A stretch of DNA of 64,000 nucleotides, from the NCBI RefSeq assembly GCF_000378145.1, contig NZ_KB899290.1, positions 1 to 64,000 of the forward strand, given 5' to 3'. The stretch comes from Saccharibacillus kuerlensis DSM 22868. Lineage in GTDB: Bacteria; Bacillota; Bacilli; Paenibacillales; Paenibacillaceae. Below the pieces are notes generated by a model. It worked only from the letters and a program-made list of their open reading frames with translations. It was not told where the DNA came from and ran no database searches. Positions 1 to 64,000 of the stretch are shown here, piece by piece; the first letter of the stretch is position 1, and each line of letters begins with the position of its first letter. The position numbers were made by a program, and so were the translations under genes.

Positions 1-72
1 ACTCCGCTCGACTTGCATGTATTAGGCATGCCGCCAGCGTTCGTCCTGAGCCAGGATCAAACTCTCCATTAA
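1..72 (-). rRNA. rrs: 16S ribosomal RNA, 5' end (partial)
   Basis: The reverse complement carries the universal 16S start AGAGTTTGATCCTGGCTCAG, then GACGAACGCTGGCGGC and CATGCAAGTCGAGCGG, which is the first part of bacterial 16S rRNA up to variable region V1. Only the 5' end is inside the window and the gene continues past position 1. The exact mature 5' end is estimated. Confidence 0.97.
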
Positions 73-319
73 GTCGCAAAGACTTTTGCGACCGCGACTT
101 CAATGCCGGACCCTTTCAGGCCAAGGTATTGAACCAAGCGATCCCTTGATCTTTGCTTTTTAAAGAAAGCACCATGTGCTCGTTAAAACGTGGCGAGAAT
201 TTTCATTCTCTATATTCTCTTCGCTTCAAGTTGCGGTCCGAAGACTTTCGCTTGTCGCGGAAACTCCAAATCACTATGCCCGGCTGGGTAAGTGTTTTTC
301 GTTTCTAACTCACTCATTG

Positions 320-336
320 TTCAGTTTTCAAAGAAC
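320..336 (-). promoter_or_regulatory. rrn leader boxA-like antitermination element
   Basis: On the minus strand the sequence reads GTTCTTTGAAAACTGAA, the boxA-like motif typical of Firmicutes rRNA leaders and spacers. It lies between promoter P2 and the 16S 5' end, where Nus-factor antitermination elements are expected. A second, looser element (GCTTTCTTTAAAAAGC) lies at about 155-175. Confidence 0.7.
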
Positions 337-370
337 TTGCGGCCGGCAACTTGTTTGCCGAACGTTTTAT

Positions 371-399
371 ATCTTACTCTTTTCTACTTCCGATGTCAA
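371..399 (-). promoter_or_regulatory. rrn promoter P2 (proximal)
   Basis: The minus strand has TTGACA (394-399) and TAAGAT (371-376) with a 17-bp spacer, a near-consensus sigma-A promoter. It points toward 16S, with a predicted start near 364. The position and strength fit the proximal promoter of a Bacillus-type tandem rrn promoter pair. Confidence 0.75.
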
Positions 400-468
400 C
401 ACCTTTTTTTCAAGCTTCACAACCTGATGTTTTCTGGTGTCGAGTGTGTCTCAGAAGCGACAAGAAAT

Positions 469-497
469 ATCTTAACATCTACATATGAATAAAGCAA
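469..497 (-). promoter_or_regulatory. rrn promoter P1 (distal)
   Basis: The minus strand has TTGCTT (492-497) and TAAGAT (469-474) with a 17-bp spacer, 98 bp upstream of P2 and with the same -10 hexamer. Tandem rrn promoters about 90-100 bp apart are typical of Bacillales. The -35 is weaker than that of P2. Confidence 0.6.
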
Positions 498-512
498 GCT
501 CTTTTTGAATTT

Positions 513-556
513 TAATTTAAAAGCAGGCAGACAAGTATATTGCCTACCTGCTTTTC
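513..556 (-). terminator. Intrinsic terminator downstream of ligA
   Basis: The arms AAAAGCAGG (519-527) and CCTGCTTTT (547-555) form a hairpin. On the minus strand it is followed by an AT-rich tail starting TTTTAAATT. It lies just past the ligA stop and just before rrn P1, separating the two units. Confidence 0.7.
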
Positions 557-616
557 GTATATTTCTGCTGCATTCTTCCCTTAGTGCCTAGTATATTCGT
601 CTACCGCTTAGTTGAT

Positions 617-2668
<2,052 letters not shown>

Positions 2669-2679
2669 TCAACTCTTCA

Positions 2680-2718
2680 AAAACCAAAATCGCCAAGCCC
2701 TGCGGGCAAAGCGATTTT
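2680..2718 (-). terminator. Terminator-like hairpin between pcrA and ligA
   Basis: AAAATCGC (2686-2693) pairs with GCGATTTT (2711-2718), with an inner GCCC/GGGC stem. On the minus strand the hairpin is followed by TTTTGGTTTTTG. It sits after the pcrA stop and 57 nt before the ligA start, so it may end or attenuate pcrA transcripts. Confidence 0.5.
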
Positions 2719-2756
2719 CAGTTCTTGCATCAAATGAGTCTCGTCACTCACATTTT

Positions 2757-5114
2757 TTATTCTACTTTGGTGATCGGCGCAAATCCGGCGAGCAGCCTTT
2801 TAATACCGACAGGCGCTTTGAACGCGATGTTCAGTTCCGTATCGTTGCCGCTGCCTTTAATCGATACAATCGTGCCTTCGCCCCATTTGCCGTGTGCGAC
2901 TTTGTCGCCGACCTGGAATGCGCCGGTATTGTTCGTACTGCGGGCAGCAGGCTGTCCGCCAGCCGGAGTAACGGTTACGCCGGAAGTCCGGGAAGCAACA
3001 GCCGGTCGGCCCATGCCGGTCGGCTGTGCACCTGCGCCTGTTCTTCCGCCGCGACCCATGCCTCCTGCGGAAGAAGAGCCTCCTCCAAAGTTGCGGCCTC
3101 CTCCGCGAGAATTGCCGTAACCTTTGTCCGGGTCGCTTCCGCGGCGGTAGCGATCCGGGTTAACGCCGGTATCTTCCTTGAGCTCGTCCGGTATTTCCTG
3201 CAGGAAACGCGATGGCGGATTGGCGGTGGTGCGTCCAAACAGTGTCCGCATCTGCGCGCAGGAAAGGTACAGCTGCTGCTCTGCGCGAGTAATACCTACA
3301 TAAGCCAGGCGACGTTCTTCTTCAAGCTCGTCATTATCAAGGAAAGCTCTGCTGTGCGGGAACACCCCTTCCTCCATACCGATGATGAACACGACCGGGA
3401 ACTCCAGACCTTTGGCGCTGTGCATCGTCATAAGGATCACCATGTCGTCGGACACTTCTTCCTTTTTGTCTCCCATGGAATCGATGTCCGCGATCAAAGC
3501 CAAGTCGGTGAGGAATGCAACCAGCGACTTCTCTTCATTGCGTGCTTCGAACTCCAGCGTAACGGACAGGAACTCGTCGATGTTTTCCACGCGGGCTTTG
3601 GATTCCAATGTGTTTTCCTTGTGCAGCTCAACCCGGTATTGGCTCATCTCCAAAATCTTCTCAGTTAGCTCCGTTACGGACAGGTAATCGACCATGCGAT
3701 GCAGAGATACGATCATATCGTAGAATTCAACAAGCGCATTACGCGTACGTCCGGCAAAGCCGAGGTCGTCGACCACTTCCAGCACTTTGAACATGGAAAT
3801 GCCCCGCTCCGTCGCCGCCGCAGCCAACTTGGCTACGCTCGTATCTCCGATTCCGCGCTTCGGTACGTTGATTACGCGCACCAAGCTGATATCGTCGTCC
3901 GGATTGGAGAGCAGTCTCAGATAAGCGAGCAGATCCTTGATTTCTTTGCGATCGTAGAACTTGATGCCGCCGACGATCTGGTACGGGATATCCGACTTGA
4001 TCAGAATTTCCTCGATAACCCGGGACTGGGCATTGGTGCGATACAGAACGGCATGGTCTTTGTAGTTCATGCCCTTTTTGATGTTTTTATGAATTTCTCC
4101 CGTAACAAAATAACCTTCGTCGTGCTCGGTACTGCCGCGGAATACGCGAAGCTTGGCTCCGCCTTCTTGATCGGTCCACAGATTTTTCGGCTTACGTCCG
4201 GTATTGCGGCCAATGACGCTGTTCGCTGCATTCAAAATATTCGCGGTAGAGCGGTAGTTCTGTTCAAGCAGGATCGTTTCGGCTTCCGGGTAATCTTTTT
4301 CAAAATTTAGGATGTTCGTAATATCGGCGCCCCGCCAGCGGTAGATAGACTGGTCGCTATCGCCCACGACGCAGATCTGATGATGCTTATCCGCCAACAT
4401 ACGGCACAGCATATACTGCGCACGGTTCGTATCCTGATATTCGTCGACATGAATGTAGCGGAATTTTTTCTGATAAAAGTCCAGCACTTCCGGTACTTCA
4501 TTAAACAGATCGATCGTCTTCATAATCAGATCGTCAAAATCAAGCGAATTGTTGCTGCGCAGTCTCTTCTGATACATGCCGTATACTTTGGCCGCGATCG
4601 ATTCCATAAAGTCACCGCCGGCTTTCTGTTCATACATTTTCGGCGTGATCAATTCGTTCTTCGCCGCGCTGATCAGAGCCTGAATCGCCTTCGGTTCGAA
4701 TTTCTTCGTATCGAGGTTCAAGTCCTTCATGCAGTTGCGGATAACGGAAAGTTGATCGCCCGAGTCGAGAATCGAAAAGCTGGACGAGAAGCCGATCCGG
4801 TCGATATCGCGGCGCAGAATACGTACGCACATGGAGTGGAACGTCGAGACCCAGATTTCTTTGCCTTCCGGGCCGACAAGCGCCGAGACCCGTTCCTGCA
4901 TTTCTCGGGCGGCTTTATTGGTAAACGTGATTGCCAAAATGCCCCATGGCGCTGTTTTCTTGGCACGGATCAGGTGAGCGATACGGTGCGTCAGCACGCG
5001 GGTCTTGCCGCTGCCTGCGCCAGCCATGATGAGCAGCGGGCCCTCTGTTTTGAGCGCGGCTTTACGCTGCTGCGGATTCAGGCGAGCAATCGATTCGTCG
5101 AGGTTAAAAGACAT
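2757..5114 (-). CDS. pcrA: ATP-dependent DNA helicase PcrA (UvrD/Rep family)
   Basis: A 3'-5' superfamily 1A helicase for repair, rolling-circle replication and removal of RNA polymerase or RecA from DNA. Of 785 residues, the first ~650 hold the Q motif (LNPQQRKAAL), Walker A (AGAGSGKT), DEYQDTN, QNYRS, the motif around TMHSAKGLEF and YVGITRAEQQLYLS. A long Gly/Ser/Arg-rich linker follows, then a C-terminal Tudor-like module (VGDKVAHGKWGEGTIVSIKG) that in PcrA contacts RNA polymerase. The ATG at 5114 follows AAAGGAG by 10 nt. pcrB lies upstream on the same strand, separated by about 690 bp rich in hairpins. Confidence 0.97.
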   Translation of the reverse strand: MSFNLDESIARLNPQQRKAALKTEGPLLIMAGAGSGKTRVLTHRIAHLIRAKKTAPWGILAITFTNKAAREMQERVSALVGPEGKEIWVSTFHSMCVRILRRDIDRIGFSSSFSILDSGDQLSVIRNCMKDLNLDTKKFEPKAIQALISAAKNELITPKMYEQKAGGDFMESIAAKVYGMYQKRLRSNNSLDFDDLIMKTIDLFNEVPEVLDFYQKKFRYIHVDEYQDTNRAQYMLCRMLADKHHQICVVGDSDQSIYRWRGADITNILNFEKDYPEAETILLEQNYRSTANILNAANSVIGRNTGRKPKNLWTDQEGGAKLRVFRGSTEHDEGYFVTGEIHKNIKKGMNYKDHAVLYRTNAQSRVIEEILIKSDIPYQIVGGIKFYDRKEIKDLLAYLRLLSNPDDDISLVRVINVPKRGIGDTSVAKLAAAATERGISMFKVLEVVDDLGFAGRTRNALVEFYDMIVSLHRMVDYLSVTELTEKILEMSQYRVELHKENTLESKARVENIDEFLSVTLEFEARNEEKSLVAFLTDLALIADIDSMGDKKEEVSDDMVILMTMHSAKGLEFPVVFIIGMEEGVFPHSRAFLDNDELEEERRLAYVGITRAEQQLYLSCAQMRTLFGRTTANPPSRFLQEIPDELKEDTGVNPDRYRRGSDPDKGYGNSRGGGRNFGGGSSSAGGMGRGGRTGAGAQPTGMGRPAVASRTSGVTVTPAGGQPAARSTNNTGAFQVGDKVAHGKWGEGTIVSIKGSGNDTELNIAFKAPVGIKRLLAGFAPITKVE

Positions 5115-5182
5115 GATGAAGGTGCTCCTTTCATTGTGCTTGGGAGACGCTTCGGGAGACGGGGGCCTTGCGATCGCCGTTC

Positions 5183-5228
5183 AAATTCGTTTTTCGGATT
5201 AGAGTTGAATAAGGTAAAAAACGAATTT
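5183..5228. repeat. 12-bp perfect inverted repeat (pcrA leader region)
   Basis: AAATTCGTTTTT (5183-5194) and AAAAACGAATTT (5217-5228) are perfect inverted copies around a 22-nt loop. It lies 70-115 bp upstream of the pcrA start and may be transcribed into the pcrA leader. It is followed by a second, larger inverted repeat. Confidence 0.7.
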
Positions 5229-5246
5229 AAAATGCGAATGCCTAAC

Positions 5247-5349
5247 GTACGTTGTCTCCGCTCAAAAGTAACGGTTATCGTCGAATGATTCGTTTACGCT
5301 TTAAGAACGAATCCTGCGCACGAAATTTGTATGGGTAGAGACAACGTAC
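5247..5349. repeat. Nested inverted repeat upstream of pcrA
   Basis: An outer 12-bp perfect pair, GTACGTTGTCTC (5247-5258) and GAGACAACGTAC (5338-5349), encloses an inner 8-bp pair, GATTCGTT (5287-5294) and AACGAATC (5306-5313). The topology resembles the multi-stem elements at 40161-40392 and 54490-54641. Sequence similarity to them is weak. Confidence 0.65.
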
Positions 5350-5411
5350 TCACTTCTCCAGGCTCCCCGCCTCCCTCCGCTCCGTTTGCACATTGAGTTC
5401 GGTTTGGTAAA

Positions 5412-5635
5412 AGGCTTAAGGAATGCACGCAATTATGCATTCCGGGATTGGCTTGTGGCAGGGACTTCATGAACTGAAGTCCGGGTTGGGGTCGGAGGCG
5501 AACGCTTCAAGCGTTCTGTCCGACCGGGACTGGCTTAGGGTCGGATGCGAGCTCTTCGAGCGTTCTGTCCGACCGGGACAGGCTTAGGGCCGGATGCGAG
5601 CTCTTCGAGCGTTCTTTCCGACCGGGAAGTGACAG
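5412..5635. repeat. Array of five tandem hairpins, including three 49-bp repeats
   Basis: Three contiguous 49-bp units start at 5489, 5538 and 5587. Each contains a GTCGGA or CCGGA-type arm, a central GAGCTCTTCGAGC-like palindrome and a TCCGACC arm, ending in GGGACNGGCTTA. Two more hairpins with different stems precede them: GGAATGCA/TGCATTCC (5420-5443) and GGACTTCA/TGAAGTCC (5462-5482), each bordered by related GGGAYTGG/GGCTTA linker sequence. There is no gene from 5115 to 5804. The array is between pcrB and pcrA, on the transcribed path if they are co-transcribed. Confidence 0.8.
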
Positions 5636-5804
5636 ATCGTTTGCGCAGCAGATGCTGCAGGTATTGGGTGCAGATACTGCATATTGTGAGAATCCGCGCA
5701 GAGTCGGGTCGCTCTCCGTATACTGCACGGTATGAGCTAGACACATATAAATTCTACATTAAGATGAAGATGAGTCTGACAAATCCGACTGAACGACTGA
5801 TCTG

Positions 5805-6500
5805 TCAGATGAAATCCCGTACGCCGCGGACTGTATCGAGCGCGGCTGTCAGATTGTCGTAAACAATATTGCCTACGACAATGACATCGGCTGCAGCTGC
5901 TGCGTTACGGGCCGTTTCGTAATCGCGGACGCCGCCTCCATAGAAGACAACGGCTTCGTCCGTAACCCGGCGAACTTCATGCACCAGGTCGAGGTCGCCA
6001 TACATCCCGCTGTACTCGATATACACAATCGGCAGCCGCATCAGCTTGTCGGCCATACGGGCGCAGGCGGCAGCGGCTCGAGCGTCGATACCGGCATCGG
6101 CTCCGGTCAGACGGGCGACGGTGGAGTCGGGATTAAGTACGATATATCCTTCAGCAGCAACCATTTCCCAAGGAATCAGCTCGCCGAAGTTTTCCAGACC
6201 TTCCCGGTGATATCCGGTAATCCATTCCGTTCGATCCGTATTGAGGACCATCGGAATCAGATACAGATCGAATCCGGGCACGACGGCATCCAGCGTCGAA
6301 ACTTCCTGTGCACATGGAAGCTCATAACGCCGAATTTGCGACATCAGCTCCACCGTATTATCGTAAGTTACGCCGCTCGACCCGCCGACCAGAATTGCGT
6401 CGCTGCCCGACATACATACTGCTTCCAGTTCTTCATCGGACAACTCCCGATCTGGGTCCAGCTTGAAGACATGTCTCCATGTCTCGAATATCTGACTCAA
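5805..6500 (-). CDS. pcrB: Heptaprenylglyceryl phosphate synthase PcrB
   Basis: A TIM-barrel prenyltransferase that joins heptaprenyl diphosphate to sn-glycerol-1-phosphate, giving archaeal-type ether lipid precursors in Bacillales. Family features seen are HVFKLDP at the N terminus, the SGSDAILVGGSSGVT segment, YIEYSGMYGD and the C-terminal phosphate-binding loops YGGGVRDYETA and VIVVGNIVYDN. The TTG start at 6500 is chosen because GGAGGAG sits 5 nt upstream and the protein then begins like other PcrBs (231 residues). A GTG at 6527 would add nine residues but lacks a good site. It is flanked on both sides by tandem hairpin arrays. Confidence 0.93.
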   Translation of the reverse strand: MSQIFETWRHVFKLDPDRELSDEELEAVCMSGSDAILVGGSSGVTYDNTVELMSQIRRYELPCAQEVSTLDAVVPGFDLYLIPMVLNTDRTEWITGYHREGLENFGELIPWEMVAAEGYIVLNPDSTVARLTGADAGIDARAAAACARMADKLMRLPIVYIEYSGMYGDLDLVHEVRRVTDEAVVFYGGGVRDYETARNAAAAADVIVVGNIVYDNLTAALDTVRGVRDFI

Positions 6501-6629
6501 TTTGACTCCTCCATCCGCCTTATCCACCTGCTGACCGTTTGTTCCTAAGCATATAACAAGATCAGAGCAGGCTGTTCCAACATAAGTCTATTCTACGTAT
6601 AGGACCGTGTCAATTTTTTGTTCGCCTTA

Positions 6630-6946
6630 AATACGAACAGTTTAAATGATGCTTATTTAAACTGCTTCGGATGAAATACGAACAGTTCGAAATACTTTTT
6701 TCGAACTGCTTCGGATCAAATACGAACAGTTTAAAATACTTTTTTAAGCTGCTTCGGATCAGACACGAACAGGTTGAATGATGCTCATTTAAGCGGCTTC
6801 GGATCAAATGCGAACAGTTCAAATAGTATTTATTCAAGCGGCTTCAGATCGAATACGGACAGCTTCAATCGCTTTTATTCAGGTTGCTTCAAATTAAATA
6901 TGAACAGCTTGATTGTCAGTTATTCTGAGTGCTCCGGATAAGGCAT
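6630..6946. repeat. Seven tandem ~45-bp hairpin repeats upstream of pcrB
   Basis: The hexamer GAACAG (once GGACAG) recurs at 6635, 6680, 6724, 6767, 6812, 6857 and 6902, a period of 43-45 bp. In most units it starts an arm matched by a downstream arm: CAGTTTAAAT/ATTTAAACTG in unit 1, CAGTTCGAA/TTCGAACTG in unit 2, CAGTTTAAA/TTTAAGCTG with one wobble in unit 3. Linkers keep a GCTTCGGATCAAATACGAAC-like sequence. Later units are more degenerate. The stretch from 6501 to 7097 holds no gene. A spurious 75-codon minus ORF runs through the array. Confidence 0.85.
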
Positions 6947-6965
6947 GAAGAGTCTTTTCTCAACA

Positions 6966-6999
6966 GAAAAAGGTTGTTCCCATAACCGGAACAACCTTT
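6966..6999 (-). terminator. Intrinsic terminator of the GT-C/gtrA operon
   Basis: AAAGGTTGTTCC (6969-6980) and GGAACAACCTTT (6988-6999) form a perfect 12-bp stem with a 7-nt loop. On the minus strand it is followed by TTTTTCTGTT. It lies about 100 bp past the stop of the last gene of the operon that starts at 9966. Confidence 0.85.
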
Positions 7000-7097
7000 C
7001 CATTCTTTCGTTCCCATCTTGTTTGCTGATCTTTCCTTTAATCTTTGCTCCAGTCTTTTTTAAGACACTTGATTCGGATACTCTCTTCGCACAAAGC

Positions 7098-8378
7098 TCA
7101 ATCTCTTGCTCCAGCTGCTCCGCCTGTCGTAAGCGCGCGTTTTTCACGCCAACGCTTGTACAGCTCCAGCAGCACGGGTGCCGCAAACAGCACAAACAGA
7201 AACATATTCGGATAGCCGTATCTCGGAATAGCGATAAACGGCACGTAGATTAGCGTAAAGTAAGCCAGTACGGCAATCGGTATGTAAGCGGCGCTGAGCT
7301 TTCTTTTCAACGCAAGCAGAATGCCATAGAGACCCAGCAGAACGTAAGCCGCATGCACCGGGAAGTAATGGGCCCATGTCATCCCAAGAATCGGGCGTTC
7401 CCAGTAAGCAATGCCGTACAGCCCACCGAATTTGCCAAATGTATAGAAAGCCAGATACTTCAGCGGTTCGTGCGTAAATCCGTAAGTCACCATCCGGCCT
7501 GCAGCCTGTGCAAGATCGGCGTCGGAACCCTGCATCACATCGCCGCCGTATTCAGGATACTTATCATAAAATCCGTCCGGCACCTGGCCAAATGCGGTAG
7601 AACCGAGAATCATCGGACTGCCGGCTGCCTGAGTAAACGGAATGAAGCGGCCGAACACTTCATAGTTGCGCACCCACCAGGGGGACATCAGCAGAACAAA
7701 TACGCTCAAAATGACCGTCGTGTAACCCAGCATGCGTTTGAATGAATAACGGCGTGCCAGCCAGAACAGCCCGGGTACCAGGGGAAGCGGGGCCGCATGA
7801 GGTTTAAAGTAACATAGAGCGGTCCAAGCTGCGGCGAACAGCGCCCAATTGAACCATCCCGGACGATCCAACCCTTTTAGCAGCAGACAGACGGTCAGCA
7901 TTAAGCAGATTCGGAACATAGACTCGGTCAGAATCGATCCGGAGATAAAATAGTCGGGCAGATAGATCGCCAACAGAAATGCCGCCACCATCGCGATCCG
8001 GCTGCTGTCGAACACCCGCCGTGCCAGCACAAACATTAGGTAGACGCCCAGTGCTTGAAAGGCTCCCTGCAAAATACGAAGCAGCATTGTACCGTCCTCG
8101 CCCGCAATCCATCTGACGCCCGCCAGCACAATCGGGAACAGCGGCATAATAAATGTAGACGGTTCGCTGCCGGTGTTATACGTCAATACTCCCGTCTCCA
8201 ACAGCCTGTCCGCGGTCTGCACATATTTGACGTCATCGTCGTTCATTTTGGCATAGGATCCGAGCAGCAGTTGATCACCATAAGCGAGTGAAACGGCGCA
8301 GCTGATCAGAAAAACAAGCAGACACAGCACCGACAGGCGTATGCGCGTCTGCCGGGTTTCTTTTTTTAAAGAAAACAT
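7098..8378 (-). CDS. GT-C fold membrane glycosyltransferase (ArnT/PMT-like)
   Basis: A polytopic membrane protein of about 426 residues with roughly ten hydrophobic segments. An acidic NDDD motif follows the first segment, as in the first extracytoplasmic loop of GT39/GT83-type (GT-C) enzymes that take sugars from polyprenyl-phosphate donors. It is the last gene of an operon with GtrA, DUF2304 and a DPM1-like GT2. Those make and flip polyprenyl-phosphate sugars, so this protein is the likely acceptor-specific transferase on the outer face. The start is unsure: ATG at 8378 is used; a TTG at 8390 would overlap the gtrA stop. Neither has a strong ribosome site. Confidence 0.75.
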   Translation of the reverse strand: MFSLKKETRQTRIRLSVLCLLVFLISCAVSLAYGDQLLLGSYAKMNDDDVKYVQTADRLLETGVLTYNTGSEPSTFIMPLFPIVLAGVRWIAGEDGTMLLRILQGAFQALGVYLMFVLARRVFDSSRIAMVAAFLLAIYLPDYFISGSILTESMFRICLMLTVCLLLKGLDRPGWFNWALFAAAWTALCYFKPHAAPLPLVPGLFWLARRYSFKRMLGYTTVILSVFVLLMSPWWVRNYEVFGRFIPFTQAAGSPMILGSTAFGQVPDGFYDKYPEYGGDVMQGSDADLAQAAGRMVTYGFTHEPLKYLAFYTFGKFGGLYGIAYWERPILGMTWAHYFPVHAAYVLLGLYGILLALKRKLSAAYIPIAVLAYFTLIYVPFIAIPRYGYPNMFLFVLFAAPVLLELYKRWREKRALTTGGAAGARD

Positions 8379-8382
8379 AGGA

Positions 8383-8880
8383 CTAATCAACTTTTTGCGC
8401 AGGCTGCGCTTTAAAAGCCCAAATTTTATTTAAGATGAAATTATGAATAGGAATAATTATGATTGATGTAATTTGTCCGTATCCATACCACCATCCCAGC
8501 ACCCGATCGAATAAGTATAGGATAAGAAGGTTAAGGATCAATCCTGCACAAGATACAATCGTGTACTTAATTAGTACCATTGAAGAGCGTTCACTTTCTT
8601 TAAACGTCCATCTTGAGTTAGCTGCATAAGAAAAGAGTAAGGATAGGATAAAACCAATTGTTGAACCAAGTAGGGGATCACCATCCCACTTCTCTACTAC
8701 AAGAAAAAGTGTACCGGTCTGCAGCAGTGTGCCTACAACACCAATAATTCCGTACTTTAAAAAATCAAAAAAGTTATTACTGATAATTGGAGGCAGCAGA
8801 TTAAGGATTTTTTTCAACCATAAATTTTGAATTTGTGTGGGTAATGCCGCACTACTCTTCTGCTCTTTTCCATTGCGCAC
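8383..8880 (-). CDS. GtrA-family membrane protein (putative lipid-linked sugar flippase)
   Basis: 165 residues with four transmembrane segments, starting around FLKYGIIGVVGTLLQTGTLF and including SYAANSRWTF and NFILNKIWAF, hallmarks of the GtrA family. GtrA proteins are thought to move undecaprenyl-phosphate-linked sugars across the membrane. The GTG start is preceded by GGGGGG at 10 nt and overlaps the upstream DUF2304 gene by 29 bp. This suggests translational coupling in the order GT2, DUF2304, GtrA, GT-C. Confidence 0.88.
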   Translation of the reverse strand: MRNGKEQKSSAALPTQIQNLWLKKILNLLPPIISNNFFDFLKYGIIGVVGTLLQTGTLFLVVEKWDGDPLLGSTIGFILSLLFSYAANSRWTFKESERSSMVLIKYTIVSCAGLILNLLILYLFDRVLGWWYGYGQITSIIIIPIHNFILNKIWAFKAQPAQKVD

Positions 8881-9262
8881 TACTTTGATTCCCCCCTTTC
8901 TGCTGATTCAATTGTTTTTCTAACCCCTCTACATGATGACGCATCAAAGCAAGCTCTTGTGTAAGGGCACGCAGTTTACGAGAATGATTAGACAACGAAA
9001 CAGTTAGACTGTATAAAATCAAAAAGATAGAAGAAACAGCCAGTAGAAATACTGCGTTAACCGGTAATTCAATCCCCATAACATCAGCAATAAAGAAAAA
9101 TATTTGAGGGAATATTGCAGCAATAACACCAGCGGCACTTGAGAAAATCCAAATTAAAGAATACTTAAGTTCAAGTTTATATTTTCTGATTCTATTAATG
9201 AAAACAAAGAATACAAAAAGGCTAAACAGAATTAGTAACAGCTGCAGCTTTAGAGTTATCAT
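8852..9262 (-). CDS. DUF2304 family membrane protein
   Basis: 136 residues: three hydrophobic segments (about 5-22, 35-57 and 68-90), then a charged helical tail (SRKLRALTQELALMRHHVEG) that looks like a coiled coil. This is the architecture of DUF2304, a small family usually found next to DPM1-like GT2 enzymes and GtrA. It overlaps the upstream GT2 by 4 bp (ATGA). Function is unknown. The neighbourhood suggests it anchors or assists the polyprenyl-phosphate sugar synthase. Confidence 0.85.
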   Translation of the reverse strand: MITLKLQLLLILFSLFVFFVFINRIRKYKLELKYSLIWIFSSAAGVIAAIFPQIFFFIADVMGIELPVNAVFLLAVSSIFLILYSLTVSLSNHSRKLRALTQELALMRHHVEGLEKQLNQQKGGNQSSAQWKRAEE

Positions 9263-9966
9263 ATACTTTTAATCCTACTTCCCCGTAATGCATCAATTAA
9301 GATAGCTAACGACACTTTGATCATGTAATATACAGAACGGAAGCTATGTATAGATGAACGTCCTCCTACTCGCTCCAACATAACTACAGGAATCTCTGTA
9401 ATTCGTCCTCCAACACGTAGGACGTGAACAATCGATTCAGGTTCAGGATAATCGGTCGGGTATTGTGTGGCAAATATACTCATGATTTTTTTGTTCACGG
9501 CACGAAAACCTGATGTTGGGTCTGTTACCGTTTTCCCACTAATCATCCGAATTAATCGGCTAAAATAAACAATTCCCATTCGGCGTGCAAAAGTAGATTG
9601 AAAACCTTCCTTCTTTATATATCGTGAGCCAATAGTCATGTCTGCCTCGTCATTCAATAGAGGAGTGATTAGTGCAGGAACAAACTCCGCTGGATGCTGT
9701 CCATCGCCATCAAATTGAATGGCAATATCGTACCCATGTTCGTATGCATATTTATAGCCTGTCTGTACAGCCCCTCCAATCCCTAGATTGCATGGCAGGT
9801 TAACAATGTTCGCACCAAGCTGCCGACAAATACTAGCTGTATTGTCTGTAGAGCCGTCGTTGATAATTACTGCATCAAGTTTATGGCGATGCAGATTGGC
9901 GATTAACGCTTCTATATTATCCGCCTCATTAAATGCTGGAATGATCAATAAAACTTTATGAGACAC
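9259..9966 (-). CDS. GT2 glycosyltransferase, DPM1/GtrB-like (polyprenyl-phosphate sugar synthase)
   Basis: A 235-residue soluble GT-A protein. It begins KVLLIIPAFNEADNIEALI and contains IINDGSTDNT, LPCNLGIGGAVQTGYKYA, the FDGDGQH metal-binding motif and DPTSGFRAVN, matching dolichol-phosphate-mannose-synthase-like enzymes. It likely makes polyprenyl-phosphate sugar from a nucleotide sugar on the cytoplasmic face. It is the first gene of the operon running to 7098 and has no membrane domain of its own, so DUF2304 and GtrA may supply membrane functions. Confidence 0.9.
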   Translation of the reverse strand: MSHKVLLIIPAFNEADNIEALIANLHRHKLDAVIINDGSTDNTASICRQLGANIVNLPCNLGIGGAVQTGYKYAYEHGYDIAIQFDGDGQHPAEFVPALITPLLNDEADMTIGSRYIKKEGFQSTFARRMGIVYFSRLIRMISGKTVTDPTSGFRAVNKKIMSIFATQYPTDYPEPESIVHVLRVGGRITEIPVVMLERVGGRSSIHSFRSVYYMIKVSLAILIDALRGSRIKSI

Positions 9967-10031
9967 AACTCTTCCCCCTTTTACTTACACTCGGAACAAG
10001 CCCCCTATTTCTAAAATTCAGTTTAACATAT

Positions 10032-10070
10032 AAAAGGAAAACCCGGTCTAAATGACCGGGTTTTCCTTTT
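10032..10070. terminator. Bidirectional intrinsic terminator after galU
   Basis: A perfect 17-bp stem (10032-10048 with 10054-10070) and 5-nt loop, with A and T tracts built into the arms. It lies just past the galU stop on the minus strand and separates galU from the GT2 operon. Confidence 0.92.
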
Positions 10071-10083
10071 ATAAATTTTCCAA

Positions 10084-10983
10084 CTATACTTTTTCTTCTT
10101 CCAATCCCGCCAACGCCTTCTTCATATAATCAACGAGCGGTCCGCGCATTTCGTCATTTTTCAGCGCATAGTGGATCGTCGTTTCAATAAAACCGATCTT
10201 TACGCCCACATCATGACGCTGTCCTTCAAAGTTATAAGCAAGTACGTTCTGTGACTCACCCAGTGTAGCAATGGCATCCGTCAGCTGAATTTCGCCACCG
10301 GCGCCTTCAGTCTGATTCTCCAAAATGTCGAAGATTTCCGGTGTCAGGATATAACGTCCCATAATCGCCAGATTGGAAGGTGCATCTTCGCGCTTCGGCT
10401 TCTCGACAAGTCCGTTAGCCCGGAATGTGCGATCTTCGCCTTCAATCGGCTCGCTGTCCACAATACCATAACGGAATACGTCTTCCCAAGGCACTTCCTG
10501 CACGCCAACGACCGAAGCCTGATGCTTATCGAATACGTCGAGCATTTGTTTCAGGCACGGCGTATCCGATTCGACGATGTCGTCGCCAAGCAGAACCGCA
10601 AACGGTTCGTTGCCGATAAACTTGCGGGCGCACCAGATCGCGTGACCGAGACCTTTTGGTTCTTTCTGACGAATATAATGAATGTCCGCCATGTCGGATG
10701 CACGGCGCACTTCTTCGAGCATTTCCCATTTCTCGTTTTCCTCAAGGTTATGCTCAAGCTCGAACGAAGTGTCGAAATGGTCCTCGATCGCGCGCTTCTC
10801 TTTACCCGTTACAATGATGATATCTTCGATACCGGATTTCACAGCTTCTTCGACAATATATTGAATAGTCGGCTTGTCGACAATCGGCAGCATTTCCTTA
10901 GGCATCGCCTTGGTGGCGGGCAGGAAGCGCGTACCGAGACCGGCGGCCGGAATAATCGCTTTACGAATTTTCTGTGTGTTCAT
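10084..10983 (-). CDS. galU: UTP-glucose-1-phosphate uridylyltransferase
   Basis: Makes UDP-glucose from UTP and glucose-1-phosphate. The 299-residue product shows [20 protein letters not shown] and [21 protein letters not shown] at the N terminus, VLLGDDIV at the metal/nucleotide site, and the C-terminal [15 protein letters not shown] segment. AGGAGG lies 9 nt before the ATG. It is closed off by its own strong terminator, so it is probably monocistronic. It lies in the glycan locus next to the MraY-like gene, which is divergent. Its product could feed the WbaP-type initiating enzyme directly or after epimerisation. Confidence 0.96.
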
Positions 10984-11281
10984 TTGAAAGTTCCTCCTAT
11001 AAATTGGGGTTCTGAAGTATGCGGTGCTAACATATGTAGGTTAATCGTAACCCAAAGCATTGTTCGCCTTCCCGCTTCAAACAAACGGGATGCACATTGA
11101 GCCTGCCTGGTCTCTTTCATTTTATCCTGCTGAACAGGAAAAAGCCAAAATCTCCGGGACTTCTCTTGTGGCGGGCGTGCAAATTGCTTAAAATAAGGAA
11201 GTTACATAACCTTCTACCCCTATTATTAACCGATATAGCCGTTTTAAAATCCGAATCGCCGATTGGAGAATACTGAAACCC
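10984..11281. other. Divergent intergenic region galU / mraY-like
   Basis: 298 bp between two divergent starts, so both promoters should lie here. It contains the galU ribosome site (AGGAGG at 10993-10998) and an AT-rich stretch around 11190-11240. No promoter pair near consensus, and no RNA element, is clear enough to call. Confidence 0.5.
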
Positions 11282-12235
11282 ATGAACTTTTACACCCTGA
11301 TTGCCGCTGTCCTCTCGTTTGTCCTTGTTGCCCTGCTGTCGCCGGTATGGATTCGCACGCTGCGCCGGATCGGATGGCTGCAGCCGATCCGCAAGGAGCT
11401 GCCGCCCGATCATCAAGCCAAAAAAGGGACTCCGCTCATGGCTGGCATGGTCTTCATGATCGCCGTGCTTGTTGCGCTGATTGCCCAGCCGACACCACTG
11501 ATGTGGCTGCTCGCCGCTTCGTTCGTTCTGTTCGGCATGATAGGCTTCAGCGATGATTTCAAGAAGGCCGCTTTCCAAGACCCGCAGGGAATCTCGGGCA
11601 AAGCCAAGCTGATCTTCCAGTTTGCTTTCACCATCACGCTGCTGCTGTTTGCTATGAACAGCTTCGGCGTTGAACCGACTATTGCGTTCCCGGGCGGCTT
11701 CGTCTGGACACTGCCGGCTTTCATTTACTTCATTCTGATGCTGCTGTTCATCGTCGGTTCCGCTAATGCGATCAACTTTACCGACGGACTTGACGGCCTG
11801 CTGATTATCGTAGCAATTCCGACCTATCTGTTCTTCTTCGCTATCTCCGACAATCCGGCGATCAAGCTGTTCTCGCTCGTTATGGTTGGCGCTCTGCTCG
11901 GTCTGTTCCTGTACAACAAGTATCCGGCCAAAGCGTTTATGGGCGATACCGGATCGCTTGCGATCGGCGGTTCTCTCTCCCTGATGGCCGTGATTGAGAA
12001 AGTCGAAATTCTGGTGCCGCTGCTGTTCATCATTTATTTTGCAGAACAGTTCTCGGTCATCATCCAGGTTGCGTATTACAAACGAACCAAGAAACGCATT
12101 TTCCGCATGACTCCGATTCATTATCACTACAGTCTAAAATACGGCTGGAACGAACGGAAGATTGTAAGGGTATTTGGGACCGCATCCTGGCTTGGAGCAT
12201 TTGTGAGCTGGTTGATCTGGTATTTGTGGATGTAG
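11282..12235 (+). CDS. MraY-family phospho-sugar:polyprenyl-phosphate transferase (paralogue outside dcw)
   Basis: 317 residues and about ten transmembrane segments. Conserved stretches are KKGTPLMAG near residue 40, GFSDDFKK, NAINFTDGLDGL, FMGDTGSLAIGG and a C-terminal RMTPIHYHYSLKYGW. The last corresponds to the PIHHHF loop of MraY rather than the HIHH loop of WecA/TagO. MraY puts phospho-MurNAc-pentapeptide on undecaprenyl phosphate. A copy inside a glycan locus, apart from dcw cell-division genes, suggests an accessory paralogue whose substrate cannot be told from sequence. It is monocistronic, convergent with the WbaP gene, and has a weak GGAGA ribosome site. Confidence 0.82.
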   Translation: MNFYTLIAAVLSFVLVALLSPVWIRTLRRIGWLQPIRKELPPDHQAKKGTPLMAGMVFMIAVLVALIAQPTPLMWLLAASFVLFGMIGFSDDFKKAAFQDPQGISGKAKLIFQFAFTITLLLFAMNSFGVEPTIAFPGGFVWTLPAFIYFILMLLFIVGSANAINFTDGLDGLLIIVAIPTYLFFFAISDNPAIKLFSLVMVGALLGLFLYNKYPAKAFMGDTGSLAIGGSLSLMAVIEKVEILVPLLFIIYFAEQFSVIIQVAYYKRTKKRIFRMTPIHYHYSLKYGWNERKIVRVFGTASWLGAFVSWLIWYLWM

Positions 12236-12261
12236 TAAACCGGTGAAAACTCTGAACTCAC

Positions 12262-12301
12262 AAAAAACTGCCGACTCTCGAAAGAGAGCGGCAGTTTTTT
12301 T
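12262..12301. terminator. Bidirectional terminator, mraY-like / wbaP-like
   Basis: AAAAAACTGCCG (12262-12273) pairs with CGGCAGTTTTTT (12289-12300), with an inner CTCTC-gaaa-GAGAG hairpin. It lies between convergent genes and touches the stop codon of the minus-strand one. Confidence 0.9.
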
Positions 12302-13712
12302 AATATGCACTTTTATCGGTAAACATCTTGTAGATCGTAAGCAGCACCAGTCGTAGATCGAACAGCAGGGTCCAATTCTCAATGTAGAAAAGGTCGTATT
12401 CGATACGCTTCTCGATCGACGTATCTCCTCGCAGTCCCGCACACTGGGCGTATCCGGTAATGCCCGGAAGAACGTGATGCTTCAACATATAATTCGGCAC
12501 TTTTTCCCGGAACAGTTCGACATAATGCGGTCTTTCCGGACGAGGTCCCACGACACTCATCTGCCCCAGCAGCACATTGAAAAACTGCGGCAGTTCGTCG
12601 AGGCTGGTTCGGCGGATGAACGTTCCAAACTTCGTGCGGCGAGGATCGTTTTCCGTCGTCCAACCTGTGTCTTCCTCATCAGAGTCCGGCGTCTGGGCCT
12701 GCATCGAACGAAATTTGTACATCTGAAAAGTACGTCGATTGAATCCTACACGCTCCTGCTTGAAAATGACAGGCCCCGGCGAAGTCATCTTCACTCCGAT
12801 AGCTACCGCCAACATAATCGGAGAAGTGATAATAATGGCCAGTCCGGCAAACAGGATATCGAACAGCCTTTTGAAAAAGCGGTTGACGGCCAAATCCAGC
12901 GGAACTTCGCGTACGTTGATCAGCGGCATTCCCGCAAAGTTGTCGAATACAGGTCTTGTCGGCAAAAAGTCGTAATAATCCGGCACAATCATAATATGTA
13001 CGCCGGCCTGCTCGCATACGGCCATCAGCTCCGGATATTTGTCGGATTCTCCGTAAGGAAGCGCCAGAATGACTTCATCAATAATCTTAAACCGATCGAG
13101 TATCGCCCTCAGATCAGCAAGCTTGCCGAGCACTTCCGGGTATTCGGTCTCGCCCTTTTTCCATTTCAGTTCGTCATCCAGGAAACCGACGATCTCGTAG
13201 CCCAATTCCGGATAATGCTGCATGTTCAGATGAAAACGCCGACCCAGCGCCCCTGCGCCTATGATCAGCATATACTGCTTGTTGTACCCTTTTCGCCGCA
13301 TGATTCGAAGCGTCTGCTTGACCCCATAGCGGTATAGGACAATGAAGAAAATACTGAAGACCATATACAGGAACAGATACGAACGGGAAATGTTAATCTC
13401 CTTGGCAAAGTACATGGCGCCGAGCAAAAGGAAAAATCCAATTATATGCGTCTGCAGCACCCGAATAAAATCGTCCGCGAACCGTTTGCGCCGCTTGGGC
13501 GAGTACAATCCGCTGATCAGTCCGGTCAGCAGCGCAATCCCGCCGTAGACCAAACTCCAAACCAAATAATACTTGATCGGAATTGGATAGACAAACCCGA
13601 ACAAGCCGCTTTCAAAGCGAAGCCACCAGGCCAGCAGAAATGAAGCTTGAATGACTGCCAGATCGGCGACCATATAGACTTGAGTTAGAAATTGCTGATT
13701 TTTGCGGAGCAT
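12300..13712 (-). CDS. Undecaprenyl-phosphate sugar phosphotransferase (WbaP/WsfP type)
   Basis: 470 residues. The N-terminal half has four to five transmembrane segments and a Rossmann-like CoA-binding-type domain (YMLIIGAGALGRRFHLN). The C-terminal catalytic domain, from about residue 275, contains KRLFDILFAGLAII, TSPGPVIFKQERVG, MYKFRSM, DELPQFFNVLLGQMSVVGPR and PGITGYAQ. These polyisoprenyl-phosphate hexose-1-phosphate transferases start glycan assembly by moving glucose- or galactose-1-phosphate onto undecaprenyl phosphate. The homologue WsfP starts S-layer glycans in P. alvei. It overlaps the upstream GT2 by 28 bp, so the two are coupled. Confidence 0.93.
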   Translation of the reverse strand: MLRKNQQFLTQVYMVADLAVIQASFLLAWWLRFESGLFGFVYPIPIKYYLVWSLVYGGIALLTGLISGLYSPKRRKRFADDFIRVLQTHIIGFFLLLGAMYFAKEINISRSYLFLYMVFSIFFIVLYRYGVKQTLRIMRRKGYNKQYMLIIGAGALGRRFHLNMQHYPELGYEIVGFLDDELKWKKGETEYPEVLGKLADLRAILDRFKIIDEVILALPYGESDKYPELMAVCEQAGVHIMIVPDYYDFLPTRPVFDNFAGMPLINVREVPLDLAVNRFFKRLFDILFAGLAIIITSPIMLAVAIGVKMTSPGPVIFKQERVGFNRRTFQMYKFRSMQAQTPDSDEEDTGWTTENDPRRTKFGTFIRRTSLDELPQFFNVLLGQMSVVGPRPERPHYVELFREKVPNYMLKHHVLPGITGYAQCAGLRGDTSIEKRIEYDLFYIENWTLLFDLRLVLLTIYKMFTDKSAY

Positions 13713-14638
13713 GCTTCACCTCGAACCGGCAGAGCCGGACTTTCTCCTCCGCCAGTCGGAGGATCCTGCGTATCCTTGACCGGGCGCAGTCTGTTGCGAA
13801 TCAGCGTAGCGGCAAACTTCACACCGATTCCCGTGTAAATAAAACCGTTCACCGGCCAAGCATATTTTTCCCGATAATGCTTGCGGTAGAAAATGACCAT
13901 TGCCCGATGGAATTCATACAGCAGCTTGACTGGACGACGTTTGCTGCTCGCTCCCTTATAATGCAGGATAAACGTTGCCGGATAGTAACGAATTGCCCAT
14001 CCAGCCTGTTTGATGCGGTAGCACCAATCCAAGTCTTCGCCGTACATGAAGAAGTTCTCGTCCAGCATACCGACTTCACGGATCACTTCTGCCCGGACAA
14101 GCATAAAGGCGCCGACCAAGCAGTCGACGGCATGTTCTTTATCCGGATCAAGGTAGCTGAGCTGATACTGATTGTATTTCGGCTTGTCCGGGAACATCTT
14201 GGAAATCCCGAACATATAGTAGAAGGAAGCCGATGGCGTCGGCAGTCCGCGCTTACAGGTCTTGTCCAGTGATCCGTCGGCCAACAGTACTTTGCAGCCT
14301 GCTGCTCCCGCATGTGGATTCCTATCCATGTAATCGACCATCGTCTGAATCGTGTCCGGCTGAATGACCGTATCCGAATTGAGCAGCAGCACATAACGTC
14401 CTCCTGCGATTCGCATTCCCTGATTGTTGGCTTTGGCAAAGCCTACATTCTCCTTGTTCACAATCATGCGAATCGATGGGAACGTACGGGACAGCACTTC
14501 GACCGAATTGTCGGACGAATTGTTGTCGATCAGAATGATTTCGTATTCATATCGAGTTTGCGAAGCAAACACCGAATGGATGCAGTCCATCGTCAGCTGG
14601 CACGTATTATAATTAAGAATCAATATACTTACGTCCAT
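13685..14638 (-). CDS. GT2 glycosyltransferase, WbbL/rhamnosyltransferase-like
   Basis: 317 residues: VSILILNYNTCQLTMDCI, IILIDNNSSDNSVE, NKENVGFAKANNQG, LLLNSDTVIQ (NSD replaces the DXD) and FFMYGEDLDWCYRI with the catalytic-base ED pair. This is the pattern of rhamnosyl- and related transferases. The C-terminal tail beyond about residue 280 is polar and unlike the family. It shares a transcript with the WbaP-type gene. Given the rmlABCD set nearby it probably adds rhamnose early in the chain; linkage and donor are inferred. Confidence 0.88.
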   Translation of the reverse strand: MDVSILILNYNTCQLTMDCIHSVFASQTRYEYEIILIDNNSSDNSVEVLSRTFPSIRMIVNKENVGFAKANNQGMRIAGGRYVLLLNSDTVIQPDTIQTMVDYMDRNPHAGAAGCKVLLADGSLDKTCKRGLPTPSASFYYMFGISKMFPDKPKYNQYQLSYLDPDKEHAVDCLVGAFMLVRAEVIREVGMLDENFFMYGEDLDWCYRIKQAGWAIRYYPATFILHYKGASSKRRPVKLLYEFHRAMVIFYRKHYREKYAWPVNGFIYTGIGVKFAATLIRNRLRPVKDTQDPPTGGGESPALPVRGEACSAKISNF

Positions 14639-14940
14639 GGTATAGATACGCTCCTGACAATATTAGTAATGAATCATATAACAATAAACACAGAAAAAAA
14701 TCTCTGGATTCCTCTTTACAGAGTACCACAGAGATCGATGGAATGGAACTTTGGATTCGATTTAGGAAAGACTTGGGATAAGCGTTAATCGGTTATGCTG
14801 GGAGCCGTTTCGGTGACAAGACGAATACTTCGGATGCTGAACGGTGTATCTTCACTCCGCATGCTTATCCGTATGACTGTACAAGCTTAATTTGATTCAA
14901 TTTCATAAAAAACAGCCTTCTAAGCTGGAAGGCTGTTTTT
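14639..14940. other. Intergenic region with inverted repeat
   Basis: 302 bp without a gene, between two minus-strand glycosyltransferases. GGATAAGC (14776-14783) and GCTTATCC (14863-14870) form an 8-bp inverted repeat around an 80-nt centre. A terminator closes the upstream operon at 14907-14941. The promoter for the GT2/WbaP pair should lie in its left part, but no convincing hexamers are seen. Confidence 0.5.
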
Positions 14941-14941
14941 T
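14907..14941 (-). terminator. Terminator of the wzm-rml-GT2 operon
   Basis: A perfect 14-bp stem (14907-14920 with 14928-14941), 7-nt loop and an A/T-tract in each arm. It directly abuts the stop codon of the GT2 gene at 14941 and ends the long minus-strand transcript from about 27.9 kb. Confidence 0.88.
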
Positions 14942-15867
14942 CAAATATATCCAATCAGCATCAATAGACGAAAAAGAAGGTTCTCGATCGAAGATTGACG
15001 ATACAGCTTGGAATGCTTCAAATAGCCGAGCCGCTGAAGAAGAGTTGTTCTTGGCGAGATAAATAGCTCCAACTGCTGCCGCTTCTCTGCATCCTGCAGT
15101 TTGTCGGCATATAGACGGTGAAACTCCTGTGCCTGTCCAACCAGCTTATGCGAACCTCGATGTTTGCGGAAGCTGGCCCATTTCTTTTTGAGTTTCTCGA
15201 TCGGCGACGTCTCTCCACCTACCACATTATTGCTGTGCTGACGATACAGGATGGAAGGCTGAGGATCATAGATCACTTCGCCGAATGCGGATACGCAGAG
15301 GTAGAACCACCAGTCGTGCATTAATACCTTGGTCGGATCGGGCATACGTTCGCGGATCAGGTTCAAGGCAGCGCGGTTGAAAGTGATGGTGGCGCCGACA
15401 GCGATATTTTGATAGAGAGCATTGTAAAAGGACGGCGACTTTGAAGGAGGAGAAGGCCATATTTTGATTGGCTGCAGCTTCTTATCTGTTAGTTGAGTCG
15501 AAGTGAATACCATTGCCGGCACCTCAGCTCTAACACCTTTCAATGCTTGTACTGCACGCTCCATCTTCTCCGGCATCCATACATCGTCCTGATCGCAGAA
15601 ACAGAAGTAGTCGTTTGTCTCGCCGGCTTGAGAAATAAGTTCAAAAAAGCTTGGAATAACACCCAGATTCTTTCCTTTTCCCAACACAAGTCGGCTTAGC
15701 TTATCAGACTGCCAAGTTTTGATAACTTGTAACGTATGATCAGACGAACCGTCATCACGCAGTCGGATCGTCCAATCTGTATGCGTCTGTGAAGACAAGC
15801 TGTTCAGCTGTTCCCGTATGTAAGCTTCCCCATTATAAGAGGATAGCAGCACTTCGATTTTGCTCAA
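14941..15867 (-). CDS. GT2 glycosyltransferase (rhamnosyltransferase-like)
   Basis: 308 residues: IEVLLSSYNGEAYIREQLNS, LRDDGSSDHT, FCDQDDVWMP with the DQDD metal site, and HDWWFYLCVSAFG. This is the pattern of RfbF/RgpB-like rhamnosyltransferases of Gram-positive rhamnan pathways. A basic, coiled C-terminal segment follows residue ~220. It is the last gene of the long operon, 15 nt after rfbD, so dTDP-rhamnose is the likely donor. Confidence 0.87.
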   Translation of the reverse strand: MSKIEVLLSSYNGEAYIREQLNSLSSQTHTDWTIRLRDDGSSDHTLQVIKTWQSDKLSRLVLGKGKNLGVIPSFFELISQAGETNDYFCFCDQDDVWMPEKMERAVQALKGVRAEVPAMVFTSTQLTDKKLQPIKIWPSPPSKSPSFYNALYQNIAVGATITFNRAALNLIRERMPDPTKVLMHDWWFYLCVSAFGEVIYDPQPSILYRQHSNNVVGGETSPIEKLKKKWASFRKHRGSHKLVGQAQEFHRLYADKLQDAEKRQQLELFISPRTTLLQRLGYLKHSKLYRQSSIENLLFRLLMLIGYI

Positions 15868-15882
15868 TATTCATATTCACCC

Positions 15883-16728
15883 TTATGATGTGACCTGTGC
15901 CAAAAACCGTTCCAATGCGTCTTTCCAGTGGGGAAGATCTTCGAGGTCGTTGGACCGTATCGCCGTATGATCCATGACCGAGTAAGCAGGACGCTTGGCC
16001 GGACGTGGAAACTGCTCTGTCGTTACCGGCAGAACATTGACTTGTAGGTCGGCTTGTTCGAAAATAGCTTGAGCAAATTCGTACCAAGAACACTGTCCGG
16101 AATTCGAAGCATGGTAAATACCGTACTTTTCCGTCTGGATTAGATGCAGCAGGAAACGCGCCAAATCCACTGTATACGTTGGCGAACCAGTCTGGTCGTG
16201 AACAACACTTAGGCTGTCTTTCTCGGCTCCCAGTTTCAGCATCGTTTTGACGAAGTTGCCGCCATGCTGACCGTAAACCCAAGAGGTTCTAACAATAAAG
16301 TATTTTGAGCTCAGCGATTGCGTCAACACTTCACCTGCGAGCTTACTTTCACCGTAAACCGTCTGCGGAGCGGTATTGTCGTATTCGCGGTAAGGGCGCT
16401 CCGCTTGACCGTTGAAGACGTAGTCGGTACTGATATAGACCATCTTAGCTCCAACCTTTTCGGCGGCTACAGCAATATTGCGTGTTCCGGCCACATTGAC
16501 GCGATAAGCGCCGTCTACGTCTTCTTCCGCTGCATCGACTGCTGTGTAGGCGGCACAGTGGATAACCGCTTCCGGACGATATTCGCCGATCACCAATTCG
16601 CACTGCCCCTGATTTGTGATATCCAGTTCTGCGCGGCCGCAGCCTTTGACATCATGACCCGCCTGCTGCAAAACCTCAATCATGTCGCAGCCAAGCTGTC
16701 CGTTTGCTCCGGTAACCAGTACTCTCAT
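15883..16728 (-). CDS. rfbD: dTDP-4-dehydrorhamnose reductase
   Basis: Last step of dTDP-L-rhamnose synthesis, NAD(P)H-dependent. The 281-residue SDR protein begins MRVLVTGANGQLG and has the catalytic YxxxK in TVYGESKLAGE and the substrate region HASNSGQCSWYEFA. The ATG at 16728 overlaps the rfbB stop (ATGA) and is preferred over an in-frame start 26 codons upstream inside rfbB. Order rfbA-rfbC-rfbB-rfbD. Confidence 0.96.
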   Translation of the reverse strand: MRVLVTGANGQLGCDMIEVLQQAGHDVKGCGRAELDITNQGQCELVIGEYRPEAVIHCAAYTAVDAAEEDVDGAYRVNVAGTRNIAVAAEKVGAKMVYISTDYVFNGQAERPYREYDNTAPQTVYGESKLAGEVLTQSLSSKYFIVRTSWVYGQHGGNFVKTMLKLGAEKDSLSVVHDQTGSPTYTVDLARFLLHLIQTEKYGIYHASNSGQCSWYEFAQAIFEQADLQVNVLPVTTEQFPRPAKRPAYSVMDHTAIRSNDLEDLPHWKDALERFLAQVTS

Positions 16729-17747
16729 TGCGATCCTCCCAATCTCTCTCCGTACTGCTTGGCGTAATACTGTTCGTATTCGCCGGATTGAATACGTGTC
16801 CACCATTCCTTATTGTCCAAGTACCAAGAGATCGTCTCGCGGATTCCCGTTTCGAAATTATGCTTTGGCTTCCAGCCGAGTTCATTGGTGATCTTAGTTG
16901 GATCGATACCGTAGCGGCGGTCGTGGCCCAAGCGATCCTGTACGTAAGTAATCAACGATTCAGGCTTGTCAAGCTGCTCAAGGATCGTACGCACGATATG
17001 GATATTGGTCCGCTCGTTGTTGCCTCCAATGTTGTAGACTTCACCGTTCACGCCTTCGTGGATGACCAAATCGATTGCGCTGCAGTGATCTTCTACGTAC
17101 AGCCAGTCGCGAATGTTCAAACCGTCTCCGTAGATCGGCAGTGGTTGGTCATTCAGCGCTTTGGAGATGATCAGTGGAATCAGCTTCTCCGGGAATTGGT
17201 ACGGGCCGTAATTGTTGGAACAGCGCGTAATATTGACTGGCAGTCCGAACGTTTCATGATAAGCCCGTACCAGCAGGTCGCCGCCCGCTTTGGAAGCGGA
17301 ATAAGGGCTGTTCGGTGTAAGCGGCGTTTCTTCCGTGAACAGTCCGGTCTCACCGAGTGTGCCATATACTTCGTCGGTGGAGACTTGTACGAATTTGGTG
17401 ATATTGTGCTTTTTGGCTGCGTCGAGCAGAACTTGCGTGCCGAGTACATTCGTTTTAACAAAAACATCGGGTTCAAGGATGCTGCGGTCTACGTGGGACT
17501 CGGCAGCAAAGTTGACGACCACATCGACGCCCTGGCCGATCAGTTCATCCATTTTGGCCGCATCGCAGATGTCGGCTTTGACGAAGGTATGCTTAGAATT
17601 TTGTTCGATAGATTTAAGGTTTTCCAAGTTACCTGCATAAGTAAGAGCATCTACGTTGATAATTTCATAATCCGGGTGCTGCTGAAGCATATACAGGACG
17701 AAGTTGCTGCCGATAAAGCCGGCTCCACCGGTGACGAGTAGTTTCAT
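16725..17747 (-). CDS. rfbB: dTDP-glucose 4,6-dehydratase
   Basis: Converts dTDP-glucose to dTDP-4-keto-6-deoxyglucose. 340 residues with the NAD motif VTGGAGFIGSNFV, SHVDRSI, the catalytic STDEVYG and YSASKAGGD (YxxxK), and NNYGPYQFPEKLIPL. Length and motifs are typical of RmlB. It overlaps rfbD by 4 bp. A terminator-like hairpin lies in the 57-bp spacer after rfbC. Confidence 0.97.
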   Translation of the reverse strand: MKLLVTGGAGFIGSNFVLYMLQQHPDYEIINVDALTYAGNLENLKSIEQNSKHTFVKADICDAAKMDELIGQGVDVVVNFAAESHVDRSILEPDVFVKTNVLGTQVLLDAAKKHNITKFVQVSTDEVYGTLGETGLFTEETPLTPNSPYSASKAGGDLLVRAYHETFGLPVNITRCSNNYGPYQFPEKLIPLIISKALNDQPLPIYGDGLNIRDWLYVEDHCSAIDLVIHEGVNGEVYNIGGNNERTNIHIVRTILEQLDKPESLITYVQDRLGHDRRYGIDPTKITNELGWKPKHNFETGIRETISWYLDNKEWWTRIQSGEYEQYYAKQYGERLGGSQ

Positions 17748-17773
17748 AGGTTAGTTGCCTCCTGTTCTCGTGT

Positions 17774-17797
17774 AAAAAGCCCTCCTTGCGGAGAGCC
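17774..17797 (-). terminator. Terminator-like hairpin between rfbC and rfbB
   Basis: On the minus strand GCTCTCC-gcaa-GGAGGGC forms a 7-bp stem with one G-U pair and a GCAA loop, followed by TTTTT. In mid-operon it is more likely a partial terminator or mRNA stabiliser than a hard stop. Confidence 0.5.
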
Positions 17798-17804
17798 CTG
17801 TATC

Positions 17805-18353
17805 TTATTCAAAATTCAGTTCCACGTCTTGAAGCAGCGGATGTTTCTGATCCTTCTCCGATAGAATCGGATTGGATATTGGCCAATCGATACCTAGCGC
17901 CGGATCATCCCAAAGGATGCCACGATCGTGTTCCGGCGAATAGTACTCATCGACTTTGTACATAACTTGAGTGTTCGGCACCAATGTACAGAATCCGTGG
18001 GCAAAGCCTTTTGGAACAAGCAATTGTCGATGATTGTACTCGCTCAAAATGAAGCCTTCCCATTGACCGAAAGTCGGCGAGCTGCGGCGTACGTCGACAA
18101 TAACGTCGTAGATAGCGCCTGCAACGACGCGAAGCAGCTTGGTTTGAGCTTTAGGGTTCAGTTGGTAATGCAGGCCGCGAAGTACGCCGGGCTGCGCGGA
18201 TAACGACTGATTGTCCTGAATGAAATTATAATGGATTCCGGCTTCCCGCAGCAAAGCCTCATTGTAACTTTCCATGAAGAATCCCCGATGGTCTCCATGA
18301 ACAACGGGCTCAATTAATGCAGCTCCTTCAAGGCTTAAAGGAGTAACCTTCAT
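17805..18353 (-). CDS. rfbC: dTDP-4-dehydrorhamnose 3,5-epimerase
   Basis: 182 residues, the family's usual length. Typical RmlC cupin features: VHGDHRGFFMESYN, IQDNQSLSAQPGVLRGLHYQ, VDVRRSSPTFGQW and PKGFAHGF. It epimerises C3 and C5 of the 4-keto sugar. It lies 17 nt after rfbA in the same operon. Confidence 0.97.
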   Translation of the reverse strand: MKVTPLSLEGAALIEPVVHGDHRGFFMESYNEALLREAGIHYNFIQDNQSLSAQPGVLRGLHYQLNPKAQTKLLRVVAGAIYDVIVDVRRSSPTFGQWEGFILSEYNHRQLLVPKGFAHGFCTLVPNTQVMYKVDEYYSPEHDRGILWDDPALGIDWPISNPILSEKDQKHPLLQDVELNFE

Positions 18354-18370
18354 AATTGAAATCCCTCCTT

Positions 18371-19114
18371 TTAAAGTTTGAGTTTACCGAACTCTTCGCC
18401 GAACATAATACTTTGAGCCAACTCATTAGCACGTGCGAGGGAAGCATGAGTTCCAGCATCCGTCCACCAGCCGGTCAATACGTCATAGGTCAGTTGTCCG
18501 TTAGCGATATAAGCATTATTGACATCGGTGATTTCTAGTTCGCCGCGCGCGGAAGGCTTAAGCGTTTTGACAATATCAAACACGCTATGGTCGAACATAT
18601 AGATTCCTGTTACTGCATAGCTGCTTTTAGGATTCTGCGGCTTTTCCTCGATAGATACAATCTTGTCTCCGTCGATTTCAGGAACACCAAAACGCTTAGG
18701 ATCATGAACCTCTTGAATCAGAATTTTAGCGCCAAGCATCTGAGTCCGGAAGTTTTCCACAAAAGGAGTAATGTCATCTTCAAAAACGTTGTCTCCCAAA
18801 ATCACGACCATTTGATCTTCACCGACAAAATGCTCGGCAAGATTCAGTGCTTGCGCAATACCGCCAGCTTCATCCTGTACTTTGTATGTAAAACATACAC
18901 CCATATCTGATCCGCTACCTAAAAGGTTTACCACATCACCCATGTGATCCTTACCCGTGACAATAAGAATGTCCTCAATGCCAGCGGCTTTCAGCTTGTA
19001 AACAGAATGAAATATCATAGGGTATTTGCCGACCGGTAGTAGATGCTTATTGGTCACTTTTGTAAGTGGATAAAGACGCGACCCTGTTCCTCCAGCTAGC
19101 ACTATACCTTTCAT
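18371..19114 (-). CDS. rfbA: Glucose-1-phosphate thymidylyltransferase
   Basis: First step of dTDP-rhamnose synthesis. 247 residues: MKGIVLAGGTGSRLYPLTKV, NKHLLPVGKYPMIFH, VILGDNVFED and VSIEEKPQNPKSSYAVTGIY. It is about 45 residues shorter than E. coli RmlA, like the short Bacillales form. It precedes rfbC by 17 nt. Confidence 0.96.
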   Translation of the reverse strand: MKGIVLAGGTGSRLYPLTKVTNKHLLPVGKYPMIFHSVYKLKAAGIEDILIVTGKDHMGDVVNLLGSGSDMGVCFTYKVQDEAGGIAQALNLAEHFVGEDQMVVILGDNVFEDDITPFVENFRTQMLGAKILIQEVHDPKRFGVPEIDGDKIVSIEEKPQNPKSSYAVTGIYMFDHSVFDIVKTLKPSARGELEITDVNNAYIANGQLTYDVLTGWWTDAGTHASLARANELAQSIMFGEEFGKLKL

Positions 19115-19145
19115 TAAATTCTCTCCTTTCGTAGCTAGTATAAAA

Positions 19146-20960
19146 TCATTCTTTTAATTTCAATAATTTTGCGCCTTCTTGCTCATAAACCACTTCAAAG
19201 TCTTTTAGATCTACGCCTTGATTCTCAAACCAAATATTTGAATCAGGTTCAAATACTATTATATAAGGTTTTTTTTCGACGTCCTCAGTCCACATTTTAT
19301 AATCTAAACTCGGCTCTTCATAAAGTGATAATAGCGAGTACTGATCATACTTAGGCCATATTTCTGTATAGGAATAAAACCATAATTTTTGTAACAATCC
19401 CCCTATAACCGGAATATGATTTTGTTTATCAACAAATTCAGATTTGTTATGAACGATGTAATCCATAAACTGCCTTTGATTTTTATCAAAAGTAACCTGA
19501 GTATTCGGAATAATCTCTATATTGAATTTTTGTACAGCAGTTATATTGATAGAAGGATTCGCATTAAATAGTTCATTTCTACTCTGAATCCACTTATCGC
19601 CATAAAGTGTCATTATCAATAAAATCAAGCTTCCCGCAATATAAGCAAAATAGATCGGTTTATATTTTTGTTTTGCCAAATAGAGCCCTACCCCGAAAAG
19701 TATAATTAAAAAACTTTCTAATAAATAATAATTTTTAAAATAATAATAAGATGATGCTTTACCCACCATACCCATTACTAAAATAAATAATGCAAATAAA
19801 CTATAAGAAATAAAAGCTGAATAAAGAATATTATTTTTCTTGTCTTTATACCATGCGAATAAGGCAACAAGAACAAATAAAATATATGGTTTAAAATCTG
19901 TATACAATTCTCTGAAAATATATCCTTCACTCGCTAAAGAATCCACGTTTCCATTATCATTTATAGGATTTAATACAATAAGATAAAAGAATCCGAAAAG
20001 GATTGCCATACAAGTAGGAATTACATTTTCAAAATTAAATGCCCCTTTTATTCTCTGTTTAATATTCGAATGTTCTCCTTTCAAAAAATCAGAAAGGAAG
20101 ATACTTAAAATTGCTGCAGGAATATAGTAATAATACGCAAAAAATAATCCGACCATAACGAGAGAAATTAAAAGTGTTTTAATTCTAGATTTAATAAAAT
20201 TGTTTTTTAAAACAACCAGTGATAAAACCATTACAACCCCTGCCATTTGACTGCTAAAACCAAAAATCACACCATTCAGATTGTAACCTAATGAAACTGC
20301 TAAAATAACAATTGTTGATATTACTAAACTGTTACTTTTTACTAGGTTGCGATAAATCACATAAACCAAAAGAATTGTTAGGAAATAGTAAAAAAAGTTG
20401 CTAAGTAAATATACAGCTACTTTTCCTTCTTCACTATTTGATAAGGCCATTATTAATCCAGTGTTGCTATAATTCAAAAATGGATAACTCGACATGTGGT
20501 TATAAGGCGTAAATGGATTAGAAAATAGTAACAACTTTCCGCCTTCAGAAAAATGTTTAGAAAACAGATAATGTACAGCAGGGTCAGTAGTTATAAACTT
20601 TATACTGAAATCAGAACCATATATTCGTAAGAATTGAACCACCGTTATTCCCAAACTGAGAAACACTATATATATAGTTTTTAAATCAACTTTTAAAGAT
20701 GATAGAGAATGATAAGAAATCTTCTTGCGGAAAATTATTATAATTAAAGTAGCAAGTAAAAAGTTCAAAAGAGTAATTATTATAGGCGTAGTCTTTAAGC
20801 CAACAGCTCCCAAAATAAAGCTGCTAACTGATACATAGCAAAGAAAACTTATTATAATTATAATTGCATTCTCTAAAAAGCTTTTTGATAATAAAGAAAT
20901 AGCAACAAAAGCTGCTCCACTTAATAGAAGAGCACTTAAAACAAAAAAAATAATTTCCAA
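19146..20960 (-). CDS. Large polytopic membrane protein, possible GT-C glycosyltransferase
   Basis: 604 residues. The first ~440 hold about twelve to thirteen hydrophobic segments; the last ~160 are polar and likely extracytoplasmic. After the third or fourth segment lies FITTDPAVHYLFSKHFSEGG. A loop with Asp and His at this place recalls the catalytic loop of GT-C enzymes, but no family is recognised with confidence. It lies between the bifunctional GT2 and rfbA in a clearly AT-rich stretch. It could be an outer-face transferase that decorates the exported glycan, or a Wzx/Wzy-like component; the GT-C idea is inference. Confidence 0.6.
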   Translation of the reverse strand: MEIIFFVLSALLLSGAAFVAISLLSKSFLENAIIIIISFLCYVSVSSFILGAVGLKTTPIIITLLNFLLATLIIIIFRKKISYHSLSSLKVDLKTIYIVFLSLGITVVQFLRIYGSDFSIKFITTDPAVHYLFSKHFSEGGKLLLFSNPFTPYNHMSSYPFLNYSNTGLIMALSNSEEGKVAVYLLSNFFYYFLTILLVYVIYRNLVKSNSLVISTIVILAVSLGYNLNGVIFGFSSQMAGVVMVLSLVVLKNNFIKSRIKTLLISLVMVGLFFAYYYYIPAAILSIFLSDFLKGEHSNIKQRIKGAFNFENVIPTCMAILFGFFYLIVLNPINDNGNVDSLASEGYIFRELYTDFKPYILFVLVALFAWYKDKKNNILYSAFISYSLFALFILVMGMVGKASSYYYFKNYYLLESFLIILFGVGLYLAKQKYKPIYFAYIAGSLILLIMTLYGDKWIQSRNELFNANPSINITAVQKFNIEIIPNTQVTFDKNQRQFMDYIVHNKSEFVDKQNHIPVIGGLLQKLWFYSYTEIWPKYDQYSLLSLYEEPSLDYKMWTEDVEKKPYIIVFEPDSNIWFENQGVDLKDFEVVYEQEGAKLLKLKE

Positions 20961-20998
20961 TCTATTGCCTCCTCATTTACTTTTGAATAGTTGCATGC

Positions 20999-22783
20999 TT
21001 AACGCAAAACTTTTTTAGCAATATAAAATATTTTATTTTTAAGTTTATGGATGAATAAGCGTCCTCCCATTTTTTTGAACTGATAGATAATTGTTGGAGG
21101 TTTATTCATCAAGTATTCTGCATCTTTGAAGATATCCGCTATACTAATTTCCAACTTTTTGTTCATATGCTTGGCTCTAACAATTTCTAAATAATGATCA
21201 AACAACTCCTGGCGACTTCCATGATGTACAGGATGTGCAGGGATACGATAAAGCGATGTTAATTTTTCTACATATTTAAATTTATACTTTAATGCATAAC
21301 GCAACCACAAATCCCAGTCTTCTAGCACTTCTAAAGAAGGATCAATCCCTCCCAATTCTTCAAAGATTCCTCTTTCAAACATTACTGTTTGAATAGGAAA
21401 GTAGTTATGATGCATTAAAACTAAACGATTAAATGGCTGTTTGTGTTGAACATTATGGAAAAGTTCTTTATATATATACGGCTCTCTTGATAGTACTTCA
21501 GTTGGAACTTCAAAACTAATAGAGTAAGCTGCCTGGTGATCAGGATGAGTCAATAATTGATGCACTAAAACTTCAACATGATCAGAATACAAAAGATCGT
21601 CATCATCAAGAAAATTAAAATAAGCTCCTGTTGCAGTTTCTAAAGCAATATTTCCAACAATACATCTACCTACATTTTGATTAGTAGCCTGATAAACATA
21701 ATTGAGATCTGCGAACTCAGATTCAATCATTGACCTCGAAACATCTGGTCCATCCTCTACTATAACAACTTCAATGTTTTTGTAAGTTTGATTCCTGACG
21801 CTGATAAGAGCTTCCCGAAGAACATCAGGTCTTCCACAAGTTCGAATCAATATAGATACTAGAGGCTGAGCTGCAGGAAACTGATTAACGTAAAAAGCAC
21901 CATCGCGAATAATTTCATAATCCCAGAGTTTGAAATCTGCTTTAAATGACTTATTCTTGTTTCTCAAATACCAACGGCGATACTTTCCTCCATCAAAAAA
22001 GCTTGCTATTATTTTTTTGAAGATAATCTTCTTGTGTCCGGTCGATGGACCATTTACAAAAAAAAGACCGTTATACATAGCGTAACCCTTGAAAATATCT
22101 TTCCATGTTCCAAACTTGTATCGAAGCATTAAATTCATATAGGTACTATTATAAAACTGGTTAGGCTTCACTTCATTGGCACTCATGTAAGTATAATGAG
22201 TGACTACACTTTTTGGAGTATATTGTAATTTATATCCGTGAGCACGTAGTCTCCAACTAAGATCTACGTCTTCACCGTACATAAATATTTTTTCGTCAAA
22301 CATTCCAACTTCAATAAAACGCTCACGCTCGACTAACATACATGCCCCGCTAGACCAGCTTGTTTCTAGAGTCACAGGATTATAAACCTTAGGATGCTCA
22401 TAAGGAAACTGTCGACTCTCCCAAAGAGCCACTTCACTAGGAGCACTTTCGACTGCTTTAGACAAAAATAAAAAACAGTCTTCATCTACTTCTGTATCTA
22501 CATTTAAAAAGTAAACATATTCCTGTTCTGTTTTCTGCACTCCATAATTATTAGCTTTTCCAAAACCCAGATTTTTATCCATGAAAAAAGTGTTGAAAGA
22601 TTTAAATAAGCTGTTACTTTGGAAGCTTTTGAGGAGTTCACGAGTCTTGTCAGTTGAATTATTATCAACAAAGGTAAGAGTCACTCGATCTTTAGGATAA
22701 TTTATTTTTTCCAAACTGGACAAGCATCCAGGTATCCACTGCTCTGAATTATAAGTTACTAAGATTACATCAATATCAATCAA
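20999..22783 (-). CDS. Two-domain GT2 glycosyltransferase
   Basis: 594 residues with two GT-A catalytic domains in tandem. Domain 1 (about 1-240) has VILVTYNSEQWI, FVDNNSTDKT, LNVDTEVDED (residues 94-103) and MYGEDVDLSWRL. Domain 2 (about 307-540) has VSILIRTCGRPDVLREAL, VVIVEDG and FNFLDDDDLL (residues 390-399). Such fusions usually add two different sugars or linkages of one repeat unit. It sits 10 nt downstream of the kinase-like gene. Rhamnose is the likely donor for at least one domain, given rfbABCD in the same operon. Confidence 0.87.
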   Translation of the reverse strand: MIDIDVILVTYNSEQWIPGCLSSLEKINYPKDRVTLTFVDNNSTDKTRELLKSFQSNSLFKSFNTFFMDKNLGFGKANNYGVQKTEQEYVYFLNVDTEVDEDCFLFLSKAVESAPSEVALWESRQFPYEHPKVYNPVTLETSWSSGACMLVERERFIEVGMFDEKIFMYGEDVDLSWRLRAHGYKLQYTPKSVVTHYTYMSANEVKPNQFYNSTYMNLMLRYKFGTWKDIFKGYAMYNGLFFVNGPSTGHKKIIFKKIIASFFDGGKYRRWYLRNKNKSFKADFKLWDYEIIRDGAFYVNQFPAAQPLVSILIRTCGRPDVLREALISVRNQTYKNIEVVIVEDGPDVSRSMIESEFADLNYVYQATNQNVGRCIVGNIALETATGAYFNFLDDDDLLYSDHVEVLVHQLLTHPDHQAAYSISFEVPTEVLSREPYIYKELFHNVQHKQPFNRLVLMHHNYFPIQTVMFERGIFEELGGIDPSLEVLEDWDLWLRYALKYKFKYVEKLTSLYRIPAHPVHHGSRQELFDHYLEIVRAKHMNKKLEISIADIFKDAEYLMNKPPTIIYQFKKMGGRLFIHKLKNKIFYIAKKVLR

Positions 22784-22793
22784 GAACTACACC

Positions 22794-24323
22794 TCACATC
22801 TTTCTTTTAGAAAAAACAGACATTAATTTTCGTAAAGGCTCGGTAAATTTCCATGACTTAGAGTTTAAAACTTGATTAAGGGTAGCGCGACTTGTGTTTA
22901 AAACAGCTGTAAGTTGTTCAACTTCTTTCTGTTTTTCTTTTAGATCTTTCTCCTTCTCCTCTATCTTATTCGTTTTTTCTTTCAACTTTTTGTCTAGTGC
23001 AATTAACTTCTTAACTTTTTCTTCCGCTTCACTTGTAGCACTTCTCATTTGTTGTTCTACTTTTTCTATCTTGTCACTGTACATAACACACAGGTCCTCT
23101 ATAAACTTACTGCTTACAAGTTCAACTTGCATTTCAATCTCAATAAAAAAAGTAGAATCTAGTGAATTGACTAAAGAATGCAAAGGCTTTAAAAATAATT
23201 GAGGGTCTTCCTCAATTGAAAAAAGGAATATTTCTTGATTGTTCTGTACAATATTCACTTGTTCATTATAATTGAATAAATTGTGAAAAGAGGATTCTTT
23301 AAAAAAGAGTTTTCGGTCCTCATTACATGAGTTGTAAATTTTAAGAGACTTTATTTTCGCAAAACCTGATCTATCAAAAGGATCCAATCTTAAAGGCATT
23401 TCTGAAAAAAGCATTTCTTTGCTCACTTGAAATGAATAGGTTTGTACTTGGCCTGACGCTATTCCAGTCCATACCATACAATGGTCTTCATCATACTGTC
23501 CATTATTTTCATAAAAGAGTTTTACGTTGAACATCTGACCCATGGCTGTTTGGTAGAGATGATTCACTGGATAACTTGGTTTCATATAGTTTCCATGGAA
23601 TCCTACAAGGTAGTCTTTCCCATTGACATAGTTTTGAAAATACTTCTCTTCCATTTCAAGAAAGTCCACAAGATTTGCTTCTGTAATCTCGTACGGGGCT
23701 AACAGCTCTTTCAACGAAACTTTAGAATCAAGATCTGCTTGATACTTAATCCAAAAAGAATATACGCCTCTAAAAAAGATGAACTTGATAGGAATTTTAA
23801 AATCAAATACCCATTCACAATCAATAATGTTTTTAGTTCCTGATTCATCAATAATGATATTTTCGAAAATCAAATCTATATTGGCAGGTTGAAGGCATCT
23901 TTCAAACCCCATCTCCAACTTCTTCCCAAACACTTTCTGAAATTTTTCATCAGCTGAGAATGTGGTTTCTTCTCCCGTTTGCAGCCCAAGAAGCATGTTC
24001 CAATATTCTTTGATCGTTTGATGAAATCCATCTAAGTTGCCGGCTTTAAACTGTTCAAAAAGATGCTTGTCCCAACTTATGCCTTCGATATATGGGTAAA
24101 CCAAGCTCCGGTTCTTTTTTTCACCAACCAAAACATTCACATTACTATGAATTTCATTTAATAACGTTGTATTTTGAAGCATAGTATCGATATGCATTTC
24201 CGCTTCTTGGGTTAGAGGTCTTTTTTCGACCTTTTTCACTTCGTCTTCTATGAAATGAATGGTGCCCAGCTGGAAGGCAGGAAGACGTTCACGATTGAAT
24301 TTCGAGTACGTAATTTTTTTCAT
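22794..24323 (-). CDS. Kinase-like protein with C-terminal coiled coil (WbdD-like capping/ruler candidate)
   Basis: 509 residues. Around 145-172 it carries NIDLIFENIIID (D150-x4-N155) and IIDCEWVFD (D168). These are laid out like the catalytic loop (HxDxxxxN) and metal-binding DFG/DxE motif of choline/aminoglycoside-kinase-like folds, but with Asn in place of His. A beta-rich region with no clear family follows (about 240-400). Residues ~417-480 are a long heptad-like coiled coil, ending in SWKFTEPLRKL, a tail common in polysaccharide-cluster proteins. The ATG at 24323 overlaps the methyltransferase stop (ATGA) and follows AAAGGGG. In E. coli O8/O9a, WbdD has methyltransferase, kinase and coiled coil in one chain. 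Function here is inferred from that likeness. Confidence 0.6.
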   Translation of the reverse strand: MKKITYSKFNRERLPAFQLGTIHFIEDEVKKVEKRPLTQEAEMHIDTMLQNTTLLNEIHSNVNVLVGEKKNRSLVYPYIEGISWDKHLFEQFKAGNLDGFHQTIKEYWNMLLGLQTGEETTFSADEKFQKVFGKKLEMGFERCLQPANIDLIFENIIIDESGTKNIIDCEWVFDFKIPIKFIFFRGVYSFWIKYQADLDSKVSLKELLAPYEITEANLVDFLEMEEKYFQNYVNGKDYLVGFHGNYMKPSYPVNHLYQTAMGQMFNVKLFYENNGQYDEDHCMVWTGIASGQVQTYSFQVSKEMLFSEMPLRLDPFDRSGFAKIKSLKIYNSCNEDRKLFFKESSFHNLFNYNEQVNIVQNNQEIFLFSIEEDPQLFLKPLHSLVNSLDSTFFIEIEMQVELVSSKFIEDLCVMYSDKIEKVEQQMRSATSEAEEKVKKLIALDKKLKEKTNKIEEKEKDLKEKQKEVEQLTAVLNTSRATLNQVLNSKSWKFTEPLRKLMSVFSKRKM

Positions 24324-25234
24324 TTTGGATCTGCCCCTTTCTGACAAATCACCAAAAATGAATTCGAAAAGAATGGGAACATGTCGTTTTCAATAATATT
24401 ATTAAGCACTTTTGTCTCATTAAAGACATTAATTTTATCCATATCATAATTTGGCGTTCTAGTTCCGGACCCTATTCCTGGGAGACAGGCATCAGAAAAG
24501 ATTTGTTTCGGCATTTTGTAGTCAGGATAAGGATAATAAAAATCATAATTTTCAAACCCGCAGCCCTCTACCAATTGACTTAGTTCTTTTTTCGAGAATG
24601 TCTTAGCCTTTGCACCTGGTTTATAGTTTTCCAACCCTTCAAAAAACTCTCCAGTATGATCTTCTCTTGCTCCCGCCCAATACTTTAATCCGAATTTATT
24701 TTCGATTGCAATGATTAAACGGCCGTTCTTTTTCAACTTGCCATACAAGTTTTGTAAAAAGTCATGGAAAGGATTTGCAGTCGCCGTATAATGAGCAGCG
24801 TATTCTAAGACTCCTATCAACGTTATATAATCATATGTTTCTTCTTCTAGAGGGAAATCATTAAAGTTGCCTACCATGACTTTCAAGTTCTTCTTATCTT
24901 TATTGCGATTGGCTAGAATACTTGCTCTTTTATAAGAAAGTTCTATGGCATCAACTCTTAAGGAATGCTCGCAAAGCAATCCTGTTAACGCGCCACAGCC
25001 AGCTCCAACTTCTAATCCGATTTCATTCCCATCAAAATCGATCCACTCAAGCAAGTTCCTTCTGATTGGAGAAAGATGGTAAAGAATCGGCCAGCGATTA
25101 TCTTTTCTAATTATATCGAGCAAATCTGCATCGCTCTCAACATAATTTAGAATCTCGTCTTCGATCTCTCCGTCACTATATTCATCTTTTCCTTTATAGT
25201 AATCCAAATTCAATTCGACGTTTCCGATTTTCAA
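24320..25234 (-). CDS. Class I SAM-dependent methyltransferase of the glycan cluster
   Basis: 304 residues. SAM-binding motif I is LEVGAGCGALTG (residues 74-85), followed by the acidic VDAIELS; ITLIGVLEYA and LIIAIENKFGLKYWAG belong to later motifs. A ~60-residue N-terminal extension precedes the Rossmann core. Homologues are frequent in rhamnose-containing surface glycan clusters. It is translationally coupled (4-bp overlap) to the kinase-like gene and lies 36 nt after wzt. The likely role is O-methylation of the chain or of a terminal phosphate; substrate not determined. Confidence 0.85.
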   Translation of the reverse strand: MKIGNVELNLDYYKGKDEYSDGEIEDEILNYVESDADLLDIIRKDNRWPILYHLSPIRRNLLEWIDFDGNEIGLEVGAGCGALTGLLCEHSLRVDAIELSYKRASILANRNKDKKNLKVMVGNFNDFPLEEETYDYITLIGVLEYAAHYTATANPFHDFLQNLYGKLKKNGRLIIAIENKFGLKYWAGAREDHTGEFFEGLENYKPGAKAKTFSKKELSQLVEGCGFENYDFYYPYPDYKMPKQIFSDACLPGIGSGTRTPNYDMDKINVFNETKVLNNIIENDMFPFFSNSFLVICQKGADPK

Positions 25235-25270
25235 GTTTTGCAGCTCCTTTTTGATACTTTGAAATGAAAA

Positions 25271-26533
25271 TTAATTTCTCTTAATGCTAATCTTAGACTC
25301 CGCATCAAAAAAGCCCACTGTTGCTCTATCGGAAATAATATTTAAAATCAGTAAATCGTATAGCCTATGATAAACTTGAAACTCTCCATCTTCGTATCCG
25401 GTACAGCCTAGTGAAATTAAATATTCGCCGTTATGGAGAGGAAGCGCTTGGTCAAATGAAATTTCATAAATAGAACCTTGTTCTGCTATACCGGTTCCCA
25501 CATTTTCAAACATGGTATTTGTTCCAGTAATGTCGTTACCTTTAGCATCTTTTATCGTATATGCAAAAATGGGATCGTTTATTTTCTCATAAAACTCAAC
25601 TTTTATTTTCAAGCTAAAAGTTTCGTTTCTAACAACAGTACTTGTGATTTCTCCTTTGTCATTAAACAATGCATAGTCGATAATTCCGGCTTTTTGATTG
25701 CCATATTCTAAATATTTAAGATTTTGATTGCTCAATTTTTCTTTCCAAAAAGAATCTGGATTCGATTTATCTATCGTAACTGACTCATCCTCATTAGCTG
25801 AAAAATTATTACTTACAATCTTCTTGTAAAGATCCACCATATCTCTGGAAGGACCTTCCGCAATCAAAGCTCCTTCGTTTAGCACAATGGAACGATCACA
25901 ATATTTGATGATGCTTCCCATGTCATGGCTGACAAAAAGAATGGTTTTTCCTTTCTCGGCAAACTCCTCGAACTTTCGATAACATTTACTTTGAAAAAAA
26001 ATATCTCCGACCGACAGTGCTTCATCTACTATGAGAATATCCGGATCTACATTGATAGCTACCGAAAAAGCCAGGCGAGCAAACATACCGCTGCTGTAGG
26101 TCTTAACTGGTTGGTTAATAAACTGACCAATGTCTGCAAATTCTATAATAGCAGGTACTTTCACTTCCATTTCTTCACGAGAATAGCCCATCATTGTACC
26201 ATTAAGATAAATGTTTTCCATCCCTGTATACTCCGGATTAAAGCCTGCTCCTAATTCCAATAAAGCAGCGATTCGTCCTGTAGTATTCACTGTCCCTGTA
26301 GTAGGAGTTAATACGCCAGTAATGATCTTAAGAAGTGTCGACTTGCCAGAACCATTTTTCCCTATTAATCCAAGGGTTTCTCCTTTTTCGACATTGAAAG
26401 AAACACCTTTGAGAGCAAAGTGATCGGTATGATAGCTTCTTCTCGCAACATGAAAAGTTTCTTTCAATCGATCTACTGGCTTATTATAAAGCTTATAGAC
26501 TTTCTCAACATTTTGAATTGAAATAACAGTCAT
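25271..26533 (-). CDS. wzt: Polysaccharide ABC exporter ATPase with C-terminal sugar-recognition domain (Wzt-type)
   Basis: 420 residues. The ATPase domain (about 1-245) has Walker A IGKNGSGKST, signature YSSGMFARLAF, Walker B DILIVDEAL and switch His in FVSHD. Residues ~260-420 form an extra beta-rich domain in the place of the Wzt C-terminal domain, which in E. coli O9a binds the capped chain end before export. Short ATPases of teichoic-acid (TagH) or uncapped pathways lack this type of domain. It is next to wzm (11 nt) and upstream of the methyltransferase/kinase-like pair, which suggests it reads the cap they make. Confidence 0.92.
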   Translation of the reverse strand: MTVISIQNVEKVYKLYNKPVDRLKETFHVARRSYHTDHFALKGVSFNVEKGETLGLIGKNGSGKSTLLKIITGVLTPTTGTVNTTGRIAALLELGAGFNPEYTGMENIYLNGTMMGYSREEMEVKVPAIIEFADIGQFINQPVKTYSSGMFARLAFSVAINVDPDILIVDEALSVGDIFFQSKCYRKFEEFAEKGKTILFVSHDMGSIIKYCDRSIVLNEGALIAEGPSRDMVDLYKKIVSNNFSANEDESVTIDKSNPDSFWKEKLSNQNLKYLEYGNQKAGIIDYALFNDKGEITSTVVRNETFSLKIKVEFYEKINDPIFAYTIKDAKGNDITGTNTMFENVGTGIAEQGSIYEISFDQALPLHNGEYLISLGCTGYEDGEFQVYHRLYDLLILNIISDRATVGFFDAESKISIKRN

Positions 26534-26544
26534 CTTGCGTCCTC

Positions 26545-27936
26545 CTATAAAACATCTGAAAAATGAGGTTTGAGTTTTTTATTAACAAGCAAACCGAGCA
26601 AAATTATAAATAATGTAAGTGCCCAGAAATAAAGCGTTAAGACTGGTTTTTCGAAAAACCAGTGATTATATAAAAAGGAATCGCGGAAGCCCTCAATAAT
26701 GTACACTAAAGGATTGAGAGCGAAAAATCTCCCTATAAAACCCGGTGCATTACTGGTGTCCCATACGATTGGAGTCAACCAAAATCCGAATTGAAGTACG
26801 ATCGCTAGTATTTGACCTAAATCTTTGAAAAAAACCATAATTGTAGAAGTTAAAAGGGTCAAACCAAACAGCATGCAATGAAGAGCAAATAGGTAATATA
26901 ATGCCTGGAAATTAATCCAAGAAAATTGGTTTCCGTAAGAGAAATAAAAAATTAGATAAATTAACACAAAGAACATATTTATGAAAGACACAGAAGCCAA
27001 TTTAATCAAAGGGAGCATTTCGATTTTAAAAACTACTTTTTTAACAAGATAACTATATTCTGTAAATGTATTTGTTACAATGTTTAAGGAATCTGAAAAG
27101 AAGAACCACGGGATAATCCCGGGTATAAACCAAATAATAAACGGGACATCTTGAACAGCAGAATTTCTGAAACCAATTTGAAATACAAACCAATAAACTA
27201 AGATAGTCAGCAGCGGAGAAATAAGTACCCAAAAAAGCCCAAAATTAGACCCGGAAAATCTGGATTTCAAATCATTCTTGGCAAGCCTAAAGAGGACATG
27301 CCGTGAAGAAATCACATCTTTGAAAAATTTTTTCAAATAAGAGAGATGAAGTTTGCCAACTATGAAGCCAATGACTAGCCAATAGAAGGTAGCAGCTAAA
27401 GACCAAATTGTAACGTTCATATAATAACTAGGATTACTTTTAAAAAAAGAGGACGCCGGGCCATAGGTAAGATTGACATCAAAAAAAGGATCCCCTTTAT
27501 TTACTTTAATCACAAGTTGATCCGCTTGCTGCTGAACATTTGCTATATCATTTCTTTTTGTTTGCTTAGATAAAATTTCAGAAGAAATATCTTGTTTATA
27601 TTTCCCTTTTTGTAATTCGATATTGCTAATTAGTACTGCAGCAGCTTCTTCTCCTAAATCCAACCTAAAGCTTTCTATTTTTTCGGGTAGTAAAAAAGCT
27701 AGATCATGGAATTCTTCGTCGGCAGGAATATGCTTCATATCCGAATTTTCTTCTATGTAAACTTCATCATTTTCATATTTATAATATATCTTTGCATCTA
27801 AAGCTTGATCAGTTTTTAATTGGATTTTCAGCGTGTTCTCTCCTGGATGCAATTTAAAATAAAACATAAAACAAACTATACTTAAAAGAATCAACAACGT
27901 AACTGCAGTTAGATATTTCACTTTCTTAGACAACAT
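26545..27936 (-). CDS. wzm: Polysaccharide ABC exporter permease with N-terminal extracytoplasmic domain (Wzm-type)
   Basis: About 463 residues. From ~210 it is a normal ABC-2 permease (AKNDLKSRFSGSNFGLFWVL, PGIIPWFFFSDSL, NPLVYIIEGFRDSFLY) of about 255 residues. In front are a transmembrane helix (~10-28), about 145 residues predicted outside the cell, and a second helix (~176-196). This makes it nearly twice the usual size. Start: AAGGA lies 7 nt before the ATG at 27936 but only 1 nt before an ATG at 27942, so 27936 is preferred. It is the first gene of the long glycan operon. The outer domain might guide the chain as it leaves. Confidence 0.9.
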   Translation of the reverse strand: MLSKKVKYLTAVTLLILLSIVCFMFYFKLHPGENTLKIQLKTDQALDAKIYYKYENDEVYIEENSDMKHIPADEEFHDLAFLLPEKIESFRLDLGEEAAAVLISNIELQKGKYKQDISSEILSKQTKRNDIANVQQQADQLVIKVNKGDPFFDVNLTYGPASSFFKSNPSYYMNVTIWSLAATFYWLVIGFIVGKLHLSYLKKFFKDVISSRHVLFRLAKNDLKSRFSGSNFGLFWVLISPLLTILVYWFVFQIGFRNSAVQDVPFIIWFIPGIIPWFFFSDSLNIVTNTFTEYSYLVKKVVFKIEMLPLIKLASVSFINMFFVLIYLIFYFSYGNQFSWINFQALYYLFALHCMLFGLTLLTSTIMVFFKDLGQILAIVLQFGFWLTPIVWDTSNAPGFIGRFFALNPLVYIIEGFRDSFLYNHWFFEKPVLTLYFWALTLFIILLGLLVNKKLKPHFSDVL

Positions 27937-28061
27937 ATCCATATCCTTTTTTGTATATTTTCTATTGCCGTTTGAATCTACTTCTTTATTAAATGAAAAT
28001 AGTGATACATTTGTTTATATGCTAAAATACCCTAGTACATTCAAGCAAAGGAGCCAAGACC

Positions 28062-30587
28062 TTGACCAACCAAGTATACGGTAAACTGTATGACGAGTCG
28101 AGTAAAAAGGAACGAATATCCATTGAACAAATGAATAGAGGTTCTGCTCTAATCTGGACTCTTGTATCAGCCCTCATTATATTCTTAATCTGGGCGCCTT
28201 TCCAGCAGGGATTGTTTAACGGACAGCAGCTTGAATTCGAAAGGCCGATCTACTGGGCTGTGATCTGGTCGGCGGCGCTGCTGCTGCTGTGCGTCGCGGC
28301 ATTTGTGAAGCATATGCGCATTACGGACCGCAGAGAGATTACGGCGGTATGGGTATGGCTGCTCCCTCTTACGTATATACTCTCGTTGTTCTCGGCAGTT
28401 TCGCATTATATGGCAATGGACATGATTTTAATTATGTGTGCCAATGCTGCATTTTTCTCGATCGGCGTATTCCTGCTCCAGCATCATGCAGCTAATCGGG
28501 TCATGCGTGCCGCTCTGCTCTGGACAACTTACATCGTCGTGATCTACGGATTTATCAACTGGTTCGGGCAGCGCCTGTTCGCAGGCAGCCTTGTCGGCTG
28601 GTTTACTCGTATTGTAAGCAACGGTGTCTACACGGATGCCGTGATGACCGACTCCAACGGCCTGCGGCTGGCCTCAGTGTTCCAATATGCGAATACCTAT
28701 GCAGCCTTCCTGATGGCTATGCTGTTCGCAGTTCTGTTTACGGCAGTCCGCTCGCGTAAATGGTATGACACACTGATTCACGGCTTTATGCTCGTACCGA
28801 TCATTCTGTCGATTGCTCTGACCCTGTCGCGCGGCGGTCTGATTATGCTGCCGGTTGTATTTATCATCCTGCTGCTGTTCCTGAAGCCGGCGCAGCAGCT
28901 TGTATGGATTATCAACCTGATGCTGTCGGTCATTATTTCGCTGATTGTGCTCGATCCGATTACTCAATTGGGTCTCAGTCTTAACCAAGTGTATAACGGA
29001 GCGGATGCTCTTAAAGGTTGGGCCCTGCTGATTGGAGCTTCTGCGGTTAACGCGGCTCTCATCTGGCTGGTCGGAAAATTCCTGCAGCCGCTCTTTGAAC
29101 GCAAGTTCAAGAGATGGTCTTCCCGCCGCATGGCGAGTCTCTGGCTCCCACTGGGAGGCGTTCTCGCCGTCGCTGTATTGGGTTTCCTGATTGTAGGAAC
29201 AGGCTTGCGCAATACACTGCCAGAAAATATGCGTACTCGCGTTGAGAATATCAACTTCCAGCAGCATAGTGTACTTGAACGGATTACTTTCTACAAAGAT
29301 GCTATGAAGATGGTCGCGGATTACCCTGTACTGGGCGGCGGTGGCGGCGCTTGGGCAGTTCTTTATGAGAAGTACCAGAACAACCCGTATATCAGCAACC
29401 AGACACACAATTATTTCTTGCAGTACTTGGATGAGACCGGCATTGTAGGTTTATTGATTCTGCTGTCTTTCCTGATCTACGTGTTCTATCAGTACATTCG
29501 CAGCTACTACCGAATTGAAGATGAAGAGAAAAAACATGCTCACTTCTTCTATTTCCTGATTGCATTCTCGATTCTGATGCACAGTCTGCTCGACTTCAAT
29601 ATGAGCTACGTGTACATCAGCATTCTCGTCTTCTTCGCCTTGGGCGGTATGGCCGCTGCAATCGGAGCGAAGCCTTTGTTCGGTAAAAAGGCTGCCGAGG
29701 GGACCAAGACTTCGAATGCAGAAGGCAGCGGAACGGGTTACCCGGCGATTTACACGGCTGCAGCTGCTGTAATTGCAATTGTTTTGGTGATTACAGCAGG
29801 ACGCTACCTCGCTTCCATCAAGGCCAGCCAGGAAGCTTCCCAGCTGCTCCAAGGAGCGGAACAGATTAATTACGAAGAAGTGCGTGAGCCTCTGGACCGT
29901 GCTCTGGATATCCGTCCGACTTATCCGGCTACGGTCTCTCAGCTGGCAGCTCTCCTCCAGGGCGTGTACAACAGTACCCAGGATGTACGTTATTTGAACG
30001 AGGCGGAATCGCGGCTTACCGATGTGCTGAAAAAAGAATCGCACAGTAAAGAACTTATTGCTCAGCTGGCTTCTGTCTACATGATGAAAAATGATCAGCA
30101 GAGCAGCTTCATGCAGTATGCCAACAATCTGGACAAATTTACTTGGGACATGAATTGGTATAACCAGGTCATTATGCAGGCAGCCAATCTGGGTTATCAG
30201 GCGTTCGGACAAGGAGACTTTGAGTCGCAGAAGATGTATGCGCAGCATGGCTCGGACGCATACGACAAAATGGTCGCCGGTGTAGAGCATTTGAAGACAC
30301 TGCCGGAAGGCCAGCTGCAGGGGCGCGAATTCAGCATCACTCCTCAGACCGCGCTGAGCGCCGGTAAAGCGAAGTATTTTGCCGGTCAGCCGGAAGAAGC
30401 CGCATCCGTACTCAAAGGTCTGCTGACCGATGATTACAGTAATCCGGAAAACCTGGAAACGGCACGCTGGTATTTGATTGCCCTTACCAAGACCGGACAA
30501 GAAGATCAGGAAGTCTATGACAAACTGATCAAAGCTGATCCATCAGCTAAAGAGCAAATCGAGAGCTTGTCTGCAATTGAGTTCTAA
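28062..30587 (+). CDS. O-antigen ligase/polymerase-like membrane protein with C-terminal helical repeats
   Basis: 841 residues. About twelve transmembrane segments, then a Wzy_C/WaaL-type loop around residues 425-460 (VLGGGGGAWAVLYEKY, then NQTHNYFLQYLDETG) with the conserved His, then further helices. The last ~250 residues are helical and TPR-like. In S-layer glycan systems such proteins (WsaB/WsfB) transfer the finished chain to protein. The TTG start is supported by AAAGGAG 8 nt upstream. It is divergent from wzm with 120 bp between, and ended by a strong terminator. Composition is closer to the genome than that of the wzm operon. Confidence 0.85.
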   Translation: MTNQVYGKLYDESSKKERISIEQMNRGSALIWTLVSALIIFLIWAPFQQGLFNGQQLEFERPIYWAVIWSAALLLLCVAAFVKHMRITDRREITAVWVWLLPLTYILSLFSAVSHYMAMDMILIMCANAAFFSIGVFLLQHHAANRVMRAALLWTTYIVVIYGFINWFGQRLFAGSLVGWFTRIVSNGVYTDAVMTDSNGLRLASVFQYANTYAAFLMAMLFAVLFTAVRSRKWYDTLIHGFMLVPIILSIALTLSRGGLIMLPVVFIILLLFLKPAQQLVWIINLMLSVIISLIVLDPITQLGLSLNQVYNGADALKGWALLIGASAVNAALIWLVGKFLQPLFERKFKRWSSRRMASLWLPLGGVLAVAVLGFLIVGTGLRNTLPENMRTRVENINFQQHSVLERITFYKDAMKMVADYPVLGGGGGAWAVLYEKYQNNPYISNQTHNYFLQYLDETGIVGLLILLSFLIYVFYQYIRSYYRIEDEEKKHAHFFYFLIAFSILMHSLLDFNMSYVYISILVFFALGGMAAAIGAKPLFGKKAAEGTKTSNAEGSGTGYPAIYTAAAAVIAIVLVITAGRYLASIKASQEASQLLQGAEQINYEEVREPLDRALDIRPTYPATVSQLAALLQGVYNSTQDVRYLNEAESRLTDVLKKESHSKELIAQLASVYMMKNDQQSSFMQYANNLDKFTWDMNWYNQVIMQAANLGYQAFGQGDFESQKMYAQHGSDAYDKMVAGVEHLKTLPEGQLQGREFSITPQTALSAGKAKYFAGQPEEAASVLKGLLTDDYSNPENLETARWYLIALTKTGQEDQEVYDKLIKADPSAKEQIESLSAIEF

Positions 30588-30641
30588 TTTCTGTTCAAGT
30601 GCTGGTCTTTGTTCGATTTCTTTCTTCCTGTCCTTCAACAC

Positions 30642-30681
30642 AAAAAGACGATTCGCATTTTACATGCGAATCGTCTTTTTT
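30642..30681. terminator. Bidirectional terminator, ligase-like gene / U32 gene
   Basis: A perfect 17-bp stem (30642-30658 with 30664-30680), 5-nt loop, and A/T tracts in the arms. It lies between convergent genes and can serve both. Confidence 0.92.
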
Positions 30682-30769
30682 AAGTTCTATAACGTGTCTT
30701 CTACTCCACACGGTGCTCCGAAATGAAGAAGTCCCTTTATCTAGAGACTTCCTCGGAACGAATACAATC

Positions 30770-33283
30770 TTACTTCACCAACTGCCCTCTCGTTACGCCC
30801 AGCTGATTTGTCGCTTTCAGCTTGCGCCATACTTCGGAACCGCTGATCTGGCCGTTCAGGGCGCGGGTATACAGGTCGAGTACTTCATGCACCTGTTCCG
30901 GCGTTTCTTCCAGGAACTCGATGCGGTAGCTCGGCACACCGGCGTCCAAGAACTCATTCAGATATTCCGCACCGGACTGCTCGATCGCGTTGTAGACCGT
31001 GTTGCGGCAGCCTTCGTCGACGCGAACCGGGTGGGACATGCCGATCCGGTCGCGCAGCGATGCGCGCTGTTCTTCGCACGGACGTCCGCAGTTCGTGAAG
31101 TCGGTGCCTTCGCTCATGAACGTGCAGTATACGCAGTGCTCCGTATGGAACATCGGCAGATGCTGATGGATAACGATCTCCATCTTGTCTGTCTGCGAAC
31201 GGCCCAGCAGATCGACCATCTGCTGGATGTTCAAGTCGTACGACGGCGTCACGCGGTCAAGACCAGCTTCGAGGAACAGATCGACGGCTTTGTGGTTCGC
31301 CACGTTGAGCGAGAAGTCGCCAATCAGTTCCGGATGCTTCTTGTCCGGATTCTCCATCCGGTGGCGCAGGTAGTAATACAGCGCTCCTGTATTACGGACG
31401 AGCACCGCATCCGGCTCCAGGCGAAGAATATTCGCGTGGTAGCCGTTCTCGCCCGGCATGTGGATACGCGGCGTTGCCAGCGCGATCATCTTGCCGGCAG
31501 CCCGTACGGCTGCAACAGCCGCCGGGAACTGCTTGATGAATTCGAAGTCGGCGTAGATCATGTCGATGCCGGCTTCCAGTGCCGCTTCAACCTGCGGCAG
31601 GCTCCGGCACAGCGCTGTGATGCGCGCTTCCGAGCGCTCGACCGGCTGCGCAGGCTGCTTGGAATCGCCATATACAGCGATATCGCGGTGTACATACACC
31701 GGCGGCTTCGGACGCTCGCCGGCCAGTTCTTCAACCGCGCGGCGGCGCATCGCGTTCAGCTCGCGCATCGGAACGATAACATCCCCGTGCAGCTGGACGT
31801 CCAGCTCTTCAAGCTGGTAAACCGTACCGCCGAGGCGGCCGAACTGCTCTTCCAGAATCTCGTAACCGAGCGGACGTTTCTTGGCAACTTCCAGCTCCAT
31901 TTCCGACTCGACACGTACGGTCGTGCCCTTATCCATGTCCGTCCAGATTGTCACCAGCGGCTGGCCGGGATTGCCTAGCACTTTAACTCCCAGTGGGAAT
32001 ACGCGGTACGGCTTGTCCGTTTCGTACGTCTGGCGCAGTCTCTTGTCCAGCGCCGGGTCGTTCGTTTTCCAGATACGATCGCCTACGTGCAGACGGCGCA
32101 GATCAACGTCATTGCGTCCCGGCACGATGTCGATGACCCAGCCCTGATCGGCTTCGCCTTCGAGCTTTACGCCTTTGCGGCGTACATCGTATACGCGTCC
32201 GCCTTCTTCCTTCTTCGTCGGATCTCCGGCGTCAAATACGATACCGTCGCCGCGCTTCAGCGGTGCTTCGATCCGGCAGACTACACCGTCGCGCAGAATC
32301 TGCTCGACACGGCCCAGGTATACGCCGCGGCTTTTCGGGAATGTGCCTTCTACGAGCTGCTTGTTGTTTGTGCCGTCCAGGAAGCCGTGCGTCAAGCCGC
32401 GGGAAAAGCTCTGCTGCAGCTCGCGTACTTCTTCTTCCGAAGGCTTGGCATCGTCGCCGTCGAAATAGCGGTTGATCGCCGCATTATACTTGCTGACAAC
32501 GTTGGCTACGTATTCCGGCGTTTTCAAACGGCCTTCAATCTTGAACGATGTCACGCCGGCTTCAATCAGCTCCGGCATAATGTCGATTGCAGCCAGGTCT
32601 TTCGGCGACAGCAGGTAGGCGATATCACCCATCGGCTTGTGCTCACCGTCAACCATCAGATCATATGGCAGGCGGCAGGCTTGAGCACATTCGCCGCGGT
32701 TGGCGGAACGTCCGCCCCACATTTCCGACGTCAGACATTGGCCGGAATACGATACGCACAGCGCACCGTGCACGAAGACTTCCATCGGCAGCTTGGCTTG
32801 ATCGCCGATTTTCTGGATCTGCTTCAGGTTGTTTTCACGACCCAGTACGACTCGTTCCATGTTGAAAGGCTTTGTGAACTCCACCGCTTCCGGCGATGTG
32901 ATCGTCATCTGCGTCGATCCGTGGATCGGGAAGTCCGGCGAGATCTCACGGATCATCTTAACTAGACCCAGATCCTGCACGATCACCGCGTCAACTCCTG
33001 CTGTTACGCAGGCATCAATCAGATTCCGGGCATCTTCCAGCTCATTTTCAAATACGAGAATGTTGAAAGTCAGAAAGCCTTTTACCCCATAGCTATGAAG
33101 AAAGCCCATGATTTCCGGCAGTTCGTCCATCCGAAAATTGTTGGCTCTTGCGCGTGCATTGAACTTTTCTACACCGAAGAAGACCGCGTCCGCACCGTTT
33201 GCTACGGCAGCCCGCATGCAGTCCCAATCGCCGGCCGGTGCCAGCAGTTCGACGTCCCGTCTTGTAATTCCGTTAACGCTCAT
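30770..33283 (-). CDS. U32 family peptidase/hydroxylase-like protein, large form
   Basis: 837 residues (844 if an ATG at 33304 is used). The N-terminal U32 domain shows VELLAPAGDWDCMRAAVANG, GADAVFFG, HGSTQMTITSP and the Cys cluster CVSYSGQCLTSEMWGG followed by GECAQACRLPY. The second half has an insertion domain and another Cys-rich segment (HCVYCTFMSEG, NCGRPCEEQ). E. coli RlhA of this family hydroxylates C2501 of 23S rRNA, and others (TrhP) act on tRNA; true peptidase activity is doubtful for most members. The start at 33283 has GGAGGG 11 nt upstream; 33304 has GGGGGAG at 5 nt. It appears monocistronic. Confidence 0.9.
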   Translation of the reverse strand: MSVNGITRRDVELLAPAGDWDCMRAAVANGADAVFFGVEKFNARARANNFRMDELPEIMGFLHSYGVKGFLTFNILVFENELEDARNLIDACVTAGVDAVIVQDLGLVKMIREISPDFPIHGSTQMTITSPEAVEFTKPFNMERVVLGRENNLKQIQKIGDQAKLPMEVFVHGALCVSYSGQCLTSEMWGGRSANRGECAQACRLPYDLMVDGEHKPMGDIAYLLSPKDLAAIDIMPELIEAGVTSFKIEGRLKTPEYVANVVSKYNAAINRYFDGDDAKPSEEEVRELQQSFSRGLTHGFLDGTNNKQLVEGTFPKSRGVYLGRVEQILRDGVVCRIEAPLKRGDGIVFDAGDPTKKEEGGRVYDVRRKGVKLEGEADQGWVIDIVPGRNDVDLRRLHVGDRIWKTNDPALDKRLRQTYETDKPYRVFPLGVKVLGNPGQPLVTIWTDMDKGTTVRVESEMELEVAKKRPLGYEILEEQFGRLGGTVYQLEELDVQLHGDVIVPMRELNAMRRRAVEELAGERPKPPVYVHRDIAVYGDSKQPAQPVERSEARITALCRSLPQVEAALEAGIDMIYADFEFIKQFPAAVAAVRAAGKMIALATPRIHMPGENGYHANILRLEPDAVLVRNTGALYYYLRHRMENPDKKHPELIGDFSLNVANHKAVDLFLEAGLDRVTPSYDLNIQQMVDLLGRSQTDKMEIVIHQHLPMFHTEHCVYCTFMSEGTDFTNCGRPCEEQRASLRDRIGMSHPVRVDEGCRNTVYNAIEQSGAEYLNEFLDAGVPSYRIEFLEETPEQVHEVLDLYTRALNGQISGSEVWRKLKATNQLGVTRGQLVK

Positions 33284-33304
33284 AAAAATAATATCCCTCC
33301 GCAT

Positions 33305-33884
33305 CGCCGCTCCCCCATTATCATGCTTCTACGGGCCATAAAGCGGCTGCTGTATAATTTCCATAACTATAACCGCAAACATTGCGTTCATCGACAAGTT
33401 TGCGTACATGTTGTATCTTGCATATCCGACAAAAATCCCGCCGGGCCGAACCCCGCGGGAAGGATTGATCTCACAACAGCTGTATCACGACATTTATCTT
33501 GTTTATTTTAACAGACTGTAACCTTCATGCCTACAAGCATTTAACGCTTTTTTAAAATTTTAAAGGTTCCTATTCCAAACAAGACTTCTATCCAAAACAA
33601 GATCAATGCCAAAAACCGGCCGCGGAAAAATCCGGGCCGGTTGAAGATGATAAGGAGTTAGACAATTGGCAGCGAAAAGGTCAGCAGTAAAGCGATCTTT
33701 CCGAAGACGATAAATGGTGAGCAAGACGATTGACAACGAGACGACTGATAGCGATAAGGCCGGCAGCGAAGCGATCTTTTCGAAGATGGGCCGCCACACA
33801 ACAAGACTCATCGAAAGCTCATTGTGAGTTATTTACAGAACTTTTTTATAGAAGCTTATTTACAGCCAGTTATTTAAGAACAAG
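33305..33884. other. 580-bp intergenic region with hairpins and direct repeats
   Basis: No gene is seen. It holds a terminator at 33431-33460, the inverted repeat AACCGGCC/GGCCGGTT (33614-33621, 33635-33642), and two copies of AAGCGATCTTTYCGAAGAY (about 33690-33708 and 33769-33787) in a GA-rich degenerate stretch. The promoter of the U32 gene should lie near its left edge. Confidence 0.6.
33431..33460 (-). terminator. Terminator-like hairpin upstream of the U32 gene
   Basis: On the minus strand TCCCGCGGGG (33460-33451) pairs with CCCGGCGGGA (33445-33436) with one mismatch, followed by TTTTTGTC. It lies between the stalk-domain gene and the U32 gene and probably separates them. Confidence 0.65.
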
Positions 33885-35756
33885 CTATTTCACAAATCGA
33901 AACGATTGAAGCGCACGCTCGATTCCGTCCAGCTGCTCCACTGTCGCAGCTCCCTGGTCGATGCGGTAGTGAATCCAATAAGTCAGGTTTTTGTAACGTA
34001 CATAAATGTCTTCTGCCCGATAAGGGCTGTCGTCCGTTCCCGTATAAGCAATCCGGATAGCCGGTGCTCCTCCGAACGTTACGCGCTCGGGCGCTTCGTA
34101 AGTGAGAGTAGGATCGTCCAGCTTCATCTCATCGTATCTGCGCACTGCTTGAGCGCCGGCTGCTTCCAGCCCGGCATCAACACCGGCGATTCGGAACCAA
34201 CCTCCCGGAAACGCATACTGCATATCAAGCTGCATGCTTCCGAAAGCTTGTGTCGTCCAGTAAGCCGGGATGCTGAGACGGAAGTACGACGTGCTCTGTG
34301 TTGCATTGAGCAGCTTGTCTTTCAAGTATGAAACCTGCGGCAGCTTGCCAAAAGAAGTAGGGACTACGTCAAAGTCGATCTCCAGCGAGTCGACAATCCG
34401 CTTGAATGTACGTTCGCTGTAAGCACCCTCGGGTGCCGAGTAATCCAAGATATAGAAGTAACCCTTCTGTTCAATCACGAGCCAGCTGCGATGATGCTTG
34501 CCTCCGCCCAGATCGTACGTAAGCTTCTCGATCTGTGCGTCTTGCCCGGCTGCTTGAAGCGGCTCGCCGACAATTCCCTCCGCATATTCCGGCAGGAAAA
34601 ATTCGCTGACCCGCTTCTGAAGCAGATCGTGCCAGTCAGACAGCTTTTCTCCCGCAGCTGCGGAAGTCACATACAGAGACAGGAACGAACCGTCTTCGCC
34701 TTGATAGGCCAGCTGCCCATCTCCTGTCGGCGTCCATTCTGCCGGAACTTTCATTTGTACACCGTAATCAGGTGCCGCAGCATCCGTATAGCCGTTCCGT
34801 ACGCTAGATAGGTCTTCTGTCTTTATGCCCGGAGTGGCAAAGACGGGGCGGAACGAGTCCAGCAGTGCTGCCCGTCCCTCGAAGTCCCGATAATCTTCGG
34901 CAAGCGAATCGCCCAGATAGATGGAATAGACTCGGCCTTCCACGTAATAACGCCGAGCTTCCCAGAGAACCCCTTCGGCGTCCCGCGTAATGATTCTTAC
35001 GTAGGGGATATCCGCTTCGGGAAACGTCTGTTCATCAAGGACCGCCTCTCCCGAATCGGCCGCTTCCCGTTCAAGCTGCTCCAGCATGTCCGATACCGGA
35101 ACATCGATTCCTTCTTCCCAGACATGAATCTGAAGCATATAACTGCCTTCCAGATCGCCGATGATTGCCGAGAATTCGTTGTTGCCTAGCTGCGCCAGAG
35201 ATCCGGCCGGATAATCGATCGACCAGTTTGCATAGCTGCTGCCGATCCGCGGGGCGACTTTATCTTTGTCCGTATCGGACTCCTGTCCCGGGATGCCTTT
35301 GTCCGACTTCAGCGTTATCACAATCTTACCGGAGGAATTGGTTACTCTTGCACCCAACATATCCGTAATTGGCCGCATCGGTACCATCAATATTCCGTTT
35401 CTCATAACCGGAGCCGCAGTCAACGTCCTCTTTTTGCCGTTGACCCAAGCAGTCTTGCTGCCAATTGCAAAGGTTACGGTACGAGAGCCGTACGTCAGCT
35501 TGACCGTATTCTCCCCTTCCAGACGGCTTACTGTACCGAACGCCCTCTGGAATACGCCAAGCGGCACCATCGTCATCCCAGCCTGCACGTATGGCTTCTC
35601 GATAACCTGTTTCTCGCCGTTTACGAGCGCAGAGGAGCTTCCCACTTTCATCTGCAGCGTTAATGTCGTCTTTTCCGCAGCCGATGCAGGTACTGCCATC
35701 CCAATTGTCAGCAGCAGAACGAACAGCAGCGCCATGCTCTTTTTAGCCAATCTCAA
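33885..35756 (-). CDS. Secreted stalk-domain (copper amine oxidase N-terminal-like) protein with three similar C-terminal modules
   Basis: 623 residues. Signal peptide MRLAKKSMALLFVLLLTIGM with cleavage near ASA-A. Residues ~35-150 hold the copper-amine-oxidase-N1-like stalk domain (ALVNGEKQVIEKPYVQAG, TMVPLGVF, GILMVPMRPITDMLGA), common in Paenibacillus exported proteins and not itself an oxidase. After a polar linker come three modules of ~130-145 residues, each with an FxIxxPAxW-like start and ending in a 'DSF' or 'QSF' plus hydrophobic strand (near 300, 465 and 620). They recall PsbP/Mog1-like folds, but this is inference. It is downstream of an HtrA-like protease and could act with it outside the cell. 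Confidence 0.75.
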   Translation of the reverse strand: MRLAKKSMALLFVLLLTIGMAVPASAAEKTTLTLQMKVGSSSALVNGEKQVIEKPYVQAGMTMVPLGVFQRAFGTVSRLEGENTVKLTYGSRTVTFAIGSKTAWVNGKKRTLTAAPVMRNGILMVPMRPITDMLGARVTNSSGKIVITLKSDKGIPGQESDTDKDKVAPRIGSSYANWSIDYPAGSLAQLGNNEFSAIIGDLEGSYMLQIHVWEEGIDVPVSDMLEQLEREAADSGEAVLDEQTFPEADIPYVRIITRDAEGVLWEARRYYVEGRVYSIYLGDSLAEDYRDFEGRAALLDSFRPVFATPGIKTEDLSSVRNGYTDAAAPDYGVQMKVPAEWTPTGDGQLAYQGEDGSFLSLYVTSAAAGEKLSDWHDLLQKRVSEFFLPEYAEGIVGEPLQAAGQDAQIEKLTYDLGGGKHHRSWLVIEQKGYFYILDYSAPEGAYSERTFKRIVDSLEIDFDVVPTSFGKLPQVSYLKDKLLNATQSTSYFRLSIPAYWTTQAFGSMQLDMQYAFPGGWFRIAGVDAGLEAAGAQAVRRYDEMKLDDPTLTYEAPERVTFGGAPAIRIAYTGTDDSPYRAEDIYVRYKNLTYWIHYRIDQGAATVEQLDGIERALQSFRFVK

Positions 35757-35816
35757 TCGTCTTCCTCCTCTTTCGTCCTGCCCTCTGGTTGCTTAATTCC
35801 ATTCCATGTTCAAGTC

Positions 35817-36884
35817 TCACTCGCTGGTCAGCACGATTCGGCGTTCTACGATATCTCCGCCGGACTGCATCAGCACACGCACCGCTTGACCGGGTCTATA
35901 CGCCTTCATCAGCTCGTTCAGATCGACCAATGCGGTAATTCGGTGTCCGGCTACACTGTACAGGACGTCTCCTTCTTTGACTCCGGCTTTGCGGGCCCGA
36001 TCCGACAGAACTTCCATCACGGTCAACGGATCGTCGGAAGGAAGACCCACCGTCGCCGAAAAGCTTTCTTCCAGTTCAAGGCCAAGTCCTGCACGTATCA
36101 CTTCACCCTGGTCGAACAGCTGGTCAACGATATACTGAACTGTTCCTGCCGGAATCGTAAATCCGGTATTATCGATATCGACAGCCGCATATTTCATCGA
36201 ATTGATCCCCAGAATCTCACCGCGCATATTAACAAGAGGTCCACCGCTGTTGCCGGGATTGATCGAAGCATCCGTCTGAATTAATCGGTAGCGCGCATCG
36301 GTGGCCCGGTTAAGACCGCTGATGATGCCTACCGTAGCCGAGTTGCGCAGCGACAGGGACACCGGCGTGCCGATCGCGATAACCTGCTCGCCGACAAGCG
36401 CCGTTTTATCGGAAGAAACGAATTGGGCTGCCTTAAGGCCTGTTACATTAATCCGAATCAGAGCGACATCGCTCAGCGGATCGCTGTAGACCTCACGGAC
36501 TTTATACGACTTTCCCTCGGAAGTGACAACTTGGATATTTTGCATGCCGTCCACCACGTGTGCGTTCGTCACAATCCAGCCGTTTGAGCGAATGATGACA
36601 CCCGATCCGTGCGTCAGATTATATCCTTCTTCGCCGCTTCCGCCCTCACTGTCCCAATCTTCCATATCCTCAAGCGATACTTCGCCGATAATGCCTACGA
36701 CCGAAGGAGAAACCTGCTTGATAATCTGTGGTACCGTCTTGACGGAGGCCGCAGCGACAGAAGCCTGAGTAACATTTTTTGCCGCGGAGGCATCAGCTTG
36801 CGCTTCCGGGAATAGACCGAATCCGCCGATTCCGATTGCTCCTGACAGCAGCAGACATACCGCTTTCGTTCCCGTTTTTTTCAT
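35817..36884 (-). CDS. HtrA-like serine protease with PDZ domain (S1C)
   Basis: About 355 residues. N-terminal signal or anchor segment (MKKTGTKAVCLLLSGAIGIG), then a trypsin-like domain with His in VTNAHVVDG, Asp in SDPLSDVALIRI and Ser in NPGNSGGPLVN. A C-terminal PDZ domain follows (GVKEGDVLYSVAGHRI). This is the HtrA/DegP family of envelope quality-control proteases. An acidic, Gly-rich insert lies before the His motif. The start at 36884 puts the signal peptide first; in-frame ATGs at 36911 and 36929 are alternatives. It precedes the stalk-domain gene by about 60 bp, same strand, so co-transcription is likely. Confidence 0.92.
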   Translation of the reverse strand: MKKTGTKAVCLLLSGAIGIGGFGLFPEAQADASAAKNVTQASVAAASVKTVPQIIKQVSPSVVGIIGEVSLEDMEDWDSEGGSGEEGYNLTHGSGVIIRSNGWIVTNAHVVDGMQNIQVVTSEGKSYKVREVYSDPLSDVALIRINVTGLKAAQFVSSDKTALVGEQVIAIGTPVSLSLRNSATVGIISGLNRATDARYRLIQTDASINPGNSGGPLVNMRGEILGINSMKYAAVDIDNTGFTIPAGTVQYIVDQLFDQGEVIRAGLGLELEESFSATVGLPSDDPLTVMEVLSDRARKAGVKEGDVLYSVAGHRITALVDLNELMKAYRPGQAVRVLMQSGGDIVERRIVLTSE

Positions 36885-37223
36885 CCTGTCGCCAACCCTC
36901 TTTCTTCGCATGTCCGGAATCCGGCACAATTAATCTCACTTTAACATATCCCGCCGGGCAGCCGCTATACAAGAAGAATATATCTCTAATTTTTGGAATT
37001 AAAAGAGATAATTAACTAACTACATTCTCTTTCGTTTACTCCATTTTACTGAAAAGATGAAGAGCGTTAATGGGATGCCGGAACTATGCATATCAAATCT
37101 CTTTTGCCTCAATTCAAAAAGAAGCGGCCGCCTCACACGGCGACCGCTTCATGCAAATGCAGTATATGCAATCTGCATCATCCAGACTACAAACTGCCTA
37201 TCCCACATATTATGCGGATTCAA
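36885..37223. other. Intergenic region upstream of the HtrA-like gene
   Basis: About 340 bp with the uvrA terminator at its right part and AT-rich sequence around 36980-37040 that probably holds the htrA-like promoter. No gene is seen; short plus-strand reading frames here lack ribosome sites. Confidence 0.5.
37113..37150 (-). terminator. Intrinsic terminator of uvrA
   Basis: On the minus strand GAAGCGGTCGCC-gtgtga-GGCGGCCGCTTC forms a 12-bp stem (one G-U) followed by TTTTTGAATT. It lies about 75 bp past the uvrA stop. Confidence 0.85.
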
Positions 37224-40100
37224 TCATTTGCTTACCGATTGACGGTCGGGCTCCAGCTCAAGACGTGTCCGTTCCGTATCGCGTTCCAGTACCGGAGCCA
37301 GATAGTGTCCGGTATACGAACCTTTAACTTTTGCCACTTCTTCCGGCGTTCCGGTCGCCACGACGCTTCCGCCGCCGCTTCCGCCTTCCGGCCCCATATC
37401 GACCAAATAATCTGCCGTCTTGATCACATCCAGATTATGCTCGATCACAAGCACCGTATCGCCCGACTCTACCAACCGGTGCAGTACTGTGAGCAGCCGA
37501 TCGATATCGTCTACGTGCAGCCCGGTCGTTGGTTCGTCGAGGATATAGATCGTCTTGCCCGTACTGCGGCGGTGCAGCTCGGACGCAAGCTTCACCCGCT
37601 GCGCTTCGCCGCCGGACAGCGTCGTTGCCGGCTGACCCATTTTCACATAGCCGAGACCTACATCAAGCAGCGTCTGCAGCTTGCGGCTGATCTTCGGTAC
37701 GTTTTGGAAAAACTCGACCGCGTCTTCGATCGTCATCTCCAGCACGTCGGCAATGTTTTTGTTTTTGTACTTCACTTCCAGCGTTTCCCGATTGTAGCGT
37801 TTGCCTTTGCAGACTTCGCAGGGCACATAGATGTCCGGCAGGAAGTGCATTTCGATCTTGATAATGCCGTCGCCTTTGCAGGCTTCACAACGTCCGCCCT
37901 TCGTATTGAAGCTGAAGCGTCCCTTGAGATATCCCCGCATCTTCGCTTCGTTCGTCGTCGCAAACAAATCCCGGATATTATCGAATACGCCGGTATACGT
38001 GGCCGGATTGGAACGCGGCGTACGGCCGATCGGCGACTGGTCGACTTCGACTACTTTATCAATATGCTCCAGACCGCGGATCTCTTTGTGTTTGCCTGGC
38101 TTGACGCGGGCCCGGTTGAGATCGCGCGCAAGCGTCTTGTGCAGCACTTCGTTGACAAGCGACGACTTGCCGGAGCCCGAGACGCCTGTAACCGCAGTAA
38201 ACAGTCCGATCGGCACTTTGACGTTGACGTTGTTCAGGTTGTTCTCCTTGGCGCCCCGGATTTCGAGCCAGCGCTCACCAGGCTGACGCCGGTTCAGCGG
38301 CACCTGGATAAATCGGCGGCCGCTGAGGTACTGACCGGTCAGCGAATCCGGATTGTCCATCACTTCCTGCGGCGTTCCTTGAGCAATAATCTGTCCGCCG
38401 TGCACGCCGGCTCCCGGACCGATATCGATAATGTAATCGCAGGCCATCATCGTATCTTCGTCGTGCTCGACGACGATCAGCGTATTGCCGAGATCGCGCA
38501 TATGCGCCAGCGTCTTGATCAGCTGATCGTTATCGCGCTGGTGCAGGCCGATACTCGGTTCGTCCAGAATGTAGAGCACGCCCATAAGACTTGAACCGAT
38601 CTGCGTAGCCAAACGGATCCGCTGCGCTTCGCCGCCGGACAATGTGCCTGCCGCACGGCTGAGCGTCAGATAAGTAAGACCGACATTTTCAAGGAAGCCG
38701 AGACGGCTGCATACTTCTTTCAAAATCAGGTTCGCAATCGAGCGATCCTTCTCCGACAGTTCCAGCTGATTGAAGAACTCCGAAGCTTTGGAGATCGACA
38801 GGTCGGTTACATGAGCGATGTTCTCGCCGCCGACCGTCACTGCCAGAACTTCGCGCTTCAGACGTTTGCCTTTGCACGTACCGCACGGTTTGGTACCCAT
38901 AAAGCCTTCGATGTATTCGCGCATACTTTCGGACGAAGTATCGCGATAGCGGCGCTCCAGATTCGGAATGATGCCTTCGAACGCAACCGTTACTTCTTTA
39001 CTGCGGCCGAAGTCGCCCTCATAACGGAACTTCACTTTTTGTCCGTCGCTGCCGTACAGAATCTTGTTCTTCTGTTCTTGAGTCAGCTCGGCTACCGGCA
39101 CATTGGTCGGAATCTTATAATGCTCGCAGACCGCAGTCAGAAACTGCGGATAGTAGTTCGACAATCCGCCGCTCCAAGCGGTAAACGCACCTTCTTCGAT
39201 TGTCTTACGCTCATCGGGCACCAACAGATCCGGATCGACAACCATCTTGTGGCCGAGTCCATCGCAGTCCGGGCAGGCGCCGAACGGGCTGTTGAACGAG
39301 AACATCCGCGGCGACAGCTCTTCCATGCTGAATCCGCAGATCGGGCACGCGAAGTTCGAGCTGAACCGCAGTTCTTCCTGACCGATGATATCGACCAGCA
39401 GCTGACCGCCGGACAGTTTCAGCGCCGTCTCGATCGAATCGGCCAGGCGGGTCTGCACGTCTTCCTTGATTACAATTCGGTCGACGACGATCTCAACCGT
39501 ATGCTTTTTGTTTTTCTCCAGTTCGATACTTTCCGACAGATCGCGTAGCTCCCCGTCGACTCTCACACGAACAAAGCCCTGCTTCGAAATTTCGGTGAAC
39601 AGGCTCTTGTGCTCGCCTTTCTTACCTGAAATGACAGGCGCAAGAATCTGAAGACGGGTCTTCTCCGGAAACTGCATGATTCGGTCCACCATCTGTTCTA
39701 CAGTCTGGGAAGTGATCTCTACCCCGTGATCCGGACAGTGCGGCTTGCCGATACGGGCGAACAGCAGGCGCAGGTAGTCGTAAATCTCGGTTACGGTACC
39801 GACAGTCGAACGCGGATTGCGGCTGGTCGTCTTCTGATCGATTGAAATAGCGGGAGACAGTCCTTCAATGGAGTCTACGTCCGGTTTTTCCATCTGACCG
39901 AGAAACTGTCTTGCATACGCGGACAACGATTCTACGTAGCGGCGCTGTCCCTCAGCGTATATGGTATCGAATGCAAGCGAAGACTTGCCCGAGCCGCTAA
40001 GCCCGGTGAGAACGACGAATCGATCCCGGGGGATTGTGACGTCAATATTTTTTAAGTTGTGTGCTCTGGCACCTTTAATGATAATATTTTCGCTTGCCAC
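37224..40100 (-). CDS. uvrA: Excinuclease ABC subunit UvrA
   Basis: 958-residue damage-recognition ATPase of nucleotide excision repair; works with UvrB. It has two ABC modules: Walker [13 protein letters not shown] and [14 protein letters not shown], signatures [13 protein letters not shown] and [13 protein letters not shown]. It also has zinc-binding Cys pairs ([26 protein letters not shown]). The GTG start at 40100 is preferred over a TTG at 40109: GGAGG sits 9 nt upstream and the N terminus then reads like other UvrAs ([19 protein letters not shown]). It lies downstream of uvrB with a 555-bp spacer full of palindromes, unlike the tight uvrBA pair of many Firmicutes. Confidence 0.97.
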
Positions 40101-40160
40101 CGGCCTCAACCTCCACAGTTATGCTTTTTTGTGCGACTTTCCGCGGGTATGCGGCTTATT

Positions 40161-40392
40161 GAAAAAGATCGGGATTGGGCGCCGGATTCAAGGTAGGCAT
40201 TAGCGGGGAGACGCTGCGTCTCCGGTTGTATCCTTACGATCGCGTGTTAAATTCGGATTTCTTCGATTATATTTTTCATGGGAGAAATCCGAATTCAAAG
40301 GCGAACGCTTCGCTTCTTCAGGATACAATCTGCGCCTTCGCTGCTGTCAGCGATATGCCTACCGTTGAATCAATAGCCTGTTGATCTTTTTC
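40161..40392. repeat. Long multi-stem palindromic element between uvrB and uvrA
   Basis: Four nested inverted repeats on one axis. GAAAAAGATC (40161-40170) pairs with 40383-40392. GATTCAAGGTAGGCAT (40185-40200) pairs with 40355-40371, with one bulge. TTGTATCCT (40226-40234) pairs with 40320-40328. AATTCGGATTTCT (40250-40262) pairs with 40283-40295. The unpaired segment GGCGAACGCTTCGCTTCTTC (40300-40319) is conserved in the element at 54490-54641. A small GGAGACG/CGTCTCC hairpin (about 40207-40223) lies in the left spacer. Confidence 0.85.
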
Positions 40393-40429
40393 GGGAGCGC
40401 AACTCCTTGGAAAAATCGCGTGTTACGGG

Positions 40430-40463
40430 TGGAAAAAGATTGCGTCCGCAGGGCTGCGGACGC
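40430..40463 (-). terminator. Probable terminator of uvrB
   Basis: GCGTCCGCA (40442-40450) and TGCGGACGC (40455-40463) make a 9-bp GC-rich stem with a 4-nt loop. On the minus strand it is followed by AATCTTTTTCC. It lies about 190 bp past the uvrB stop; the stretch between (40490-40640) is a degenerate GA-rich repeat with no gene. Confidence 0.6.
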
Positions 40464-40654
40464 TGTATTTTGTTATATTCAGCTGTATATCGGATAGAGT
40501 GAATATTAGTGTCGGGATGAAAGGCTGATACAGAAAGACTGATATAGAAAAGCTAATACAGAAAGACGTAAAGCTAATAGAGAAAACTGTGATGAAGAAA
40601 ACCGTGATGCAGAAAAGCATAATTTGGTTTAATCAGCCTGTTTAAAGTGCTGGC

Positions 40655-42649
40655 TTAATCCGCGGCTTTGAGCTCCAGCAGAGCATCCCGCAGTTCGGCG
40701 GCGCGTTCGAAGTTGAGCGCTTTGGCGGATTCTTTCATTTCTTTCTCGAGGCGCATGACCATCTTCTCGCGTTCCTTCCTCGTCATCTTGCCTTCCGCTC
40801 CCGACAGGAAATCTGTTCCGCTCTCGGCAGCCTTGGTCGCTTCGATCACGTCGCGAACTTTCTTTTTGATCGTCTGCGGTGTGACGCCGTGCTCCTCGTT
40901 GTAGGCAATCTGGATCGCACGGCGGCGCTCCGTCTCCTTCATCGCTTTGTCCATCGACTCGGTAATTTTGTCGGCATACAGGATAACGCGCCCTTCAGAG
41001 TTACGGGCGGCGCGGCCGATGGTCTGAATCAGCGAGCGTTCCGAACGCAGGAAGCCTTCCTTGTCGGCATCGAGAATGGTCACGAGCGACACTTCCGGCA
41101 GATCGAGCCCTTCTCTCAGCAGGTTGATGCCGACCAAGACATGGAATACGCCGAGCCGCAGGTCGCGCAGAATCGCAATCCGCTCCAGCGTCTTGATGTC
41201 GGAGTGCAGGTAGCGCACCTTGATGCCGATCTCCTTAAGATAATCGGTCAGGTCTTCCGACATCTTCTTGGTCAATGTCGTGACGAGAACCCGTTCATCG
41301 CGCTCGATCCGGAGCTGAATCTCGCTGATCAAATCATCGATCTGACCTTCAGTCTTACGCACTTCGATAATCGGATCAAGCAGACCTGTCGGCCGAATAA
41401 TCTGTTCGACCATCGTTTCGCAGTGCTCGATCTCGTAAGGTCCTGGTGTCGCCGAAACGTAGATCAGCTGGTTCGCCTTTTCTTCGAACTCTTCAAACTT
41501 CAGCGGCCGGTTATCCAGCGCTGAAGGCAGACGGAATCCGTGATCGACGAGCACATTTTTACGTGCTTGGTCACCATTGTACATCGCGCGAATCTGCGGC
41601 AGCGTTACGTGCGATTCGTCAATCACGATCAGCATGTCGTCCGGGAAGTAATCGAGCAGCGTAAAAGGCGTTGCCCCGCGCTCGCGGAATGTCAGCGGTC
41701 CCGAGTAGTTTTCGATACCGGAGCAGAACCCCACTTCCTTCATCATCTCGATGTCGTAACGTGTGCGCTGCTCCAGCCGCTGTGCTTCCAGCAGTTTGCC
41801 CTGCTCATGGAATACGGCCAGACGTTCTTCCAGCTCCCGCTCAATGTTTTTGATTGCGATCTTCATCGTTTCTTCCCGCGTAACGAAGTGAGACGCCGGG
41901 AAGATCGCAATATGCTCGCGCTCGGCTACGATTTCTCCGGTCAGCACATCAATCTCCGTAATACGTTCGATCTCATCACCGAACAGCTCGATCCGTACCG
42001 CCTGTTCATCTCTCGAAGCTGGGAAGATTTCAACGACGTCGCCCCGCACTCTGAAAGTACCACGGACAAAATTGATATCATTACGCTGGTACTGAATGTC
42101 TACCAACCGAGACAAAATGTCCTGCCGGGACTTTTCCATGCCGACCCGCAGCGACAGCAGCAGATTGCCGTATTCCTGCGGAGAACCGAGGCCGTAAATG
42201 CAGGATACGCTGGCTACAATCACTACATCGCGCCGTTCGAACAATGAGCTGGTCGCCGAGTGGCGCAGCTTGTCGATTTCTTCATTAATGCTTGAATCCT
42301 TCTCGATATACGTATCGGAGGAAGGCACATACGCCTCCGGCTGATAGTAATCGTAGTAGCTGACAAAGTAATCGACGGAGTTGTTCGGCAAAAAGTCCTT
42401 GAATTCGCTGGCTAACTGGGCAGCAAGTGTCTTGTTATGGGCGATGACGAGCGTCGGCCGGCCAAGCTTCGCGATCGTTTGGGCGATCGTGAACGTCTTA
42501 CCTGTACCGGTTGCACCGAGCAGCGTCTGGTGTTTCTTACCCGCTTGTACACCTTCGACCAACTCTTCGATCGCAGTCGGCTGGTCGCCCTGCGGCGAAA
42601 ATTCCGAGACGATTTCAAACGCTTTATTACTGATTACAATATCGCTCAT
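40655..42649 (-). CDS. uvrB: Excinuclease ABC subunit UvrB
   Basis: 664-residue helicase-like damage-verification subunit. The N terminus [20 protein letters not shown], Walker [14 protein letters not shown], the beta-hairpin region [15 protein letters not shown], helicase motifs ([31 protein letters not shown]) and a C-terminal UVR motif ([21 protein letters not shown], given here in part) are all present. The ATG at 42649 gives the standard N terminus; a 40-codon upstream extension is rejected. The leader contains a terminator-like hairpin. No clear DinR/LexA box (GAAC-N4-GTTC type) was seen upstream. Confidence 0.97.
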
Positions 42650-43045
42650 TGGCCCTATTTCACCCTTATCTATTGAAGTGATAGTATTTTGAACAGAGAA
42701 TACGAAAAAAACCGGCGTATCGCTTTCGTTTGACACGCCGTCCGGATGCTTTATATTGTACATAACCACATTTTTTCGCGTGGAAAACGAACGGACAAAA
42801 TGCCGTACAGGTCCAAAACGGCGAAAAACGCCCGTTCTTCAGGCGATTCCACCTGCTGTGCAGCAGGTTAAAAAAATCGGATTATGCCTTGAAACGAAGC
42901 GAAGGTCAATTTTGAAAAAAGAAAAAGCTTCATACAATAAGAATACTTGTTCCCGTTAAGTATACTCTTTTTCTCCAGTCGATGCAATTATTTATGAAAA
43001 CGAAAAAGCTTATTTCAAGCTTTTGCCACAGAGAGGAACGAATGT
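42650..43045. other. Divergent uvrB / motA intergenic region
   Basis: About 396 bp with no supported gene. Besides the uvrB-leader hairpin it holds the palindrome ACCTGCTG-tg-CAGCAGGT (42851-42868). A possible sigma-D-like motAB promoter (TAAG at 42957-42960, GTCGATGC at 42978-42985) has imperfect spacing. A hairpin AAAAGCTT/AAGCTTTT lies at 43004-43024 just before the motA ribosome site. Confidence 0.45.
42705..42740 (-). terminator. Terminator-like hairpin in the uvrB leader
   Basis: On the minus strand CGGCGTGTC (42740-42732) pairs with GATACGCCG (42721-42713) with one G-U pair and a 10-nt loop, followed by GTTTTTTTC. No minus-strand gene lies directly upstream (motA is divergent). It therefore sits between the likely uvrB promoter and its ATG, 56-91 nt before the start. 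Confidence 0.6.
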
Positions 43046-43822
43046 ATGGATATCACCACTGTTATTGGAATTATAGCTGGATTTGCTGCGCTTATCGGAG
43101 GATTTCTATGGGAAGGCGGTGAAGCCAGCGGTTTGCTGCAAGGTGCGGCCGCGCTTATCGTTTTTGGCGGAACGGCAGCGGCAGTCGTCGTCAGCTTTCC
43201 CTGGAAACGGCTGCGTACGCTGCCTGAAGCGCTCAAGCTGGCTTTCGGTTCCCGTGCGTCGAATACAGAGGAACTGATCGAAGATTTAGCCGGCATGGCT
43301 TCTACAGCGAGACGTTCAGGCATGCTCGCATTGGAAAACACAGCCGAGACTCACGAAGATCCTTTTATGAGAGAAGGACTCGGCTTGATTGTGGATGGAG
43401 GCGATCAACCCCTGATCCGCCAAATTCTCGAACTTGAAATTGACAAGAGACAGGATAAATTCGATAATTACGCCAAAATTTTCGAATCGGCGGGCGGCTA
43501 TGCGCCGACCATGGGAATTATCGGGACAGTTATGGGGCTGATCCGAGTCCTGGGCAGCTTAGGGGAGCCGGCCAATCTCGGTTCGTCGATCGCCGTTGCT
43601 TTTATCGCCACCCTTTACGGGGTCGCCAGCGCCAACTTGATTTTCCTGCCGATTGCATCCAAAATTCGCGCTCGCGGAGAAGAGGAGGTCCGGGTAATGG
43701 AAATGATGCTGGAAGGTCTGCTCGCTGTTCAAAATGCGGAAAATCCGAATCTGGTACGCAAAAAGCTGGCAACTTACACGGAAGATAACGACATCAGCCG
43801 GACAGTCGGAGTGGATCTGTGA
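43046..43822 (+). CDS. motA: Flagellar stator protein MotA
   Basis: 258 residues with four transmembrane segments. Features include GFLWEGGE in the first loop, the long cytoplasmic loop with charged residues (FGSRASNTEELIEDL, ALENTAETHEDPFMREG) that contacts FliG, and APTMGIIGTVMGLIRVL plus AVAFIATLYGVASAN for the inner helices. It forms the proton-driven stator with MotB. AGAGG precedes the ATG. It overlaps motB (TGATG). The pair is alone here, with no other flagellar genes nearby. Confidence 0.95.
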   Translation: MDITTVIGIIAGFAALIGGFLWEGGEASGLLQGAAALIVFGGTAAAVVVSFPWKRLRTLPEALKLAFGSRASNTEELIEDLAGMASTARRSGMLALENTAETHEDPFMREGLGLIVDGGDQPLIRQILELEIDKRQDKFDNYAKIFESAGGYAPTMGIIGTVMGLIRVLGSLGEPANLGSSIAVAFIATLYGVASANLIFLPIASKIRARGEEEVRVMEMMLEGLLAVQNAENPNLVRKKLATYTEDNDISRTVGVDL

Positions 43823-44646
43823 TGAGCAGAAGACGCAGAAGCCGGAAGGATGCTCCATCGAACCAGCATGAACGCTGGCTGATTACCTATGCCGACCTGC
43901 TGACGCTGCTGCTGATCTTTTTTGTCATTATGTATGGAGTCAGCAGCATTGATACGGAAAAGTACGAAGATGTCTCCTCCTCGCTGGAGACGACATTCCA
44001 TGCAGGCACCAACATTTTAGATGGCGGACCGAAGATCACAGGCGAAAACGGCCAGCAGCTGCCCGGCAGTCAAGGAAACGATCAAGGCGGTACTGCGGAA
44101 GGCGAGCAGCCGGGAGACAGCGGTACAAATGAGCCGACGGAGCGGGAGCTGCAGTTCCGCGAACAGGAACGTCAGCTGTCGAACTTCCTGCAGACTATCC
44201 AGTCTTATGTAGCTGATAACGGACTTCAGGATCAGATTTTTGTAGCAGACAAACCTCAGGGCATCTCTATTACGCTGAGCGACCGCTTCCTGTTCGATGT
44301 TGGTCGGGCCAATCTCAAAAGCGGAGCCAACGGCATCCTTGACCGTCTATCGACCTTGTTCGGTACGGTCGATGCTGCAATCAGCATTGAAGGACATACC
44401 GATAACCAACCGATTACCGGCGGACGCTATACAGACAACTGGGAGCTGTCCGGCGATCGTGCCCTATCGGTACTGCGCTATTTCGTCGATGTACGCAATC
44501 TCAATCCGGCCCAGTTTCAGTATGCGGGGTATGCCGACACCCGGCCGGTAGGCGACAATTCGACCGCCCAAGGTCGCCAGAAAAATCGACGGGTCGAAAT
44601 TACGGTTCTGCGGCAGCTCCAGTCCGACACCACATCGACACCGTAG
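43822..44646 (+). CDS. motB: Flagellar stator protein MotB
   Basis: 274 residues. Basic N terminus (SRRRRSRKDAPSNQHERWL), one transmembrane helix with the proton-binding Asp in YADLLTLLLIFFVIMYG, a Gly/Gln-rich linker and an OmpA-like peptidoglycan-binding domain (SDRFLFDVGRANLKSGA, IEGHTDNQPI, NRRVEI). The ATG at 43822 overlaps the motA stop. A strong terminator follows. Confidence 0.95.
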   Translation: MSRRRRSRKDAPSNQHERWLITYADLLTLLLIFFVIMYGVSSIDTEKYEDVSSSLETTFHAGTNILDGGPKITGENGQQLPGSQGNDQGGTAEGEQPGDSGTNEPTERELQFREQERQLSNFLQTIQSYVADNGLQDQIFVADKPQGISITLSDRFLFDVGRANLKSGANGILDRLSTLFGTVDAAISIEGHTDNQPITGGRYTDNWELSGDRALSVLRYFVDVRNLNPAQFQYAGYADTRPVGDNSTAQGRQKNRRVEITVLRQLQSDTTSTP

Positions 44647-44729
44647 CGCCTCCGCCAGCCTAGTCATGTACACATTACACATGTCTATGCGGCCTGCGTT
44701 TACATGACAGAGGCCGAGGACGTATATAT

Positions 44730-44780
44730 AAAAAGAAGCCTGACAGAAGGGGCAGCACTCTTCCTGTCAGGCTTCTTTTT
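44730..44780. terminator. Bidirectional terminator after motB
   Basis: A perfect 17-bp stem (44730-44746 with 44764-44780), 17-nt loop, and A/T tracts. It lies between convergent motB and the minJ-like gene. Confidence 0.88.
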
Positions 44781-44798
44781 GCGGCTTGTCATATTCCA

Positions 44799-44835
44799 AA
44801 AAGACGGAATTTTCACGAGGAAAATTCCGTCTTTT
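44799..44835 (-). terminator. Second terminator at the end of the minJ-like gene
   Basis: A perfect 16-bp stem (44799-44814 with 44820-44835) and 5-nt loop overlap the last codons and stop of the minus-strand gene. Together with 44730-44780 it gives two hairpins in series. Confidence 0.75.
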
Positions 44836-46207
44836 CGTTCTTGTTAGGAGAAGTAGACTCTGGTGTTACAGTCCGCTCCTTCTCCAATCGATCAGCTGCT
44901 GATTCAGGTTGCTCTGTATTCGAAAGCAGAGGGACATGAATGCTGCTGCTCCGCCTTGCTTCGGCATGTACCCGCCAAAGTCCCGGGAGCGACAGCGGAT
45001 ACGAAGGTCGCTCGGATACCGAAGCGTCGTCCGGCGCAAAGATGAATCCCAATTGATGATGATCGCCCGCATAGATCGGACGCTGCAGGAACTTGCTTTC
45101 TCCGCTGCGGTTCTGTACTTCCAGTTTGCAGAAAGCCGAGTTTACCCGCAGCGCTTCATGCATCTGCTGTGCATTGCCAACCAAAATCCCATTAACTTTG
45201 AGCAGCGTTTCGCCAGGAAGAACGCCCATATCTTCAGCCGGACTCCCCGGCTGAACAGCCAAAATCTTAAGACCGCGGCCAGAATGGGTGTACAGCGCAG
45301 GCTGACCATCTTCTTCCCGACGGCTGTCGCGAATCAGCGCTTCCCGCAGGACAATACCCGCAATAGCAACAACTGCCGTTATCGGTGGCCAGAATACGGC
45401 ACCAAGTGCAAGCAGCAGTAGTACCGCTCCGAACATCAGGCCGCGCCGCGCTGCATGAGCGGCTTTCCGCTCCGGCAGCATGGTCCAGGTTGCCTCCGGC
45501 ATACCGAACATAACCGGTAGCGCCAGCAGCGTATAACCGGCCGCCTCTGGCAGTCCCAACCATCCGTTCAGCGGCGGATGCCATGGCAGCGAAATTGCTC
45601 CGCCCTCAGCCGGCACAAGCAGAAGCGTAGGCGCCAGCCACAGCATACGCAGGACATAAGCCCCGACCGGACGGCCGCGCTTGCCCGGTATGTAAGTCGG
45701 CAGAGCAAAATGTCTGCCCTGCACAGCGATCAGCAGACTCTCCGCCAAATGCAGGAGAGCTGCCAACACCAATAGCGCTGCGATATTCAGTCCGTCGATT
45801 GCGCTCAGTACAGTTCCCCAACCTCCGTTATCAGGCAGCCCGGGAATCCAGCGCAGCACAAGCTGCACAACACCGAGTACTCCAACTGCGTAGATAAAGT
45901 TAGCGAAGCGGATTCGAATCACCAGCAGCAAAAGTGCGGTAATCCACACCGCTGCCGCTCCAGCAGTCGTGAGCGTAAATCCGACTCCGGCCATAATTAA
46001 CGATACGGCAGCCCCGGCGCCAATTCCGCCCAGCAGCGCTCTTGCTGCCGGTCCGCCGTATCCATGCAGCCGGATATGAAAAAGTTTGCGTTCCAACAGA
46101 CCCTGCCGCCGGTAGTACAAAAGAATAATCAACAGTCCCGCCCAATAAAAGGGCTGAATAACCAATTCCAGCAGTGCCGACAGGATGATTTCCAAGTATT
46201 CGTTCAT
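44813..46207 (-). CDS. minJ: MinJ-like polytopic PDZ-domain division/topology protein
   Basis: 464 residues: about eight transmembrane segments over the first ~300, then a PDZ domain (ILAVQPGSPAEDMGVLPGETLLKVNG) and a polar tail. This is the architecture of B. subtilis MinJ, which links DivIVA to MinCD at poles and septa. Context also matches, with ctpB and ftsEX on the same side as in Bacillus. Residue identity looks low, so the name rests on architecture and synteny. AAAGGAG precedes the ATG. A terminator separates it from ctpB. Confidence 0.78.
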   Translation of the reverse strand: MNEYLEIILSALLELVIQPFYWAGLLIILLYYRRQGLLERKLFHIRLHGYGGPAARALLGGIGAGAAVSLIMAGVGFTLTTAGAAAVWITALLLLVIRIRFANFIYAVGVLGVVQLVLRWIPGLPDNGGWGTVLSAIDGLNIAALLVLAALLHLAESLLIAVQGRHFALPTYIPGKRGRPVGAYVLRMLWLAPTLLLVPAEGGAISLPWHPPLNGWLGLPEAAGYTLLALPVMFGMPEATWTMLPERKAAHAARRGLMFGAVLLLLALGAVFWPPITAVVAIAGIVLREALIRDSRREEDGQPALYTHSGRGLKILAVQPGSPAEDMGVLPGETLLKVNGILVGNAQQMHEALRVNSAFCKLEVQNRSGESKFLQRPIYAGDHHQLGFIFAPDDASVSERPSYPLSLPGLWRVHAEARRSSSIHVPLLSNTEQPESAADRLEKERTVTPESTSPNKNEKTEFSS

Positions 46208-46233
46208 CGGTTTCTCCTTTTCGTCCCGCTTCT

Positions 46234-46259
46234 AAAAAGAGAAGGCTTGCGCCTTCTCT
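46234..46259 (-). terminator. Intrinsic terminator between ctpB and minJ
   Basis: A 9-bp stem AGAGAAGGC/GCCTTCTCT with a tetraloop (46238-46259). On the minus strand it is followed by TTTTTAGAAGC. It lies 17 nt past the ctpB stop. Confidence 0.75.
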
Positions 46260-46275
46260 TCGTTCAAACCGCTAT

Positions 46276-47727
46276 TTAGGAGTTCGACGCCGGAGCGAGC
46301 GTTTCCTGCTTCAGCTCGTCAATTGCCTGATTAAGCTGTGTATCGTTTGCCGGATCGGTAATTTCTTCGAGTACGGCCGCTTCAAGAGCATTTGCCGTCT
46401 TCTCGTCAATCATACCGCTGACAATCAACTTTTGGCTCGTTTGGAACGCTTTTACCTGCTTTTTCGTTTCGGTGTCAAAATATCCGTCTTTGCGCTTTGT
46501 ATCATAGCCGAGCCCGCTCAGCATTACCTGCGCGCTCTTGACGTTTTCATTGTTCATGTTGTACTTCAGTGTCTGCTCCTTGTTGATCGGAGCGACTGTA
46601 AAGTAATCCGGCTGAGTGACTTTTTCGTCCGGCTTAATGCCTTTTTCATGAATCCATTCGTCATCCGGCGTCAGCCACTTTGCGATGGTGAATTTAAGCA
46701 GCGTGCCGTCGCCAAGGCGGTCCGAGACGCTTGTCTGAACGGTGCCTTTGCCGAACGAATCTTCGCCCAGCAATCTTGCCCCGGCGGATTCTTTCAACGC
46801 GCCTGCCATAATTTCGGATGCGCTGGCGCTTCCGCCGTTGATCAATACGGTAACCGGATAAGTTTTCTTCGCAGCGCTGCCCTCTGAACGAATCACCTCA
46901 CGTGCACCGTTGCGATATTCTTCCTGAACAATAATGCTGCCTTTCGGCACAAATTGTTCGGCCATGTCGACTACAACGTTGAGCAGGCCGCCCGGATTGT
47001 TACGCAGGTCGATGACGAGACCCTTCATGCCCTGCTGTTCAAGCTTCTTCAGTTCTTCCTTGAAGCGATCCCCTGTATTGGACGAGAACTGAGTTACTTC
47101 AATCACGCCGACACTGCCGTCTTCCATACGTGCATTGACACTCTCAAGCTTTATACTGTCACGCTTGATCTCGAATTTGATTGGGTCCGGCGTGCCCGGA
47201 CGCTGAACCATAATCGTCACCGTGCTGCCTTTCGGTCCCCGGATCTTTGATACGGCCGTCTTCAAATCAAGCCCGGCCAACGATTCGCCGTCGACCGATA
47301 GCAGAACGTCCTTGGCCTGAATGCCGGCTTTCTCGGCCGGTGACCCTTTGATCGGAGAAATAACCGTAACCCGTTCATTCTTCAGCTCGACCTCGGCACC
47401 TATTCCTGTAAAGGAGCCTTCGATCGACTCGTTGAATTCGCTGGCCTGTTCGGCCGGCATATAAGAGGAATAGGGGTCGTCCAACGCACCGACGATACCG
47501 TTTACCGCCCCTTCAACCAACTTGTTGTGATCCACATCTTTGTAATAATTATCTTCAATCAGCTTGACTGCTGCGTTAAGTTTGCTCATTTCGGCTTGAC
47601 TGAGCCCTTGGCTTGCGCTCGCTCCGCTGCTCGCGAAGATTGGATAATTCGTCAAGGCCAGCACCGCTCCTCCTCCGATGATCATTGCCACAATGACCAG
47701 CAGAACCGCCGTCCGTCTTTTTATCAT
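46276..47727 (-). CDS. ctpB: Carboxyl-terminal processing protease, S41 family (CtpB-like)
   Basis: 483 residues. N-terminal membrane anchor or signal (AVLLVIVAMIIGGGAVLAL), PDZ domain (ISPIKGSPAEKAGIQAKDVL), S41 catalytic core with Ser302 in GSASASEIMAG, Lys327 in DSFGKGTVQ and Gln331 (the Ser-Lys spacing of 25 matches the family). A C-terminal peptidoglycan-binding domain follows (VMLSGLGYDTKRKDGYFD, then VKAFQTSQKL). B. subtilis CtpB cleaves SpoIVFA in sporulation signalling, but this family also processes envelope proteins. It lies between minJ-like and the M23 hydrolase. Confidence 0.93.
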   Translation of the reverse strand: MIKRRTAVLLVIVAMIIGGGAVLALTNYPIFASSGASASQGLSQAEMSKLNAAVKLIEDNYYKDVDHNKLVEGAVNGIVGALDDPYSSYMPAEQASEFNESIEGSFTGIGAEVELKNERVTVISPIKGSPAEKAGIQAKDVLLSVDGESLAGLDLKTAVSKIRGPKGSTVTIMVQRPGTPDPIKFEIKRDSIKLESVNARMEDGSVGVIEVTQFSSNTGDRFKEELKKLEQQGMKGLVIDLRNNPGGLLNVVVDMAEQFVPKGSIIVQEEYRNGAREVIRSEGSAAKKTYPVTVLINGGSASASEIMAGALKESAGARLLGEDSFGKGTVQTSVSDRLGDGTLLKFTIAKWLTPDDEWIHEKGIKPDEKVTQPDYFTVAPINKEQTLKYNMNNENVKSAQVMLSGLGYDTKRKDGYFDTETKKQVKAFQTSQKLIVSGMIDEKTANALEAAVLEEITDPANDTQLNQAIDELKQETLAPASNS

Positions 47728-47867
47728 GGTACAAGCCTCCTTGGAAGTATCCTAATCAATCCCTGCCGATTCGGACCAACAGTTCGAACCGCAAAACAGC
47801 CAACGCGTTCAAGGCACTGGAACTGCCGTGTTTTCTATTGTGTACGAAGCTTCATTAAAGCGCAAGA

Positions 47868-47891
47868 CCCGCCCGAAGTATCCCGGGCGGG
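47868..47891 (-). terminator. GC-rich hairpin after the M23 hydrolase gene
   Basis: CCCGCCCG (47868-47875) pairs with CGGGCGGG (47884-47891). The T-tract on the minus strand is poor (TCTTGCGCTTT), so termination may be weak. It lies 55 nt past the stop. Confidence 0.5.
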
Positions 47892-47946
47892 AATAATAGC
47901 GCGCCGAGAATGCTTCGTTTCCGTCTATTCTCGTCTATATGGGGGC

Positions 47947-49359
47947 TTACCAGCCCAAGTAAGGATTCGGATCGACGGGTTCGCCGTTGATCCGCACTTC
48001 GAAGTGAAGGTGAGGCCCCGTCGAATTGCCCGTCGAGCCCATTTCCGCAATCTTTTGTCCGCGCTGAACGGTCTGCCCTGGCGAAACCAGAAGGCCGCCA
48101 TCGCGAATATGTCCGTACAGTGTCCAGACTCCGTTTCCATGGTCGATTATCACAGTATTGCCATAACCATTCCACCACTGGGCTACTGTAACCACGCCGC
48201 CTTCCGCAGCATGAATAGCCGTGCCCTGCGGACCTGCCATATCAACACCGGTATGCTTCTTGACCTTACCGGTAATCGGATGGACGCGCGTCCCGTAATT
48301 GGACGACATCCGGTAATGATCGACCGGTATCAGCATCGATCCCCCGTTCGAAGCGGGAACAGAGGAAGAGGAAGAAGACGAATCGGATGGAGCAGAAGAC
48401 GATTGATTGCCTGCGCTGCTGTTGCTGTTGTAAGAATAATCACTCGAGGACTCAAGTGCTTTGGCTTCTGCCGCTGCACGGGCTGCTTCCTGTTCGGCCA
48501 GACGCTGTTCTTCGGCTTTCTTCGCGGCTGCAGCCTGGCGAGCTTTCTCCTGGGCTTTGCGCAGCGCAGCTTCAGCTTCAGCTCTGCGCTGAGCTTCTAC
48601 AAGCTCACGCTTCTCGCGCTCCAGATCCGAGCGCTTCGTTGCAAATTCAATCAGCATTGCATCCTGCTCTTGGCTGATCTCGCCCGCCTCCTCGATATTG
48701 GCATCGTACTGAGCGATCAACTTACGCTTTTCCTTTTCCTTCGCATCGAGTTCTTTTTTGTGAGTCTCTACTTCGGCCAAAAGCGTTTTCTGCTTGGCAT
48801 GCTGCGTTTCCAGCTCAGCCTGCTTCGAAATTACGAGTTCTTGGTCGCGCTTTTGCTCTTCCAAAATGCTGTGATCTTGTCCGATGATCCGCTTAATCGA
48901 ATCGGCCCGGTTCAGAAAATCGCCAAAATCGGCCGAAGCCATAAGCACATCGAGATAAGAGACGGCACCGTCGGTGTACATCATACGTACTCGCGTATCC
49001 AGCAGTCCTTCACGCTCAACGATCCGCTGCTTGGCAGCTTCAAGCTCCTGCTCTGTCTGTTCCAGCTGAATCTCGGTTTCGGACAATTCCATCGACACCT
49101 GAGTCAGCTTGCTTCCGACTGCTTCAATATTTGCCAGTACCTGTTCCAGATACTGCGACGTTTTGTTTTTATAGTGCTCGGCCTCTTTCTTTTCGGCCTC
49201 TGCCGCTTTCTTCTGTGCCTGGGCATCCTTCTGCTTCTGCTGCAGCTCTTGAAGTTGACGATCGATCTTATCCGTCGCACCCGAAGCGTAGAGGCTGGCA
49301 GGTTGAACAATCACTGAGGCCAACAAAACGCCGGCCAATATCAAAGCTTTCTTTTTCAA
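47947..49359 (-). CDS. Coiled-coil murein hydrolase, M23 (LytM/EnvC-like)
   Basis: 470 residues: signal peptide (ALILAGVLLASVIVQPASLYA), a long coiled coil over ~28-300 rich in Gln/Glu/Lys/Ala, a Ser-rich linker (~305-340) and a C-terminal M23 domain. All zinc and catalytic residues are present (H369/D373 in HTGVD, H417 in YGHI, HLH at 450-452), so it should be an active endopeptidase, unlike degenerate EnvC. It follows ftsX on the same strand. Coiled-coil hydrolases or activators are the usual partners of FtsEX (EnvC, PcsB, CwlO systems), so it is probably switched on by FtsEX. Confidence 0.92.
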   Translation of the reverse strand: MKKKALILAGVLLASVIVQPASLYASGATDKIDRQLQELQQKQKDAQAQKKAAEAEKKEAEHYKNKTSQYLEQVLANIEAVGSKLTQVSMELSETEIQLEQTEQELEAAKQRIVEREGLLDTRVRMMYTDGAVSYLDVLMASADFGDFLNRADSIKRIIGQDHSILEEQKRDQELVISKQAELETQHAKQKTLLAEVETHKKELDAKEKEKRKLIAQYDANIEEAGEISQEQDAMLIEFATKRSDLEREKRELVEAQRRAEAEAALRKAQEKARQAAAAKKAEEQRLAEQEAARAAAEAKALESSSDYSYNSNSSAGNQSSSAPSDSSSSSSSVPASNGGSMLIPVDHYRMSSNYGTRVHPITGKVKKHTGVDMAGPQGTAIHAAEGGVVTVAQWWNGYGNTVIIDHGNGVWTLYGHIRDGGLLVSPGQTVQRGQKIAEMGSTGNSTGPHLHFEVRINGEPVDPNPYLGW

Positions 49360-49424
49360 AGCGGGTTCCCCATCCTTCTATTCCGAATTATTGTTGGCTA
49401 TCGCAGCTTAATGGCTTCTTTACG

Positions 49425-50333
49425 TCAGACCCTCAAAAATTTACGGATCGAAATGGTGCTGCCCCAGGCTCCGATCAAGAAGCCGAGTCCGAGAATCAAT
49501 ATGCTGAACCACAGCCAGATGTCTTCGAGCGGCATCAGCGTGAACAGCGCCGAACTCCAGTCGGACGCAACCAGCTCAATTCTGAAGTAGCTGTACAGCA
49601 AAATTCCCAATGTCAGCGCCGCTCCTGTTACTCCAACAAGTACGCCTTCAATAAAGAACGGCCAGCGGATAAAACGGTTGGTCGCGCCGACGAGCTTCAT
49701 AATCGCAATCTCGCGCCGGCGAGCAATAATCGTAACTTTGATTGTATTGGCGATCAGGAACATGGCCATGACGCCAAGCGCCAGAACAAGCAGCAGCCCA
49801 ACGACTCGAATCGTCTGCGTCCACTGGAACAGTCTCTCTGCCGTTCCTTTGCCATAATCGACTTGGTAGATCGGCTGCGACGTATGCGTATCGTTAAGCG
49901 CCGATATTTTGTCCGCTACAAACGGCACTGTCGTCGCTTCAATGACTTGAACTTTGAACATATCCGGGAGAGGGTTCGTGCCCGTCTCCTCATATCCCTT
50001 GACCATGGCCTCGCCCAGTGTCTCGCGCATCGTATCCAGACCTTCAGCTTTCGAGATAAAGGTCACATCCTGCACTTCCGGCATGTCGAGAATTTCCTGT
50101 TCGATCAGATCGCGCTCTGCCTGCTGGGTCTCGAGATTCAAATACACGCTGATCTCAACCTGCTTGTCTACCGCATCTGCGGCGCGATCAAGATTCAGTA
50201 CCAACAGCAGCGCTACACCGAGCAGCGACAGTGACACGACGATCGACAGCATCGAGGCGACCGACATCCAGCCGTTGCGGAATACGTCTTTGGTTCCTTC
50301 GCGAAAATGCCGCAGAAGGGTATTAAAATTCAT
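49425..50333 (-). CDS. ftsX: Cell division protein FtsX
   Basis: 302 residues with the FtsX layout: cytoplasmic N terminus (LLRHFREGTKDVFRNGWMS), a first helix, a ~120-residue extracellular domain, then three helices with the MacB-like core (LIANTIKVTIIARRREIAIMKLVGATNRFIRWPF, quoted in part). Permease-like partner of FtsE that transmits ATP hydrolysis to an outside murein hydrolase. It overlaps ftsE by 11 bp. Confidence 0.96.
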   Translation of the reverse strand: MNFNTLLRHFREGTKDVFRNGWMSVASMLSIVVSLSLLGVALLLVLNLDRAADAVDKQVEISVYLNLETQQAERDLIEQEILDMPEVQDVTFISKAEGLDTMRETLGEAMVKGYEETGTNPLPDMFKVQVIEATTVPFVADKISALNDTHTSQPIYQVDYGKGTAERLFQWTQTIRVVGLLLVLALGVMAMFLIANTIKVTIIARRREIAIMKLVGATNRFIRWPFFIEGVLVGVTGAALTLGILLYSYFRIELVASDWSSALFTLMPLEDIWLWFSILILGLGFLIGAWGSTISIRKFLRV

Positions 50334-51009
50334 AACCGTATTCTCCCCTTAACTGGTCGCGCACGACCTGTCCGTTTTCGATCGCGAGCACCCGCTTGCG
50401 CATCGTGTTGACAATTTCTTTGTTATGGGTCGCCATCACGATTGTCGTACCGCGGAAATTGATTTCGTCGAGCAGCTGCATAATTCCCCACGAAGTCTCC
50501 GGATCGAGGTTGCCGGTAGGCTCGTCCGCGACGATGACCGATGGATTGTTGACGATCGCCCGAGCGATCGCAACACGCTGCTGCTCGCCGCCCGACAGAT
50601 GCGCAGGCTCACGATTGGCTTTGTTCTTCAACCCGACCAGGTCGAGCACTTCCATAACTCTCTTCTTCATAATCTTTCTCGGCGCCTCGATCACTTCCAT
50701 CGCGAACGCGACGTTCTCGTAGGCGGTCAGCTTCGGCAGAAGCCGATAATCTTGGAATATAACGCCGATATTGCGGCGCAGCAGCGGAATATTGCGCTGC
50801 TTAAGCTTCCCAAGGTTAAAACCGTTGACAGAAATTTGTCCCTTGGTCGGCATTTCTTCTCTATAAATCAGCTTCATAAACGTCGACTTGCCGGCACCCG
50901 AAGGGCCCACGACGTAGACAAATTCACTGCGGTCGATCTGGACTGAAACCCCTTTAAGCGCATGGGTTCCGTTCGGATATGTCTTCCACACATCCTGCAT
51001 GTCGATCAC
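50323..51009 (-). CDS. ftsE: Cell division ATP-binding protein FtsE
   Basis: 228-residue ABC ATPase: Walker A VVGPSGAGKSTF, Q-loop VIFQDYRLLPK, signature HLSGGEQQRVAIARA, Walker B VIVADEPTGNLD, switch MATHNKE. The GTG start at 51009 has GGAAGTG about 5 nt upstream and gives the standard FtsE length and N terminus (IDMQDVWKTYPNGTHALKGV). A TTG at 51042 would add eleven atypical residues. First gene of the ftsE-ftsX-M23 unit. Confidence 0.95.
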   Translation of the reverse strand: MIDMQDVWKTYPNGTHALKGVSVQIDRSEFVYVVGPSGAGKSTFMKLIYREEMPTKGQISVNGFNLGKLKQRNIPLLRRNIGVIFQDYRLLPKLTAYENVAFAMEVIEAPRKIMKKRVMEVLDLVGLKNKANREPAHLSGGEQQRVAIARAIVNNPSVIVADEPTGNLDPETSWGIMQLLDEINFRGTTIVMATHNKEIVNTMRKRVLAIENGQVVRDQLRGEYGYEF

Positions 51010-51408
51010 GGTATCACTTCCCGAAATTTGATTTGCAGCCAAGGCGTATTCGCGTCCCCCGCGCGCCTATCGTTCCTTCGTACCGCCTGCATATCGCGGC
51101 CTGTATATCGCAGGGCACAGCCATCGTTCGTCAATCGGCCGTGCAGCCTAAGCTTCCTTCTATATATTCATTGTAACAAATTTGCACCTGCATGAGTAGA
51201 GACCCGGACTTCTCATAATGCGCAGGACCGAAGGGGGAGGTTTTTCTTATTTATCTTTTCTTGCAAAAAAGCCTCGGACACGCCAACAAGCGGCTCCGAA
51301 GCTTACGGGGTGCTCCCCCGGCATCCATGCTATAATCCCGGCCGAAATGCCGGTACAAGTATTTGTTCCCAGTATAACCGATTCCTCCCGCACACGTCTA
51401 CTTTACCG
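51010..51408. other. Intergenic region ftsE / pilO
   Basis: About 400 bp with no gene. The ftsE promoter is expected in its left half; AT-rich sequence at 51160-51185 (TATATATTCATTG) is the best candidate zone. The pilus operon terminator is at 51264-51304. Confidence 0.5.
51264..51304 (-). terminator. Intrinsic terminator of the pilus operon
   Basis: On the minus strand AAGCTTCGGA (51304-51295) pairs with TCCGAGGCTT (51278-51269), one G-U, followed by TTTTGC after the arm's own T's. It lies about 105 bp past the pilO stop. Confidence 0.7.
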
Positions 51409-52053
51409 TCATTGTCCCGAATCGTCGGTTCCTGTATCCGCCGCATCCATTCCCGGCGTAATCTTTGCCGACGTAATCGCACCTGGCAGATAGCTCGCGC
51501 TGAAAGTCACAGTAGCGGAGAGAAGAGAGCCTTTGTATACATAGGGTTTGTTAAGCGTAAACTGCTCAATAGCAGTCAAGCGCGGCAAATCCTGAATTTC
51601 TTTCATCCATGATTTGATCCCTTCATAGCTGCCCTGAATTTTTGCCGTCACATAAACCGACTTGATTTGCTCCGGTGTGCCAACATTTGTTTCTGGAGAA
51701 ACTGTCCCGTCAGCTGATTTTTCGTTCGCAAAAGATGCGTCTACCAGCCTAACATTAGTGGAAAGTCCGACATTGTACAAATCGGTTACGACCTGCTCCT
51801 GATCCGGCCCTTCCGGCAGTCTTTGCGCGATCTGCTCGCTGCTCAGCCCGCCAACTTCCTGATCAGACAGTTCATCGATCTTCCGCTGAAAAAGGTCGTT
51901 TGTCTGCTGTAAAAATGCGATCTCACTATCATTCGACACTTTTTCTTCGGCCTGCGGGCGGATGATCAGCACATAAGGTATCAGCAAGAGCAGGAACAGC
52001 ACCGCGATGCCAAGCACCAGCGCCTGACGGTTGTTATGGATTCGTTCCATCAT
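51409..52053 (-). CDS. pilO: PilO-like type IV pilus alignment protein
   Basis: 214 residues: short cytoplasmic N terminus, one transmembrane helix (ALVLGIAVLFLLLLIPYVLI), a helical/coiled stretch, then a ferredoxin-like outer domain (QIKSVYVTAKIQGSYEGIKSW, quoted in part). This is the PilO layout; PilO pairs with PilN to align the pilus machine. It overlaps the PilM/N fusion gene by 20 bp. Last gene of the operon; sequence similarity is low, so the call rests on architecture and position. Confidence 0.8.
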   Translation of the reverse strand: MMERIHNNRQALVLGIAVLFLLLLIPYVLIIRPQAEEKVSNDSEIAFLQQTNDLFQRKIDELSDQEVGGLSSEQIAQRLPEGPDQEQVVTDLYNVGLSTNVRLVDASFANEKSADGTVSPETNVGTPEQIKSVYVTAKIQGSYEGIKSWMKEIQDLPRLTAIEQFTLNKPYVYKGSLLSATVTFSASYLPGAITSAKITPGMDAADTGTDDSGQ

Positions 52054-53707
52054 TGACGCTCTCCTCCTGTGTCATAAGATCCGATGATGAAGCATCCGGT
52101 GCAACCGCACCGCCGATTGCCCGCACGGAATCCGCATCCATATTCGCGGCTTCTGCCTGTGCGCCTCTTGCGGAAATGCTGTAAACAGCCGCATACAATC
52201 CACTTCTCGCGGAAAGACTTCCGTTGCCTGTATCTGTCTCCTGCGCAAGACTAGAGATGGAAGCGTCCGTTACGAAAGAAAGAGTTTTGACTGCACCCAG
52301 ATAGACTGAAGCATCATCGATTTTGCGTACATTTACCGTTACGTCGATCGTACTGTTCTGCGAATAGGAAATGTCCCGAATAACGCCTCCTGGCGGAAGT
52401 GCGGCATTCAACTGCACAAGAACCGACACTGCATCCATACGCGCCTCTTCCAGTTGGCGAATCAGCATTTCCGGCGAACGTCCGGCGCCCTGCAGGCTCG
52501 CCAATTGGAGCTCCTTAACCTGGTTGTCCGTCTGGAGCTGACTCATTTGAGCGGCTTGGTTTGCGAGATGGCTCTTTTGACTAAAATAAAATGTCGTCAA
52601 TCCTCCAGCAGCCGCTAACCAGATCAACAGCAAAGCCGCCAGCGCGTACGGAAGTATCTTCGCATCTTTATTTTCCCTCGGAAACAGATCAATCTGGCTG
52701 TTTTTGTCGTCTTTCAACGCAGCACCTACAGCAACGCGGTACTGATTCAACGATGCGTCTTCCTGCTTGCCCGGCACCGCTTCCAGCTTCAATTCTTCAA
52801 TAGAAATATCCGCCAGCGCTTGGCGCAGTTCCGCCACAAGCTGACCCCGGCTGATTTCCGCTCCGGTAACGACAAGTTCGTTGATCCGTGCTTCGCCATC
52901 ATGCAGACTGTATTGATAAAAGTTAAGCATACGTGAAATTTCGGCAGTTACTTCCACCATCTGCTCCATCGACAGCTGCTCATCCCGTATCACCGACTTT
53001 TGCGCCAGATACGATTCGGATTCGAACAGCGGAGCTTCTTCTTCCATATCAAGCAAATTGATCGTTCGCATAAACACCGGTTTGCCGTCACGGAACATAT
53101 AAACGTCGAGCTGGGCATGTTCCAGATGCACAAGCATCGTATCGGCAAAAGGTTTACCCTGTGCGATCTCCGCCATCCGGCCGAGTGCCGTCGCCGACAC
53201 TTCCACGCTCTCTGTCTTGATACCGGACTCATCCAAAATTCCGATATATTCGGCAATCAGTTTTCGCGGCGCCGCGAATACGAGCACCCGAGTGACTTCC
53301 TCTTCAAGCCCGTTATCCTGAACCTGTGTCTCGATCCCGATCGGAATGAAGTCATATACCGGCTCTTCAAACGGAAGGTGCATACCGGTCTCGACTTCAA
53401 GAGCTACCAACTGCTGCACCTGCTTCGGCTGGACAGCAGAAATGCTCATTTTGCGAATAATGACCTGGGAAGGCGGCACAGACAGGGCAACTTGACTCCC
53501 TTTCAACCCTTCCTGCTCAACCCACTGACGAATCTGCATACGCAGCTTCTCTTCGTCGGCAATCTGGTTTTCGATAATGGTACCGGGGTCAAGCGGCAGA
53601 AAACTCTGCTTTTCAATCTCCCACGTTTTGTTGTTTTTGAGCTGAATAAAGCGGACGCCGGTCTGTTCGATGGTCAATCCCGCTTTTTTGCTTCCGATTC
53701 CAAACAT
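52034..53707 (-). CDS. pilM: PilM-PilN fusion protein of the type IV pilus
   Basis: 557 residues. Residues 1-~335 are an actin-like PilM domain (GLTIEQTGVRFIQLKNN, ALSVPPSQVIIRKM, LVHLEHAQLDVYMF, ELVVTGAEIS). At 338-345 comes QIDLFPRE, the PilN N-terminal motif that PilM normally binds in trans (usually INLLP-like), then a transmembrane helix (~351-374), coiled coil and PilN-like outer domain (~415-500). A Ser/Asp/Glu-rich tail ends the protein. It begins 15 nt after pilD and overlaps pilO. Confidence 0.88.
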   Translation of the reverse strand: MFGIGSKKAGLTIEQTGVRFIQLKNNKTWEIEKQSFLPLDPGTIIENQIADEEKLRMQIRQWVEQEGLKGSQVALSVPPSQVIIRKMSISAVQPKQVQQLVALEVETGMHLPFEEPVYDFIPIGIETQVQDNGLEEEVTRVLVFAAPRKLIAEYIGILDESGIKTESVEVSATALGRMAEIAQGKPFADTMLVHLEHAQLDVYMFRDGKPVFMRTINLLDMEEEAPLFESESYLAQKSVIRDEQLSMEQMVEVTAEISRMLNFYQYSLHDGEARINELVVTGAEISRGQLVAELRQALADISIEELKLEAVPGKQEDASLNQYRVAVGAALKDDKNSQIDLFPRENKDAKILPYALAALLLIWLAAAGGLTTFYFSQKSHLANQAAQMSQLQTDNQVKELQLASLQGAGRSPEMLIRQLEEARMDAVSVLVQLNAALPPGGVIRDISYSQNSTIDVTVNVRKIDDASVYLGAVKTLSFVTDASISSLAQETDTGNGSLSARSGLYAAVYSISARGAQAEAANMDADSVRAIGGAVAPDASSSDLMTQEESVNDGTNP

Positions 53708-53722
53708 GCCTGGTCGCTCCTC

Positions 53723-54478
53723 CTAACCGATCAGCGAGAAATACCCGCCGATAATCTGCGTTCCGTACAAGTAAGCAATTAGTGTGCCCAGTGCAAGCCA
53801 CGGACCGAAAGGAACGGGCTGACGACGCTGCACAATTTTGAAAAAGATAAGCAATATGCCGACGACTGTCCCGAATGCGCAGGCTAACATAAAAGCAAGC
53901 ACTGCAGGACCGATGCCAAGCACAAGTCCGCATAATGCAAATAATTTGACGTCTCCCATACCCATGCCGCCTCGGGTGAGCAGTACAATCAGCAGAATCA
54001 ATCCGCCGCCGAATATCCCTCCGAGCGCATAATGCCACCATGGCGCTTCCATAAACATAAATCGAAGCCCAATGAGGATCGGCGCGAAAAACAAAAGCAC
54101 TTTATTAGGAATGAGCATATATTTCAAATCCGCAACCGTGACGATGACGCACAAGCTGGCAAGTACAATGCCGATCGCAGCCGCCCCCGTCAAACCGAAG
54201 CGGAGAAACATCCATAGAAAGAGAACCCCGGTCGCCGCCTCAAACAGCGGGTAGATCGGTGAGAATTTGATGCCGCAGTGTCTGCATTTGCCTAGTGAAA
54301 AAATATAGCTGAATACCGGAACCATGTCTTTGGCACCCAAACGTATACCGCAGTTTCCGCAGCGGGACGGCGGGTGTACGACGGATTCGCCGACAGGGAC
54401 TCTGAGTCCGACAACGTTGAAGAAAGAACCGAATAACAAGCCGATGATGGTGATGTAGGTTGCGATGAAGATCGTCAT
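53723..54478 (-). CDS. pilD: Prepilin peptidase / N-methyltransferase (PilD-type)
   Basis: 251 residues, eight hydrophobic segments. The cytoplasmic N-terminal loop has two CxxC pairs (CGNCGIRLG, CRHCGIKF). The catalytic aspartates lie in VADLKYMLIPN and GMGMGDVKLFA (GxGD). Cleaves the prepilin leader at G^F and N-methylates the new Phe. The substrate is PilA directly upstream, separated by a terminator and palindromic element of about 280 bp. Confidence 0.95.
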   Translation of the reverse strand: MTIFIATYITIIGLLFGSFFNVVGLRVPVGESVVHPPSRCGNCGIRLGAKDMVPVFSYIFSLGKCRHCGIKFSPIYPLFEAATGVLFLWMFLRFGLTGAAAIGIVLASLCVIVTVADLKYMLIPNKVLLFFAPILIGLRFMFMEAPWWHYALGGIFGGGLILLIVLLTRGGMGMGDVKLFALCGLVLGIGPAVLAFMLACAFGTVVGILLIFFKIVQRRQPVPFGPWLALGTLIAYLYGTQIIGGYFSLIG

Positions 54479-54489
54479 AAGTAGTAAGG

Positions 54490-54641
54490 GATTGGAATAA
54501 GGCGCTGCCGTCTAAAAGGTTGTTCCAATCGCTGTTCCCCTCCAATTTCCTGATGAGATTAGGCAAAGGGAGAAATTGGAGGGTAAAGGCGACCGCTCCG
54601 CTTTTCCACAATCCTTTTAGCCTTCCGCTGGAATTCCAATC
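54490..54641. repeat. Multi-stem palindromic element between pilA and pilD
   Basis: Three nested perfect stems on one axis: GATTGGAAT (54490-54498) with 54633-54641, CTAAAAGG (54512-54519) with 54613-54620, and CCTCCAATTTC (54539-54549) with 54572-54582. The unpaired segment GGCGACCGCTCCGCTTTTCC (54588-54607) matches 16 of 20 bases of the one in the uvrA-uvrB element and sits in the same topological place, after AAA. Stem sequences of the two elements are unrelated. Confidence 0.85.
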
Positions 54642-54706
54642 TGATGGGTGAAGAGAAAAGATTAAGGGCTTAGAATCTAAAAGATTGAAGAATAAGGGAT
54701 AAAGAG

Positions 54707-54737
54707 AAACCGGAAAAACGGTTGGTTTTTCCGGTTT
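54707..54737 (-). terminator. Terminator after pilA
   Basis: A perfect 12-bp stem AAACCGGAAAAA/TTTTTCCGGTTT (54707-54718, 54726-54737) with a 7-nt loop. It lies 22 nt past the pilA stop. The minus-strand tail is TCTCTTTA, so read-through to pilD is possible. Such a hairpin would favour a stable, abundant pilA mRNA. Confidence 0.7.
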
Positions 54738-54758
54738 TAATTTAACTTTTTATAAAAA

Positions 54759-55277
54759 TTAAGGAGTTGAGTTTTTAGTAGCTTTGAGCACTTCTTCTGC
54801 ACTTATTGTTGTTCCGTTTAATGTAACACCAGTGAGAGAACCACTAGTATTAAATGAAGCGTACGTAGTAGCACCATTCAATGCAACTTTAGAGCTTGGA
54901 AGAACAAGGTTAGAATCAATATAGTTTCTACCTTGAAGCATAGCTAACGTAACTCTTCCTACCGGATCACTAGCACCCGCTCCTTTTACTGTTCCGAAAT
55001 TACCATTGTTTTCTCCTACAACATACAATCTGGCAGCGTTATAAATCTGACTTGCTGTCGCCATATCTGCATTGTCACGCGAGTTATTGATGATATTACC
55101 AATCAAAGGAATCGCAATAACCGCAATGATCGCGATAATAACCAGTACCGCCAAGAGCTCGATCAGGGTGAAGCCTTTTTCTTCTTTGCCCATTTTTGCC
55201 CATACGCGTTTCATAAATGTGGATTTACCGGCTTCTTTTACTTCTACTTCATTGACCATTTCTGCTGTTTGATTCAT
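54759..55277 (-). CDS. pilA: Type IV major pilin (prepilin)
   Basis: 172 residues from the ATG at 55277 (a GTG at 55289 would add four). The class III signal EEKG^FTLIELLAVLVIIAII has Gly at -1, Phe at +1 and Glu at +5, as PilD requires. The leader is long, about 35 residues, with many charged residues. The mature part is about 137 residues with a Gly/Ala/Ser/Thr-rich C-terminal domain and no Cys pair. It is the only pilin seen in the operon. GGGAG lies 11 nt before the ATG. Confidence 0.92.
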   Translation of the reverse strand: MNQTAEMVNEVEVKEAGKSTFMKRVWAKMGKEEKGFTLIELLAVLVIIAIIAVIAIPLIGNIINNSRDNADMATASQIYNAARLYVVGENNGNFGTVKGAGASDPVGRVTLAMLQGRNYIDSNLVLPSSKVALNGATTYASFNTSGSLTGVTLNGTTISAEEVLKATKNSTP

Positions 55278-55425
55278 CTTGTTCGTCACTCCCGTGGTTT
55301 GATTTACCGGATTTCACCGGGCCCTGCCTTTTCGACTCCGCTCAGCGGAAATCGGTTCGCGGCGCTTCACATATCTCTGCCGAATGCTCGACAAAGCCCT
55401 TCATAAAGAGCCGCGCGCTTGCCGA

Positions 55426-56631
55426 TCAGAAACTGCCGTACAGCGTAAACATCGGAAGCATGATCGCCGCCATAATCGTTCCTACTACAGCCGCCAAGAA
55501 CACAATGAGAATCGGTTCCAGCAGCGACTTCAAACGATCTACCGTGTTATCCACGTCCATTTCGTAGAAATCCGCCACCTTGGCAAGCATGTCGCCCAAT
55601 GCACCGGTTTCTTCACCAATTGCAATCATCTGAGTCACTAACGGAGGGAAAACCCAGGATTTCTCTAAAGGAGCCGCCAATGAGCGTCCCTGCCGCAGTG
55701 AATCGCCTGCACTGCGAATAACTTGACCGATAACTTTGTTCCCTGCTACGTCTTCAACAATCGTCAGCGATTGAAGTACAGGCACGGCACTTGCATATAA
55801 TGAAGAAAAAGTACGACTGAACTGAGCAATTGAGCTTTTCTGATTCAACTTGCCGAAGACCGGAATTCTAAGTTTCATGTAATCAATCCAGTAAGCTCCC
55901 TGCTCGGTTCTTTTGGCAATGAAGAACGCAATAACGAGAACCAAAATTCCCAATCCCCACAAATACCAGTAGTTCTGAATGCTGCTGCTGAGCGCCAGTA
56001 CCGCTATTGTGATCGCAGGCAGTTCCGCCTCAAACGAATCGAACATGGTGATAAACTGCGGCACAATTGCCCACAACAGATATACTGTCGACACAATTGC
56101 CAAGATTGCTACCGTAGCCGGATAAGTCAGTGCCGACTTCACTTTTTCGCGAGTCGAGTGCTGCTTTTCGAAAAAGACGGCCAGACGCTCCAGCGTGCCT
56201 TCGAGATCTCCCGTCTCTTCTCCCGCCCGCACCATACTTACGAACAGGGACGGAAAGATTCGCTTGTGCTCCTGCACGGCTTGAGAGAACGGAATCCCCT
56301 TCAACAGGCTGGAAGCGACCTGGATCAGAGCACCTTTGAGCGCTTTGCTCTCGGTCTGTCCCGCCAGAATCGTCGTCGCGTCTACAATCGTGATACCGGC
56401 GCGAATCAGTGTGGCGAACTGGCGGCAGTAGATAATGAAGTGAATCGATTTGACCGGATTGCCGATGTAGATTTCTTTGGATAATACGGTGTTATTTTTC
56501 TCGACAAGCGAGAAGACTTTCAGTCCGCGTTTGCGAAGTTCGTCCATCGCAGAGGCTTTGTCGCTCGCATTCATCTTGCCTTTGAGCCGCTTACCGCTGC
56601 CGGTTCGCACCTGATATTCAAACTGCGGCAT
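55426..56631 (-). CDS. pilC: Type IV pilus inner-membrane platform protein
   Basis: 401 residues with two GspF repeats. The N-terminal region begins MPQFEYQVRTGSGKRLKGKM; FATLIRAGITIVDA and FSRTFSSLYASAVPVLQSL mark the two homologous cytoplasmic domains. GEETGDLEGTLERLA and GEETGALGDMLAKVA are the paired motifs preceding the transmembrane helices. It couples the PilB/PilT motors to pilin insertion. Its ATG overlaps the pilT stop by 1 nt (TGATG). Confidence 0.96.
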   Translation of the reverse strand: MPQFEYQVRTGSGKRLKGKMNASDKASAMDELRKRGLKVFSLVEKNNTVLSKEIYIGNPVKSIHFIIYCRQFATLIRAGITIVDATTILAGQTESKALKGALIQVASSLLKGIPFSQAVQEHKRIFPSLFVSMVRAGEETGDLEGTLERLAVFFEKQHSTREKVKSALTYPATVAILAIVSTVYLLWAIVPQFITMFDSFEAELPAITIAVLALSSSIQNYWYLWGLGILVLVIAFFIAKRTEQGAYWIDYMKLRIPVFGKLNQKSSIAQFSRTFSSLYASAVPVLQSLTIVEDVAGNKVIGQVIRSAGDSLRQGRSLAAPLEKSWVFPPLVTQMIAIGEETGALGDMLAKVADFYEMDVDNTVDRLKSLLEPILIVFLAAVVGTIMAAIMLPMFTLYGSF

Positions 56632-57680
56632 CAGGCGGTCACCTCCGTCATGTATTCCTTGGCTGCCACCGGATCAATGATTCCGCGCTGTAAGTGCTCG
56701 CGGATATTCATTTCCAGCGTATGCATGCCGAGCGCCCTGCCCGTCTGCATCACACTGCGGATCTGATGAATCTTCTCCGAACGGATCAGATTGGCGACAG
56801 CCGGCGTGTTAACCAGCACTTCGGTCGCGCACGTCCGCCCCTGTCCGCCTCGATTGGGCAGCAGCCGCTGAGAAATGACCGCGGTCAGCACAGAAGCTAA
56901 CTGAGTGCGTACCTGCGGCTGTTGATGTCCCGGAAAAGCGTCGATGATTCGATCGATCGTCTTCGGCGCGTCCGTCGTATGCAGCGTCGCAAGCACCAGG
57001 TGACCGGTCTCGGCTGCCGTAATGGCTGCCGAAATCGTCTCCAAATCGCGCATTTCTCCGACCAGTATGACGTCCGGGTCCTGCCGGAGCGCAGCTCGCA
57101 GTCCGTCTGCAAAACTTGCGGTGTCCAATCCGACTTCCCGCTGATGCACCAATGACTTGCGGTGCTCATGCATAAACTCGATCGGATCTTCCAGCGTGAC
57201 GATATGCTTGCTGGTCTTGGTATTGATATCGTGAATCATTGCAGCAAGCGTTGAAGATTTGCCGCTGCCGGTCGGACCTGTTACGAGAATCAGCCCCTGC
57301 GGCCGGTGAGCCAGCGCTGCCAGTGCTGCTGGCAGGCCGAGCTGTTCCATCGTCGGAATTCGTTCCGGAATGGCACGAGCCGAGATTGCTGCATAACCTT
57401 TTTGCCGGTACACATTGATTCGGAAGCGGTCTGCACCCGGAAGGGCGCAGGCAAAATCGATCTCGCCCATGCTCCGGAAACGACTCATTCGTTCCTCGCC
57501 GAGCAGCGCCGCAGCCATCTCTTCTGCTTCCGCTGCCAGAACCGGTTCTCCGGCTGCTGGCATCAGCGCGCCGTGAATGCGTATACTCGGCGGCGCACCG
57601 ACTGCGATATGCAGATCCGATGCTCCCCTTGCATGCATTTCGCGCAGCAGCTCTTCGATTGTCCGCTTCTGTTCGCTCAT
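56631..57680 (-). CDS. pilT: Type IV pilus retraction ATPase PilT
   Basis: 349 residues: N-terminal PAS-like domain (EELLREMHARGASDLHIAVG), Walker A GPTGSGKSSTLA, Asp box LEDPIEF, Walker B region ILVGEMRDLETI and His box TGHLVLATLHTTDA, followed by a C-terminal helical domain. These match PilT rather than PilB (shorter, no MshE-type N domain, no zinc motif). Presence of PilT predicts retractable pili and twitching. It is 60 nt after pilB. Confidence 0.95.
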   Translation of the reverse strand: MSEQKRTIEELLREMHARGASDLHIAVGAPPSIRIHGALMPAAGEPVLAAEAEEMAAALLGEERMSRFRSMGEIDFACALPGADRFRINVYRQKGYAAISARAIPERIPTMEQLGLPAALAALAHRPQGLILVTGPTGSGKSSTLAAMIHDINTKTSKHIVTLEDPIEFMHEHRKSLVHQREVGLDTASFADGLRAALRQDPDVILVGEMRDLETISAAITAAETGHLVLATLHTTDAPKTIDRIIDAFPGHQQPQVRTQLASVLTAVISQRLLPNRGGQGRTCATEVLVNTPAVANLIRSEKIHQIRSVMQTGRALGMHTLEMNIREHLQRGIIDPVAAKEYMTEVTA

Positions 57681-57740
57681 CTTCTGCAGCTCCTCCGCCG
57701 TTCATTTAGAACTTGTATCTTCAACGTTGACTCCGGCACT

Positions 57741-59405
57741 CTAATGAGCGACCGTTTCTTTCATTACTTCCTGCAGTGTTGTGATGCCCATTCCTACTTT
57801 GCGGAAGCCGTCTTCCAGCAGCGATTTCATCCCTTCGTTCTTCGCAACCTCGCGCATATCTTCAATACTGCCCGAATTGTTGACCAGACGGCGAAGATTA
57901 TCGCTCATCGGCAATACTTCGTGGATCGCGACGCGTCCGCGGTAGCCGGTGCTGCTGCAGTTGCCACAGCCTCTTCCTTTATAGAGTTTATCGGCGAAAA
58001 TCCCTTGGTTGTGCATAAGAATCTTTTCCTGCTCCGAAGGCGTGTATTGCGTTTTGCATTCGGGGCATATTTTTCTTACCAGACGCTGGGCAACGACTCC
58101 GATCAATGAGGAAGCGATCAGATAAGGTTCGATGCCCATGTCGCGCAGACGGGTTACGCTGCTGACTGCATCGTTCGTGTGGAGGGTCGACAGCACAAGG
58201 TGACCTGTCAGTGAGGCGCGAACAGCGATTTCGGCTGTCTCCGTATCCCGAATTTCCCCAACCATGACGATATTCGGATCCTGCCGGAGAATGGAGCGAA
58301 GACCCGCTGCGAAAGTCAGTCCGACTCCGGGATTCACATGCACCTGGTTGATTCCTTCGATCTGATACTCCACCGGGTCTTCAACCGTAATAATGTTCGC
58401 TTCTTCCGTATTGAGGTGACTGAGCGCCGAATAGAGTGTCGTCGTCTTGCCGCTTCCGGTAGGACCGGTCAACAGCATAATGCCGTAAGGCCGCTCGATC
58501 ATTTCCTTGAATACTGCCGCATTGCGTTCGTCAAAGCCCAACTTGTCCATCGACTGTACGCCGGTCGTAAGATCGAGCAGACGAAGTACAATCTTCTCAC
58601 CATGAACGGTCGGCAGCGAAGAGACGCGGATATCGATCATGCGGTAGTCGACCTGCATCTTGATCCGGCCGTCCTGCGGCAGGCGGCGTTCGGCAATATT
58701 CAGCTTGGCCATGATTTTTAGGCGTGCCGTAATGAAACCCTGCATCTGCTTGGGAATAAGACGTTCCGTTCTCAGCGCTCCGTCAATCCGATACCGGATC
58801 GCCAGATTGTTTTCACCGGGATCGACATGAATATCCGATGCACGCAGCTGCGCGGCCTGCTGAATCATCTGGTTGACGAGCTTGACGATCGGCGAATCTT
58901 CGTCGGTGATCTCCGTCTCCTCAATCTCCTCAGCGCTCGGCAGCTCGCCCATCATCTGATTCATGGAATCACGCAATCCGTAATGCCGGGCAATCGCCCG
59001 CTGCAGCTCGTCCCGCGTACAGATCGCCGGTTCGATTCGGAAGCCCGTGCTCATACGCAGATCTTCGATCGCGAAGTAATCGAGCGGATCGGCCATCGCG
59101 ACCATCAGTTTGCCGCCTTCTTTCATAAAAGGAAGCACCTGATACCGTTTGGCCATACTTTCCGGAATAATCTGAGTGATCGCTGGATCAATCTGATATT
59201 TGAACAGACTGACGTGGGGAATTCCAAGCTGGAACTCCAGCACTTCGATCAACTGCTGTTCCGTAATGGTGCCTTGAGCGATCAGGTGGTCGCCCAGCTT
59301 GCGCTTGGCTTCCCGCTGTTCGACGAGCGCCTGCTGCAGCTGCTCTTCCGAAATAAGGCCGTTTTCGACGAGAAGGTCGCCGAGTCTTTTCTTTACGATT
59401 GCCAT
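57741..59405 (-). CDS. pilB: Type IV pilus assembly ATPase PilB
   Basis: 554 residues. The N-terminal MshEN/GspE-N region (~1-150) contains KRLGDLLVENGLISEEQL and KRKLGDHLIAQGTITEQQL, repeats that in MshE-type proteins can bind c-di-GMP. The motor domain has LTGPTGSGKTTTLYSAL (Walker A), VEDPVEYQIEG, VGEIRDTETAEIAVRAS and TGHLVLSTLHTNDA, then a four-Cys zinc site (CPECKTQY, CGNCSSTGYRG). First gene of the pilus operon, with GGAG about 13 nt before the ATG. Confidence 0.95.
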   Translation of the reverse strand: MAIVKKRLGDLLVENGLISEEQLQQALVEQREAKRKLGDHLIAQGTITEQQLIEVLEFQLGIPHVSLFKYQIDPAITQIIPESMAKRYQVLPFMKEGGKLMVAMADPLDYFAIEDLRMSTGFRIEPAICTRDELQRAIARHYGLRDSMNQMMGELPSAEEIEETEITDEDSPIVKLVNQMIQQAAQLRASDIHVDPGENNLAIRYRIDGALRTERLIPKQMQGFITARLKIMAKLNIAERRLPQDGRIKMQVDYRMIDIRVSSLPTVHGEKIVLRLLDLTTGVQSMDKLGFDERNAAVFKEMIERPYGIMLLTGPTGSGKTTTLYSALSHLNTEEANIITVEDPVEYQIEGINQVHVNPGVGLTFAAGLRSILRQDPNIVMVGEIRDTETAEIAVRASLTGHLVLSTLHTNDAVSSVTRLRDMGIEPYLIASSLIGVVAQRLVRKICPECKTQYTPSEQEKILMHNQGIFADKLYKGRGCGNCSSTGYRGRVAIHEVLPMSDNLRRLVNNSGSIEDMREVAKNEGMKSLLEDGFRKVGMGITTLQEVMKETVAH

Positions 59406-59825
59406 TCTCGCTTCATCTCCGCCGTATTTATTGAAATTCGAGATTCAAATTTTGTTCTGTTCAACCGAAAAAGAATAGGGATTAACCTGCGTATGAGCCG
59501 GATGAATCATTGAAATCGGGACCATCGGCCCGAAGTGTCTTTCTATATATCGTAGAATCCATAGGGCTTTTTTAGGGCATTCAAGAAAAAAATCGAAAAA
59601 TTGCGAATATTCAAAAAATTCTCTCTTTTATTTCATGAATGTAAGTAATTAGTATTGAGAAGATAAGCCTTATGACCTAAAATGATTATATAATACACAT
59701 CATTATTTTTACAATTCATTTAGGAATAAAGTTTCTAAGTTTCATATTTTTAGGTATATAGAATCACAAGCAAGCCAGATTGGAGTAATAATCATTCATA
59801 ATTGGCGAGCCGGGAGGGAATTGAA
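59406..59825. other. Divergent AT-rich region pilB / DUF5057-like gene
   Basis: 420 bp with no gene, very AT-rich from 59570 to 59770. Promoters for the pilus operon (minus) and the large secreted protein (plus) should both lie here. CCTATTTTTAGG-like and other short AT palindromes occur but none is decisive. GGGAGGG at 59812-59818 is the ribosome site of the plus-strand gene. No riboswitch fold was recognised. Confidence 0.55.
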
Positions 59826-62800
59826 GTGAGAAAGAAGCATGTCGGCATTTGGATTATCATTCTGACTTTTGTGTTGGTCAGCGTGCCGTTCGGAGTGTGG
59901 AAAGTTATGGCCGATACGGAACCTCCATACCAGATCAAGATTTTGGAGATTGTCGATAACGGAACTTATGCTTTGCAAAGCTCCTTGAAGGATACGCCCA
60001 ACGTAGTAGTCGACACCATGCGGATGAAGACGTTCGTTGCTATGCGGGACGAATTAAACGGAAAATACGACACGATTTACTTCGGAAAAGGAACGTACAG
60101 CACGGCGCAGCCGCAGACGTTCACTTCCACTTCACTCGATGCCCAGCGTCAAGCTCACCATACAACCAGCATCATGAACGATATGACCAAGCTCAAAGCG
60201 CAAGAGATCGAAAACGACTATATCCAAAAAGGTCTTCCGGTCATTTTCCATACTTCAATTCATGACCAAAATCCTCAAGGCAATCTTTATGCGCTGTACA
60301 GCAAATACAAAATGGCAGCGACAAGTCCAAGCAATGTTATTTTTACGAACGATACATCGCTTGGCACAGTAATCAACGATATCAAAAAAGGCACGGCACT
60401 CTACAAGCAGCGTCCGCAGATAGAGATTGTTGCCAAACCCGAAAATTCCCTAACCGGCTCGGCAAAGATCTACACAACTGGCGATACGCTCACATTTACC
60501 TTCAACGCCAACAATATTAAGGACTTCAATTCTCCCGTCAATGCCAAGCTGTACATCGGCGTAGATAAGGTGCTTAAACTTACGGACGAAAACATCGTCG
60601 CCAGCTCGACGCTTACCGCTCGTTCCGGAAATCTGACCTATAAGCTGCCGCAGACGTTCTCAGGTCCGGTCTACTGGAGACTGGAGCTGAATGCCAACGG
60701 ACTGAGCGATTATACCGAAGGAGCCGTGCACGTACGCGATAAGCAGACAGTCATCCGAGTTCTGCAGGTTCTGCCGAAAGACAGCGCAAGCAGCCTGATC
60801 AAATCTTCGAATATGACGCAGTCCTATCTGCAGAGCCCTGATTACGATATTCAGATTACTCCAATTCCATTCAGCGAGTTCAATACAGCAAGCAATCCCA
60901 ACTCCTACGCGAACTTGAACGGCAAGTACGACATGGTCATTTTCGGCTTCATGGACAATTACAATAAGCAAACGTCCAGCAGTCTAACCGATGCGGCAGC
61001 CGCCGGTATTAACACTTTTATCAAGACCGGACAAGCAGTTATGTTCACCCACGATACGATGATTGGAAACATGTACAATCCATGGATTAAAAATTTCCAG
61101 CAGACGACCGGACAAACAGGGCTGTACACCAACATGGGCCTCAGCGCTCCCAACCGATCCACTCGAACCCAGATCGTGAACAGCGGCATGCTGACCCAGT
61201 TCCCATTCGACTTGTCGCTCAAACCAGGCAATACGAACGGATACGTCGGCCAGATCGCACAAACGCACAATCAGTATTACATGCTGGATCTCGAAGATCC
61301 GTCGATTGTTCCTTGGTACAACATAGTGAGCGAAGACGCCGACACGCATAAGCGAGACAGCGACGACAGCTATGATCATTACTATACGTATTCCAAAGGA
61401 AATGTTACGTATTCCGGTACGGGACATACCAACACCGGCTTCCCGGAATGGGAGCAGAAATTGTTCGTCAATACAATGTTCCGCGCATTTATAGGCTCGA
61501 ACCACGCCCCGACAATTACCGTCTATGCGCCGGAAGAGAACAGCACCAAGCCTTCTTACTTAAAAAATCTGATCCTCAGCTACCAGGTAGACGATCTCGA
61601 TCTGAAAGATCTGAATGTCTATTCGACCGTAAAAATTAAAAGCAACGGCGTCGAACTAGACACCTATTCAATCAGCGAAAAAATGATTCAAAAAGGACAA
61701 ATCGTCACCGAGACGATTCCGAACCCGCTCCCGACCGGCGGAACACTGCAAATCGAAATTACGGCCCGGGACAAACAGGGCGCGAGCGTCACGAAAACAA
61801 TCGACATGACGATCGAACAAGTAAGCGCCAATCTGGAAACGGATCGCACGATCGTGTCCGGCGCTCCGAATAAAGTCGCCGTTCGCGGTGAGCCGGTAGT
61901 CATCGATTATTCGGTTACCCCTCTTCCAATTGATTATTCGCTCGTGCGTCAGGAAGAGCAAGGTTCTTCAACACTGGAAGTCTCGAATCTGATTTACACG
62001 GAAAAACTTCCGGCAGGTCTCGAAATTTCGGGTTCGCTCCCTGCCGGAATGAACAGGTCGGGCACGCTGGCAGAAGGCTACACGCTGACGACCAGCTTCG
62101 GCGACGTCACTTACAATCTGACGACGGACGCTGACGGTTCAAAGTCGTATCAACCGACGTCTACCCAGCCGCTCAGCTTTACGCTGAATCTGGTGCCGAC
62201 ACAAAAGGGTCCTTACGACCTCAATGCGGCGAAGCTTGATTTCGAAGACCTGCACGTGGGGCAAAGCAGCATATCCGAGCACGATTCGGCACTTCAGACG
62301 TTCAAAGACTACAGCTTGTTCATCTTCGGGAATGCCGATGCAAGCGGCAGCAGCTTCGGAGCAGATGGCCGGTTGGCCTTCGGCGGCAACGTTACGCTCA
62401 GCAGTTTCAATGCCGGCAAGCAGCTGCAAACAGGGTCGCTTCCTACAGTTTTGGCCAATGGCAGCGTCTCGATCTCCGGCGGATCGATTACGAACGGATC
62501 GATCGTCGCGGGCACGACAATGACGCTAAATGGCCTTAGTCTCAATGGCATTACGGCCGTGTCGGGCGACAGCATGTCCATCGCTAATGGCAGCATTCAA
62601 AATGGAGCACAAGCGTTATCCGGCGAGCACCTGAGTCTCAGCAACTTCAACGTTAACGAAAAAAGCACAGTAGCGGCCGTGAAGAACCTAACCCTATCAA
62701 GCGAGGGTAATATCGATCTCAGCAGCAGCGCTTCATACGGCGGCACTTACAACGGTCCAATCCATATTGTTCCGCAGAAAAAATCGGCATCGACGCTGAA

Positions 62801-64000
62801 AGCTCAAGTTAATGCCGCCAAGCAAACGATCGATTTTGCAGCGGCAAAAAAACAGCTGCTGGCACTCTCTGATGCTTATGCCGCAAAGGCAGCGACCGGC
62901 ACAACCGAGTATAAGGAAGGCAGAATTACGCTCACGGGAACGGAAAAAGGTTTAAATATTTTCAATGTTTCCGGAAGCTACGTTAACACGATGAACCATC
63001 TCGTTATTAACGTCCCTTCCGGTTCGACCGCCGTGGTCAATATTAGCGGCTCAAACACCAAGCTTTCAAACGGCATGACTGTTAACGGAACCGACAGCGC
63101 GCACGTGATCTTGAACTTCAACCAGCAGACGGGCATCGAAGTAACCAATATCAAAGTCAAAGGATCGATTCTTGCTCCGCGCGCAGCGGCAAGCTTTAGA
63201 GACGGCAATATTGAGGGCACGCTGATTGCCGACTCGGTCAGAGCGCCGGGAAGCTTCCATGCCGGAATGAGTACCTTTGTCGGCAGCAGCCCCGCGGTTG
63301 TTACAACCGGCGAACAGCACACGATCTTGTACCCAGACGAATTCTTCAATGCTGTTGTTAAAGTGAACAGTATTGCTTTGGAGGATCGATCAATCTGGGT
63401 TGGCGATTCCACGACCCTCGTTCCGACGATCCTGCCGACGGACGTTGAAGAATCCGGCAAAATATTGACTTGGTCAAGCAGCAGTCCCGCCGTACAAATC
63501 GTATATCCGTCCGGAACAGTCGGAGGAAAAGCGCCGACCATCAGCGTAGTCGGCGCTCAAGCCGGCGAAGCCGTGATCACGGCTTCCGCAACCGACGGCA
63601 GCGGCATAGTCGGCCGAGCGACGATCAAGGTCGAAGCGCCGGCGCTCTCAATTATCGGAACCCCGTCAGTCAACGTGGGACAGACCATCACTGACATCCA
63701 AGCCGTCGTTAACGCATCCAATTTAAAAATCGATAGCGTGGATTGGGAATGGAGCAGTACAGGAGCGGGCAAAGTAAATATCAGTCCTCAAACCGATCCG
63801 ACCCAATTGTTTGTGGAGGGCGTCCAGAGCGGCAGAGTCAAGCTGCAGGCCACCGCCCATATTACAAACACCAAAACTAGAATGACCAAGCAGTTGACAG
63901 CCACTTACGACATCGATGTTACCGATAATCTGAGCAGCGTCGTGATCAACGGACCTGACGCTGTTAAGAAAGGCGGAACGATTAACCTCAGTACGGAGAT
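59826..64000 (+). CDS. Very large secreted protein: DUF5057-like, choice-of-anchor A and Ig-like domains (3' end beyond window)
   Basis: The GTG at 59826 has GGGAGGG 7 nt upstream. The frame stays open for over 1,390 codons to the window edge. Residues 1-~29 are a signal peptide (KKHVGIWIIILTFVLVSVPF). Residues ~32-560 contain DUF5057-like halves (IKILEIVDNGTYALQ, YDTIYFGKGTY; later VIRVLQVLPKDSA, YDMVIFGFMDNYN). About 570-810 holds Ig/cadherin-like strands (NHAPTITVYAPEENS). About 828-1155 is a choice-of-anchor-A domain (YSLFIFGNADASGSSF, GRLAFGGNVTLSSFNAG, IKVKGSILAPRAAASF). From ~1180 Big_2-like Ig repeats start (SIALEDRSIWVGDSTTLVP). No anchor is visible inside the window. It is divergent from the pilus operon; a role as adhesin is inference. 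Confidence 0.85.
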   Translation, partial: MRKKHVGIWIIILTFVLVSVPFGVWKVMADTEPPYQIKILEIVDNGTYALQSSLKDTPNVVVDTMRMKTFVAMRDELNGKYDTIYFGKGTYSTAQPQTFTSTSLDAQRQAHHTTSIMNDMTKLKAQEIENDYIQKGLPVIFHTSIHDQNPQGNLYALYSKYKMAATSPSNVIFTNDTSLGTVINDIKKGTALYKQRPQIEIVAKPENSLTGSAKIYTTGDTLTFTFNANNIKDFNSPVNAKLYIGVDKVLKLTDENIVASSTLTARSGNLTYKLPQTFSGPVYWRLELNANGLSDYTEGAVHVRDKQTVIRVLQVLPKDSASSLIKSSNMTQSYLQSPDYDIQITPIPFSEFNTASNPNSYANLNGKYDMVIFGFMDNYNKQTSSSLTDAAAAGINTFIKTGQAVMFTHDTMIGNMYNPWIKNFQQTTGQTGLYTNMGLSAPNRSTRTQIVNSGMLTQFPFDLSLKPGNTNGYVGQIAQTHNQYYMLDLEDPSIVPWYNIVSEDADTHKRDSDDSYDHYYTYSKGNVTYSGTGHTNTGFPEWEQKLFVNTMFRAFIGSNHAPTITVYAPEENSTKPSYLKNLILSYQVDDLDLKDLNVYSTVKIKSNGVELDTYSISEKMIQKGQIVTETIPNPLPTGGTLQIEITARDKQGASVTKTIDMTIEQVSANLETDRTIVSGAPNKVAVRGEPVVIDYSVTPLPIDYSLVRQEEQGSSTLEVSNLIYTEKLPAGLEISGSLPAGMNRSGTLAEGYTLTTSFGDVTYNLTTDADGSKSYQPTSTQPLSFTLNLVPTQKGPYDLNAAKLDFEDLHVGQSSISEHDSALQTFKDYSLFIFGNADASGSSFGADGRLAFGGNVTLSSFNAGKQLQTGSLPTVLANGSVSISGGSITNGSIVAGTTMTLNGLSLNGITAVSGDSMSIANGSIQNGAQALSGEHLSLSNFNVNEKSTVAAVKNLTLSSEGNIDLSSSASYGGTYNGPIHIVPQKKSASTLKAQVNAAKQTIDFAAAKKQLLALSDAYAAKAATGTTEYKEGRITLTGTEKGLNIFNVSGSYVNTMNHLVINVPSGSTAVVNISGSNTKLSNGMTVNGTDSAHVILNFNQQTGIEVTNIKVKGSILAPRAAASFRDGNIEGTLIADSVRAPGSFHAGMSTFVGSSPAVVTTGEQHTILYPDEFFNAVVKVNSIALEDRSIWVGDSTTLVPTILPTDVEESGKILTWSSSSPAVQIVYPSGTVGGKAPTISVVGAQAGEAVITASATDGSGIVGRATIKVEAPALSIIGTPSVNVGQTITDIQAVVNASNLKIDSVDWEWSSTGAGKVNISPQTDPTQLFVEGVQSGRVKLQATAHITNTKTRMTKQLTATYDIDVTDNLSSVVINGPDAVKKGGTINLSTE

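What the first reader, a model, noticed from the sequence alone, without database searches (positions are those of the whole stretch)
40161..40392. Family of long multi-stem palindromic elements with a conserved unpaired core (uvrB-uvrA and pilA-pilD spacers)
Seen: the element at 40161-40392 has four nested stems, that at 54490-54641 three. Stem sequences differ fully between the two, but each pairs with itself. The unpaired segment following the innermost right arm is conserved (GGCGAACGCTTCGCTTCTTC against GGCGACCGCTCCGCTTTTCC, 16 of 20) and is preceded by AAA in both. Flanking bits (GACGCTGCGTCT / GGCGCTGCCGTCT; GCGCCTTCGCTG / TAGCCTTCCGCTG) also look related. Conserved single strands plus compensated stems suggest selection on structure: a structured RNA, or a mobile palindromic repeat.
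Basis: seen in the sequence. Interest (0 to 1): 0.62.

Follow-up and report, generated by a model that had tools for sequence, protein, structure and literature searches.

The report
Mobile hairpin repeats with RNA-like core
The two odd palindromes belong to a large, apparently undescribed family of jumping DNA repeats found in Paenibacillus and its relatives, whose arms change freely but keep pairing around a nearly unchanging core, as expected of a working RNA rather than of junk DNA.

Summary
Confirmed and extended. Both elements belong to one family. A covariance model lists 60 matches (E<1e-10) in this genome, including a third copy in the window before pcrA, and hits 124 of 148 genomes of its family (Paenibacillaceae) but, in a class-wide sample, 12 of 151, all in that family. 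27 of 32 pairs change on both sides. The uvrB-uvrA element is orthologous in 8 of the 10 closest genomes: core 96% identical, stem P1 only 73% identical yet 98% paired. Isolated A.C mismatches outnumber G.T (27 to 8 clusters), pointing to RNA of the opposite strand, the sense strand of uvrA, pilD and pcrA; two covariance-model checks did not show this. The family is also mobile: one subfamily has transposon-type ends, lies between duplicated terminator hairpins in 22 of 26 cases, and shares ends and target with an insertion sequence of sister species. The window copies lack those ends. Rfam has no match; nine literature searches found no description. Best reading: a MITE-type repeat carrying a structured RNA module, often just upstream of genes. 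What the RNA does, and whether it is transcribed, is untested.

The parts
40161..40392 (-). Full element in the uvrB-uvrA spacer; strand given is the inferred functional (RNA) strand, the same as uvrB and uvrA
   Evidence: (R1 98.8 bits for 40210-40348)
40224..40330 (-). Stem P1 (40224-40234 with 40320-40330): sequence free, pairing kept between orthologues
   Evidence: 4 of 11 pairs with change on both sides, 97.7% of cells paired; 73% identity
40240..40304 (-). Nearly invariant stem P2 (40240-40243 with 40301-40304, TCGC/GCGA)
40247..40298 (-). Inner stem P3 (40247-40262 with 40283-40298) with variable loop
40297..40319 (-).
40207..40218 (-). Conserved element base, 5' side in + orientation (GGAGACGCTGCG), partner TTCGCTG at 40337-40343
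54490..54641 (-). Second element, pilA-pilD spacer; functional strand same as both genes
   Evidence: 86.4 bits
54585..54607 (-). Conserved core of the second element
5142..5384 (-). Third element, directly upstream of pcrA (start codon at 5114, minus strand)
   Evidence: (R1 56.8 bits for 5146-5268)
5245..5349 (.). Palindromic insertion (ACGTACGTTGTCTC ... GAGACAACGTAC) at the mini-hairpin position of the third element, separating its P1 arms (5154-5167 and 5361-5375)
37224..40109 (-). uvrA, gene downstream of the first element (ORF as listed; my reading of the start is the GTG at about 40100)
40655..42769 (-). uvrB, gene upstream of the first element
40442..40463 (.). Terminator-like hairpin, scored on both strands, between uvrB and the element
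53723..54478 (-). Prepilin peptidase (pilD-type), gene downstream of the second element
2757..5114 (-). pcrA/UvrD-type helicase, gene downstream of the third element (this ORF was not scanned itself; its G139 homologue is PF00580)

Best explanation
A family of short non-coding mobile repeats (about 150-310 bp), restricted as far as tested to Paenibacillaceae. Each copy carries a structured module: stem P1, a junction with a nearly invariant stem P2 and a small hairpin P4, then a long stem P3, with conserved unpaired bases in the junction. SHOWN: family, distribution, compensatory change in the stems, orthologous retention with core conservation, and mobility marks of one subfamily (transposon-type inverted ends shared with a DDE insertion sequence, insertion at terminator hairpins with duplication of the whole hairpin). 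I commit to a structured leader or spacer that sets processing or stability of that mRNA (RNase III-type cutting or end protection), spread by transposases acting in trans and then kept at some sites. The window copies look like old, no longer mobile members, about 11, 27 and 61 nt before the starts of pilD, pcrA and uvrA.
For: 60 of 77 listed matches at E<1e-10 in own genome; 124 of 148 family genomes. Covariation: 27 of 32 pairs, score 0.491 against 0.189 shuffled and at most 0.290 slid. Orthologues at uvrB-uvrA: 19 cells changed on both sides against 7.5 shuffled, 99.2% paired; core 0.956 identical, P1 0.726, flanks 0.718 and 0.744 with shuffled background 0.675. Isolated mismatches A.C 51 contexts/27 clusters against G.T 9/8 (a few of both kinds lie in flanking hairpins). 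Sense to the upstream gene in 102 of 127 copies; in nine further genomes sense to upstream 103 of 137 and to downstream 104 of 140, and in 65 of 89 sense co-directional copies the model edge lies 32-106 nt before the start codon. Mobility: 22 of 26 subfamily-2 copies between duplicated terminator hairpins; clean empty sites with one hairpin in 5 of 9 and 4 of 9 sister genomes at two loci; insertion sequence with the same ends and target.
Against: No transcript data; RNA is inferred. The strand inference is not unanimous: a count on a CM alignment gave A.C 77 against G.T 59 (20 of the 77 from one column), and models of the two strands score about equally by eye. Orientation follows replication as well as genes (107 of 140 with the fork; genes on the lagging strand 11 sense to 10 antisense), so a single-stranded DNA role is not excluded. 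30 downstream genes have no common function. The site is dispensable: G081 lacks most of the element, G108 all of it, and it was not found at this site in five more distant genomes of the same genus label or in other genera. The window copies lack the subfamily-2 ends and any demonstrated target duplication. No PF13751 transposase was found in the own genome.
Confidence: 0.62

Rival explanations
1. DNA-level element: the hairpin forms in single-stranded or cruciform DNA and is a recognition structure for a transposase, recombinase or nucleoid protein; the RNA plays no role.
For: Inverted ends and insertion at hairpins; orientation tracks the replication fork in 107 of 140 copies; CM scores do not separate the strands.
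Against: Excess of isolated A.C over G.T mismatches, although G.T may also be tolerated in one given DNA strand; the core was not found in the insertion sequences that share the subfamily-2 ends, so the core is probably not needed for transposition by that enzyme.
Confidence: 0.22
2. Neutral palindrome upkeep: template switching or gene conversion between the arms keeps the arms complementary; no selection on structure.
For: Known to homogenise quasi-palindromes (recalled, no call); several layers of nested inverted repeats are present.
Against: The junction bases and P2 are among the most conserved parts, which arm conversion does not explain; mismatch asymmetry; changes on both sides at one orthologous site while the core stays fixed.
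Confidence: 0.07
3. The core is a riboswitch-like sensor or other dedicated cis-regulator of the downstream genes.
For: Model edge 32-106 nt before the start codon in 65 of 89 sense co-directional copies; a copy before pcrA in 10 of 30 further genomes, all 8 sampled of genus g7 among them.
Against: Copy number 18-113 per genome in seven genomes before unrelated genes; losses at orthologous sites.
Confidence: 0.08

Closest known systems
Bacillus cereus group repeats bcr1-bcr3 (MITE-like) and bcr10/bcr18 (predicted RNA elements)
   Same: Short interspersed repeats of a Bacillales group; bcr1 has 11 to 130 copies per genome; MITE-like members; 40-51% of copies transcribed, many in UTRs (passages of PMC3446304 and PMC6542083).
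   Different: Our model hits no genome outside the window's own family in a 151-genome class sample. Arms here are replaced wholesale with pairing kept, and the ends differ between genera. No bcr sequence was compared directly.
MITEs of IS1182-type insertion sequences; IS1272 stem-loop-directed transposition
   Same: Target is a stem-loop of arbitrary sequence; [quoted passage not shown]
   Different: IS1272 itself was reported to replace its target without duplication. The structured core was not found in the partner insertion sequences. That PF13751 means IS1182 family is recalled, not tested.
BOX, ERIC and Correia elements
   Same: Small structured interspersed repeats near genes; Correia and ERIC copies affect RNase cutting of transcripts (review PMC10969869, passages).
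   Different: Known from other bacterial groups; no sequence relation tested; no comparable conserved junction is known to me (recall).

Membership tests
MITE (non-autonomous DNA transposon) | Non-coding, under 500 bp, many dispersed copies | tested here: met
   (subfamily-2 end-to-end lengths 192-308 bp)
MITE (non-autonomous DNA transposon) | Terminal inverted repeats shared with an autonomous element | tested here: met
   Subfamily 2 only: GGCTGTCGAGAAAGTC against GGCTGTCGAGAAACTC of the PF13751 insertion sequences L261, L262, L265. The window copies do not carry these ends.
MITE (non-autonomous DNA transposon) | Target site duplication and empty orthologous site | tested here: met
   Subfamily 2: 22 of 26; single hairpin at empty sites. 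Not found for the window copies.
MITE (non-autonomous DNA transposon) | Transposition observed | not testable with these tools
   needs an assay
Any of 4227 Rfam families | Score at or above the gathering threshold | tested here: not met
   Searches (whole window; uvr spacer; 15 further loci): no element match at threshold; sub-threshold hits were microRNA models, a snoRNA model and one Bacillus sRNA model outside the core of L038
Riboswitch or other dedicated cis-regulatory RNA | Coherent set of downstream genes | tested here: not met
   30 downstream proteins scanned of 95 extracted; 29 had Pfam hits, of unrelated functions
bcr repeats of the B. cereus group | Sequence or structure homology | tested here: inconclusive
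   no hit outside family f1 among 151 class genomes; bcr sequences themselves not compared
REP/RAYT elements | GTAG or CGTC tag and a RAYT transposase gene | not tested
   no search for RAYT was run

The most novel reading that the evidence does not exclude
It lands in terminators and leaders, where its activity lets the host tolerate or use the insertion, and old copies become fixed regulatory leaders of genes such as uvrA and pcrA.
Probability: 0.2. Interest if true: 0.85.

Novelty: new variant of a known kind. Interest (0 to 1): 0.62.

Why it matters
Up to 113 copies per genome of an apparently undescribed structured element, many of them close to start codons (uvrA, pcrA and ligA among the genes seen), would affect mRNA annotation, operon prediction and genetic engineering in Paenibacillaceae. 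The family gives a clean system to ask why a mobile element keeps an RNA fold, and the terminator-hairpin duplication supplies natural examples of a pathway that had been proposed for stem-loop-directed transposition.

Tried and rejected
Rfam: no family. Chance palindromes: rejected by copy number and covariation. I rely on the stricter isolated-mismatch count, and this weakens the strand claim; of the 27 A.C and 8 G.T clusters, at least three and one respectively lie in flanking terminator hairpins rather than in the element. Looser ungapped counts were uneven: in the outer stem of subfamily 1 one search gave A.C 17 to G.T 19, probably because it ignored a bulge; the gapped count gave 30 to 6 there, and 10 to 8 in the inner stem of subfamily 2. 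Gene orientation and replication could not be separated; the replichore boundary was taken as half the contig, which is rough. The two context tables differ in one respect: convergent to divergent gene pairs are 31 to 5 but 14 to 14. A first ORF-based context table misread known genes and was replaced. The pil element's fold alone is not significant. Four loci hit by the DNA pattern (MAGs named Caldithrix, Gammaproteobacteria and Leptolyngbya) had no model match and were dropped (4 of 80 loci). 37 of the 117 pattern stretches were not given to the model, nor were the 47 viral-contig stretches.

Literature: nine searches of the open-access library found no description of this family in their listings; most subscription papers are not held. 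Papers seen as passages only: PMC5678879 (also outline and abstract), PMC10969869, PMC3446304, PMC6542083, PMC2267715.

Full report
OBSERVATION. Both elements exist as described. The uvr element folds far better than shuffles (z -6.5, 0 of 200), the pil element only slightly (z -1.7, 8 of 200). A degenerate pattern of the core with up to 3 mismatches hit the own genome 18 times against 1 for the reversed control (several of the 3-mismatch hits are not copies), and blastn with the uvr element found many partial relatives.

THE FAMILY. I aligned 28 copies of the own genome and built covariance model R1. RNAalifold gives 32 pairs, 27 of them with changes on both sides. On the same structure the covariation score is 0.491 against 0.189 (sd 0.012) for shuffles and at most 0.290 for slid partners, and 89.6% of cells pair against 71.3%. 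The third is split by a palindromic insertion at 5245-5349; its second P1 arm lies at 5361-5375. In the own genome 60 of 77 listed matches have E below 1e-10; four lie at contig ends and may be halves of shared copies. In the family 124 of 148 genomes match (at most 22 candidates per genome were scored there). Seven genomes searched more fully hold 18-113 copies at E up to 1e-10. In a class sample 12 of 151 genomes match, all 12 in the window's own family. I gave 80 of them to R1 and 76 matched, all titled Paenibacillus, Saccharibacillus or Fontibacillus; the 4 misses are MAGs of other phyla. The pattern also hit 47 viral-contig stretches, which were not given to R1.

ANATOMY. Written on the inferred functional strand: AGCGGAG - P1 - GAAGAAGCGAAGCGTTCGCCTTTG - P3 - loop - P3' - CAACACGCGATCG - linker - P1' - CGCAGCGTCTC. 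P2 is TCGC/GCGA and hardly varies. P4 is a 2-bp mini-hairpin that appears as GC/GC, AC/GT or AT/AT. Two subfamilies occur in the own genome: SF1, to which the window copies belong, and SF2, with ends GGCTGTCGAGAAAGTC. A variant with GACGC/GCGTC in place of TCGC/GCGA was seen by eye in L228, L229, L284 and L285 and was not counted.

ORTHOLOGY. The end of uvrB was found in all 39 genomes searched and 30 loci were fetched. R1 finds the element in the spacer of 8 of the 10 genomes nearest to the window (87-100% identical in the query) and in none of the other 20 loci, five of which are more distant genomes of the same genus label. G081 lacks most of it: compared with its sister G124 the segment between two TCCGG repeats is missing, most simply a deletion. 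G108 has none. In the 8 orthologues, 6 of 31 pairs change on both sides, 19 cells against 7.5 in shuffles, and 99.2% of cells pair. Core identity is 0.956, P3 0.955, P1 0.726, terminal loop 0.531, flanks 0.718 and 0.744, shuffled background 0.675. So P1 is as free in sequence as the flank but stays paired, while the junction stays fixed. Upstream of pcrA, R1 finds a copy in 10 of 30 further genomes: all 8 sampled of genus g7, 1 of 4 of g13, and a partial one (35 bits) in G132.

RNA OR DNA, AND WHICH STRAND. With flank 4 the numbers are 87 and 40, where other mismatch types give 5-34 contexts each, so most of the 40 may be background. This favours the opposite strand. Against it: a CM alignment gave 77 to 59, and models of both strands score alike. 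The favoured strand is the sense strand of uvrB/uvrA, pilA/pilD and pcrA. Of 168 regex-selected copies 127 could be placed between called genes (7 overlapped a call, 7 lacked a gene, 27 were too near a locus end): co-directional genes 71 sense and 20 antisense, convergent 31, divergent 5. In 140 copies chosen from the printed hits of nine genomes: sense to the upstream gene 103 of 137, to the downstream gene 104 of 140, with the replication fork 107 of 140; convergent 14, divergent 14. For co-directional genes on the leading strand 78 are sense and 10 antisense; on the lagging strand 11 and 10. Gene and replication effects are therefore not separated. In 65 of the 89 sense co-directional copies the model edge lies 32-106 nt before the start codon. 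I scanned 30 of 95 extracted downstream proteins; their functions are unrelated.

MOBILITY. Among loci on hand, 26 distinct elements have SF2-type ends; 22 are flanked by direct copies (12-35 bp) of a locus-specific terminator hairpin; L040, L103, L140 and L219 are not convincing. At one such site 5 of 9 sister genomes (L279-L283) hold a single terminator and no element, L287 a single terminator followed by what may be an end remnant, and 3 (L284-L286) other family members. At a second, 4 of 9 (L270, L274, L276, L277) are empty with one terminator, L275 keeps only an end remnant, and 4 carry a copy in the other orientation. PF13751 transposases occur above cut-off in 4 of 16 genomes of the genus sample, not in the own genome. 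Insertion sequences L261, L262 and L265 have ends GGCTGTCGAGAAACTC and are themselves flanked by duplicated terminator hairpins; L267, more distant, too; L260 has the ends but different flanking hairpins. The core was not found inside these sequences; L262 has a family member beside it. This fits the stem-loop-duplicating branch of the model proposed for IS1272 (PMC5678879, passages). Copies of genus g7 have other ends (CTATATAGATTGAACTAAA...), so the same core sits in different chassis. Some SF2 copies carry extra modules in the inner stem, linker and core.

CONCLUSION. Well supported: one family, mobile at least in SF2, with a core and pairing under long-term constraint. Inferred: action as RNA on the minus strand of the window. 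Open: what the RNA does. In B. cereus, 84 of 165 and 62 of 155 repeats of the bcr families were seen in transcripts of two strains, many in UTRs, and one family (bcr3) correlates with mRNA decay (PMC3446304, passages); this is the basis for my commitment to a processing or stability role, which is an analogy and not a test.

Noticed in passing
window 5142-5384: Third family member directly upstream of pcrA, interrupted at its mini-hairpin by a 105-bp palindromic insertion (5245-5349).
   Followed up: partly
L047 (own genome), L217 (G124): The two copies of a duplicated terminator hairpin differ by compensated changes (for example A-T in one copy, G-C in the other), as if both hairpins stayed under selection after duplication.
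   Followed up: no
G090:C1:5421632-5422132; G118:C1:3685850-3686665: Tandem arrays of three and four element copies spaced about 183 and 226 bp.
   Followed up: no
L496, L503, L504, L506, L525 (IMG/VR contigs): The DNA pattern matches at nearly the same position (about base 607-678 of the fetched stretch) in five viral contigs with similar flanks; L504 and L525 are whole contigs, so there it lies near one end. Suggests a conserved copy in or beside a prophage.
   Followed up: no
L037, L046, L050, L052, L056, L057, L068: Copies with extra modules in inner stem, linker and core; two of the modules resemble each other (CTTTCGNAGAAAG followed by TCGNAAGCAT on the functional strand) and may be a nested smaller repeat.
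   Followed up: partly
L228, L229, L284, L285: Variant elements with GACGC/GCGTC in place of TCGC/GCGA and without the mini-hairpin, which would be a covariation in P2.
   Followed up: partly
window 1-72, minus strand: End of a 16S rRNA gene at the window edge.
   Followed up: no
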